This document shows, piece after piece, positions 1-35,540 of a DNA stretch of 35,540 nt (the first letter of the stretch is position 1; each line of letters opens with the position of its first letter). This DNA comes from Saccharofermentans sp. (lineage in GTDB: Bacteria > Bacillota > Clostridia > Saccharofermentanales > Saccharofermentanaceae): NCBI GenBank assembly GCA_024403855.1, contig JAKSRC010000016.1:1-35540 (forward strand), given 5' to 3'. The notes beneath the pieces are model-generated. The model did no database searches. It was given only the letters and a program-made list of their open reading frames with translations, and was not told where the DNA came from. Position numbers and translations under genes: made by a program.

Positions 1-209
1 GCTGTATAACTGCGTAATTTTGAGAATTCGTGTCTACTTTTTGTTGACTAGTGCACATTTCATACACTTTTTTGAAATTCTTTCGAACCGCCCTTCACAC
101 ACGCTCGAAAAAACACTCCCGCACGAAAACCGCTCCGTCCTCTCGAAGAGATCTTCCCCCGCACGTAAACTACTCCGCGTGGCCACCAGCCCCCAAGAAC
201 ACACCCAAT

Positions 210-238
210 AAAAAACGGGGCGCCATTACAGCGTCCCG
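210..238 (-). terminator. Intrinsic terminator of the NSS symporter gene
   Basis: On the minus strand an 8-position stem (CGGGACGC / GCGCCCCG, one mismatch) with a 7-nt loop is followed by a run of T. It sits 26 bases beyond the symporter stop codon. The rest of bases 1-209 shows no gene or recognisable element. Confidence 0.75.
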
Positions 239-263
239 CTTCAAGTAAACATTTATAAAGGAA

Positions 264-1802
264 TTATGACTCCTTGAAGTCTTCCCATGTTCTCTGATCT
301 TCTTCGTAGCCCTTTGAGGACTTGATCTTAACGATGATCTTTACGATGATGCCGGAGCAGAGGATGAGGGCGACAACGCACCAGCCGAAGATGATGTTGG
401 CCTTAAGTGAGTAACCGTCTGCTGCACCGTAGATACCACCTGCCTTGATGAGGTTTACAAGGTTCCATACGAAGAGTCCGATGAGGATTGCAGGTGAGAT
501 AACCTTAATGGACGGGATGAACCACCATGAAGGCATCTTGAATTTGTTGGTGTTGCGGTTGAGCTCGTCAAGGATCTTGGATGTCTTGAAGAACCAGCCT
601 GCTGCGATCATCTCGAGGATGCCGGTGATGATCAATGTGTAACTGTTGATGAAGTAGTCAACGATGTCGAGGATAGCAAGGCCGGCACCTGTTACATAGA
701 TGATGCTGATAACACCTTCGATAAGGCAGATTGTAAGTGTTGTCTTCTTCTTGTTGAGGTGGAACTTATCAGATACTGCAGTTGAGATGCCTTCGATGAT
801 TGAGAAGAGCGAATCGATTGCGAGTGTGATAAGGCAGAAGTAGAAGATGAACGCGAAAATCGTGTTGAATACAGGGCTGTCGGAAATCTTTACGATTGCC
901 TGAGGGTAGATGATAAATGCTGTAGCGATTCCTGAAGCAGACATATTGTCGAGCATGCCTGTGCCGGCCATCGTTGTGAACATTACGATGCCTGCGAGAA
1001 CGCTGATGAACATGTCGGAGAAGGCAATTATGATTGTGTCAGTAACGATGTTGGACTTCTTATCAAGGAATGAACCGTAAGCGAACATGATCGCCATAGA
1101 TGTCGAAAGTGAGTAGAAAACCTGACCCATCGCATCGACCCAGATGTTGGAATCCTTCATGGCATTCCAGTCAGGAACGAAAAGCTTAGAAAGACCAGCC
1201 ATTGCGCCGGGCATCATGACACCTCTGATTGCCATAACGAGAAGGCAAAGGACAGGAAGAGATACTGTGAACTTAACAACTTTGCCGACTGTGGTCGTGC
1301 CGTTACGGATGCAGAGATAGCAAAGAATCCAGGCGGCGATGAGGCAGCCTACAACAGGCCATGCGATTGTAGTAAAGCCGCTTGTCGTACCGGTGGTCTT
1401 GATCGTCTCCATCCAGAGTTTGCTCGCACCTTCCGGATTGCCGGTAAGGCCTCCGAACTTGTAACTGATTACGAACATGAGGATAACCCACGCGAAAACT
1501 GCCGCGTAGTAGATTGAGATGCCGATACCGTTCGATACGGCGATCCAGCCGATAGCCTCAGTTTTCTTATTCAAAGCTCTCATGGAGCCGGGAGCGCCAA
1601 GTCTTGTGTATCTTGCGACGGAGACTTCCATCATGAGAAGCGGGATGCCGATAATGAGCATCGCAATAAGATAAACGAAGAGAAAAGCACCGCCGCCGTA
1701 TTTAGAAGCAAGTCCCGGAAATCTCCAGGCGTTTCCCAAGCCTACAGCAGAGCCGATAGCTGCCATAATGAAAGCAGATCTAGATGACCATTTTTCGCGC
1801 AT
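264..1802 (-). CDS. Sodium-dependent transporter, NSS/SNF family
   Basis: This 512-residue integral membrane protein belongs to the neurotransmitter:sodium symporter family (LeuT/MhsT type), which imports amino acids or related solutes with Na+. The family's unwound first helix is visible near residues 17-29 (GSAVGLGNAWRFP), followed by GGGAFLFVYL and GIPLLMMEVSVARY in the second helix. About 11-12 hydrophobic segments follow, which is normal for bacterial members. The start is preceded by GGAGG (TTGGAGGATATATT before ATG). It is a single-gene unit with its own promoter at 1832-1860 and its own terminator. The substrate cannot be read from the sequence; tryptophan, tyrosine or other amino acids are possible. 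Confidence 0.95.
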   Translation of the reverse strand: MREKWSSRSAFIMAAIGSAVGLGNAWRFPGLASKYGGGAFLFVYLIAMLIIGIPLLMMEVSVARYTRLGAPGSMRALNKKTEAIGWIAVSNGIGISIYYAAVFAWVILMFVISYKFGGLTGNPEGASKLWMETIKTTGTTSGFTTIAWPVVGCLIAAWILCYLCIRNGTTTVGKVVKFTVSLPVLCLLVMAIRGVMMPGAMAGLSKLFVPDWNAMKDSNIWVDAMGQVFYSLSTSMAIMFAYGSFLDKKSNIVTDTIIIAFSDMFISVLAGIVMFTTMAGTGMLDNMSASGIATAFIIYPQAIVKISDSPVFNTIFAFIFYFCLITLAIDSLFSIIEGISTAVSDKFHLNKKKTTLTICLIEGVISIIYVTGAGLAILDIVDYFINSYTLIITGILEMIAAGWFFKTSKILDELNRNTNKFKMPSWWFIPSIKVISPAILIGLFVWNLVNLIKAGGIYGAADGYSLKANIIFGWCVVALILCSGIIVKIIVKIKSSKGYEEDQRTWEDFKES

Positions 1803-1831
1803 ATAATATATCCTCCAAAGTATTCATTAAT

Positions 1832-1860
1832 ACTTTACTTGTCGCATATACACAAGTCAA
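1832..1860 (-). promoter_or_regulatory. Promoter of the NSS symporter
   Basis: On the minus strand, TTGACT (1860-1855), a 17-nt spacer and TAAAGT (1837-1832) form a sigma-A type promoter. It lies 30 bases upstream of the symporter start. A short dyad GTATT-CATT-AATAC overlaps the probable transcription start. Confidence 0.6.
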
Positions 1861-1919
1861 ACACAATTCTGTACAATCTCCACAAAAGGTGTTCTAAATT
1901 AATATATAAGAAGATGTAG

Positions 1920-1925
1920 TATAAT
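1920..1925 (+). promoter_or_regulatory. -10 box of the lipoprotein gene
   Basis: A perfect TATAAT lies 30 bases before the lipoprotein ATG, with the GGAGG ribosome site between them. No convincing -35 hexamer is present at the usual distance. Confidence 0.5.
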
Positions 1926-1955
1926 TCTCTCAATTTCGGATAGGAGGATAAATTT

Positions 1956-2822
1956 ATGAAAAAGATTAAAGCTTTGGCAGTTGTACTTACAGTATCCATG
2001 CTTGCTGTTATGTTTGCCGGATGTGCAAATAAGTCCGGAATCTCAAGTGAAGCATTCATCAAGGCTTGCGAAAAGATGAAGTTAGAGCAGATCGAATTCG
2101 ACGACGATCCTGATGCAGATGATATCGCTGATGGTGTCTATGCTGTAGCAGATGAGGATTTCCTTGAAGATGATCCTTACATCGTTGAGGATTTCTTAGA
2201 TGATCTCCATCTCGCTGATGTTATCGACATTGACGATGTTAAGTCTTTCGCTGTTGCTCTTAAGTGCACAGATATAAGAGAAGCGCGTGGCGTAATCAGC
2301 AGTCCTGAAGGCATTGCAGATCTTGAGTTTGATGGCGCTTTCGCTATGCAGATGACACTTACCAAGGAAGGCTATGCAAAGGACATCTTTGATGCTTTTG
2401 GTGATTTGCTCGACTTAGCTGACATCGATATCAAAGATTTCTCAAAGCAGGAATATTCCGCATCCAAGAAGGACGGCTTCTTCAGATTCCATATTGATGT
2501 CGCAGCTCTCATTGAGATCCTTATGGATAATGACGACCTTATGGATCTTGTTGAATCTTATGAGCAGATGACAGGCAAGGATCTTGAAGATATCCTTGGC
2601 GATATTACCGGTGATATTGCAATCACAGTTGAAGTTACAGGCAAGAATATTTTCGTTCTTGCAGGTGGTTCTCTCAACTGCAAGCCTGACACACTGAACA
2701 GCTTTGCTAAGGCTTTCGGCGTTGCAAAGAATCCTGCAACAATCCCTATGAACAAGGATCTCGTTGAGGATGCTATTGATAACAATCTCGACAAGGTTGA
2801 TACAGGCGTAATCGATTTCTAA
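1956..2822 (+). CDS. Secreted lipoprotein of unknown function
   Basis: This is a 288-residue protein with a type II signal peptide: MKKIK, a hydrophobic stretch, then a lipobox (MFAGC) with the lipidated Cys at residue 23. The mature part is very acidic (Asp-rich around residues 45-90) and lacks transmembrane segments, so it should be anchored on the outer face of the membrane. I do not recognise a family. The ribosome site AGGAGG lies 9 bases before the ATG. It has its own -10 box and a strong terminator after the stop, so it is probably a single-gene transcript. The acidic, repeated 'DDP' and 'DID' segments could bind cations, but this is a guess. Confidence 0.9.
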   Translation: MKKIKALAVVLTVSMLAVMFAGCANKSGISSEAFIKACEKMKLEQIEFDDDPDADDIADGVYAVADEDFLEDDPYIVEDFLDDLHLADVIDIDDVKSFAVALKCTDIREARGVISSPEGIADLEFDGAFAMQMTLTKEGYAKDIFDAFGDLLDLADIDIKDFSKQEYSASKKDGFFRFHIDVAALIEILMDNDDLMDLVESYEQMTGKDLEDILGDITGDIAITVEVTGKNIFVLAGGSLNCKPDTLNSFAKAFGVAKNPATIPMNKDLVEDAIDNNLDKVDTGVIDF

Positions 2823-2848
2823 TCTCGCGCTAACAACTTGATCATCAC

Positions 2849-2878
2849 AAAGGCTGCACTTCGGTGCGGCCTTTTTTT
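2849..2878 (+). terminator. UUCG-capped intrinsic terminator
   Basis: The stem GGCTGCAC / GTGCGGCC (one wobble) has a TTCG tetraloop and is followed by seven T. It ends the lipoprotein transcript. The following gene's -10 box begins within two bases of the T-run. Confidence 0.9.
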
Positions 2879-2879
2879 G

Positions 2880-2885
2880 TATAAT
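2880..2885 (+). promoter_or_regulatory. -10 box of the CmpB-like pair
   Basis: TATAAT overlaps the ATG at 2884 and follows the terminator T-run directly. Transcription from here would start near 2892, downstream of that ATG. This argues against ATG 2884 and for the TTG start at 2917. The -35 region is poor. Confidence 0.5.
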
Positions 2886-2916
2886 GATTTCCAGGAAATA
2901 CAGTGAGGTTATTGTT

Positions 2917-3444
2917 TTGACCAGGAAACGCCCGGCACAAATTGTCACATTGCTCATGATGATCTTCACAATTGCAGGCATCATCGGCTTCATCTACGAG
3001 ACAATCTGCGGTTACATCAACGAGGGTTACTTCTTCAAGCGTGGCACGACATTCGGTCCGTGGATTCCGATTTACGGCATCGGCGCACTCCTGATCCTGG
3101 CCCTCACCTTCAAAGTCAGGAAAAAGCCCCTTATAGTTTTCCTGATTGCCACTGTCGCCTGTGGGCTTTTGGAACTCGTAAGCGGATATATTTTCGACAG
3201 ATTCTTCCACATGAGACTTTGGGATTACACCGGCGTCATCTGGAACTGGGGCAATATCAACGGCTATATCTGCCTGAGATCCGTCCTCACGTGGGGCGTT
3301 TTCGGAATGATCCTGATGTACGGCATCCTGCCACCGCTCGAAAAGTTCCAGAAGAAGAATAAAACGGCATTTAACATTGTTACTATCGCTCTATTCGGGC
3401 TATTTCTGCTCGACATAGTGTTAAGCTATACTGTAAGGAAATGA
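2917..3444 (+). CDS. CmpB-like membrane protein, first of a tandem pair (TTG start)
   Basis: This 175-residue, five-to-six-helix membrane protein resembles the 'putative ABC-transporter type IV' family (PF06541, CmpB). The family hallmark is a conserved FGPWIPIYG segment and a later LWDY...WNWGNINGYICLRS segment. The function is unknown; despite the family name, no ATPase is nearby. The longest frame begins with ATG at 2884, but I prefer TTG at 2917. GTGAGG precedes it by 8 bases, the -10 box overlaps the ATG, and with TTG the protein aligns residue for residue with the next gene (LLMMIF at residues 12-17 against LLAMIF at 12-17). The two genes are 13 bases apart and likely cotranscribed. Confidence 0.85.
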   Translation: MTRKRPAQIVTLLMMIFTIAGIIGFIYETICGYINEGYFFKRGTTFGPWIPIYGIGALLILALTFKVRKKPLIVFLIATVACGLLELVSGYIFDRFFHMRLWDYTGVIWNWGNINGYICLRSVLTWGVFGMILMYGILPPLEKFQKKNKTAFNIVTIALFGLFLLDIVLSYTVRK

Positions 3445-3457
3445 AGGAGAACCGCTC

Positions 3458-3994
3458 ATGAACAAAGACTATCTTAAGCAACGAATCCCGCTTCTGGCGA
3501 TGATCTTCTGGTTTGGTGGAGTCTTCGGCTTCATCTACGAAGAGATTTTCTACCGTTTCGATCTTGGCGAATGGGTCAAGCGTGGCACAACATTCGGTCC
3601 CTGGATTCCGATTTACGCTTTCGGCGGACTTTTGATCCTTGCCATCACTTTCAAGGTCAAGAAAAATCCTTTCCTCGTTTTCCTTCTTGCAACAGTAGCA
3701 TCCGGCGTACTTGAATATGCAACCGGCTGGGCTCTCCTTCAGTTCTTCAACACAAGACTCTGGGACTACAACAACGAGATCCTTAACTGGGGCAACATCA
3801 ACGGTTTCATCTGCTTAAGATCGATCCTTTTCTTCGGCGTATCAGGCGTGTTCCTCAGATTCATACTTGTACCGATTTTCGAGAAGCTCGAAAAGAAGTT
3901 GCCCAAAAAACTCTGGCTCTGCCTCTGCTTCGTTCCGGCAGCAGCTTTCGTCATCGACATCATCGCAAGCCTTATTTTCAAGGCTGTTAAATAA
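3458..3994 (+). CDS. CmpB-like membrane protein, second of a tandem pair
   Basis: This is a 178-residue paralog of the preceding gene, sharing KRGTTFGPWIPIY near residue 50 and the LWDY / NWGNING / CLRSI signature. About five to six membrane segments are seen. The ribosome site GAAGGAG lies before the ATG. The high identity in the core and the direct tandem order indicate local duplication. The pair could form a heteromeric membrane complex, but no partner in the window suggests a substrate. Same family call (PF06541-like) and the same uncertainty about function. Confidence 0.9.
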   Translation: MNKDYLKQRIPLLAMIFWFGGVFGFIYEEIFYRFDLGEWVKRGTTFGPWIPIYAFGGLLILAITFKVKKNPFLVFLLATVASGVLEYATGWALLQFFNTRLWDYNNEILNWGNINGFICLRSILFFGVSGVFLRFILVPIFEKLEKKLPKKLWLCLCFVPAAAFVIDIIASLIFKAVK

Positions 3995-4020
3995 ACCGAT
4001 TTACAAGCAAGGGGGTTAAT

Positions 4021-5004
4021 ATGGCAACAACAAAAATCGATATCTGGGAAAACGGCGAATATGCCTATCCTTTGGCATTTGAATTTTCACCGAACCTGAG
4101 ACCTTATCTTTTAGACGATGGCAAAGTTCATCCATGTATGCTGGTTCTTCCCGGCGGCGGTTATGCAGTCGTCGTTCCGCCCGAAGGCGAGCTCGTTGCC
4201 AAGAGATTCAATGAGCTTGGCTACAACTGCTTTGTAATGACCTATACGACCAACCAGCTTATGCGCAAGCCCGTTATGGAACAGGCAATGCACGATCTTG
4301 CCAGAGCGATCAGATTTGTAAGAAAGAACGCATCTGAATATAACGTCGACGCTGATAAAATCTGCATCTGCGGTTTCTCAGCTGCCGGCCACGTCTGCGC
4401 CTCAGTATGCGATTACTGGAGCGAGATTTCAGACGAGAATCCTTCTTATAAGGACATCTCCTGCCGCCCTGACGCAGCTGTCCTCTCCTACCCTGTAATC
4501 ACATCAGGTGAGTATGCACATCAGGATTCGTTCCGCTTCCTTTTGGGTGCTGACATCTACGAAAGAACTGACGATGAAGCTAAGGCTCTTTTGAACCGTT
4601 ACTCGCTCGAAAAGAACGTCAAATCAGACAACCCGCCCTGCTTCATCTGGCAGACAGAAGCTGACAATCTTGTGCCAGTCGAGAACAGTTATCTCTACGC
4701 CGATGCGTGCAAAAAAGCCGGTGTCAAATATGAGCACATAACCTTCCCGAATGGCCCTCACGGACTCTCAATCCCGACTGATGAATGGGCAAGAGGAATG
4801 CACGGCGAGCCCTACACAGCTGAGCAGAGTTTTGCACTCGTAAAAGCAATTAAGGAAGGCGTTATCGAAGCACCTGAAAATGGCGCAGAGAGCCTTTTGG
4901 ACTACCTGAAGCCCTGGCCTTACGATCCGAATTTTGAAGGCTTCCCGGAAGTTTGCGTATGGCCTGACCTTGCTGATAACTTCATTAGAAAAGTATTTGC
5001 TTAA
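4021..5004 (+). CDS. Alpha/beta hydrolase, acetyl-esterase / xylan-esterase type
   Basis: This 327-residue protein lacks a signal peptide, so it is cytoplasmic. The oxyanion-hole segment LPGGGY (43-48) and the nucleophile elbow GFSAAG (Ser120) fit the serine-esterase family that includes bacterial acetyl esterases and acetyl-xylan esterases (BD-FAE-like). Asp in TEADNLVP and His in GPHGLS complete the expected triad. It would remove acetyl groups from imported xylo-oligosaccharides or related esters. Context supports carbohydrate work: an AraC regulator and a GH16 enzyme follow, and a GH115 glucuronidase lies further on. The ribosome site AGGGGG precedes the ATG. It is convergent with the AraC gene, only 6 bases away. 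Confidence 0.9.
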   Translation: MATTKIDIWENGEYAYPLAFEFSPNLRPYLLDDGKVHPCMLVLPGGGYAVVVPPEGELVAKRFNELGYNCFVMTYTTNQLMRKPVMEQAMHDLARAIRFVRKNASEYNVDADKICICGFSAAGHVCASVCDYWSEISDENPSYKDISCRPDAAVLSYPVITSGEYAHQDSFRFLLGADIYERTDDEAKALLNRYSLEKNVKSDNPPCFIWQTEADNLVPVENSYLYADACKKAGVKYEHITFPNGPHGLSIPTDEWARGMHGEPYTAEQSFALVKAIKEGVIEAPENGAESLLDYLKPWPYDPNFEGFPEVCVWPDLADNFIRKVFA

Positions 5005-5010
5005 GGTTCA

Positions 5011-5751
5011 TCACATATTGATATTGCGATTGCGTTTTCTGTATTCCTTTGGAGTCAGACCGCAATCTTTTTTTAGTACATTCGTGAAGTAACTCTGGCT
5101 GGGAAATGCCAGGGATGCCGATATCTCGGCTATCGAATATTCGGATGAAGCGAGCATTGCCTTTGCCGTCTCGAGCTTTTTGCCAAGGATGTATTCGCTT
5201 ACTGAATAGCCCGTCTCTTTCTTGAACAGGCGCGAAAAATAAGGCGCCGACAGATTTGTTACGTCGGCCAATGTATCAAGCGTGATCCTGGTATGAAGAT
5301 GGTCGTAAATATAGTCGATTGCTTTCCTTACTGCCTTGCTCGTAACTGCACTCTTCTGAAGATTCTGCATCTGTTCTGTGTAGTGAAGACACATGTCGTT
5401 ATGAATCTCGGTAATCTCTTCAGGCGTCGCCGCTTCGTCGCAGAGACGGATGTAGTAGTCACTGAGAGAATAGGCTTCCGCCTGTGACAGACCGCCTGAT
5501 ATACAGAATCTGGCTACCATCGCTGTCGTAATCGTCATGTGGTACTTGAGATTTTGCAAAGAATCGTTCGAAAGGATTCCCAGTCCTTTCTTCGAACTGA
5601 ATGGCTCATTTAACAGTGAGCGGACTTTGCGCAGATTGCCGGAACGGATAGTCTCATAGAAATCCATCTCGGGTGCCAGGGGCGCTCTGAAGAACTCATA
5701 TTCGCGGTGGAGGAATTCCTGATAGGATATTTTCTTGCGCTTTGGGGGCAT
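5011..5751 (-). CDS. AraC-family transcriptional regulator
   Basis: This 246-residue protein has a C-terminal AraC/XylS DNA-binding domain of about 100 residues with two helix-turn-helix units: ITLDTLADVTNLSAPYFSRLFK, then YSIAEISASLAF...YFTNVLKK, ending LTPKEYRKR. The N-terminal sensing part is not recognised. I use ATG at 5751 (MPPKRKK), which has AAGGAGG eight bases upstream. An ATG at 5820 is excluded because the extended -10 box (TGCTATAAT, 5811-5803) lies downstream of it. It is divergent from the GH16 gene and convergent with the esterase, so it most likely controls one or both in response to a sugar. That role is inferred from position. Confidence 0.92.
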   Translation of the reverse strand: MPPKRKKISYQEFLHREYEFFRAPLAPEMDFYETIRSGNLRKVRSLLNEPFSSKKGLGILSNDSLQNLKYHMTITTAMVARFCISGGLSQAEAYSLSDYYIRLCDEAATPEEITEIHNDMCLHYTEQMQNLQKSAVTSKAVRKAIDYIYDHLHTRITLDTLADVTNLSAPYFSRLFKKETGYSVSEYILGKKLETAKAMLASSEYSIAEISASLAFPSQSYFTNVLKKDCGLTPKEYRKRNRNINM

Positions 5752-5802
5752 ATCCCGAACCTCCTTGTAAAATGCATTGTTGGAGAATATGTCTTTTCGA
5801 GC

Positions 5803-5811
5803 ATTATAGCA
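5803..5811 (-). promoter_or_regulatory. Extended -10 promoter of the AraC gene
   Basis: On the minus strand TGCTATAAT is an extended -10 element (TGnTATAAT). Such promoters need no strong -35, and none is seen. Its position decides the AraC start at 5751. Confidence 0.6.
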
Positions 5812-5905
5812 TGAAAACATAAATATTAGTTATGAAAAAGCAATAACCAAAACCCTAAAGTTGTTATTTTGAGGACAGATTGGATATTTTCAACAGGAGG
5901 CATCT

Positions 5906-7267
5906 ATGAAGAGCAAAATTATCGTTAGTACGATTCTCGCAATCTCAATGCTTCTCCCTCTCGCTTCATGCACCGGGAAGACAGCAAAGAAGACTGAGAC
6001 ACCGTCGATCGAAGGCTACAATCTCCTCTGGAGCGATGAGTTTGACGGCACTACGCTCGATGAGACCAAGTGGAACCGTGAGACACACGAACCCGGCTGG
6101 ACCAACAACGAGCTTCAGGAATATACGAAGTCCGATGACAACATTTTCGTCAAGGACGGACACCTCGTTCTGAAGGCACTCAAGACTGAGAAGAACGGCA
6201 AGCCTTACTACACTTCCGGAAAGGTTCAGGGTTGGAACAAGACTCAGTTCACATACGGCAAGGTCGTCGTTTCTGCAAAGGTACCTGAAGGTCAGGGCTT
6301 GTGGCCTGCTATCTGGATGATGCCTAACCAGGAATCCAAGTACGGTCAGTGGCCTAAGTGCGGCGAGATCGACATCATGGAATCTTTGGGCAACGATACA
6401 ACCACTTCATATTCAACAATTCACTACGGTGAGCCTCACGCTGAGCAGCAGGGCACGATCGTTAAGACAGGCGATGAGTCCTTCTCTGCAAAGTTCCACG
6501 AATATTCTGTCGAGTGGGAACCCGGCGAGATGCGCTTCTACACAGACGGCGAACTCGTCCTCACCTGTAACGACTGGTTCACTGCTGAAGAGGGCATGGA
6601 CGACAAGCCTTATCCGGCACCCTTCAACCAGCCTTTCTATGTTCAGCTCAATCTCGCAGTAGGCGGCAACTGGCCCGGCAATCCTGATGCTTCAACAGAT
6701 TTCGACAAGGCTGAATTCCAGGTAGATTACGTTCGTGTTTACCAGAAGGATGCTTACGATACAAACGTAACCAAGCCCCCGATGTCATTCAGAGACGCTC
6801 TTCCTGACGGCAACTTCATCCGCAACGGAGATTTCTCTGTAGCGGAGAATCTTGATGACGATACAGACTGGAAGTTCCTCCTTTTCAACGGTGGCGAAGG
6901 TCAGGCTGAGATCAAGAACGGCGAGATCGTAATCACAACCGACAAGTGCGGTACAGAGGAATATTCAGTCCAGCTCGTTCACCCGGATCTTCCGATGCTG
7001 AAGGGCCACAAATATAAAGTATCTTTCGATATCAAGGCTGACGAAGCTCGAAAATGTATCGTCGCAGTTACCGCGCCTAATGCAGGCTGGATAAGATATC
7101 TTAAGGACACAACAATCGATCTTGAGACTGAGTGGAAGACCTTCACTTTCGAATTCGAGATGAAAGACAAGGACGACAACAACGGCAGACTTGAGTTCAA
7201 TATGGGTAAGCGCGGCGGCACTGCTACGATCCATATCACGAATGCAAGAGTCGAAGAGATCGGCTAA
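5906..7267 (+). CDS. Secreted GH16 endo-beta-glucanase lipoprotein with C-terminal CBM
   Basis: This is a 453-residue lipoprotein (lipobox PLASC, Cys22). The GH16 catalytic domain spans about 35-280, starting with LLWSDEFDGTTLD. The family active-site motif is EIDIME at 154-159: Glu154 nucleophile, Asp156 assistant, Glu159 acid/base. The extra residue between Asp and Glu is the beta-bulge form typical of laminarinase, lichenase and agarase type enzymes. Residues about 300-453 look like a CBM4/9-type beta-sandwich (NFIRNGDFSVAENL at its start). It should hydrolyse beta-1,3 or beta-1,3/1,4 glucan at the cell surface. AGGAGG lies 7 bases before the ATG. It is divergent from an AraC regulator and followed by its own terminator. 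Confidence 0.95.
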   Translation: MKSKIIVSTILAISMLLPLASCTGKTAKKTETPSIEGYNLLWSDEFDGTTLDETKWNRETHEPGWTNNELQEYTKSDDNIFVKDGHLVLKALKTEKNGKPYYTSGKVQGWNKTQFTYGKVVVSAKVPEGQGLWPAIWMMPNQESKYGQWPKCGEIDIMESLGNDTTTSYSTIHYGEPHAEQQGTIVKTGDESFSAKFHEYSVEWEPGEMRFYTDGELVLTCNDWFTAEEGMDDKPYPAPFNQPFYVQLNLAVGGNWPGNPDASTDFDKAEFQVDYVRVYQKDAYDTNVTKPPMSFRDALPDGNFIRNGDFSVAENLDDDTDWKFLLFNGGEGQAEIKNGEIVITTDKCGTEEYSVQLVHPDLPMLKGHKYKVSFDIKADEARKCIVAVTAPNAGWIRYLKDTTIDLETEWKTFTFEFEMKDKDDNNGRLEFNMGKRGGTATIHITNARVEEIG

Positions 7268-7341
7268 AACACGAAGACTGGTGGTAGCTGTGTTTTATAT
7301 ATAGCCACTTGTTCACGGCACCGCTTTTCTGATATTTAAGG

Positions 7342-7383
7342 GAGCTATGAAAAGACCTAAGGTTTTTTCGTAGCTCTTTTTTT
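7342..7383 (+). terminator. Intrinsic terminator of the GH16 gene
   Basis: The stem GAGCTATGAAAA / TTTTCGTAGCTC (one wobble) is followed by seven T. It lies 75 bases after the GH16 stop codon. Confidence 0.85.
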
Positions 7384-7413
7384 AACAGGAGTCTGCCTTA
7401 ATTACGCGATTTC

Positions 7414-7430
7414 AAAAATGGTCAGCAATT
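7414..7430 (+). repeat. Direct repeat copy 1 (17 bases)
   Basis: AAAAATGGTCAGCAATT occurs here and again, identical, at 7584-7600. The two copies flank the palindromes at 7451-7549. The 486-base stretch 7268-7753 holds no gene I can support; it contains the GH16 terminator, these repeats and a promoter. Confidence 0.8.
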
Positions 7431-7450
7431 CTCTTTGTACTAACTATGCC

Positions 7451-7500
7451 TTTCACGTAGGATTCACGAAAATCGCGATTTTCGTGAACGTAGCGTGAAA
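7451..7500. repeat. Perfect 26-bp palindrome within a 50-bp dyad
   Basis: Bases 7463-7488 read identically on both strands; the arms begin TTCACGAAAATCG. Outer arms TTTCACG (7451-7457) and CGTGAAA (7494-7500) extend the symmetry across 5-base gaps on each side. There is no T-run on either side, so it is not a typical terminator. It may be a protein-binding site or a cruciform. Confidence 0.85.
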
Positions 7501-7523
7501 ATCAGACTAAAGTGTACGATTTA

Positions 7524-7549
7524 TTCACGAAATTAGCGTTTTTCGTGAA
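7524..7549. repeat. Second, degenerate copy of the 26-bp palindrome
   Basis: The arms TTCACGAAA and TTTTTCGTGAA match the preceding palindrome, while the centre (TTAGCG) has diverged. The spacing from the first copy is 61 bases start to start. Confidence 0.75.
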
Positions 7550-7583
7550 TTTTCCGTATCGGCGCGTGCTTTTCGCATGCTTG

Positions 7584-7600
7584 AAAAATGGTCAGCAATT
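7584..7600 (+). repeat. Direct repeat copy 2 (17 bases)
   Basis: Identical to 7414-7430, at a distance of 170 bases. See the first copy. Confidence 0.8.
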
Positions 7601-7687
7601 GCAAACTTTAAAACCTTTTAAGTTAGATATTTCGCGACATCTTTTAATTGGAACAATTTCTCACTATGTCCATTTGCTCATTTCTGT

Positions 7688-7718
7688 TATAAAATATTTT
7701 GCGGTCAGTGATGGCCGC
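7688..7718 (+). promoter_or_regulatory. -10 box and 5'-end hairpin of the small membrane protein gene
   Basis: TATAAA at 7688-7693 would start a transcript near 7700. That transcript would begin with the hairpin GCGGTCA-GTGA-TGGCCGC (7 bp, GNRA-type loop). A hairpin at the extreme 5' end often stabilises mRNA; that role is inferred. Confidence 0.45.
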
Positions 7719-7753
7719 TTCATTCTATTGGGGAATAGGTCGATGGGGAGTTT

Positions 7754-8095
7754 ATGAACGAAGAGAAGAAAACTGAATTATCACTTATATTAAGCGGCAT
7801 CTCTACAGGTGTTTCCGTAATGGCTTTCATCGGCAACCCTCTCGTCTTGTGGTACTGGTTGATCGCCGTACTTGAAAGAAGTGCCAAGTTCAACACCTCG
7901 TGTGTAGTTATGCTCATTTGCTGTGCGGTTGGCGCTGTCGGAAGTCTTGCAGCTTCAATCGTTGCAAAGGTCTTAAGCAAAAAGCTCAGATGGCCTGTCG
8001 CAAATATCATTTTTATAAGCGTTCTCCTGGTAGTGCAGGGCCTTATCACATGGGGCTTCATGGCGCTCATTATTTTCGCGACATCTGATATCTAA
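7754..8095 (+). CDS. Small membrane protein of unknown function
   Basis: This is a 113-residue protein with three predicted membrane helices (about residues 10-38, 48-72 and 82-108), a charged N-terminus (MNEEKKTE) and no signal cleavage site. I do not recognise a family. GGGGAG lies 6 bases before the ATG, and a -10 box plus 5' hairpin lie upstream. It ends 47 bases before the convergent HELIH lipoprotein gene; no clear terminator lies between. Confidence 0.85.
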   Translation: MNEEKKTELSLILSGISTGVSVMAFIGNPLVLWYWLIAVLERSAKFNTSCVVMLICCAVGAVGSLAASIVAKVLSKKLRWPVANIIFISVLLVVQGLITWGFMALIIFATSDI

Positions 8096-8142
8096 GTAGA
8101 GCAACAATCTCAGAACAATAGAATTCTGCTTGTACGGGGGGC

Positions 8143-9549
8143 TTAATTAACCCTTCTGATCTCGTTGCTATCCTTCTCTTCTTCCTTAGTCGGAATCAAG
8201 GACTCATCGAATTCTTTCGGCGCCCAGTTCTCGATATATTCAAGACGTTCAATCTGGCCATTTTCGAAGTCGTAATATGCAATGACGCCGGTATAAGCTA
8301 TCGTGCCATCCATCGGTGATATGGTCACGCCAAGCACAAGCCTGCCTTCGTAATAAAGCGGACCGGGTTTGCCGACAATACCTATCTTGGTGCCCTCGCT
8401 GATTTTGGCAATGTTAAATGGATAACTCCACATTACCGAGCTATCTTCTTCCGGAACACCTTTCAGCTTCGAATAGAATTTCTTGTAAGCAGAAGGGAGC
8501 TTGTCCAGTTCATTATTCTGCATGCTGCCGAGGATCATGCAGAAAGCTTTGTCCTTCTCATAATCCGGACCGACATTGTTTATATAGAGCCTTATCAATA
8601 CTTCGCGCGGATCCAGAGCTTTCTCAGCTTTTACACGGCCTGCTTCACCAAAACGCATGGTGTGGAATGCCTTTATTGCCTCTTCACTCGTGAAGTCGTT
8701 ATCCAATAGAAGCTGATAGAAAAGATAGTCCGTATCAACCGCGAAAAACATCTCATCGACTTTTTCGACGCCGAAAATGTACTGCATTCCTACAAGGAAC
8801 TTTACCCTGCCGCTATATGAGTTCGGCGCGTGCGAGAAATAATCGCAGGTATAAAGTTCAGCTCCGCCTTCAACAAAATAAGACGAAAGATATTCGGTAA
8901 TGCTGTAATGCTCAGCAACATTAAGATCGCTCAGTTTGCGAACCGAGCCGTCGTCCATAACAACGAGTCCTTCGGCAAACTCGTAGCCACACACATTCAT
9001 GTCGACAAAATGTATAAGTTCGTGGAAAAGAATCGAAGCGAAAGTGTTAGGCGTCACACTGCTCTGAAGTCCCGGCTCAAGCTCGATCGTGTTTCTCTCG
9101 ACACCATACTGTCCATCGGCGCCCTGGTTGTGATCCTCATATATCTTGAGCGTTGCAAGTCTCGAAAAGAAGTACTCTTCATTCTCACTTTCCAGGTGAT
9201 CGGCTACCACAGGAAAAATAGCGTAGACGTAATTGAGATAGCCACTTAATCCGGGATTATTCCTGGCTACTTCCGAATACCTCAGAAAGAGATCGTACTT
9301 TTCTCTGAGATCTGCCATTCCAAGTCCAACATAATTAGCAATCTCAAGAGCTTCCACCCTCGGATCAGGCGTGGGTGAAGGGGTAGGTGTCGGTGTAGCT
9401 ATGGTCGTCTCGGTCGTCTCTTCCGTTGTCTGCGTTGTATTGGTCGCACCGAAATTACAACCGGCAAAAGCAAATGAAGACAGCACGAATGTTGCTGCAA
9501 GAAAAACTGTCTCTAACTTGAATAATCTGGCAAATCTATTTCTACTCAT
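8143..9549 (-). CDS. Lipoprotein with HExxH metallopeptidase-like motif
   Basis: This is a 468-residue lipoprotein (lipobox FAGC, Cys31). A Thr/Pro-rich linker (TTEETTETT, then PTPTPSPTPDP) at about 38-63 leads to the folded part. HELIH at 176-180 is a zinc-peptidase HExxH motif. A Glu in the downstream segment EGGAE (227-231) sits where gluzincins place the third zinc ligand. This suggests a surface zinc peptidase or an inactive relative; I cannot name a family. Another reading is a conserved lipoprotein that only keeps the metal site. The ribosome site AGGGG precedes the ATG. It is divergent from an AraC-family gene, 137 bases apart, which may share regulation. Confidence 0.88.
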   Translation of the reverse strand: MSRNRFARLFKLETVFLAATFVLSSFAFAGCNFGATNTTQTTEETTETTIATPTPTPSPTPDPRVEALEIANYVGLGMADLREKYDLFLRYSEVARNNPGLSGYLNYVYAIFPVVADHLESENEEYFFSRLATLKIYEDHNQGADGQYGVERNTIELEPGLQSSVTPNTFASILFHELIHFVDMNVCGYEFAEGLVVMDDGSVRKLSDLNVAEHYSITEYLSSYFVEGGAELYTCDYFSHAPNSYSGRVKFLVGMQYIFGVEKVDEMFFAVDTDYLFYQLLLDNDFTSEEAIKAFHTMRFGEAGRVKAEKALDPREVLIRLYINNVGPDYEKDKAFCMILGSMQNNELDKLPSAYKKFYSKLKGVPEEDSSVMWSYPFNIAKISEGTKIGIVGKPGPLYYEGRLVLGVTISPMDGTIAYTGVIAYYDFENGQIERLEYIENWAPKEFDESLIPTKEEEKDSNEIRRVN

Positions 9550-9613
9550 TTTCTATATCCCCTGTGAAAACGAATTATCCATACAGTAGAATAGCAGATT
9601 TCAGCACAAAATA

Positions 9614-9669
9614 TAATATAATTGCATTATTCGGAACCTGTTTGCACGAGCGTGACCGAATAAATGCCG
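9614..9669 (+). promoter_or_regulatory. Double -10 box and leader hairpin of the second AraC gene
   Basis: TATAAT occurs twice in register (9614-9619 and 9619-9624). It is followed by a long dyad: GCATTATTCGG at 9626-9636 and CCGAATAAATGC at 9658-9669 (11 bp with one bulge). The dyad covers the expected 5' end of the AraC transcript. It could be an operator or an mRNA hairpin. Confidence 0.5.
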
Positions 9670-9686
9670 ACTAAGGAATTTGCATT

Positions 9687-10580
9687 ATGAAGCTTTGCAC
9701 TGAATGCCACTGGGATGGCTGGGACAGAATCGTAGATATTTATCCGGAAAGAGCAAACAGCCTTCCCGAATATATTAACGATGCCGAGAATTATAAGATC
9801 GTAATTCTCGAAAAGGGCGAGCTTGAAGTAAGAGGCAAAAACTCCACCAAAACCGTAAAGGCACCGGCCCTTTTAGGCCTTAGCCAGAAGTCTTTTATCG
9901 ACTATAAAATCAATAAGAACATCACGGCAGACATCCTGTTTTTCAAGCCATCGGTAATACGTGAAGAATTCACTCTGGAAAGAATCGACAACGGTGATTT
10001 CGACGAGGCTTATGGCACATCTGTCTATCAGGATTATCTGCTCATAAAATACTTTGCGGAGATTACAGATGCCACGGATGGCATAATCGAGCTTCCGCTT
10101 AACGGCCTCAAAAGATTAAAGGACCTCTTCGCTTCGGCAGAAAAGGAACTTACAGGCCAAAAAGACGGTTTCTGGCCTTGCAGGAGCAGATCCTATCTCA
10201 TGGAACTTCTGTATTACATCGCATATACCTTCGTAAATAGCTCGCCCGATAATGAAGATTCGCCGGAAGCTGATGAATTCACTCAGATTACGGAATATCT
10301 GAACGAGCATATCGACGAGCAGATCACTGTAGAGACGATTACAAAGACGTTCGCGATCAACAAAAATAAGTTAAACGATCTTTTCATGAAGCAGGCCTCA
10401 ATGACATGCCTCAACTATCTCCTGAATCTCAGGATCGACCTTGCCAAGGTTATGCTTGCAAATACCGAACTTCCGATAATCGAGATCAGTTCACGCGTCG
10501 GTTATCCCGATTCGAATTATTTCGCTAAAATCTTCAAGAAGAACACAGGAATGACACCTTCCCAATACCGTAAATCCTGA
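9687..10580 (+). CDS. AraC-family transcriptional regulator
   Basis: This 297-residue protein's C-terminal 100 residues form an AraC/XylS-type domain with two helix-turn-helix motifs. The first is ITVETITKTFAINKNKLNDL and the second is IIEISSRVGY followed by SNYFAKIFKK and the signature end MTPSQYRKS. The N-terminal part may be a degenerate cupin-type ligand pocket, but this is weak. TAAGGA precedes the ATG. It is divergent from the HELIH lipoprotein and upstream of two PEBP-like lipoproteins that have their own promoter. The ligand is unknown. Confidence 0.92.
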   Translation: MKLCTECHWDGWDRIVDIYPERANSLPEYINDAENYKIVILEKGELEVRGKNSTKTVKAPALLGLSQKSFIDYKINKNITADILFFKPSVIREEFTLERIDNGDFDEAYGTSVYQDYLLIKYFAEITDATDGIIELPLNGLKRLKDLFASAEKELTGQKDGFWPCRSRSYLMELLYYIAYTFVNSSPDNEDSPEADEFTQITEYLNEHIDEQITVETITKTFAINKNKLNDLFMKQASMTCLNYLLNLRIDLAKVMLANTELPIIEISSRVGYPDSNYFAKIFKKNTGMTPSQYRKS

Positions 10581-10596
10581 TTCGTGCGAATATTAC

Positions 10597-10602
10597 TATA
10601 AT
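10597..10602 (+). promoter_or_regulatory. -10 box of the PEBP-like lipoprotein pair
   Basis: TATAAT lies 84 bases before the chosen lipoprotein start. It directly follows the AraC stop codon, so the lipoprotein pair can be transcribed independently. Confidence 0.45.
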
Positions 10603-10685
10603 CCGTGCCGTTTTTGCTATCGGTCTTATGCCCGGCTCAATAGAATATGCTCAGAAAAGCAAAACGACAAAGGACTCAGACGCTT

Positions 10686-11900
10686 ATGAAATCAATCGCT
10701 TCAAAAACTTTAGCCTTAGGACTTACACTGGCATTCCTCGCAACGGGTTGCTCAAAAGCTCCCACCGAATTAACCGACGATGCTGCGAAAAATTCACTTG
10801 GCATTTCCAATGTGACTTCAATTGCACATAACCAGTCGCCGGTATCAGACTCCGAATATGGCTCGAATTACACCGCGCAAGATAAAGTTTCCGTCACATA
10901 CAGTGTGGATTTAGCAGATGGCCTTCTGAATCAGACGGTGACCAAAGAAGCCTGTTTCTACTTCGATAGAACCTCCGGAATATGGGATCTGAAGGAAGAA
11001 ACACTTGTATCATGCGAAGTTGATACAACAGATCTTCCCGGCAGCAGCTGGATTTCAGAAGGCCTTAATGCTGAATTGCTGACCGGTCTTTTCGGTGATG
11101 CGGCAAAAGATTCAAATGGCACATTGTATATCCGTTTTCTGAAGAAAATGGGAATGTTCTCATTTAATCTCGCTAACGACAAAAACACATCCTCCGAAAG
11201 ATTTTTCGAGACTATCGGAACGAATGTAAAGATCGCACTTGTTACCGACTCAGGCATAACCGAAGGCAAGGCGCAGGTCAGAGGAGGCTCCGTCACAGAT
11301 AGTGGTGAATTATTCCTCGATCTCGAAAACGATTACGGCAGAGTAAATCTCTGCTTCGGCAAAGACGCAGTTGCCATATCCGAAAGAGAGTACGACGAAG
11401 CAACCGGCAAGGAAGTATCCGCTTCAAAAGTTTATATGGACAGCATGCCTGTTTTCGAACTGACGACAACTTCAATCGAAGACGGTGAATGGAAAAGAGA
11501 ATGCGGAAGACAGGAAGGCAACCTCTCCCCTTCGCTTACCTGGAAGCCTGTAGAAGGTGCAACGAGATATGTTATAGTAATGATTGACATTACGACGACC
11601 AGATGGCTCTACTGGTACATGATCACGGATAAGACTGAGCTTTCGGAAGGCGAATTTACAGACCCTGAAGTTTACACAGGACCTTATCCGGCAGGAACAC
11701 ATACCTACGAGATCCACGTCATTGCTTTAAAAGACGAGCCTCAGGATGTCTCTTTCAAGGTTGATGCAAGAGGCGGCGATATCCAGTCTTACGTCGACTT
11801 CGTGAATACGGCAAAGGATGGTTCGACAGGAAATGTCATTTCGTACGGCACGATCAAGGCACCGTACACTTCACCTGAGCTTTACTACGGCTACAGGTAA
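10686..11900 (+). CDS. Lipoprotein with C-terminal PEBP-like domain
   Basis: This is a 404-residue lipoprotein. I start it at ATG 10686, because MKSIASK plus a hydrophobic core and the lipobox LATGC (Cys22) form a standard signal peptide, with AAAGGA 11 bases upstream. An in-frame ATG at 10647 would add 13 basic residues and has no ribosome site. Residues about 30-260 are unrecognised. Residues about 270-390 (NLSPSLTW...VEGATRYVIVMID) align with the next protein and resemble the phosphatidylethanolamine-binding / YbhB-Raf-kinase-inhibitor-like family. Where YbhB proteins have His-Trp in the ligand pocket this one has YWYMI, so ligand binding may be altered. It sits 14 bases from the next gene, with a shared transcript likely. 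Confidence 0.85.
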   Translation: MKSIASKTLALGLTLAFLATGCSKAPTELTDDAAKNSLGISNVTSIAHNQSPVSDSEYGSNYTAQDKVSVTYSVDLADGLLNQTVTKEACFYFDRTSGIWDLKEETLVSCEVDTTDLPGSSWISEGLNAELLTGLFGDAAKDSNGTLYIRFLKKMGMFSFNLANDKNTSSERFFETIGTNVKIALVTDSGITEGKAQVRGGSVTDSGELFLDLENDYGRVNLCFGKDAVAISEREYDEATGKEVSASKVYMDSMPVFELTTTSIEDGEWKRECGRQEGNLSPSLTWKPVEGATRYVIVMIDITTTRWLYWYMITDKTELSEGEFTDPEVYTGPYPAGTHTYEIHVIALKDEPQDVSFKVDARGGDIQSYVDFVNTAKDGSTGNVISYGTIKAPYTSPELYYGYR

Positions 11901-11914
11901 TATGGGGAGGAAAT

Positions 11915-12529
11915 ATGAAAAAACTGAAACTTACATCACTGGTACTGGCTTCGGCTGTACTGATCGGCCTTTCAGGCTGCAACGCAAATCCGGCGGCTAC
12001 AACTGCATCCCAGGCACCTGAGACTACTGTAGCAACTGAGCAGGCCGTACCGGATAACACAGGCGATGAATTCGTAAGTGCTTATCCTGCTTTCGCTGTA
12101 ACTTCTGAGAGCCTTACAGGCGGCTTATGGAACGAGATTACATCCAACACGGTAGAAGGCAAGAATCTATCTCCTGAGCTTTCCTGGGACGCAGTAGAAG
12201 GTGCTTCCTGCTATGTAATCTATATGGTTGATATGAATACTCACTACTTCCTCCACTGGAAGATGGAAAACATCACTGAAACCAAGCTTAGCGAAGGTGC
12301 TGCATCTTCCAAGGAATATATCGGTATGTATCCTCCGCCGGGAGTTGCTCACCAGTATAATGTGTATGTTTTCGCGCTTAAGAATCCCGTCGAAAGAGCC
12401 AAGGGCAGCATCAACGGAATCAACCCCAAAACAGCTGATTTCATGGCAGCTTTGGACACCGACAAGGACGGAAATACCGGCAACATCATTGCAGTTGGCA
12501 GAATCTGCGGCAACTTCGTCGGCAAGTAA
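11915..12529 (+). CDS. Lipoprotein with PEBP/YbhB-like domain
   Basis: This is a 204-residue lipoprotein (lipobox GLSGC, Cys22). After a Thr/Ala-rich linker the domain shows NLSPELSWDAVEGASCYVIY and HWKMENI, the order seen in YbhB/YbcL-type PEBP proteins (SPELSW...HW...NI). It ends with NTGNIIAVGRI, which matches the preceding paralog's GNVISYGTI. The molecular role of bacterial PEBP lipoproteins is largely unknown; binding of phospholipid heads or small anions is the usual suggestion. GGGGAGG lies just before the ATG. The two tandem genes probably arose by duplication, with the upstream copy gaining an extra N-terminal region. Confidence 0.88.
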   Translation: MKKLKLTSLVLASAVLIGLSGCNANPAATTASQAPETTVATEQAVPDNTGDEFVSAYPAFAVTSESLTGGLWNEITSNTVEGKNLSPELSWDAVEGASCYVIYMVDMNTHYFLHWKMENITETKLSEGAASSKEYIGMYPPPGVAHQYNVYVFALKNPVERAKGSINGINPKTADFMAALDTDKDGNTGNIIAVGRICGNFVGK

Positions 12530-12557
12530 ATTTTTTCGACAACATAAACCACTAACG

Positions 12558-12589
12558 ACGATTCGGAAATATCTTTATTTTCGAATCGT
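12558..12589 (+). terminator. Inverted repeat after the PEBP lipoproteins
   Basis: ACGATTCG and CGAATCGT form a perfect 8-bp stem, with further A/T pairing inside. Only a short TT follows, so it is a weak terminator or an mRNA 3' stabiliser. Confidence 0.5.
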
Positions 12590-12624
12590 TTACATGATGG
12601 AAACATACTTAATCTTTGCCAAGC

Positions 12625-12630
12625 TATAAT
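12625..12630 (+). promoter_or_regulatory. -10 box of the membrane GGDEF gene
   Basis: TATAAT lies 39 bases before ATG 12670. No clear -35 is seen. Confidence 0.45.
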
Positions 12631-12669
12631 TAAAGCAACCAGCAAGCTTGATTTTACTTGGTAACTGAT

Positions 12670-13836
12670 ATGGATACTGCTATTAACCTGACATCAGTAT
12701 ATGTTTCCGATCTGATCGGCGTCGCCATCCTCTTGATCATTTTGTTTTCCAGAGGTTGGGACCTGCCGGCGAGGAAAGATGAAAGCCGTATCCTTCTGGC
12801 TTTGGTTTCCGTGTCGATCCTGAACTGCATAGCTGACCTTATCGTCTTCAGATTCGACGGTATGCCCGGCATGTTTAACTATTGTCTCCTTTTAACAGAC
12901 AACGCTTATCTTTACCTCTATAATGTCATCATCGGCGTTGGCACATTCTATCTCATAATCAAGCACATCAGCCACAGTTCCAAGGGTGCTTATATGGTTA
13001 TCTTCTGGATAATTTGCGTCTTGGAAGTCGTGCTCCTTATTACGAATTTCTTCGTTCCGATATTGTTCTCGATTGACGACAATAACATGTATCAGAGAGA
13101 ACGTTTTTATTTCCTGTTCGTAGTATTGGGCTTCGTTCTCATCATCTATGCATACGCATATTACATCCTCAATAAGATCCAGAATCCGTCCTTACGATAC
13201 TTCCCTGTAATCCAGTTCCTTTTCCCCGTCTTGCTGGGAAATGTAATTCAGATGAATTACTACGGAATATCACTCCAGCCGGTAAGCTTCGCGGTCGCTT
13301 TGGCAGCAGTATCGATCTCACTTCAGCACGAGTGCCTCTATATCGATAAACTCACCGGTGTTTATAACCGCTACGAGCTCGACAGAGCGCTTCAGAAACG
13401 ATTCATGAACAACAAGATCAGGGTCCTCGCCATGATGCTCGACCTCAATGATTTCAAAGCTATCAACGATAACTATTCACACGACGAAGGCGATAATGCC
13501 CTGATTGCATTCGCCAAGATTTTGCAGGACTCTGTCGCAAACGAAGGCACGGTCATAAGATTTGCAGGCGACGAATTCATCGTCCTGGTCCACAAGTACA
13601 AAGATATGGATCCCAAGCTCTACGCCAACCGTATCCGCGCGCGAATCAACACCTACAACGAGAAGTCCGATAAGCCTTACAAACTCTCCACTTCAATCGG
13701 CGGAAAGGTTTTCGATCCCTCTCAGGACGACTACAAAGACCTTTTAACCCAGATCGACCACCTCATGTATGCCGACAAGCGCGAGTTCTATAAGAAGCAT
13801 GACAGAAGAGGCCGCCGCAACAGCGATAAGGCGTGA
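12670..13836 (+). CDS. Membrane diguanylate cyclase (GGDEF)
   Basis: This is a 388-residue protein. Residues about 10-220 contain six to seven membrane helices, a probable membrane sensor. Residues about 222-385 form a GGDEF domain (DKLTGVYNRYELD at its start). The active loop reads AGDEF at 299-303, an accepted variant of GGDEF. The RxxD inhibitory site normally found just upstream is absent (ANEG instead), so product feedback is unlikely. It should make cyclic di-GMP from two GTP at the membrane. The start is uncertain: TTG at 12658 is in frame four codons earlier, and neither has a clear ribosome site. A strong terminator overlaps the stop codon. Confidence 0.93.
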   Translation: MDTAINLTSVYVSDLIGVAILLIILFSRGWDLPARKDESRILLALVSVSILNCIADLIVFRFDGMPGMFNYCLLLTDNAYLYLYNVIIGVGTFYLIIKHISHSSKGAYMVIFWIICVLEVVLLITNFFVPILFSIDDNNMYQRERFYFLFVVLGFVLIIYAYAYYILNKIQNPSLRYFPVIQFLFPVLLGNVIQMNYYGISLQPVSFAVALAAVSISLQHECLYIDKLTGVYNRYELDRALQKRFMNNKIRVLAMMLDLNDFKAINDNYSHDEGDNALIAFAKILQDSVANEGTVIRFAGDEFIVLVHKYKDMDPKLYANRIRARINTYNEKSDKPYKLSTSIGGKVFDPSQDDYKDLLTQIDHLMYADKREFYKKHDRRGRRNSDKA

Positions 13837-13882
13837 GGGAAATTTTTCGACGGCAGCGGCGTTAGCCGAATTTCCCTCTTTT
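13835..13882 (+). terminator. Intrinsic terminator of the GGDEF gene
   Basis: GAGGGAAATT and AATTTCCCTC form a 10-bp stem with inner CGGC/GCCG pairing, followed by TTTT. It overlaps the last bases of the stop codon. Confidence 0.85.
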
Positions 13883-13901
13883 CGTCCCTGTTTTTTCGGG
13901 T

Positions 13902-13976
13902 AAAAGTGAGACGATTTTGGAGAATTCTCACTTTTAGTCTCTCTTTCAGTGGAAAAGTGAGACGATTATGGAGAAT
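13902..13976 (+). repeat. Two 24-base direct repeats, 51 bases apart
   Basis: The 24-base unit beginning AAAAGTGAGACGATT occurs at 13902-13925 and 13953-13976 with one difference. The first copy also forms a 10-bp inverted repeat, since AAAAGTGAGA is followed by TCTCACTTTT at 13926-13935. The intergenic stretch 13883-14051 has no other feature I can name. Confidence 0.75.
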
Positions 13977-14051
13977 CATGCCTCGCAGCCTTCGCCAGCG
14001 CGAAAAAGCACTCCCCAAAAATCTACGCTCTTACTAAATATTTACCCCAAC

Positions 14052-14079
14052 AAAAAGAGGCGCCTATCAAGCGCCTCTT
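14052..14079 (-). terminator. Intrinsic terminator of the zinc-ribbon operon
   Basis: On the minus strand AAGAGGCGC-TTGATAG-GCGCCTCTT forms a 9-bp perfect stem with a T-run. It follows the last gene of the operon by 21 bases. Confidence 0.9.
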
Positions 14080-14100
14080 CTAATCTGCAAAAGCATTAAA

Positions 14101-14568
14101 TTAATCTCTCGTATCAAGTTTTCTGAATGGTGAAGCGGTAGCTGCACCGGCGTTTTTCTGTTCCCATTCAGCGAATTCAGCTTCATCATCGTAAATGGTA
14201 TTAGTTGACTTGAAAACACCGGTTGCTCTCGCATCCTTTACCGGACCTGAAGCACCACCATTCTGATCTCTCAGAGTTTTCTGTGCATACGCCTCAATCT
14301 CTTCCGGAGAGAGTTTTCTTGCAAGTGAAGCACTGCTGGGAGCTGCTCCCTGAGTGACCATAACCTTGCTGTTTTGAGCAAATGTCTGGGCATCACGCTG
14401 CGACATCTTATCTTTTACATATAAGAAGTGAACGTTTGTGTGATAGTCATGTCTTCCACCGGTGGAATCACCAATGTTATTGGACTTATCAAGTAACGTT
14501 CCAAAAATCCAGCATGACATGCCGAATCCAAAACCAGTTGCAAACAGGAATGCAAATACTGAAATCAT
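14101..14568 (-). CDS. Small membrane-anchored protein, partner of zinc-ribbon protein
   Basis: This is a 155-residue protein with one N-terminal membrane helix (MISVFAFLFATGFGFGMSCW) and a polar, Ala/Lys/Asp-rich tail without a recognised domain. I choose ATG 14568, because AGGGG lies 9 bases upstream. A GTG at 14577 overlaps the previous stop codon (GTGA) and is an alternative coupled start. It directly follows the zinc-ribbon membrane protein, so the two are translationally linked and may act together. The function is unknown. Confidence 0.82.
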   Translation of the reverse strand: MISVFAFLFATGFGFGMSCWIFGTLLDKSNNIGDSTGGRHDYHTNVHFLYVKDKMSQRDAQTFAQNSKVMVTQGAAPSSASLARKLSPEEIEAYAQKTLRDQNGGASGPVKDARATGVFKSTNTIYDDEAEFAEWEQKNAGAATASPFRKLDTRD

Positions 14569-14573
14569 ATTAA

Positions 14574-15794
14574 TCACCCCTGTCTCTTCTTCATGAAGTT
14601 GAAAATAGCCTTGTCCTGAGTCAGTCTTATGTTTTTGATGACTCTGACAACCTTACGTATACCTGTAGTGAAGAGCGCTATGATGCCCATTACCAGGAGA
14701 CCGATTAACTTTCCACTGCTGTCGTTATTGGATGAAGAACTTCTTCTCTCAAAAAAGAACGGTAATGTCGCTTTGAATATAAAAAATGACAAAACTGTAA
14801 TTACTATTCCCGTAACTATGAGAAGCGTGTAGAACAGTGCCTTCTTCCACGGCAGAGCGCAGACGACTTTTCCCGTATCACCATTTACCAGGACAGTGTT
14901 ATGCTTGCCTTTGTAGTTAAATGTAATGAACCATGCCGGAAGCATCGCGTAGGACATATCCGGATCTACTTTTATTGTCGCATTCGAAGTATGTACTGCC
15001 TTTGATGATGCGCCCTTTATGCTTTCCATTGCCGCTTCTCTGTAGAAATCCTGCGCTCTGTTGTATGTGGCACGTCTTACTTCACCGAAAGTAACATCCG
15101 AGACATTCGAATAGAATCCCGCAAGATAATCCTCATCGAAAGGCTTAAGATGCGACAGATTATACGGCTCAAGCTTTGAGCTGCTCTCATCAGAAAGCGC
15201 ACGTGAAGCATCGAGCGGAAGCTTACTGAGTGAAAGCTTTCCCGCACGGCCATAGTACTTGGTTACAGAGTTCTTTCCACTCTTAACTCTGCCCTTGATT
15301 ACAAGCGTATCGGCATATTCAGCATTTACGATCCAGTACGGAATATAGATTCCTCTGCAGCAATCTACTGAGAAATTTTTAATCTCCTTCGGAATGAAGA
15401 TACCCTTGCTCATCTCGTGCTTTACAATCGCGATTGCTCTGTCCTTAGTAATCGAAAACGGCATTACATAATCAGGTCTCTTCTGCTTGGATATTCTGCT
15501 GAAAACAACATTCGGATTGCCGCAGTAAACGCAGGTTGTTGAAGCCTCAGTTCCGTTGATGATGATCTCACCGCCGCACTCGCTGCACAGATAAACGTAG
15601 CAGTCCATCAGGTTCTGGTCTTTCGTGCCATAGACCTCATTAGCAGCTTCAGCTTCTAAATCCTGGCGATAATCCCTGGACTGTGCTTCTATCTCATCTG
15701 GTCGAAAAGCGCTTCCGCACGCATCACATTCAAGCTTTTGAGATGCCGGATTAAAAATAAGCGCATGACCGCAATTCTTACATAATGTTGCCAT
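14574..15794 (-). CDS. Zinc-ribbon membrane protein
   Basis: This 406-residue protein has two N-terminal zinc ribbons: CKNCG...CDACG (residues 5-27) and CSECGG...CVYCGNP (about 70-94). A large middle domain follows (about 110-300). Two membrane helices lie near the C-terminus (about 317-345 and 360-378), then a basic tail. Similar Clostridia proteins are annotated 'TFIIB-type zinc ribbon-containing protein'; the Cys4 modules are primase- or topoisomerase-like rather than true TFIIB. A role in membrane organisation or protein quality control is conceivable but not shown. AGGGGGG precedes the ATG. The next gene starts at its stop codon, so they are an operon. Confidence 0.88.
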   Translation of the reverse strand: MATLCKNCGHALIFNPASQKLECDACGSAFRPDEIEAQSRDYRQDLEAEAANEVYGTKDQNLMDCYVYLCSECGGEIIINGTEASTTCVYCGNPNVVFSRISKQKRPDYVMPFSITKDRAIAIVKHEMSKGIFIPKEIKNFSVDCCRGIYIPYWIVNAEYADTLVIKGRVKSGKNSVTKYYGRAGKLSLSKLPLDASRALSDESSSKLEPYNLSHLKPFDEDYLAGFYSNVSDVTFGEVRRATYNRAQDFYREAAMESIKGASSKAVHTSNATIKVDPDMSYAMLPAWFITFNYKGKHNTVLVNGDTGKVVCALPWKKALFYTLLIVTGIVITVLSFFIFKATLPFFFERRSSSSNNDSSGKLIGLLVMGIIALFTTGIRKVVRVIKNIRLTQDKAIFNFMKKRQG

Positions 15795-15865
15795 TATCTA
15801 TCCCCCCTCAATTATTCATTCCTTAATCCAATAAATATATTAATAAATTCCCCGCGAAAATCAAT

Positions 15866-15907
15866 AAAAATCGCCCGGACACCACTGCTTTCAGCGATAT
15901 CCGGGCG
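15866..15907 (-). terminator. Intrinsic terminator of the DUF2828 / KA-repeat operon
   Basis: On the minus strand CGCCCGGA pairs with TCCGGGCG, with further imperfect pairing inside, and ATTTTTATT follows. It ends the transcript that carries the repeat protein. Confidence 0.8.
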
Positions 15908-15929
15908 TATAAACCACTTTGTAAACTAA

Positions 15930-16331
15930 TCAATAAAGGTTAACTGACTTACCGTCTTTGTTGTAGATCTTCTTCTCATTTACGACTACATAACACTCGC
16001 CACCAAGCTTTGCACACTTGCTCTCGATAGTCTTGAAATCAATCTGTCTGCCGGAGATCTCAAGATAAATCTTTCCTGCCTTAGCGGTCGTTGTTGTTTT
16101 CTTAGCAGTCGAAGTTGTTTTCTTTGCTGCAGTTGTCGTCTTCTTGGCTGTTGAAGTTGTTTTCTTTGCCGTTGTTGTCTTCTTTGCAGCTGTAGTAGTC
16201 TTCTTTGCGGTTGTTGTTTTCTTAGCCGTAGTAGACTTCTTTGCTGTCGAAGCCGGATTTGTAGCACCGGTCAATGTACCAAGAACGTCACTGAAAATAT
16301 CACCAATATCCAAACCCTTGCTGTCTGCCAT
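15930..16331 (-). CDS. Lys/Ala/Thr-repeat protein with DUF6465-like C-terminus
   Basis: This is a 133-residue protein. Residues 1-27 are a short acidic head (DIGDIFSDVLG). Residues about 28-84 are about eleven copies of AKKTT/TAKK-type repeats, much like histone H1 or AlgP tails that bind nucleic acids. Residues about 86-133 form a small beta-rich domain (GKIYLEISGRQIDFKTIES) resembling the DUF6465 domain. I start at ATG 16331, where GGAGG lies 6 bases upstream; the longer frame lacks a ribosome site. It follows the DUF2828 gene by 81 bases on the same strand with no terminator between. Cotranscription and a nucleic-acid-binding role in that system are therefore plausible, but inferred. Confidence 0.88.
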   Translation of the reverse strand: MADSKGLDIGDIFSDVLGTLTGATNPASTAKKSTTAKKTTTAKKTTTAAKKTTTAKKTTSTAKKTTTAAKKTTSTAKKTTTTAKAGKIYLEISGRQIDFKTIESKCAKLGGECYVVVNEKKIYNKDGKSVNLY

Positions 16332-16412
16332 ATGTTGCCTCCGTAGCTTTGTTGTTTTCCTGATTCTATAAATCTTCGAAAACAACGTCAACCGACGGAG
16401 GCGATATTTACA

Positions 16413-17873
16413 TCAGGCAACGATTTTTTCATACCTCGCACCACCAATCACGCTAAGCATGAAATTGTACGGATTGAGGTTGCCTTCCTTAAGCATCGCA
16501 AAGATGGAAGGTGATGTTCCGGAAACCAGAGTAACCCCTTTTTCGTTCATGGTGACAGGCTGCTGTCTGCTTCTGCTGTTGACGTTCCAGAAAACTACAG
16601 AAGGGAGTTTGTAGCCGTGTGACTCAAACTTCATTTTCGCGTTTTCAAAGTTCGTCAAAGACGCATCAGATGTGCACCAGTCAAATTCCATGTCGGAAAT
16701 AATGACTATCCTTTCAGGCATGTCCTTCTGCTTCATTCTGTACTTGACGGCAGTGTTCAAAATCAAGTTGAAAGTCTTCTCGATATTTGTGTTGCTGACT
16801 TCGTTGAAGCCCATGCAATATCTGACCTTATCGAAAATATCTCTTCCCTTGATTTCAACTAACTGAGGTCTTGAAGAGAATGTGATGAAGTGATTCTTGA
16901 AAGCACCTGTGTTGCGCTCTGCAAAATAGATGCCCAAAGATTCAGCAACTGCAATAGGGCTTACAGGCATGTCTTCGTACATGGAACCGGAACCGTCAAC
17001 TACAACGAGTGTATTGCCGGAGCCTGCATAGTTTTCCAAGGATTTCCATGTTGCATCCAAAGCCTTTCTGTCTGCTGCAGACATAGTATCGCCATCGATT
17101 ACAGGTCTTATGATTTCATAAGGTGTCAAAGTCTTTGTGTTCAACACGCCGGGATTCTCAGAAGCCCTGTTTACGAATGCACAGTATCTTTCGTTGTCAT
17201 TTCTGATGAAAGCCTTTCTGTACTTGAACAAAGCCTTTGAAGGCTGTGCCTGATAATCGAAAGAATAGTCCTTCACTCTCAGGTTGTTCTCCAAAATCTT
17301 CATGTAAGCTCTCAAAGAAGACAATGTCTTTCTGTAGTTAACTTCAGACATGCCGATTCCTCTGGCAATCTTTTTTGCCATTCTGACTGTCTCTTTTGAG
17401 CTTGCGTTTGCAGAAGGGAGCCACTTCGCCATCAAGGAGACGCCGGAGTTATTCTTCATGGAAGAAATGTCAGACTCCAATGTTCTTCTGATATAGGCAA
17501 TAGCATCAGCCTCACAGGGTGTATCCATGAGCACCAAAATATCGTCGCATCTGCCGTATTCAGCGATGTTTGTGATATTTTTTCTGACAATTTCAGGATA
17601 GTTCAAAGCCAAATCCTTCAATACGACTCTGAAAAATCTTCTCTCGCCCATACCACCTCTGATATCTCTTGCAAAAAAGAGAATCTTCATGGCGATATCT
17701 CTGTCTTCAGCGAAAGCCATTACGAATCTTTCGAGAATCTCTTCGTCTGACGCATTTCTCAATGCGCCTGCTGTAGCGAAAAGGTCCAAGCAGGAAGAAT
17801 TTGTGCTGGCCATTGTTACTGCACCATTTTCAGTAAATGTTTTGTTTGCTTCTGTCTTTAAAAAGTTCAACAT
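16413..17873 (-). CDS. DUF2828-family protein: TROVE/Ro60-like module plus vWA domain
   Basis: This 486-residue protein has an alpha-helical N-terminal region (about 1-280; FFARDIRGGMGERRFFR, NIAEYGRCDD) similar to DUF2828, comparable in layout to the HEAT-like TROVE ring of Ro60. The C-terminal vWA domain carries a MIDAS motif DGSGS (293-297) and SDMEFD (393-398), followed by VVFWNVNSRSRQQPV and GVTLVSGTSPSIF, strongly reminiscent of plant and viral DUF2828 proteins. Ro60 binds misfolded RNA and Y RNA; a similar RNA-binding role is inferred. I start at ATG 17873, since AAAGGAG lies 9 bases upstream; ATG 17879 is too close. Two structured RNA elements directly precede the ribosome site, and a WYL regulator is divergent. 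Confidence 0.9.
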   Translation of the reverse strand: MLNFLKTEANKTFTENGAVTMASTNSSCLDLFATAGALRNASDEEILERFVMAFAEDRDIAMKILFFARDIRGGMGERRFFRVVLKDLALNYPEIVRKNITNIAEYGRCDDILVLMDTPCEADAIAYIRRTLESDISSMKNNSGVSLMAKWLPSANASSKETVRMAKKIARGIGMSEVNYRKTLSSLRAYMKILENNLRVKDYSFDYQAQPSKALFKYRKAFIRNDNERYCAFVNRASENPGVLNTKTLTPYEIIRPVIDGDTMSAADRKALDATWKSLENYAGSGNTLVVVDGSGSMYEDMPVSPIAVAESLGIYFAERNTGAFKNHFITFSSRPQLVEIKGRDIFDKVRYCMGFNEVSNTNIEKTFNLILNTAVKYRMKQKDMPERIVIISDMEFDWCTSDASLTNFENAKMKFESHGYKLPSVVFWNVNSRSRQQPVTMNEKGVTLVSGTSPSIFAMLKEGNLNPYNFMLSVIGGARYEKIVA

Positions 17874-17894
17874 TTTCATTATCTCCTTTATAAC

Positions 17895-17963
17895 AAGGTG
17901 CTCCCGGGATCCCTCCCGGGAAAGTCTGTTTTCTAGATCCACATCATTTGCTGTGTGCACCTT
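17895..17963 (-). ncRNA. Tandem RNA element 2 (cloverleaf-like), abutting the DUF2828 ribosome site
   Basis: On the minus strand AAGGTGC (17963-17957) and GCACCTT (17901-17895) form a perfect 7-bp closing stem around 55 nt. Inside are a hairpin CACA-CAGCAAATGA-TGTG, then AACAGAC, then an 8-bp stem TCCCGGGA-GGGA-TCCCGGGA capped by a GNRA tetraloop just before the 3' strand. The size and order of arms imitate a tRNA cloverleaf, but the T-loop is not tRNA-like. It shares CAGCAAATGAT, AACAGAC and the AAG/CTT ends with element 1. AAAGGAG starts 5 bases after the element, so it could be a cis-regulatory leader as well as a separate RNA. Confidence 0.65.
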
Positions 17964-17976
17964 TAGTCAACGTAAC

Positions 17977-18064
17977 AAGACACGTCTGTTCAGGCGTTTT
18001 GCCTGGCGGGAATTGAACCCGCAATGCCGATCTTGGTAACCATATCATTTGCTGCAGGTGTCTT
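17977..18064 (-). ncRNA. Tandem RNA element 1 with a tRNA T-arm
   Basis: On the minus strand AAGACAC (18064-18058) and GTGTCTT (17983-17977) form a perfect 7-bp closing stem. Inside, in order, are CAGCAAATGAT (18054-18044), a perfect T-arm GCGGG-TTCAATT-CCCGC (18022-18006) that fits the tRNA consensus, a hairpin CAGGC-AAAAC-GCCTG, and AACAGAC (17990-17984). Compared with element 2, three of the seven closing pairs differ and all remain paired. This is internal covariation evidence for an RNA fold. It does not fold as an ordinary tRNA: no acceptor partner stands directly after the T-arm. Y RNAs of Ro60 systems also carry tRNA-like modules. Confidence 0.65.
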
Positions 18065-18084
18065 TGCCGTTGCATGCTTATGTT

Positions 18085-18101
18085 ACCCCGTCGTTAGGGG
18101 T
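18085..18101 (-). other. Leader hairpin upstream of the tandem RNA elements
   Basis: On the minus strand ACCCC-TAACGAC-GGGGT gives a 5-bp stem with a 7-nt loop. It lies 21 bases before element 1 and may be the 5' part of the same transcript. GGTAAC just after its stem could alternatively pair with GTTACC inside element 1. Confidence 0.4.
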
Positions 18102-18116
18102 TTTGATAGATGCAGA

Positions 18117-18145
18117 TTGACTTAAAGTTACAACCCCAATATAAT
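18117..18145 (+). promoter_or_regulatory. Promoter of the WYL regulator gene
   Basis: TTGACT (18117-18122), a 17-nt spacer and TATAAT (18140-18145) form a near-consensus sigma-A promoter. The start point would be near 18152, giving a 56-nt leader. One copy of the 13-base repeat lies within the spacer. Confidence 0.8.
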
Positions 18146-18195
18146 GCGGTTATTAAGGCTTTTTACGAATAAATTAGCAATTTTACAACCCCAAT
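18128..18195. promoter_or_regulatory. Two 13-base direct repeats, candidate operators
   Basis: TTACAACCCCAAT occurs at 18128-18140 and 18183-18195, 55 bases apart. The first sits in the spacer of the WYL promoter. The second sits just upstream of the WYL ribosome site. On the minus strand each copy contains TTGTAA, which could serve as a -35 for the RNA-element transcript. Binding by the WYL protein is inferred. Confidence 0.6.
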
Positions 18196-18207
18196 TAGGA
18201 GATATTA

Positions 18208-19191
18208 ATGACCGAGAAATATAAAATCTATCTTTCCGAAGACACCAAGATGCGTCTTATAAACGACGCCGAACTGTTCGAATTCACAAGAGCGGACGGC
18301 ACCGTTAACCTAAACGGCTTTCTTAAAGAACTCATCGTTAACTATTTCGACCAGTATCGTAAAGATAATGAAGAACTTTTAGAAAATGTTATAGGCGAAC
18401 TTTCTTCAATCAAGTCGCTTAAGGATAAAGAAGCTAGTCTTCTGGCAGATAAGATAATCAGAACATACATCAATAACAAAGAGAACTCTTCAGGCAAAAG
18501 CGCCGTAATCACGCTCACGGTAAGTGGTGACTCCTACAGCACAATTCAGATAATTGAGAATAATCTTCTGAAGGACACTTCTCTTTCAGGCTACATAAAG
18601 GACATGTTCCTGTCGTATCTTTCAATTCCGAGAAATACACGTGAAGAGATAATCTTCAGACCTACTTACGATGCGATAAACAGAGCCATCCGCGAGAACA
18701 GAATCCTCACCTTCTCATCTTCAATTGCTCGAAATAAAGGCACCAAGACAGTCGAGCCTTATCTTATTGCATCTTCGAAAGAGGAACAGTTCGGCTATCT
18801 GTTATGTCGTGACGCCAATGGCAAAAAGGATCACTCTTTCAGAATCTCAAGACTTAGAAATATCTTTGTCTCATCAGATACATTTACACCTGATAAAGAG
18901 ACGGCAGAAAGGCTGTCTCGAGTCGCCATAAGAAGTCCACATTCTGCTACTCCTGATGTTCATGCAGTTATCCGCATGACAGAACAGGGTAAGCTGATGT
19001 ATCAGATGATCGTTAAGAATCGTCCTGCCGTATCCAAAATAGAAGGCGATAAATATCACTTCGACTGGCCACAAAACCAGCTCGAAGATTACTTTAAACG
19101 CTTCGGAAAGGACGCAGTGGTCATTAGTCCGAAGTCACTTAAAAAGGATCTCAGAAACTACTACGAGAAAGCGTTAGGAGCGTATAAGTAG
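18208..19191 (+). CDS. WYL-domain transcriptional regulator
   Basis: This is a 327-residue protein. The N-terminus (about 1-60; VNLNGFLKELIVNYFDQY) looks like a small DNA-binding helix pair, possibly ribbon-helix-helix. The centre (about 150-235) is WYL-like, including the basic stretch SFRISRLRNIFVSSD typical of the domain's ligand face. The C-terminal part (about 245-327) resembles the WYL C-terminal extension. WYL proteins sense nucleic-acid or nucleotide ligands and control RNA-repair, defence and DNA-damage genes. It is divergent from the RNA elements and DUF2828 gene, with a strong promoter and repeated operator candidates between, so it probably controls that system. TTAGGAG precedes the ATG. 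Confidence 0.88.
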   Translation: MTEKYKIYLSEDTKMRLINDAELFEFTRADGTVNLNGFLKELIVNYFDQYRKDNEELLENVIGELSSIKSLKDKEASLLADKIIRTYINNKENSSGKSAVITLTVSGDSYSTIQIIENNLLKDTSLSGYIKDMFLSYLSIPRNTREEIIFRPTYDAINRAIRENRILTFSSSIARNKGTKTVEPYLIASSKEEQFGYLLCRDANGKKDHSFRISRLRNIFVSSDTFTPDKETAERLSRVAIRSPHSATPDVHAVIRMTEQGKLMYQMIVKNRPAVSKIEGDKYHFDWPQNQLEDYFKRFGKDAVVISPKSLKKDLRNYYEKALGAYK

Positions 19192-19199
19192 CATGGCGG

Positions 19200-19283
19200 T
19201 TATTTTTTTGAAGTTATTTTAACTACGGCAATAACAAATAATCCGAACGAGAGTATTAAGCTCAACAATTCATAATCCGTCAT
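19200..19283 (-). CDS. Holin-like toxin (type I toxin candidate), 27 residues
   Basis: This short ORF encodes 27 residues: MTDYELLSLILSFG, a hydrophobic run, and the basic end VVKITSKK. The order 'M-x-x-Y-E-x-L-x-L', one membrane helix and a Lys-rich tail matches the 'putative holin-like toxin' family (PF16935), small type I toxins repressed by antisense RNA. GTGAGG stands 3 bases before the ATG, slightly close. It is convergent with the WYL gene (stop codons 9 bases apart) and 67 bases downstream of the GH115 stop codon. I see no clear promoter, and the antitoxin RNA is not identified, so a decayed or read-through gene is possible. Confidence 0.6.
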   Translation of the reverse strand: MTDYELLSLILSFGLFVIAVVKITSKK

Positions 19284-19350
19284 ATGCCTCACATCATTTG
19301 TTTTGCAGATCAAACTTCGCTGTAAGGCCTGCCTTTTTACGACACTGAAA

Positions 19351-22275
19351 TTACTTACTGAATCTAAAAGTCTCCTTGGGGCCTAAGTAAGATCTTGCAG
19401 GTTCCTCAAAAGCTTTGTATATGAAGATCCTCTCTAATACGAAGTTCGGATCAAGTGCGAAGATATTAATATCGTTCATTCCTTTTTTAAGCTTGAGTGT
19501 GACGTCTACCTTTCTCCTGTTCTCAAGGACGCCTAAAGACCAGTAGGGGTTGCCGTCTACTACAGCAAAGTCAGGATTGATCGTGTTGATCTTCTTCATA
19601 CGCGCGTCATTTGCGCTGATTCCGAAGAATATCTCGTTATCTCTCGAATAAGGATTGGAAGGATTTAAATGAAGCTCAATGGAGTATTCGCCGTCTGAAG
19701 GAACATTGACCTTATATGTAAGCTTAGGAGCATCCTTTTCGCTTCTTCCGAAAGAGACATCCTGCGGATATGCTTTCACGGCATCAAAGCCACGGGCATA
19801 GTCCTTTATAACTGCAAATCCTCCCTTTGAAGAATCTGTCTTGGAGGTGAAATCTGCCGCGTCGATTGCGATGTAATCCATGCACTTTACAGTGCCCGGC
19901 CAGGTTCTTTTGTGAAGTGACGCAGATACGACCTTTTCGTTCATGTCGATTGTTTTTCCAAGCCAGTAGAACGCATCGTCAGCCTTCTTTGCACCTATAT
20001 CAGCCATGCTGTTTACAGGAAGCTTGATCACCACATTGCCGTCAGAACAACGGATACAGATCTCCGGAACAAACTTTGTCTTCTTATACTTTTTTCTGTC
20101 GAGCGTAATCTTCAATACCTTCATTGCAAAAGGTTTAACGACGCCCTTTTCCTCCGATACGCTGATAAAAGAATTAGGGTTATCGACAACATAATTGCAG
20201 CTGACTTTTCCGGCTGTGCTAAGCATCAATTCTGCTTCGGTTTTAGTAGGATCAAGGAATGTTTCGATAATGCCGACAAGACCTGTCCAGAACTTTCCTT
20301 CCGTTGCAAAATCAGTACCTTTTACTGATACAACAAGTCGCTCCTTGTTACCGGGTTCAAAGCTGTGAATGACAGGATACTGGCAACCTTCTTCACACCA
20401 GTCTTTAAATCCAATGTGCTCGGAAAGACCCATTCCGTACCATTTGCCGCCTTCGATCTTATGGAGTTCATCGACGATCTTTTTGTCATATGCGATGCAC
20501 TCGTTTATCTTCTTTCCAAGTGTCATGGCATAGGTACTGCCCTGCTTTGCAAAGCCGTGGTTCAGCGTCGTCAGAAGCCACATTTTCTGAACATTCATGT
20601 TCGCTGTAAGAGGCAACCAGACGAGTTCATAGAAAGCAAATCTGGTGTTGCCTTCAAGCTTGTTTAAAAGCCTGTCAGCGTCCTTCATGAGTCTCTCTAC
20701 TTCGGATAACTTATCGAATGCTTCGTTATAGGCAAAAGGAGCATAAATCTTATCGTTCATGGCTTCCGTTCTTCTTGCAGAAGTAATTCTTGTATAGCCA
20801 CTAAGAAGTTCTACGCACTTTTTCAGATCAGATGCAGAAAGCTTACCTTTGAAATTACGCTCAACACAAAGCTTCGTATATTCTTTCGCACTGTCGAAAT
20901 TGGATGTTCCCCACCTATCGAAATCGTAAGCAAGCTCAAGGAAATAAGACAGAGGATACTCATTCGAGAATACATCACCGACATTAACTATCCAGAGATC
21001 TCTGATGCCAAAATCAAAAGCCGTGGTCATCTGTTCCCAGACTTTCGCAAGATGTGAAGTGTTGAACCACTCGAAAGATACAGGAAGTCCGTGGTAATCG
21101 AAATGGTAGTACATTCCGTAGCCACCCTTGTGAGATCTCATATGCTTTGTCGGAACAGTTCTTAAGTTGCCGTGATTATCATCGCAAAGCATCAGGGTTA
21201 CGCCATCAAGTTCGGGATCGTCCATAAGACCTTTAGTCTTGTCGTCACCGTAGAAATAAGGCTCAACTTCCTTATACAAAGCAAGCATTCTGGGAACCTT
21301 TTCGAGATCTTCGTTAACGTTTTCCCTGATGAGTCTGTTCTGGGTTTTAAGCACCTTTCTTAAAAGGTCGATGTTATCCTTCAGGGTAGCTTCCCTGCCC
21401 ATAATGGCAGTATCTGCTTCGCCGCGCATACCGACAGTTATGACATTCTCAAACTTGCCGCTGCGCTTAAGGCCGTCTTCCCAGAATCTGGTGATACCCT
21501 TTTCGTTTGTGAGGAAATTCCACGCATCACCGTAGATAGAACCCTTTCCTCTTAAGTATTTATACTCTTCGCCCTGTCTTAAGCACGGCTCGTGATGGCT
21601 CATTCCCATGACAACACCGAGTTCATCTGCAAGGATAGCATTTTCGAGTCCCGGTCCGTCATTGGGGAATATCGCTGACCACATAGCAGGCCACAGATAG
21701 TTGCCTTTAAGTCTTAACAAAAGCTCGAAAACGTGTTCGTAGACTTTAACGTTAAATCCGCCGAATCTCTTATTGCAAAAGTTGCCGAATGCCGGCCATT
21801 CATCGTTAATGAAAAAGCCTCTGAATTTAACGGAAGGCTCCTTGGATACCATGCAATAGTCAGATGGAATCCTGAATTCATTAAGCTTAATCGGCTTTAC
21901 ATCAAGCCAGTCGATAAAAGGTGATACGCCAAGCATCTCAGATAACTTGAACATACCGTAAATCGCACCGCGCTTATCGCTTCCAACGATAACCAAAGCG
22001 TCATCTATTACTTCAATCTTGTAGACTTCACGCCTGCCTTCGATATCTGAAGTATCAACTCCAAGATCCTTAATCAGGGTGTCACCTGCCATACCGACAT
22101 ATATAGGATTTACTGCACATTTATCTTCAAGAATCTCAGGAGATACACCGAATACCGCTTCAAGATCGCCTGCTAATTTGGAAGCGATCTTCTTAATGCC
22201 AATCAATGCATTATGGTCGTAAATAATGGCATTCGCGCCCTTTTTAATTTTTGCTGAAGATAAGATGAAATCCAT
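19351..22275 (-). CDS. GH115 xylan alpha-1,2-glucuronidase
   Basis: This is a 974-residue protein without a signal peptide, so it acts in the cytoplasm on imported oligosaccharides. An N-terminal alpha/beta domain (about 1-160) is followed by the catalytic barrel with FRGFFINDEWPAFGNF (about 152-167), LKGNYLWPAMW and MGMSHHEP, hallmarks of glycoside hydrolase family 115. A C-terminal beta-sandwich region (about 800-970) is typical of the family. It removes (4-O-methyl)glucuronic acid side chains from xylan fragments. AAAGGA lies 10 bases before the ATG. An inverted repeat at 22293-22319 covers its promoter region. Together with the esterase and GH16 genes it suggests growth on hemicellulose. 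Confidence 0.95.
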   Translation of the reverse strand: MDFILSSAKIKKGANAIIYDHNALIGIKKIASKLAGDLEAVFGVSPEILEDKCAVNPIYVGMAGDTLIKDLGVDTSDIEGRREVYKIEVIDDALVIVGSDKRGAIYGMFKLSEMLGVSPFIDWLDVKPIKLNEFRIPSDYCMVSKEPSVKFRGFFINDEWPAFGNFCNKRFGGFNVKVYEHVFELLLRLKGNYLWPAMWSAIFPNDGPGLENAILADELGVVMGMSHHEPCLRQGEEYKYLRGKGSIYGDAWNFLTNEKGITRFWEDGLKRSGKFENVITVGMRGEADTAIMGREATLKDNIDLLRKVLKTQNRLIRENVNEDLEKVPRMLALYKEVEPYFYGDDKTKGLMDDPELDGVTLMLCDDNHGNLRTVPTKHMRSHKGGYGMYYHFDYHGLPVSFEWFNTSHLAKVWEQMTTAFDFGIRDLWIVNVGDVFSNEYPLSYFLELAYDFDRWGTSNFDSAKEYTKLCVERNFKGKLSASDLKKCVELLSGYTRITSARRTEAMNDKIYAPFAYNEAFDKLSEVERLMKDADRLLNKLEGNTRFAFYELVWLPLTANMNVQKMWLLTTLNHGFAKQGSTYAMTLGKKINECIAYDKKIVDELHKIEGGKWYGMGLSEHIGFKDWCEEGCQYPVIHSFEPGNKERLVVSVKGTDFATEGKFWTGLVGIIETFLDPTKTEAELMLSTAGKVSCNYVVDNPNSFISVSEEKGVVKPFAMKVLKITLDRKKYKKTKFVPEICIRCSDGNVVIKLPVNSMADIGAKKADDAFYWLGKTIDMNEKVVSASLHKRTWPGTVKCMDYIAIDAADFTSKTDSSKGGFAVIKDYARGFDAVKAYPQDVSFGRSEKDAPKLTYKVNVPSDGEYSIELHLNPSNPYSRDNEIFFGISANDARMKKINTINPDFAVVDGNPYWSLGVLENRRKVDVTLKLKKGMNDINIFALDPNFVLERIFIYKAFEEPARSYLGPKETFRFSK

Positions 22276-22292
22276 ATAAGTTCGTCCTTTAC

Positions 22293-22319
22293 GGTTACTT
22301 CTGAAAGTATACAGTAACC
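22293..22319. promoter_or_regulatory. Operator-like inverted repeat upstream of GH115
   Basis: GGTTACT and AGTAACC form a perfect 7-bp dyad with a 13-base centre. The centre contains TATACT on the minus strand, a plausible -10 for the GH115 gene. A repressor bound here would block that promoter. The binding protein is unknown. Confidence 0.55.
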
Positions 22320-22417
22320 CTTATTCTCAATCTACTATGGCGAAGTCAGTTTGCCACATGTGATTCTTTTCTCATCAAGTCGTGCGATAATAAATAATCA
22401 TCAGGAAGGTAATCTTT

Positions 22418-23158
22418 ATGGAAGTAATCAACGGACAGTGGTTTATGGACGGAATCGACTGGAACGATCCCTCATGCATTCATTCGGCGGAACAGCTTTT
22501 GGATGTGATCGAAAAAGTCGGATTCATGCCGTTGTTTTCGAATAAGCTTCACGGTTTTTCAGTCGAAAATATGACCGATCCCAAATGCTGGTGGACCGGC
22601 GACCCAAATGTCGATCCATGGGAATGGCGTGAGGTTTTAGCACGAACCGGAAAAGTCGCATATGGTAAATTCTTCAAAAACAAAGCCGGATTCATATCCA
22701 AGAAATGGTTTCCTGAATTTGCAAACTACAAAAGATCCGGATACGACTTTGACGCTGCTTATGAAGATGGCAAAGTCGGACATAAAGAGAAACTGATAAT
22801 GGATCTTTTCTGGCCAGAAAAAGGCGAGATCTGGGAAGCCAAAGACAAGGTGTCTTTATTCTCATTTGAAGTTAAAGATAAGGCCGGTTTCGGCAAAAAT
22901 GGTGAGAAGAATTTTGAAGGTACATGTGCAAAACTTCAGATGTCCTCATACCTCATCACAAAAGATTTCCAGCCTCGTCAAAACAAGCGTGGAGAAAGCT
23001 ACGGCTGGTCAATTGCAATCTACACTCTTCCTGAATATTTATGGGGCTACAAGCATGTCACAAAATGTTATAAAGAAAAGCCCGACGAATCTTACAATAA
23101 GATCGTCAGGCAAATCCTTAAACATTTTGATGGTGAACCAAAAGAGATACCCTTGTAA
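22418..23158 (+). CDS. Uncharacterised protein, possibly AlkZ-related
   Basis: This is a 246-residue soluble protein rich in Trp and Phe, with the opening MEVINGQWFMDGIDWNDP and a central KWFPEFANYKRSGYDFDAAYEDGK. Similar Clostridia proteins are, as far as I recall, labelled 'AlkZ-related', after the AlkZ/YcaQ DNA glycosylase fold. I cannot see the AlkZ catalytic QxQ motif, so glycosylase activity should not be assumed. GGAAGG precedes the ATG. It is divergent from GH115, 142 bases apart, and no operon partner is seen. Confidence 0.8.
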   Translation: MEVINGQWFMDGIDWNDPSCIHSAEQLLDVIEKVGFMPLFSNKLHGFSVENMTDPKCWWTGDPNVDPWEWREVLARTGKVAYGKFFKNKAGFISKKWFPEFANYKRSGYDFDAAYEDGKVGHKEKLIMDLFWPEKGEIWEAKDKVSLFSFEVKDKAGFGKNGEKNFEGTCAKLQMSSYLITKDFQPRQNKRGESYGWSIAIYTLPEYLWGYKHVTKCYKEKPDESYNKIVRQILKHFDGEPKEIPL

Positions 23159-23195
23159 AGCGTAGACTCTATAACTTCCGGCTAATTATTTTCCC

Positions 23196-23393
23196 TTATT
23201 CCTCATCCCAGAAGAGCTCATCAAGTGTTTTATCCAATGCTTTACAAATCTCTTTGCAAAGCTTGATCGTGGGGTTATAGTCTCCCTTTTCTATTCCGTT
23301 AATCGTCTGTCTTGATACACCACAGAGCTTGGCCAAAGTATCCTGAGACATGTCTTTTGCAGCTCTTGCTGCCTTAAGCTTTAAATTCTTCAT
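23196..23393 (-). CDS. Small XRE-family regulator
   Basis: This is a 65-residue protein that is almost entirely one helix-turn-helix domain (SQDTLAKLCGVSRQTINGIE), of the short Cro/CI type found beside membrane proteins in Bacillota. Its ATG overlaps the stop codon of the upstream membrane protein (ATGA), so translation is coupled. It most likely represses its own operon through the dyad at 24494-24515. Confidence 0.93.
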   Translation of the reverse strand: MKNLKLKAARAAKDMSQDTLAKLCGVSRQTINGIEKGDYNPTIKLCKEICKALDKTLDELFWDEE

Positions 23394-24424
23394 TCTTCTT
23401 CCTCGCTCTTATCTTTAATAGATTTTACCAAGAGGACAATAAGTATGTACGTAAGGCCGATTACGCAGATGAAGTTGATCGCTCCAAAAGAAAGCTTACC
23501 GTCAACAATGACACTGCCCTGAAGGAAGTTGTTAATACCTGTAACAATGTTAATTACCGTAGCTGCGATAAGAACGCCGATTGTTGTCTTCTTCTTTTCG
23601 TTCAATGCGAAGTATCCATCGTTCCAGATCGTAATTGTAGCAACGATTACCAATCCGAGCATGATGCCAGTGAGGTCTACGATATAATCTTCTGCCGGCA
23701 ATTCAATTTTGCTTGAATCAAGGAAAGCAAACAATCCCAGATAAATTGCCATGAAAGTAAATCCTGCTCTGTATGCTTTTCCGATAATTGCCTGCTGACG
23801 CTCATCGAACTCAGACTTATATCCTGATCCTCTGAGAACACCAAGTCTAAGAAGTGTGCCGATCAGGATGCCTAAGCAACCTGCCATAAGAATGAATGTT
23901 GAAATAACACTCTTGTTATCCTGGTAAACACTGATTACAAAATTAGTTGAGCTCATGCCGTTTGCAGCAAAAGAACCTCTGTCATTAGTGATCGTGCTGT
24001 TCTCGTGTGAATTAACAAATTCATGGAAGTCATTATCATTTGCAAAACACTGGAACTTTAATGTGTACTTGCCTTCAGTAAGTTCAAGAAGTTCGCTTGT
24101 TGAATCAACAGTATCTCCGGTTACGTAGTAAAGCACGTTGCCATCTTCATCAATAAATGAAAGAGCAGTAATGATTCCGGATGAAGGATTCGCACCTTCC
24201 CACTTTGCACTGACTGTATATTTACCTTCAAAGGCAACATCCAATTCATCTTCCCAATCTATTGTGAGCATCTTACCATTCTCGGCGATAAGTGTTCTCT
24301 CGTATTCCATGTGAGTACCCTTATCTTTGAATCCGTGAATTGCAAAACTGACCAGTGCAAAGAACATTATTATTGTTGCTATCGAAACTATAGTGACAAA
24401 TGTCTTTCTGACTGAATTTTTCAT
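23390..24424 (-). CDS. Membrane protein paired with XRE regulator
   Basis: This is a 344-residue protein. One N-terminal helix is followed by an extracytoplasmic beta-rich region (about 40-155), then at least five helices; a loop between the second and third contains FDERQQAIIGKAYRAG. That 'DERQ' loop recalls the small DUF2178-like membrane proteins often encoded with XRE repressors, but here it is fused to an extra exposed domain. I start at ATG 24424 (MKNSVRK), 8 bases after AGGGATGG. ATG 24436 and an earlier in-frame ATG lie inside or before this site. The pair could be a membrane-stress or antimicrobial sensing unit; this is inferred. Confidence 0.85.
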   Translation of the reverse strand: MKNSVRKTFVTIVSIATIIMFFALVSFAIHGFKDKGTHMEYERTLIAENGKMLTIDWEDELDVAFEGKYTVSAKWEGANPSSGIITALSFIDEDGNVLYYVTGDTVDSTSELLELTEGKYTLKFQCFANDNDFHEFVNSHENSTITNDRGSFAANGMSSTNFVISVYQDNKSVISTFILMAGCLGILIGTLLRLGVLRGSGYKSEFDERQQAIIGKAYRAGFTFMAIYLGLFAFLDSSKIELPAEDYIVDLTGIMLGLVIVATITIWNDGYFALNEKKKTTIGVLIAATVINIVTGINNFLQGSVIVDGKLSFGAINFICVIGLTYILIVLLVKSIKDKSEEEE

Positions 24425-24472
24425 TTTCAAAACCATCCCTAAATAAAATTCAAAGCGCTTTGTTGTGAGCAT

Positions 24473-24515
24473 AATTTATCACCCGTTTTACATAATGTCA
24501 AGTATATACGACATT
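24473..24515 (-). promoter_or_regulatory. Promoter and operator of the XRE / membrane-protein operon
   Basis: On the minus strand TTGACA (24501-24496), a 17-nt spacer and TAAATT (24478-24473) form a strong promoter. AATGTC (24494-24499) and GACATT (24510-24515) make a perfect dyad with a 10-base centre that contains GTATATAC and covers the -35 box. This fits autorepression by the operon's XRE protein. Confidence 0.75.
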
Positions 24516-24532
24516 TTGTTATATCAGGAATA

Positions 24533-24579
24533 CAAAAAGAACCGTCCCAAAAGGATTCGGTTCCTGATGGGACGGCTCT
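24533..24579 (-). terminator. Intrinsic terminator of the secreted Thr-rich protein gene
   Basis: On the minus strand AGAGCCGTCCCA pairs with TGGGACGGTTCT over 12 bp (wobble included), and a T-run follows. Confidence 0.88.
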
Positions 24580-24608
24580 GTTCTGATCGAAAATAAGGAC
24601 CGGACGAT

Positions 24609-25100
24609 TTACTGCTTTGCCAAAGTTACATTAGCATCAAGAAGCTTCTTTTCTACTCTTACTAAGCACTCGGTATAGTAAAGATCATCTGCCGGAGTCA
24701 TGTCTTTTGAGTCGAATTTCTCAATAGTAGCAGCAAATTCAGCATACTTTGCCATAAACTTACCGTACTCAAGTAAAAGTTTCGCATCAGTGGAATCTTT
24801 GCTCATCTTCACCATGAAATCGATATATTCGTCCATGAAAGATTCGTAGCTTTCACAGAACTCTTTAACTTCAGGAGATACAACATTGCTGTCTTTTGAT
24901 TCTTCTGAATCTGTCGTCTCATCACCTTCGGAAACAGTTGTTTCAGCCTCTTCCGTTGTGGTGGCAACTGTTGTTGAGACTTCTGTCTTTTCAGTCGTTG
25001 TTGTGGTGGTTTCCTTTGAGCCTGATGAGCTGCTGCCTAATGCAAATGACATGAATAAGCTAGCTGTCATTACTACTGCAAGAATCTGAATTTTCTTCAT
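24609..25100 (-). CDS. Secreted Thr/Glu-rich protein with a lipobox Cys-to-Ser change
   Basis: This is a 163-residue protein with an N-terminal signal (MKKIQILAVV and hydrophobic core), a Ser/Thr/Glu-rich linker (about 23-72) and an alpha-helical C-terminal domain (about 75-163; EFCESYESFMDEYIDFM). Very similar Clostridia proteins are lipoproteins with LxGCSSS, and the window's own lipoprotein at 1956 has its Cys at residue 23. Here residue 23 is Ser, codon AGC, one base from the Cys codon TGC. It may thus be released by signal peptidase I, or this copy lost its anchor. AGGAGG precedes the ATG. Its first 41 bases overlap the VanZ-like gene. Confidence 0.88.
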   Translation of the reverse strand: MKKIQILAVVMTASLFMSFALGSSSSGSKETTTTTTEKTEVSTTVATTTEEAETTVSEGDETTDSEESKDSNVVSPEVKEFCESYESFMDEYIDFMVKMSKDSTDAKLLLEYGKFMAKYAEFAATIEKFDSKDMTPADDLYYTECLVRVEKKLLDANVTLAKQ

Positions 25101-25512
25101 AAAACTTTCCTCCTAGAATAGTTGCGATTGCCAATAAACTGCCGAGTAAATAGACAATCACATCAGTTATGTCTGCAGTTCCGGTTGTAATTCCGAAACG
25201 TTGCATTAGTTCATAAACAATTCCTAAAAGGCTGCAAAATACCAGTAGAATTGTTTTCTTTTTATCGGCCCATACAATGAACTGAATGATCATTGTAAAA
25301 GAGAATGACCACAACAAATCGGCTCCGTAACCTCTGATGATTTCTATTGCTAAACCACCACCGGTAATTGTCTTGATGGGAATTATCTTCAAAAGGAATC
25401 TTGAGACATATGCGTCTTTGTTAAATAGCAAATACAGTAACAGTCCTAAAACCAACATAACTGCACTGATTATCAAAAGAGCTATTCTTTTCTTGCCTAT
25501 AGAGAAACGCAT
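25060..25512 (-). CDS. VanZ-like membrane protein
   Basis: This 150-residue protein has four to five membrane helices. GYGADLLWSFSFTM and the later YELMQRFGITTGTADITDVIVYLLGS match the VanZ-like family pattern (YE..Q.f...GT.D..D). VanZ gives low-level teicoplanin resistance in Enterococcus; most relatives have unknown roles. ATG 25512 is the best start, but AAGGAGG (25539-25533) is 20 bases upstream, unusually far. In-frame extension upstream runs through the terminator hairpin at 25546-25575, so it is not believed. The gene's end overlaps the next gene by 41 bases. A long structured leader precedes it. Confidence 0.8.
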   Translation of the reverse strand: MRFSIGKKRIALLIISAVMLVLGLLLYLLFNKDAYVSRFLLKIIPIKTITGGGLAIEIIRGYGADLLWSFSFTMIIQFIVWADKKKTILLVFCSLLGIVYELMQRFGITTGTADITDVIVYLLGSLLAIATILGGKFYEENSDSCSSNDS

Positions 25513-25545
25513 CGAAACCGACTTTCTGTAACCCTCCTTGCAAAT

Positions 25546-25690
25546 AAAAAGTGCGGCAACCGAAGTTACCGCACTGAAAGCGTCAGCCTCGATTGCTGCG
25601 ACACAACTCATTCCTATGACAGGTATGAAAGAGACTAACGTTTTTTACAAAAACGCAAGACTGCCATAGGTTCTATCAAGTTGTGTCGCA
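25546..25690 (-). ncRNA. Structured leader RNA or sRNA with terminator, upstream of VanZ-like gene
   Basis: From the expected start point (near 25690) the minus-strand RNA forms a 94-nt hairpin. An 11-bp perfect outer stem (TGCGACACAAC / GTTGTGTCGCA) is followed by an internal loop, a 10-bp stem (CCTATGGCAG / CTGTCATAGG) with a G-U pair that favours this strand, another loop, and CGTTTTT / AAAAACG at the tip. Then comes an 11-bp UUCG-capped terminator (25575-25546) with TTTTT, and AAGGAGG seven bases later. The layout is that of an attenuated leader or riboswitch, or of a free 147-nt RNA. I could not match it to a known class. Confidence 0.65.
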
Positions 25691-25695
25691 TCCCA

Positions 25696-25701
25696 ATTAT
25701 A
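25696..25701 (-). promoter_or_regulatory. -10 box of the structured leader
   Basis: TATAAT on the minus strand ends 6-7 bases before the first paired base of the long hairpin, so the RNA would begin exactly with the outer stem. No good -35 is seen. Confidence 0.55.
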
Positions 25702-25884
25702 ACTCAACAAGCCATGACCTTCTACAAACCATTCGTCATTTGAAATCAAAGTTATTGCCAAAAACGAATGCACCGGTCAAAGCCACTCGGCAAATATGAG
25801 TTATGTGTCTCTTTCTTCTCTCCCATACCATGCCAAGCCGATTCTAACACCTCGAAAAAACCAACAGGTCTGCTGTCAGCATAC

Positions 25885-25919
25885 AAAAATGCCCTGGTGA
25901 ATCAGACCCACCAAGGCAT
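25885..25919 (-). terminator. Intrinsic terminator of the XRE-like gene
   Basis: On the minus strand ATGCCTTGGTG and CACCAGGGCAT form an 11-bp stem with one wobble, followed by TTTTTG. Between it and the VanZ leader promoter (25702-25884) I see no gene; CATTCGT / ACGAATG form a small dyad there. Confidence 0.85.
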
Positions 25920-25943
25920 TAAAAATTATTATGTATAAATCAA

Positions 25944-26372
25944 TCAGGCAAGTTGTGGCAAGCCGTATTTCTCAAGTTCGACATTAAGATCTCTTACTTC
26001 CATCTTGTTGCTAACGGCATAAATTATCAGGCTATCGCGTCTGTTCTTGGGATATAGAATACCTTCACCTGCAATTTCCAACGCGCGCTGACATTCAGTT
26101 ATTGTCATTTTGCAGGCAAGTGCTATAGCAACAATCTTGTCTTTGCCCGGATTTTTACTGCCGTCCATAATCTGATAGAAATAAGTGCGATCTATGCCAC
26201 TTCCGGCAATTACATCGACTTTGGACATTCCTTTTGAACTAAAGACTGTATCCAGATATTCTTTCAAAGTTTTCGGATATTTGTCGCGAAGTTCTTCAAG
26301 ATACTTATCCAGTTCTTCCAGCGAATCAGTCGATGTCAGCTTGTTCATGAGGTCGCCTGTTTTGTCTGTCAT
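25944..26372 (-). CDS. XRE-type helix-turn-helix protein divergent from a kinase
   Basis: This is a 142-residue protein. An N-terminal helical part (about 1-45) is followed by an HTH-like domain (about 48-110; GMSKVDVIAGSGIDRTYFYQIMDG). The recognition helix resembles phage-repressor folds. I start at ATG 26372 (MTDKTGD), with GAGG 9 bases upstream; ATG 26408 would lie beyond this site. It is divergent from, and 30 bases away from, a Ser/Thr kinase gene, so the two share a regulatory gap. Similar pairs of XRE-like proteins and kinases occur in Clostridia. It may be a kinase substrate or the repressor of the pair. Confidence 0.88.
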   Translation of the reverse strand: MTDKTGDLMNKLTSTDSLEELDKYLEELRDKYPKTLKEYLDTVFSSKGMSKVDVIAGSGIDRTYFYQIMDGSKNPGKDKIVAIALACKMTITECQRALEIAGEGILYPKNRRDSLIIYAVSNKMEVRDLNVELEKYGLPQLA

Positions 26373-26390
26373 AGTATTATCCTCTAGTTG

Positions 26391-26412
26391 TATAATTACG
26401 GTATGCAATACC
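26391..26412 (+). promoter_or_regulatory. -10 box and dyad at the kinase start
   Basis: TATAAT (26391-26396) would start RNA at about 26402-26403, which is the kinase ATG itself. GGTAT-GCA-ATACC (26400-26412) is a perfect short dyad over the start codon. It may be the binding site of the divergent XRE-like protein. Confidence 0.45.
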
Positions 26413-27428
26413 TGTCGCAGTACACTGAATTATACCATTACGATAACAAACGAAGCCTGGTCAGAAATGCCATGACCGGTGATGTTCGCATGATGAAAAT
26501 TCTCTCCCACTACGACGAGAGCGTGTATCAATATCTGTGCGGTAACAGCAACAAACATATTCCTAAAATCTTTGAACTTTATAAGGATGCGCAAGGAAAT
26601 CTCATAGTTATCGAAGAGTTCATACAGGGTAATACCTTCGATATTATTATCAACAACCCCACAATACCGGAGAAGACTAAACTCAAATACTTCTTAGATC
26701 TTCTTGAAGGACTTACATTCCTTCATAATGCGCCGAATCCTATTATCCACAGAGATCTGAAACCTTCGAACATAATGCTCACCGAAAAGGGTGAAATTGT
26801 TATCCTGGATTACGATGCAGCCAAGATTTATAAACCTGACAGTACAGGTGACACGACATTTCTTGGCACTGACGGAGTTGCAGCTCCTGAACAGTATGGC
26901 TTCATGCAGTCTGATCCAAGAAGCGATATCTATGCGGTCGGTAAGATGTTGTCCGTCGCATTTCCCAGTAACTCAAGAATACAAAAGATTGCAGAGAAAG
27001 CTACTAGCTTTGATCCTGAAAAACGCTATCCCAATGCCAAGATATTATCCGATGTTCTGGCCGGAAGACTCAGTCCTTCACTTAGACTGAAACCCATATT
27101 CCCGCCACCGGGATATAGAACACGCAAGTGGTGGAAAATGCTCATCGCGACATTCTCCTATCTCTTTATTATTTGGACATGTGCCGATTTTCATTCAAAT
27201 GACGATCCGCTATTTAATAATCTGACCAGAATAATATTGATATTAACGATATTGTTTTCTGTAGACATCTGTAATTCATGGACAGGTATTTTCGACGTAT
27301 TGCCATTTGTAACCCACAGAAATTTCTTCCTCAGAAGTTTATTCAAGTTCCTGTTCATTATGCTGTTCTGGATCTCATTGACTACATTGGTCGCTACTTT
27401 AGTGGTTATGACAGGGCATAGTGTTTGA
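26403..27428 (+). CDS. Membrane Ser/Thr protein kinase
   Basis: This is a 341-residue protein. The kinase domain (about 20-225) has the ATP lysine in MMKIL (Lys32), HRDLKPSN with catalytic Asp118, and APEQYG (161-166). The metal-binding DFG motif reads DYD (136-138), and no glycine-rich loop is visible, so activity may be altered. Residues about 240-341 contain three to four membrane helices, an unusual C-terminal membrane domain in place of PASTA repeats. Neighbours are an XRE-like protein, a NUDIX hydrolase and a macro-domain protein, with a PPP phosphatase 2.6 kb on. The start lacks a ribosome site, and the -10 box suggests a leaderless mRNA. TTG 26388 is an alternative but overlaps the -10. 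Confidence 0.9.
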   Translation: MQYLSQYTELYHYDNKRSLVRNAMTGDVRMMKILSHYDESVYQYLCGNSNKHIPKIFELYKDAQGNLIVIEEFIQGNTFDIIINNPTIPEKTKLKYFLDLLEGLTFLHNAPNPIIHRDLKPSNIMLTEKGEIVILDYDAAKIYKPDSTGDTTFLGTDGVAAPEQYGFMQSDPRSDIYAVGKMLSVAFPSNSRIQKIAEKATSFDPEKRYPNAKILSDVLAGRLSPSLRLKPIFPPPGYRTRKWWKMLIATFSYLFIIWTCADFHSNDDPLFNNLTRIILILTILFSVDICNSWTGIFDVLPFVTHRNFFLRSLFKFLFIMLFWISLTTLVATLVVMTGHSV

Positions 27429-27452
27429 TACGATGAGAAAGGTTCTTTCTAT

Positions 27453-27854
27453 ATGAAAACGATCAAAGTTGTTGCAGCAATTATCTGTGACGATATAGAG
27501 AAAAAGAATAAGATTTTTGCAACCGCCAGAGGTTATGGTGAGCACAAAGGCGGCTGGGAATTTCCCGGAGGAAAAGTAGAACCCGGCGAGACTTCACAGC
27601 AGGCTCTCGTAAGAGAAATAATGGAAGAACTTAATACTGAAATCAAAGTTTTCGATCTCATCGACACCATTGAATACGACTATCCAACCTTTCATCTGTC
27701 AATGGACTGTTTCTGGGCAGAAGTTGTTTCCGGATCTCTTGAATTAAAAGAAGCCGAAGCATCGAAATGGTTAACCCGACAACAATTAGATAGCGTTGCC
27801 TGGCTCCCGGCAGACATTACTTTGATTGAAAAAATCAGAGCAAATATGAACTAA
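27453..27854 (+). CDS. NUDIX hydrolase, MutT-like (8-oxo-dGTP diphosphatase type)
   Basis: This 133-residue protein carries the Nudix box at 40-61 (GKVEPGETSQQALVREIMEEL), matching GX5EX7REUXEEXGU except that the final Gly is Asn61. GGWEFPGGK just before is typical of MutT-like (deoxy)nucleoside triphosphate pyrophosphohydrolases that clean oxidised nucleotides. GAAAGG stands before the ATG, 24 bases after the kinase stop, so it may be cotranscribed with the kinase. Confidence 0.93.
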   Translation: MKTIKVVAAIICDDIEKKNKIFATARGYGEHKGGWEFPGGKVEPGETSQQALVREIMEELNTEIKVFDLIDTIEYDYPTFHLSMDCFWAEVVSGSLELKEAEASKWLTRQQLDSVAWLPADITLIEKIRANMN

Positions 27855-27945
27855 GTAAACCCTTTTGAGTACCTTTATTCGAACATGCTGTTTGGTACTA
27901 TTAGTAAAAATCAAGACAACAATAGCGATACGGAGGTAAACAGCA

Positions 27946-28497
27946 ATGGAAGATAATAAGTCTCGTATTCAGTTAGTAAAGGGTTCATGTGCCGATCAGG
28001 TCGTCGATGCTGTTGTTAATGCTGCGAATAGTGGCTTGTGGGAAGGCGGCGGAATCTGCGGTGTCATTTTCAGCAAGGCCGGAAGCGTTGATCTTACAAA
28101 CGCATGCAGCAAGATCAAGACACCGTTGAATGATGGTGATGCTGTTATTACTCCTGCTTTCAACCTTAAGAACGCTAGGGCAATCATTCACGCTGTTGGT
28201 CCTGACTTTAGAAGGACACCTATGGCATTTAAAGAATTGTTTGATGCCTACTACAATTCCTTAGTTACACTTAAAGATAACGGATATCACAGCATCTCAT
28301 TCCCGCTGATTAGTTCAGGAATTTTTGCAGGTTCGTTGAAAGAGCCGGCCACTGAATCAGCAAACCAGTGTTGCAGAGCTTATAAGCGCTTTGTTGAGGA
28401 TTATCCTGACTATCCTGTCGACGTTACACTGTGTGCATATGGTGCGAACGAGATGATTGATGCAAAGAAGATGTTCGATTCATACTTTAACGGTTGA
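27946..28497 (+). CDS. Macro-domain protein (ADP-ribose / O-acetyl-ADP-ribose hydrolase type)
   Basis: This 183-residue protein is a single macro domain: VNAANSGLWEGGGICGVIF (about 27-45) is the ligand loop and ISFPLISSGIFAG (about 120-132) the second binding loop. Such proteins bind ADP-ribose and often remove it from proteins or from O-acetyl-ADP-ribose. GGAGG lies 8 bases before the ATG. The 91-base gap upstream contains AGTACC / GGTACT (27868-27899) as a dyad and could hold its own promoter. Together with the NUDIX enzyme it suggests turnover of nucleotide-derived signals. Confidence 0.92.
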   Translation: MEDNKSRIQLVKGSCADQVVDAVVNAANSGLWEGGGICGVIFSKAGSVDLTNACSKIKTPLNDGDAVITPAFNLKNARAIIHAVGPDFRRTPMAFKELFDAYYNSLVTLKDNGYHSISFPLISSGIFAGSLKEPATESANQCCRAYKRFVEDYPDYPVDVTLCAYGANEMIDAKKMFDSYFNG

Positions 28498-28672
28498 TAT
28501 CAGATATTCAGACAGCTGAACTTCTCTCTTCCCTGCCACACAATATTTTATTTGGCGAATACTTCAAAATGTGCCTAACAACCCGTAAAAGCGTGGTAGT
28601 ATTTAAGCAGAGAAATAAGTGGCGGAATTCTATTCATCTGGTTTTCGAGATTTATAAAGGAGCTTTTCAGTT

Positions 28673-30025
28673 ATGATCAACAGAGAAATGTTTGTTACTG
28701 ACCTTTTGAAATATGCGTCAACAATGAGCGATCCGAAAGAAATCATCAATGAGATGCTCCGTTATCTCGGTCATGAACTGAATGCTGACAGAGCTTATAT
28801 TTTCGAAGAAGTGGCCGGAGTTTGCTTCAATAATACTTTCGAATGGTGCAAGGAAGGCGTTGTGCCGCAGATAGATATTCTGCAGAATGTGCCGTATGAA
28901 GTTTGTGAGCCCTGGTATAAGGAATACGACAAGAACACCAATATCGTAATCAGAGACTTGGAAGAATATAAGAACGTCAGCCAGGTTATTTATGACATCC
29001 TGAAGCCTCAGGATATTAATACCTTGATTACAGGTCCTCTTGAACTTGACGGCAAGTATATTGGATTCTGGGGTGTTGATAATCCGCCGGCTGATATGCT
29101 CGATGATATTTCGGCGATCATTACGCTTTTGACTTATACAATGTCTATCATGATCAGATACAGGAACTCAATAGATGAGATTACCTATATCAGTATGTAC
29201 GATCAGCTGTCAGGCGTGTGCAACAGACGAGTGCTGGTAGCGAAAGAGAACGAGATACACGGTACCTCAAGCGTTTCCATCATGAGCTGTGACATTAACG
29301 GCTTGAAGAAGATGAACGATACTAAAGGCCATGCGGCAGGAGACCAGCTGATCATTGACTGTGCTGCCGCCCTTTCGAAGGCTTTTGGCAATGACAATGT
29401 TTATCGTATCGGCGGTGACGAGTTTGTTGTCCTCATGACAGATGAGTCAGAAGAGTCTTTCAATATGAGAAAAGAAAAGGCTCTTGCATACATGGATATG
29501 TATGAAGTAAGCGTATCAATCGGTTGCGTTCATCACCCGCACTCCAAGTATTCAATCGCGCAGATGCTCAAAGAAACCGACGATCTGATGTATGCATCAA
29601 AGGATGCTTACTATAGGCAGATGGGTACTGACAGAAGAGGCCAGAAGGATGCGCACAAAGCGCTCTGTGATCTGTATACAAAGATTCTCAAGATAAACAT
29701 TACTGAAGATACATATCAGATTATCGATATGGAAGAGAGCGAACAGAGCGAAGATATGGGCTTTAACAAGAGTATCTCCACATGGCTCTCGAATTTCGGT
29801 AAGAATGGTTATGTTCATCCGGACGATCTTGATGAATATTTGAGGCTTACAGATATAAATTATTTAAGTGAATATTTTGCAGGCAATAAAACTTCGCTTC
29901 ATATTTTTTACAGACGTAAGTTCGATGACACCTTTAAGCAGGTCATGATGGAAATAATTCCTGCAAGTGACTATAGCAGCGATAACCAGAGCCTGTATCT
30001 GTACGTAAAGAACATTGATGCATAA
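28673..30025 (+). CDS. GAF-GGDEF diguanylate cyclase with C-terminal PAS-like region
   Basis: This is a 450-residue soluble protein. Residues about 1-160 form a GAF-like sensor (ELNADRAYIFEE, ITGPLELDGKYIGFWGVDN). Residues about 170-320 form the GGDEF domain with a canonical GGDEF at 247-251. The RxxD inhibitory site is absent. Residues about 325-450 (HKALCDLYTKILKINITEDTY) look like a PAS-type domain placed after the cyclase, which is less usual. It should make cyclic di-GMP in the cytoplasm under control of an unknown ligand. AAAGGAG lies 9 bases before the ATG. The 175 bases upstream hold no convincing gene. Confidence 0.93.
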   Translation: MINREMFVTDLLKYASTMSDPKEIINEMLRYLGHELNADRAYIFEEVAGVCFNNTFEWCKEGVVPQIDILQNVPYEVCEPWYKEYDKNTNIVIRDLEEYKNVSQVIYDILKPQDINTLITGPLELDGKYIGFWGVDNPPADMLDDISAIITLLTYTMSIMIRYRNSIDEITYISMYDQLSGVCNRRVLVAKENEIHGTSSVSIMSCDINGLKKMNDTKGHAAGDQLIIDCAAALSKAFGNDNVYRIGGDEFVVLMTDESEESFNMRKEKALAYMDMYEVSVSIGCVHHPHSKYSIAQMLKETDDLMYASKDAYYRQMGTDRRGQKDAHKALCDLYTKILKINITEDTYQIIDMEESEQSEDMGFNKSISTWLSNFGKNGYVHPDDLDEYLRLTDINYLSEYFAGNKTSLHIFYRRKFDDTFKQVMMEIIPASDYSSDNQSLYLYVKNIDA

Positions 30026-30055
30026 GGCTGATTCTGGCATCGCACCGTTATTGAT

Positions 30056-30757
30056 ATGAACTATGTGATCTCCGATTTGCATGGATATCCTCACGAAAAG
30101 CTTCTTGCCCTGCTTGATAAGGCCGGGTTTTCTGATAGTGATTTTCTTTATATTCTTGGCGATGTAGTAGATCGTAATGGCGATGGTGGTGTGGCTACTT
30201 TGAAGTGGCTTTTGTATCAGCCGAATGCGCAGCTTATACTCGGAAATCACGAGGCGATGCTGCTTGCTTGTTCATTCGTTTTCGATGAGATCCGTGACGA
30301 TTTTGAAGAGACTTTCACAGCAGAGAAACTTGATTCACTTCAGCGCTATATGGCTGACGGTGGTGATGTCACATTGAAAACTATGCAGAAGCTTTCTCGT
30401 GATGAACAGCAGGATATTCTGGATTATCTGCGCGACTGCCCTCTTTATGAGACATTAGTTGTTGATGGAAAAGACTTCGTGCTTGTCCATGCCGGACTTG
30501 GTGATTTTGCTCCCGAAAAGCGCATGGGCGATTATTCTGCTGAAGATCTTCTGTGGGCATGGCCGGAATTAACTGACAGATACTACGATGATGTAATGAC
30601 GGTTTTCGGGCATACACCTACGCTGTCTTTTGGCGATGAATATGCAGATAAGATTATTAAAACACCGACCTGGTGCGCCATCGATATGGGTGCGGGATTT
30701 GGTAGAGAACCTGTACTTCTGAGGCTTGAAGATATGGCCGAATTCAGGTTGGAATAA
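30056..30757 (+). CDS. PPP-family metallophosphatase (serine/threonine phosphatase type)
   Basis: This 233-residue protein shows the calcineurin-like metal motifs in order: SDLHG (Asp7, His9), GDVVDRNGDG (Asp36) and GNHE (Asn64, His65), with later VHAG and FGHTPT histidines. Length and motifs fit lambda-phosphatase/PrpA-type PPP enzymes, which dephosphorylate Ser/Thr (some also Tyr or dinucleoside polyphosphates). It lies 30 bases after the GGDEF gene without a visible ribosome site. It could reverse the action of the nearby membrane kinase, which is an inference from location. Confidence 0.93.
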   Translation: MNYVISDLHGYPHEKLLALLDKAGFSDSDFLYILGDVVDRNGDGGVATLKWLLYQPNAQLILGNHEAMLLACSFVFDEIRDDFEETFTAEKLDSLQRYMADGGDVTLKTMQKLSRDEQQDILDYLRDCPLYETLVVDGKDFVLVHAGLGDFAPEKRMGDYSAEDLLWAWPELTDRYYDDVMTVFGHTPTLSFGDEYADKIIKTPTWCAIDMGAGFGREPVLLRLEDMAEFRLE

Positions 30758-30825
30758 AAGTCGCATATCAGACACATTGGTTAAGTGAAGAAGATGTTGA
30801 AAAGCTGATTCAAAAAGGCTTATGA
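30751..30825 (+). pseudogene. Possible C-terminal remnant of a lost gene
   Basis: The frame directly after and overlapping the phosphatase stop encodes VAYQTHWLSEEDVEKLIQK and a short end before TGA. It reads like a real protein C-terminus (amphipathic helix with EEDVEKLI) but has no start of its own. It may be the residue of a deleted or frameshifted gene, or chance. Confidence 0.25.
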
Positions 30826-30864
30826 AAACGTAATTTCAGCAGAATTTCAGTTTTGCCCCCTAAA

Positions 30865-30911
30865 TAGGTAATTTTTCTGAAATTTTCGAAAAATTTCAGA
30901 ATTTTTACCTA
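30865..30911. repeat. Long intergenic inverted repeat between convergent genes
   Basis: The arms TAGGTAA / TTACCTA (7 bp) and TTCTGAAATTTT with its complement (12 bp) are separated by a 3x3 internal loop. The whole is about 47 bases with a tiny loop. It lies between the phosphatase and the convergent MalY gene and may be a bidirectional terminator, although T-runs are weak. The rest of 30758-30989 shows only the possible remnant. Confidence 0.7.
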
Positions 30912-30989
30912 ATATGACACGATTTTTGAAATCCTGGTGAAATCGGGCTTTATTCACATATCGCGCTTTCCACACGAAAAAGCTCCAAA

Positions 30990-32144
30990 TCACAAACGCT
31001 CTATTGCTTCCTTCAATCGGTTCAATCCGTCTTCAAGTCTGCTCCTGGGGCAGGCCAGATTCATTCTGAGGAAATATTTACCATCACCTCTGTAAATGCT
31101 GCCTGTTGATACGAACAATCCTGTTGTCGAGCGGATGTGCGCTGAAAGCGTATCGGAATCAACGCCTGTTTTACTGCAATCAAGCCACATAAGATAGGTT
31201 GCTTCGCCTTTTACAGCATAGATAGACGGGATGTTTTCTTCTATGAATTTTTCTGCAAAAAGTCTGTTCTGCGCAAGGTATTCCTTAAGTTCTTCAAGCC
31301 AGCTTTCGCCATATGTAAATGCCGCTACTGCTGCATTAACAGAGAATACATTTCCTTCGGCTACTTCGTCAGTATTAAGTGCTCTCCATACCTTATGTCT
31401 GAGATCCTTATTGGGGACACAGACGGCAGCAGTCTGAAGACCTGCGATATTAAATGTCTTGGTAGGTGCAATGCATGTTACGCTGTTCTGCGCACAGATA
31501 TCGGATACCTTGGCAAAGGGCGTATATTCCTTGCCTGGAAGCGTTATGTCGCAGTGAATCTCATCTGAGAGTACAGTCACATTATTGCGTGCACATATTT
31601 CGCCGATTCGGGCAAGCTCTGCTTCTGTCCAGATCAGGCCTGTGGGATTATGTGGATTGCAAAGTATAAGAAGAGTGCTCTGAGGATCTTTGCACTTCTC
31701 TTCCAGATCTTCAAAATCGAGGCTGTATTTACCTTCCTCGTACTTCATTTTGCACTCAACGATATTGCGTCCGTTGTTGTAAATAGAATTGAAGAAAATG
31801 TTGTACGCAGGAGTTATGACGATGACATTCTCGGCAATCGAAGTCAGCTTGCGAACTACGGATGAAATGGCAGGCACGACACCCGTGCAGAAAATCAGCC
31901 AGTCCTTCTCCATTGCTAATCCGTGCCTTCTGCCCCACCAGTTGATGTAGGCATCGTACCACTCGTCAGGAGTGATGGAATATCCGAAAACGCCATGCTC
32001 GGCGCGCTTCAAGATGGCCTCGGTAATCTCCGGTGCTGTCTTGAAATCCATGTCGGCAACCCACATGGGTAATTCATTCTCGGCTACATCCCATTTTAAC
32101 GACTGCGTATTTCTGCGGTCGACAAGTTCATCAAAGCGGCTCAT
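30990..32144 (-). CDS. MalY/PatB-type C-S lyase (PLP-dependent aminotransferase fold)
   Basis: This is a 384-residue fold-type I PLP enzyme. The N-terminus RFDELVDRRNTQSLKWD and LPMWVADMDF are typical of the MalY/PatB cystathionine beta-lyase family. NPHNPTG (163-169), SDEIH (193-197) and TKTFNIAG with the PLP lysine Lys229 are all present. It should cleave cystathionine or cysteine conjugates to homocysteine or thiols, pyruvate and ammonia; some MalY proteins also act as regulators. Its start overlaps the DUF3737 gene by 14 bases, and AGGAGA precedes the ATG inside that gene, so translation is coupled. Confidence 0.94.
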   Translation of the reverse strand: MSRFDELVDRRNTQSLKWDVAENELPMWVADMDFKTAPEITEAILKRAEHGVFGYSITPDEWYDAYINWWGRRHGLAMEKDWLIFCTGVVPAISSVVRKLTSIAENVIVITPAYNIFFNSIYNNGRNIVECKMKYEEGKYSLDFEDLEEKCKDPQSTLLILCNPHNPTGLIWTEAELARIGEICARNNVTVLSDEIHCDITLPGKEYTPFAKVSDICAQNSVTCIAPTKTFNIAGLQTAAVCVPNKDLRHKVWRALNTDEVAEGNVFSVNAAVAAFTYGESWLEELKEYLAQNRLFAEKFIEENIPSIYAVKGEATYLMWLDCSKTGVDSDTLSAHIRSTTGLFVSTGSIYRGDGKYFLRMNLACPRSRLEDGLNRLKEAIERL

Positions 32145-33033
32145 CTCGCATCTCTCCTATATCGTTGCAGATTATCTGTGTCTTGGACGGATCGATCAGG
32201 TCTTTCTGGATGATGAGTGTACCGATCTTGTCAGCCTTAATCGTTCCGCTTGTCGGATTCATTACGCTATCAACAGCTCCGTTTATCTGGGCGGCGACAC
32301 TCGCGTATTCAAATGCAAGTGTAGTATTAATCAGCTTGCAGTTCTTCATTACGAGATTATCGATATAGCAAAGGCCCTGCAAACTTTCGATTGTGCAATT
32401 GATAAGTGTGAGGTTCTTGGAATTCCAGCCGAGATATTCGCCTGAAATATATGAATCGTAAACCGTGACATTTTCGCTGTTCCAGAAAGCGTCCTTTGAG
32501 AGCAATACGGAGTTGTGAACCTCAATATTCTTTCCGCCGTCAAATGAATAATTGCCATCCAGGCGAAGGTCGGTAATCTTCATGTCGCTGCTGTTCATGG
32601 CAAAATAATTGCCCTTGGCAGATACGTTCTCCATAACTACATTTGCACAGCTCCAGAGTGTCTCCTCAGCCTTGAAGAAATCTACGTTTTTGAGTGTCAG
32701 GCCATTGCATCTTCTGAAATTCTTGGGAGCCTGGATCAGGGCATTTTCGACCACAATATTGTTCGTATACCACACGCCGGCTCTTGCCATCTCAAACCAT
32801 TTACAGTCAGTAGCACGGACGTCATTGCAATACCAGAGAGGATACTTCCATTTGAACGCGCAACCGAGAAGATCGAGGCCTGAACTCTCCTTCAATGGCG
32901 ATTCACCATCGTCGAAAATCGCATCCTGAATCTTAATATTCTTTGAATGAAACAACGCTCTTTCACCGGTAAAAATGCCGCCGTTTATCTCTTCTGTATT
33001 CATGTAAGTGTCACCTTCAATTAAAAATTTCAT
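32131..33033 (-). CDS. DUF3737-family beta-helix protein
   Basis: This is a 300-residue protein made of regular repeats (WYCNDVRATDCKWF, WYTNNIVVENALI, WSCANVVMENV, WNSENVTVYDSYISG), the pattern of a right-handed parallel beta-helix. It matches DUF3737, a family of unknown function. DUF3737 genes often stand next to MalY/PatB lyases, as here (14-base overlap). I start at ATG 33033 (MKFLIEGDTY). No ribosome site is visible, and TATACT lies 9 bases upstream, so the mRNA may be almost leaderless. TTG 33042 is the only other nearby choice. Confidence 0.9.
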   Translation of the reverse strand: MKFLIEGDTYMNTEEINGGIFTGERALFHSKNIKIQDAIFDDGESPLKESSGLDLLGCAFKWKYPLWYCNDVRATDCKWFEMARAGVWYTNNIVVENALIQAPKNFRRCNGLTLKNVDFFKAEETLWSCANVVMENVSAKGNYFAMNSSDMKITDLRLDGNYSFDGGKNIEVHNSVLLSKDAFWNSENVTVYDSYISGEYLGWNSKNLTLINCTIESLQGLCYIDNLVMKNCKLINTTLAFEYASVAAQINGAVDSVMNPTSGTIKADKIGTLIIQKDLIDPSKTQIICNDIGEMRDEPL

Positions 33034-33139
33034 ACTGCCCAAAGTATAATGAAACTTGGCAAAACACGCTTTAGAATTCTTTAATAATTGTTAGTAAATA
33101 TGTTCAGGATTTAAGGAATTTGCCGCTCAAATTTCCCGA

Positions 33140-33766
33140 TTATTTCTTTACGACTTTTTTGACAAAAGGAATCAGCATTCCGCCTAAGGAGTTACCGACG
33201 GTCATGATGAGAAGATAGCCGATAACTTTAAGGCTCCAGATATTTCCCATCGAAAAATAGAACATGTTGGCAACGCAGTGCTCGAATCCGCAAAGAATAA
33301 ATACGCTGACGCACAAAAGGAGAATGATGGGATTCTTGCATTCCTTGTAACCGTCAACTGCAATGAACATCAGCATGCCGCAGAATATCGAAAGAATGAA
33401 TGCACTTAAGATGCTCTGTTCAACTTTGGCTGCACTCACTTTGGATGCAACTTCTGTTAATGCGGGACCAAATTTTGTAAGAGACATCATTTTCGCGCCC
33501 AAAAAAGTACCGGCAAAATTGCCAAGCCAGGTGGCAAGAAGAGTCAGCAAATATGAAGGCTTCTCATTGACCAGATAACCGATCTTGCCGGTATAAAGAA
33601 AGAGGCCGTTAAGAACGATTGTGTAAAGGCCGACCGTGAACATCAATGAGCCGACGATTTTCGCGCCAAGACCTTCAGAACTTAATGTGAGGAAAACAAC
33701 ACTTCCGACAGCGATCGCGAGACCTGCCAAAATTGCCAATAAGAATTCCTGCAAATACTTCTTCAT
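33140..33766 (-). CDS. Formate/nitrite transporter family channel
   Basis: This is a 208-residue protein with six membrane helices. The segment GFEHCVANMFYFSMG (about 166-180) is the family signature of FNT channels (FocA, NirC, HSC), which pass formate, nitrite, hydrosulfide or similar anions. It is shorter than the typical 250-280 residues, with reduced termini, and the substrate cannot be assigned. I start at ATG 33766 (MKKYLQEF) because GGAGG lies 5 bases upstream; the longer frame has no ribosome site. In an anaerobe, formate export after pyruvate-formate lyase is a reasonable role. Confidence 0.92.
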   Translation of the reverse strand: MKKYLQEFLLAILAGLAIAVGSVVFLTLSSEGLGAKIVGSLMFTVGLYTIVLNGLFLYTGKIGYLVNEKPSYLLTLLATWLGNFAGTFLGAKMMSLTKFGPALTEVASKVSAAKVEQSILSAFILSIFCGMLMFIAVDGYKECKNPIILLLCVSVFILCGFEHCVANMFYFSMGNIWSLKVIGYLLIMTVGNSLGGMLIPFVKKVVKK

Positions 33767-33957
33767 ACTACCTCCGTGGTCGTGCCATTCCCTGTAAATG
33801 CGGTTAAACTGATATTTCTCATAAGTTAGGAAGTTCACATTACCACAATGTTTTACAACTTTCCAATAACTTGACTAATTATGTCGCGATTACAAAGTGA
33901 TATAGTTATTTACGGCTTTTTCGATAACAAAATTTAATTGGGGATTCAGGTAAAAAT

Positions 33958-35322
33958 ATGAGTGATAAACCGATGGAAAATAAGATGGGTGTCATGCCCG
34001 TTGGCAAGCTTCTCGCGAACATGGCAATTCCGATGATTGCGTCTATGCTTGTTCAGGCGCTTTATAACATTGTCGACAGCATTTATATCTCAAGAGTATC
34101 CGAGAGCGCAGTTACAGCACTTTCTCTGGCATTCCCCGTTCAGAATATGATGATCGCATTTTCTTCGGGCATCGCAGTAGGTGTTAACTCTTTGCTTTCA
34201 CGCTCCCTTGGCGAAAAGAATCAGAAGATGGCAAATAAGAGTGCCGGCAACGGTATAACCCTGATTCTTATCGTCGTTGTGCTGTTCATGATCTTCGGTA
34301 TTTTCGGTTCACACCCTTACTATGCATTCCAGTCAGATGTAGCAGAAACAGTAAAGGGTGGCTCGACATACGTAAGCATCATATGCATCTTCTGCATCGG
34401 TTCCTTTATGGAGATCCTTCTCGAAAGACTTCTTCAGTCCACAGGCCGCACAATATATAGCATGATCACTCAGGGCACGGGTGCAATTATCAACATTCTT
34501 TTGGACCCTGTGTTCATTTTTGGTATGTTCGGCGTTCCTGCCATGGGCGTTGCAGGTGCAGCAGTCGCAACAGTAATCGGTCAGTGCGTTGCAGCTACTC
34601 TGGCATTGATCTTCAACATTAAGAAAAATCCTGATATCCAGCTCTCTTTCGCTGATCTGAAGCTCGACAAAGAGGCTGTCGGAAAGATCGTCGTCGTTGG
34701 TGTTCCTTCACTTGTTATGATGGCAATCGGATCCGTAATGAACTTCGGTATGAATCAGATTCTTCAGGGCTTCAGCGAGACTGCAACCGGCGTATTCGGA
34801 ATCTACTACAAGCTCCAGAGCTTCTTCTTCATGCCTATCTTCGGCCTTAACGGTGCGACAATCTCTATCGTTGCCTTCAACTATGGCGCTAAGAGCAAGA
34901 AGAGAATGATGAAGGCAATTAAGCTTTCCTGTACTGTTGCGCTTATCATAATGCTCCTGGGCGTTGCTGCATTCCAGTTTATTCCGGAGGTATTGCTCGG
35001 AATTTTTAATCCCTCCGACGAGTTCCTCGCAATCGGCGTAAAGGCACTTCGCATCATCAGCATCCACTTCCCTATCGCAGCTGTTTGTATCGTATTGGGC
35101 AGCGTTTTCCAGGCATTGGGAAACGGCATTTATTCAACAATAGTATCCCTCGCAAGACAGCTCGTCGTACTCCTGCCTGCCGCATATCTCTTAAGCCTTA
35201 CAGGCGACGTCGGCATGGTCTGGTGGGCATTCGTAATTGCTGAGTTAATGAGCTTGCTTGTAACTACAATCTGCTACGTGAAGATATATAAAGACAGGAT
35301 CAAACCTCTCGAGAATTTATGA
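33958..35322 (+). CDS. MATE-family efflux transporter
   Basis: This 454-residue protein has 12 predicted membrane helices in two homologous halves. MAIPMIASMLVQALYNIVDS near residue 22 and the counterpart in the second half (VVGVPSLVMMAIGSVMNFG) are typical of the multidrug and toxic-compound extrusion family, DinF-like branch. It would export organic cations or drugs by Na+ or H+ antiport. AGGT stands 5-9 bases before the ATG. It is followed by a strong terminator, so it is a single-gene unit. Confidence 0.95.
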   Translation: MSDKPMENKMGVMPVGKLLANMAIPMIASMLVQALYNIVDSIYISRVSESAVTALSLAFPVQNMMIAFSSGIAVGVNSLLSRSLGEKNQKMANKSAGNGITLILIVVVLFMIFGIFGSHPYYAFQSDVAETVKGGSTYVSIICIFCIGSFMEILLERLLQSTGRTIYSMITQGTGAIINILLDPVFIFGMFGVPAMGVAGAAVATVIGQCVAATLALIFNIKKNPDIQLSFADLKLDKEAVGKIVVVGVPSLVMMAIGSVMNFGMNQILQGFSETATGVFGIYYKLQSFFFMPIFGLNGATISIVAFNYGAKSKKRMMKAIKLSCTVALIIMLLGVAAFQFIPEVLLGIFNPSDEFLAIGVKALRIISIHFPIAAVCIVLGSVFQALGNGIYSTIVSLARQLVVLLPAAYLLSLTGDVGMVWWAFVIAELMSLLVTTICYVKIYKDRIKPLENL

Positions 35323-35329
35323 TTAATAG

Positions 35330-35360
35330 CGCTTCCCGCTCGAAAAAGGGAAGCGTTTTT
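35330..35360 (+). terminator. Intrinsic terminator of the MATE gene
   Basis: CGCTTCCC and GGGAAGCG form a perfect 8-bp stem with a 10-nt loop, followed by TTTTT. Bases 35361-35540 hold no feature I can support. Confidence 0.9.
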
Positions 35361-35540
35361 ATTGCTCGAAAACGGACAATTCAATCCGCCTCTTCATGAC
35401 GGAAAAAGTTATAAAGCCGACAAAAAAGTACTCCTACCAACCCTATTTTTATAGTGATAAAAGTGTCGGTTTTCAGCGATTTTTTGGTTCTTCACGATAT
35501 CCTTGGGATTAGCATAAAGTTATTAGGCAAAGAAATATAG

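What the first reader, a model, noticed from the sequence alone, without database searches (positions are those of the whole stretch)
17895..18064. Two tandem, homologous RNA elements with internal covariation in front of a DUF2828/vWA gene
On the minus strand two elements of 88 and 69 nt share CAGCAAATGAT plus TGG, AACAGAC and matching ends. Each is closed by a 7-bp stem, AAGACAC/GTGTCTT against AAGGTGC/GCACCTT. Three of the seven pairs differ between copies and each change is compensated, which is direct evidence for RNA structure. Loops between the conserved parts vary freely. I know no described RNA class with this consensus. The elements could be free RNAs or a tandem cis-regulatory leader, since the second ends 5 bases before the ribosome site.
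Basis: partly seen in the sequence, partly recalled or inferred. Interest (0 to 1): 0.93.

Follow-up and report, generated by a model that had tools for sequence, protein, structure and literature searches.

The report
Tandem tRNA-mimicking Y-type RNA array
In front of a gene for a protein predicted to fold like the RNA-binding protein Ro, this bacterium carries two small RNA elements that are likely Y-type scaffold RNAs; they belong to an array-forming family, found in many Clostridia and phages, whose heads often copy pieces of transfer RNA and which likely help cells or phages cope with damaged tRNA.

Summary
The closing stem plus NN-(A)CAGCAA motif recurs upstream of the DUF2828/DUF7788 gene in each of the 80 named loci kept (best 80 of 379). 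There 142 of 152 motif hits have their own exact 7-base complement followed by G, against 6 of 914 for other stem types. Arrays reach six or seven elements. The protein is predicted to fold like Ro60/Rsr; the top 13 PDB matches are Ro or TROVE. Relatives form a WYL / RNA array / Ro-like / RtcB locus (WYL 79, RtcB 65 of 80); the window's genome lacks RtcB. Heads mimic tRNA: T-arms in 57 of 140 elements (shuffled 0.17), anticodon-arm hairpins in 25 of 83 others (shuffled 1.2), permuted tRNAs in YrlA order in phages. Best reading: Y-RNA-type scaffolds of a second Ro family, with a Ro stem unlike YrlA's and anticodon-arm paralogues. Y RNAs and Ro-like proteins are known, also in mycobacteriophages: a new variant of a known kind. 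Binding and function are inferred.

The parts
17977..18064 (-). Element 1 (E1), 88 nt, AAGACAC/GTGTCTT closing stem, partly YrlA-like head
   Evidence: an E1-type element in 30 of 30 same-genus loci
18049..18055 (-). GCAGCAA, the conserved (A)CAGCAA motif of E1
18006..18022 (-). T-arm-like hairpin GCGGG-TTCAATT-CCCGC
   Evidence: (partial YrlA and tmRNA T-arm matches)
17991..18005 (-). Hairpin CAGGC-AAAAC-GCCTG right after the T-arm; corresponds to the closed acceptor stem of YrlA
   Evidence: alignment to RF02553 positions 31-62
18068..18072 (-). CAACG, 5' side of a predicted outer helix around E1 (partner CGTTG 17972-17968)
   Evidence: mean flank pairing above all 500 permutations; relatedness not controlled
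17968..17972 (-). CGTTG, 3' side of the outer helix
17895..17963 (-). Element 2 (E2), 69 nt, AAGGTGC/GCACCTT closing stem; in some relatives (13 of 47 AAGGTGC elements with Asn, Asp or Ile loops) this element holds an anticodon-arm hairpin, in the window a G+C-rich hairpin
17948..17954 (-). ACAGCAA motif of E2
16413..17873 (-). DUF2828 (PF11443) + DUF7788 (PF25043) gene, predicted Ro-like helical ring plus vWA with DGSGS metal-site motif; ribosome site 17889-17883; in-frame ATG also at 17879
18208..19191 (+). Divergent WYL-domain regulator gene, conserved with the locus
18128..18139 (-). TTGGGGTTGTAA repeat, likely operator for the WYL regulator
   Evidence: similar repeats seen in same-genus loci
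18183..18194 (-). TTGGGGTTGTAA repeat, second copy

Best explanation
The two elements are likely Y-type scaffold RNAs: each would hold a protein predicted to be Ro-like by its closed basal stem and conserved ACAGCAA motif, and would present a variable, often tRNA-mimicking head to tRNA-handling enzymes. Shown by sequence: the stem and motif, their compensatory variation, their arrays beside DUF2828 genes, the tRNA-like heads in many members, and the neighbouring WYL and RtcB genes. Predicted: the Ro fold. Inferred: that the DUF2828 protein binds the stem; that the RNAs are cut out or transcribed as small RNAs; that the WYL protein controls the locus; and that the heads act as adaptor or bait in tRNA surveillance and repair. 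In the window E1 is the partly YrlA-like member (T-arm plus closed acceptor-type hairpin), E2 a paralogue some of whose relatives carry an anticodon arm, and no RtcB is found in the assembly.
Against: No binding, RNA-seq or processing data for any bacterial member. Pfam TROVE does not hit the protein and profile-profile comparison with four TROVE proteins is inconclusive (probability 4.8, E 0.0083); sequence profiles against the PDB gave no Ro hit. YrlA scores stay below its gathering score of 69. E2 of the window shows no clear tRNA piece. The model has mean pLDDT 75.8 and pTM 0.57, and the best superpositions have rmsd 6-7 A. Of four genomes found by the RNA pattern alone and then seen to have a closed element, three have DUF2828 and one (G387, single element) has not. 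G359 has DUF2828 but no element was found near it. Ten of 152 motif hits lack their exact complement. In 15 of 80 loci no RtcB was found, and in two (L148, L153) it looks like a fragment. Six of 14 named phage loci gave no element, and 50 of the 80 unnamed phage loci gave none by the strict rule.
Confidence: 0.77

Rival explanations
1. Tandem cis-regulatory leader: the two hairpins stay in the mRNA and control translation of the DUF2828 gene, for example by autoregulatory binding of the protein.
For: E2 ends five bases before the ribosome site and in the 30 same-genus loci read both elements precede the gene.
Against: Arrays of up to six or seven; array directly upstream of RtcB, with DUF2828 further on, in G108 and G388; several phage elements lie inside tRNA clusters and 13 of 57 lie downstream of the gene. 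Autoregulation in addition is not excluded.
Confidence: 0.1
2. Degenerate tRNA genes or tRNA gene debris that happens to lie in front of the gene.
For: ARAGORN calls some elements tRNA genes and Rfam's tRNA model hits eight stretches; several phage elements sit in tRNA clusters.
Against: Each is enclosed in the same conserved stem and motif with compensatory change; anticodons such as AAA (L193), AAT (L166) and ATG (L138) would not be expected in bacterial tRNAs (the expectation is recalled); many heads lack whole arms, and some are circularly permuted.
Confidence: 0.04
3. Type III toxin-antitoxin-like locus: RNA repeats neutralise the protein encoded downstream.
For: Tandem structured RNAs directly upstream of one gene.
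Against: The protein has a predicted Ro fold; neighbours are RtcB, RlaP and WYL; many heads are tRNA-like.
Confidence: 0.03
4. Permuted precursor tRNAs: the basal stem marks an intron-like junction and RtcB joins the ends to make working tRNAs.
For: Seven phage elements with T-arm, then an acceptor-type helix of 6-10 bp closed by a short linker and a D-arm-like tail; RtcB next door in 65 of 80 bacterial loci.
Against: The same order is the normal architecture of YrlA, many heads cannot make a tRNA, the phage clusters already hold normal tRNA genes, and no RtcB is found in the window's genome.
Confidence: 0.04

Closest known systems
YrlA (Rfam RF02553), bacterial Y RNA bound by Rsr
   Same: Basal stem formed by both ends, encoded beside a Ro-type protein, tRNA-like head in the order T-arm, closed acceptor hairpin, D-arm (alignments); one phage element contains a YrlA-head match at E 4.3e-6 and another match (E 1.1e-4) lies just before an element.
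   Different: Outer stem and motif differ (AAG...NN-ACAGCAA...CTT-G here); scores below gathering; arrays of up to six or seven; paralogues with an anticodon arm instead of T-arm and acceptor; partner is DUF2828, not Pfam TROVE.
Mycobacteriophage Y RNAs and 'Ro-like RNA binding protein' (phage Loadrie and kin)
   Same: The protein is the same family (37.5 % identity of Loadrie to the phage query over its length); Loadrie carries an ACAGCAA element with T-arm, closed hairpin and D-arm, read by eye, downstream of the gene.
   Different: Only a citation of the 2014 report was seen, not the paper; whether it lists this motif could not be checked. Clostridial arrays with WYL and RtcB are a different setting.
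Salmonella rsr-yrlBA-rtcBA RNA repair operon (PMC7790460, passages seen)
   Same: Ro-type protein, tRNA-like Y RNA, RtcB ligase and a divergent regulator with a ligand-binding domain.
   Different: Regulator is WYL instead of RtcR with its CARF-type domain, RtcA was not looked for here, the Ro family is DUF2828, the RNAs are arrays with another Ro stem.
Listeria phage CKA15 Rsr homologue with abundant unannotated RNAs (PMC12282133, passages seen)
   Same: The related phages A511 and cka4 have three ACAGCAA elements with 7-bp stems directly upstream of the DUF2828-family gene.
   Different: The passages propose Y RNAs without giving a structure; the strongest region may be ROOL RNA (inference by position in A511; CKA15 itself was not fetched).

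Membership tests
Bacterial Y RNA (YrlA type) | Encoded next to a Ro-type protein gene | tested here: met
   All 80 named DUF2828 loci kept hold at least one 5' motif within 1.5 kb upstream; Ro fold predicted
Bacterial Y RNA (YrlA type) | 5' and 3' ends pair into a basal stem | tested here: met
   142 of 152 with exact own complement plus G; E1 and E2 of the window both
Bacterial Y RNA (YrlA type) | tRNA-like head: T-arm, closed acceptor hairpin, D-arm | tested here: inconclusive
   Window E1 has T-arm and closed hairpin, no clear D-arm; E2 has none; some phage members have all three
Bacterial Y RNA (YrlA type) | Rfam RF02553 gathering score, outer stem included | tested here: not met
   Best 18.6 bits in the window, 42.0 in phage, gathering 69. 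The four TROVE-linked YrlA of the same class also score below it (42.0-50.9), so the cut-off is strict
Bacterial Y RNA (YrlA type) | Bound by the Ro-type protein in the cell | not testable with these tools
   Needs pull-down or binding assay
Ro60/Rsr (TROVE) protein | Pfam TROVE PF05731 match | tested here: not met
   Only DUF2828 and DUF7788 match; no TROVE in the genome
Ro60/Rsr (TROVE) protein | Helical-repeat ring closed by a vWA domain | tested here: met
   By prediction only: whole-length matches of the model to Ro/TROVE chains
Ro60/Rsr (TROVE) protein | vWA metal-site motif DxSxS | tested here: met
   D294, S296 and S298 invariant in 30 aligned proteins
rsr-yrl-rtcB RNA repair operon | RtcB ligase in the operon | tested here: not met
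   None found in the window's genome assembly; present in 65 of 80 relatives' loci
rsr-yrl-rtcB RNA repair operon | Divergent ligand-sensing regulator | tested here: met
   WYL gene in window, divergent, and in 79 of 80 loci, on the opposite strand in 75 and the same strand in 4; another regulator family than RtcR
Tandem cis-regulatory leader | Always in the 5' leader of the regulated gene | tested here: not met
   13 of 57 phage elements downstream of the gene; array directly before RtcB in G108 and G388

The most novel reading that the evidence does not exclude
The array is a diversifying tRNA-mimic arsenal on a second Ro family: one RNA carries the tRNA body (T-arm, closed acceptor, D-arm, no anticodon arm) and a sister RNA carries the anticodon arm (mostly Asn and Asp loops in bacteria; Asn, Lys, Tyr and others in phages), so that a Ro-like particle offers both halves of a tRNA as bait to anticodon nucleases and hands cut tRNAs to RtcB, in bacteria and, turned the other way, in phages that keep it inside their tRNA clusters.
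Probability: 0.3. Interest if true: 0.92.

Novelty: new variant of a known kind. Interest (0 to 1): 0.74.

Why it matters
What bacterial Y RNAs are for, and why they imitate tRNA, is open. This family supplies about two hundred distinct natural variants here (140 bacterial, 64 phage) in which the Ro-binding handle is fixed and the head changes freely, with members in isolate genomes of Butyrivibrio, Oscillibacter and Bacillus phages, often beside RtcB. It makes the bait/adaptor idea directly testable, explains some odd tRNA calls in annotation, and gives a biochemical hypothesis to a 'domain of unknown function' family with relatives in 682 phage records.

Tried and rejected
A first genome-contig scan with the single protein found nothing confirmed; the alignment query then gave 379 relatives, of which the best 80 were kept. 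The short pattern AAAGRYRCNNRCAGCAA matched in 85 of 391 class genomes, in the reversed control in 17 by my count, but most lone matches among the loci read had no closing stem, and only part of the matches was read, so that number is not used as a count of elements. Weak one-mismatch matches in the window's own genome, including a tandem pair on contig 23 that I fetched, had no closing stem. My first anticodon-arm count (74 of 140) was inflated because T-loops fit the pattern; the corrected test excludes them (single-base shuffles there). Outer-helix pairing exceeds all permutations but ignores relatedness. The hairpin after the T-arm is enriched (20 of 57 against 4.4, maximum 9) but absent in many. 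In one search the 16 rows were chosen by me, mostly because they show that hairpin, and the structure comes from one of them; the number of further pair types there is not above shuffles (5 against 5.3). Sequence profiles against PDB gave no Ro hit; the TROVE link rests on fold. Plasmids: 4 records with DUF2828, not followed. PADLOC: no hit for the protein. Rival readings rejected: cis-leader, tRNA debris, toxin-antitoxin RNA, spliced permuted tRNA (see rivals).

Literature: DUF2828 is in 4 held papers, all on plants by title. Searches for Y RNA with TROVE, Rsr, WYL, RtcB, RlaP or phage were read as listings (4 of 4, 30 of 49, 30 of 68, 7 of 7, 15 of 142, 1 of 1); no listed title or abstract opening describes this RNA family. 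Passages of five papers were seen. Key Y RNA papers (Chen 2014; Sim 2020; Wang 2018) and Burroughs and Aravind 2016 are not held, so prior description there is not excluded.

Full report
What is in the window. On the minus strand, E1 (18064-17977) and E2 (17963-17895) stand 13 bases apart, in front of the DUF2828/DUF7788 gene. Each is closed by a perfect 7-bp stem, and after two more bases comes GCAGCAA or ACAGCAA. Rfam has no family at gathering score in the window and ARAGORN finds no tRNA there. A WYL-domain regulator gene runs the other way from 18208, with two TTGGGGTTGTAA repeats between it and E1 (0.10 expected).

Conservation. A search of 99 relative genomes found the protein in 35. 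I read the upstream DNA of the 30 loci fetched at once (the window's own included, all one genus): all 30 have both an E1-type and an E2-type element in the same order. Of six further rows I took four: two of the same genus with both elements, one of these E1 with an imperfect stem, and two of other genera with one element each (by eye). The two remaining rows are weak hits and were not followed. In a class-wide draw of 291 genomes, 14 have DUF2828, 11 above the cut-off; ten of those 11 have elements, up to six or, by a looser rule, seven, and G359 has none in the roughly 1 kb held upstream. The converse is weakly tested: of four genomes found by the RNA pattern alone and confirmed to have a closed element, three have DUF2828; the exception G387 has a single element near a contig end. 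Seven more genomes had been found through DUF2828 and say nothing on this.

A test without circularity. In 80 named loci (Saccharofermentans-type MAGs, Butyrivibrio, Oribacterium, Anaerovibrio, Pseudoflavonifractor, Oscillibacter and others; the best 80 of 379) I looked for the 5' motif alone. There are 152 hits, at least one in every locus; 142 are followed within 200 bases by the exact complement of their own first seven bases and then G. Other observed stem types were found in 6 of 914 comparisons. Eight stem types occur among the paired ones; seven have the form AAG-R-Y-R-C, so the three middle pairs vary and stay paired. Over 621,097 bases such elements occur 145 times on the gene's strand, never on the other strand, never in the reversed sequence; with G-U pairs allowed one appears on the other strand and three away from the upstream region. 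Within E1 of one genus the closing stem does not vary, but the T-arm and next hairpin do: 11 cells with both sides changed against 2.8 in shuffles, 0 to 2 when slid (16 sequences that I chose). Flanks of E1 pair better with their own partner than in 500 permutations.

The locus. RtcB follows the DUF2828 gene in 65 of 80 loci, some cut by contig ends and two apparently fragments; a WYL gene is present in 79 of 80, in 75 on the opposite strand (Pfam names of samples). An Oscillibacter locus adds RlaP, an RNA-repair nucleotidyltransferase family. In the window's genome assembly no RtcB and no TROVE was found: a reduced version.

The heads. Of 140 distinct bacterial elements, 57 contain a T-arm with a perfect 5-bp stem and canonical T-loop; dinucleotide shuffles give 0.17 on average, at most 2. 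They are unevenly spread: 47 of 60 AAGACAC elements, 0 of 47 AAGGTGC elements. Of the 83 without a T-arm, 25 contain an anticodon-arm-like hairpin (single-base shuffles: mean 1.2, maximum 4), and 16 of the 25 loops read GTT or GTC, with the loop sequences CTGTTAA, CTGTCAA and CTGTCAC. So first elements tend to carry part of a tRNA body, and some second elements an anticodon arm. Rfam's tRNA model exceeds its gathering score at eight places in seven of eight loci scanned; seven of the eight fall inside recognised elements, one (L175 2876-2947) lies between two. ARAGORN, run on 58 loci, calls several elements tRNAs, some with anticodons such as AAA (L193), AAT (L166) and ATG (L138); other calls lie between recognised elements or elsewhere in the flanks. 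E1 of the window matches YrlA over the T-arm and following hairpin only (18.6 bits). E2 of the window shows no tRNA piece.

Phages. A scan of IMG/VR gave 318 stretches that encode a relative; among the best 80 loci, 30 carry 57 elements with 22 stem types, near-identical contigs counted apart, 44 upstream and 13 downstream of the gene, none on the other strand, none in reversed controls. Several lie inside phage tRNA clusters (32 loci scanned). Of 64 distinct phage elements (looser rule), 11 have a T-arm, and seven of these are followed by a helix of 6-10 bp with a short loop, then a D-arm-like tail read by eye: tRNA in circularly permuted order, as in YrlA. Two phage stretches match YrlA at E 4.3e-6 and 1.1e-4; the first lies inside an element, the second just before one. 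Among 14 named phage loci fetched, elements were found in 8 (Mycobacterium, Enterococcus, two Bacillus, two Listeria, Escherichia, Campylobacter; the Listeria ones by the 7-bp rule only) and not in 6 (Staphylococcus, Vibrio, Klebsiella, Aeromonas, Synechococcus, Erwinia). Bacillus phage vB_BcoS-136 has three in its tRNA cluster.

Comparison. Four classical TROVE loci of the same class carry YrlA matches over the whole model (42.0-50.9 bits) just upstream of the gene, with outer stems such as AUUAGAG/CUCUAAU in two of the three alignments shown. Their heads have the order T-arm, acceptor hairpin, D-arm. So the head type is shared and the Ro handle differs between the two Ro families. [quoted passage not shown] PMC8394870); the basal stem tethers Rsr and the head binds PNPase (PMC8394870); a Listeria phage relative has an Rsr-like protein next to abundant unannotated RNAs (PMC12282133).

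How it most likely works. Stem and ACAGCAA load the RNA onto the Ro-like ring; the head presents tRNA features. Given RtcB, RlaP and the WYL regulator, a role in recognising or repairing damaged tRNA, or in baiting tRNA nucleases, is most likely; I put about 0.5 on this function and 0.77 on the Y-type identity. No experiment here shows binding, expression or function.

Noticed in passing
L285 (Listeria phage A511) 2995-3546: ROOL RNA match below gathering score (87.5 of 99.1 bits, E 1.9e-16) in an unannotated gap that corresponds roughly by position to the most transcribed region reported for phage CKA15; that abundant RNA may be ROOL rather than a Y RNA.
   Followed up: partly
window 18128-18139 and 18183-18194: Two TTGGGGTTGTAA repeats and an AACCCC stretch between the WYL gene and E1; similar repeats in same-genus loci; likely operator sites.
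   Followed up: partly
window 18117-18145: Sigma-70-like promoter match (TTGACT-17-TATAAT, 11 of 12) on the plus strand reading towards the WYL gene; upstream of E1 on the minus strand only a 9-of-12 match (18208-18180) was listed.
   Followed up: no
L201, L202, L240 and other phage loci: DUF2828 genes sit in or beside phage tRNA clusters of up to 21 tRNA genes.
   Followed up: partly
L193 2952-3021, L166 622-696, L138 3290-3363: ARAGORN calls array elements as tRNAs with unusual anticodons (AAA, AAT, ATG); annotation pipelines may list them as tRNA genes. Further odd calls (L175 2874-2949, L179 3226-3301) lie outside recognised elements.
   Followed up: partly
L223 2742 and 6625, L221 1959, L211 1157: Near-complete circularly permuted tRNAs (Ser- or Tyr-like by their loops, read by eye, for three of them) in which the 3' acceptor strand is followed by a short linker and the 5' acceptor strand.
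   Followed up: partly
L182 883-3067, L103 1794-3499: Two adjacent WYL or WYL/WCX genes in place of one in some loci.
   Followed up: no
H26-H29 (plasmid records): DUF2828 genes on four plasmid records, including Bacillus subtilis and B. amyloliquefaciens records of about 160 kb that may be phage-plasmids.
   Followed up: no
window 16413-17960: The longest open frame of the DUF2828 gene runs back into E2 from a GTG at 17960; the ATG at 17873 after AAAGGAG is the likelier start.
   Followed up: yes
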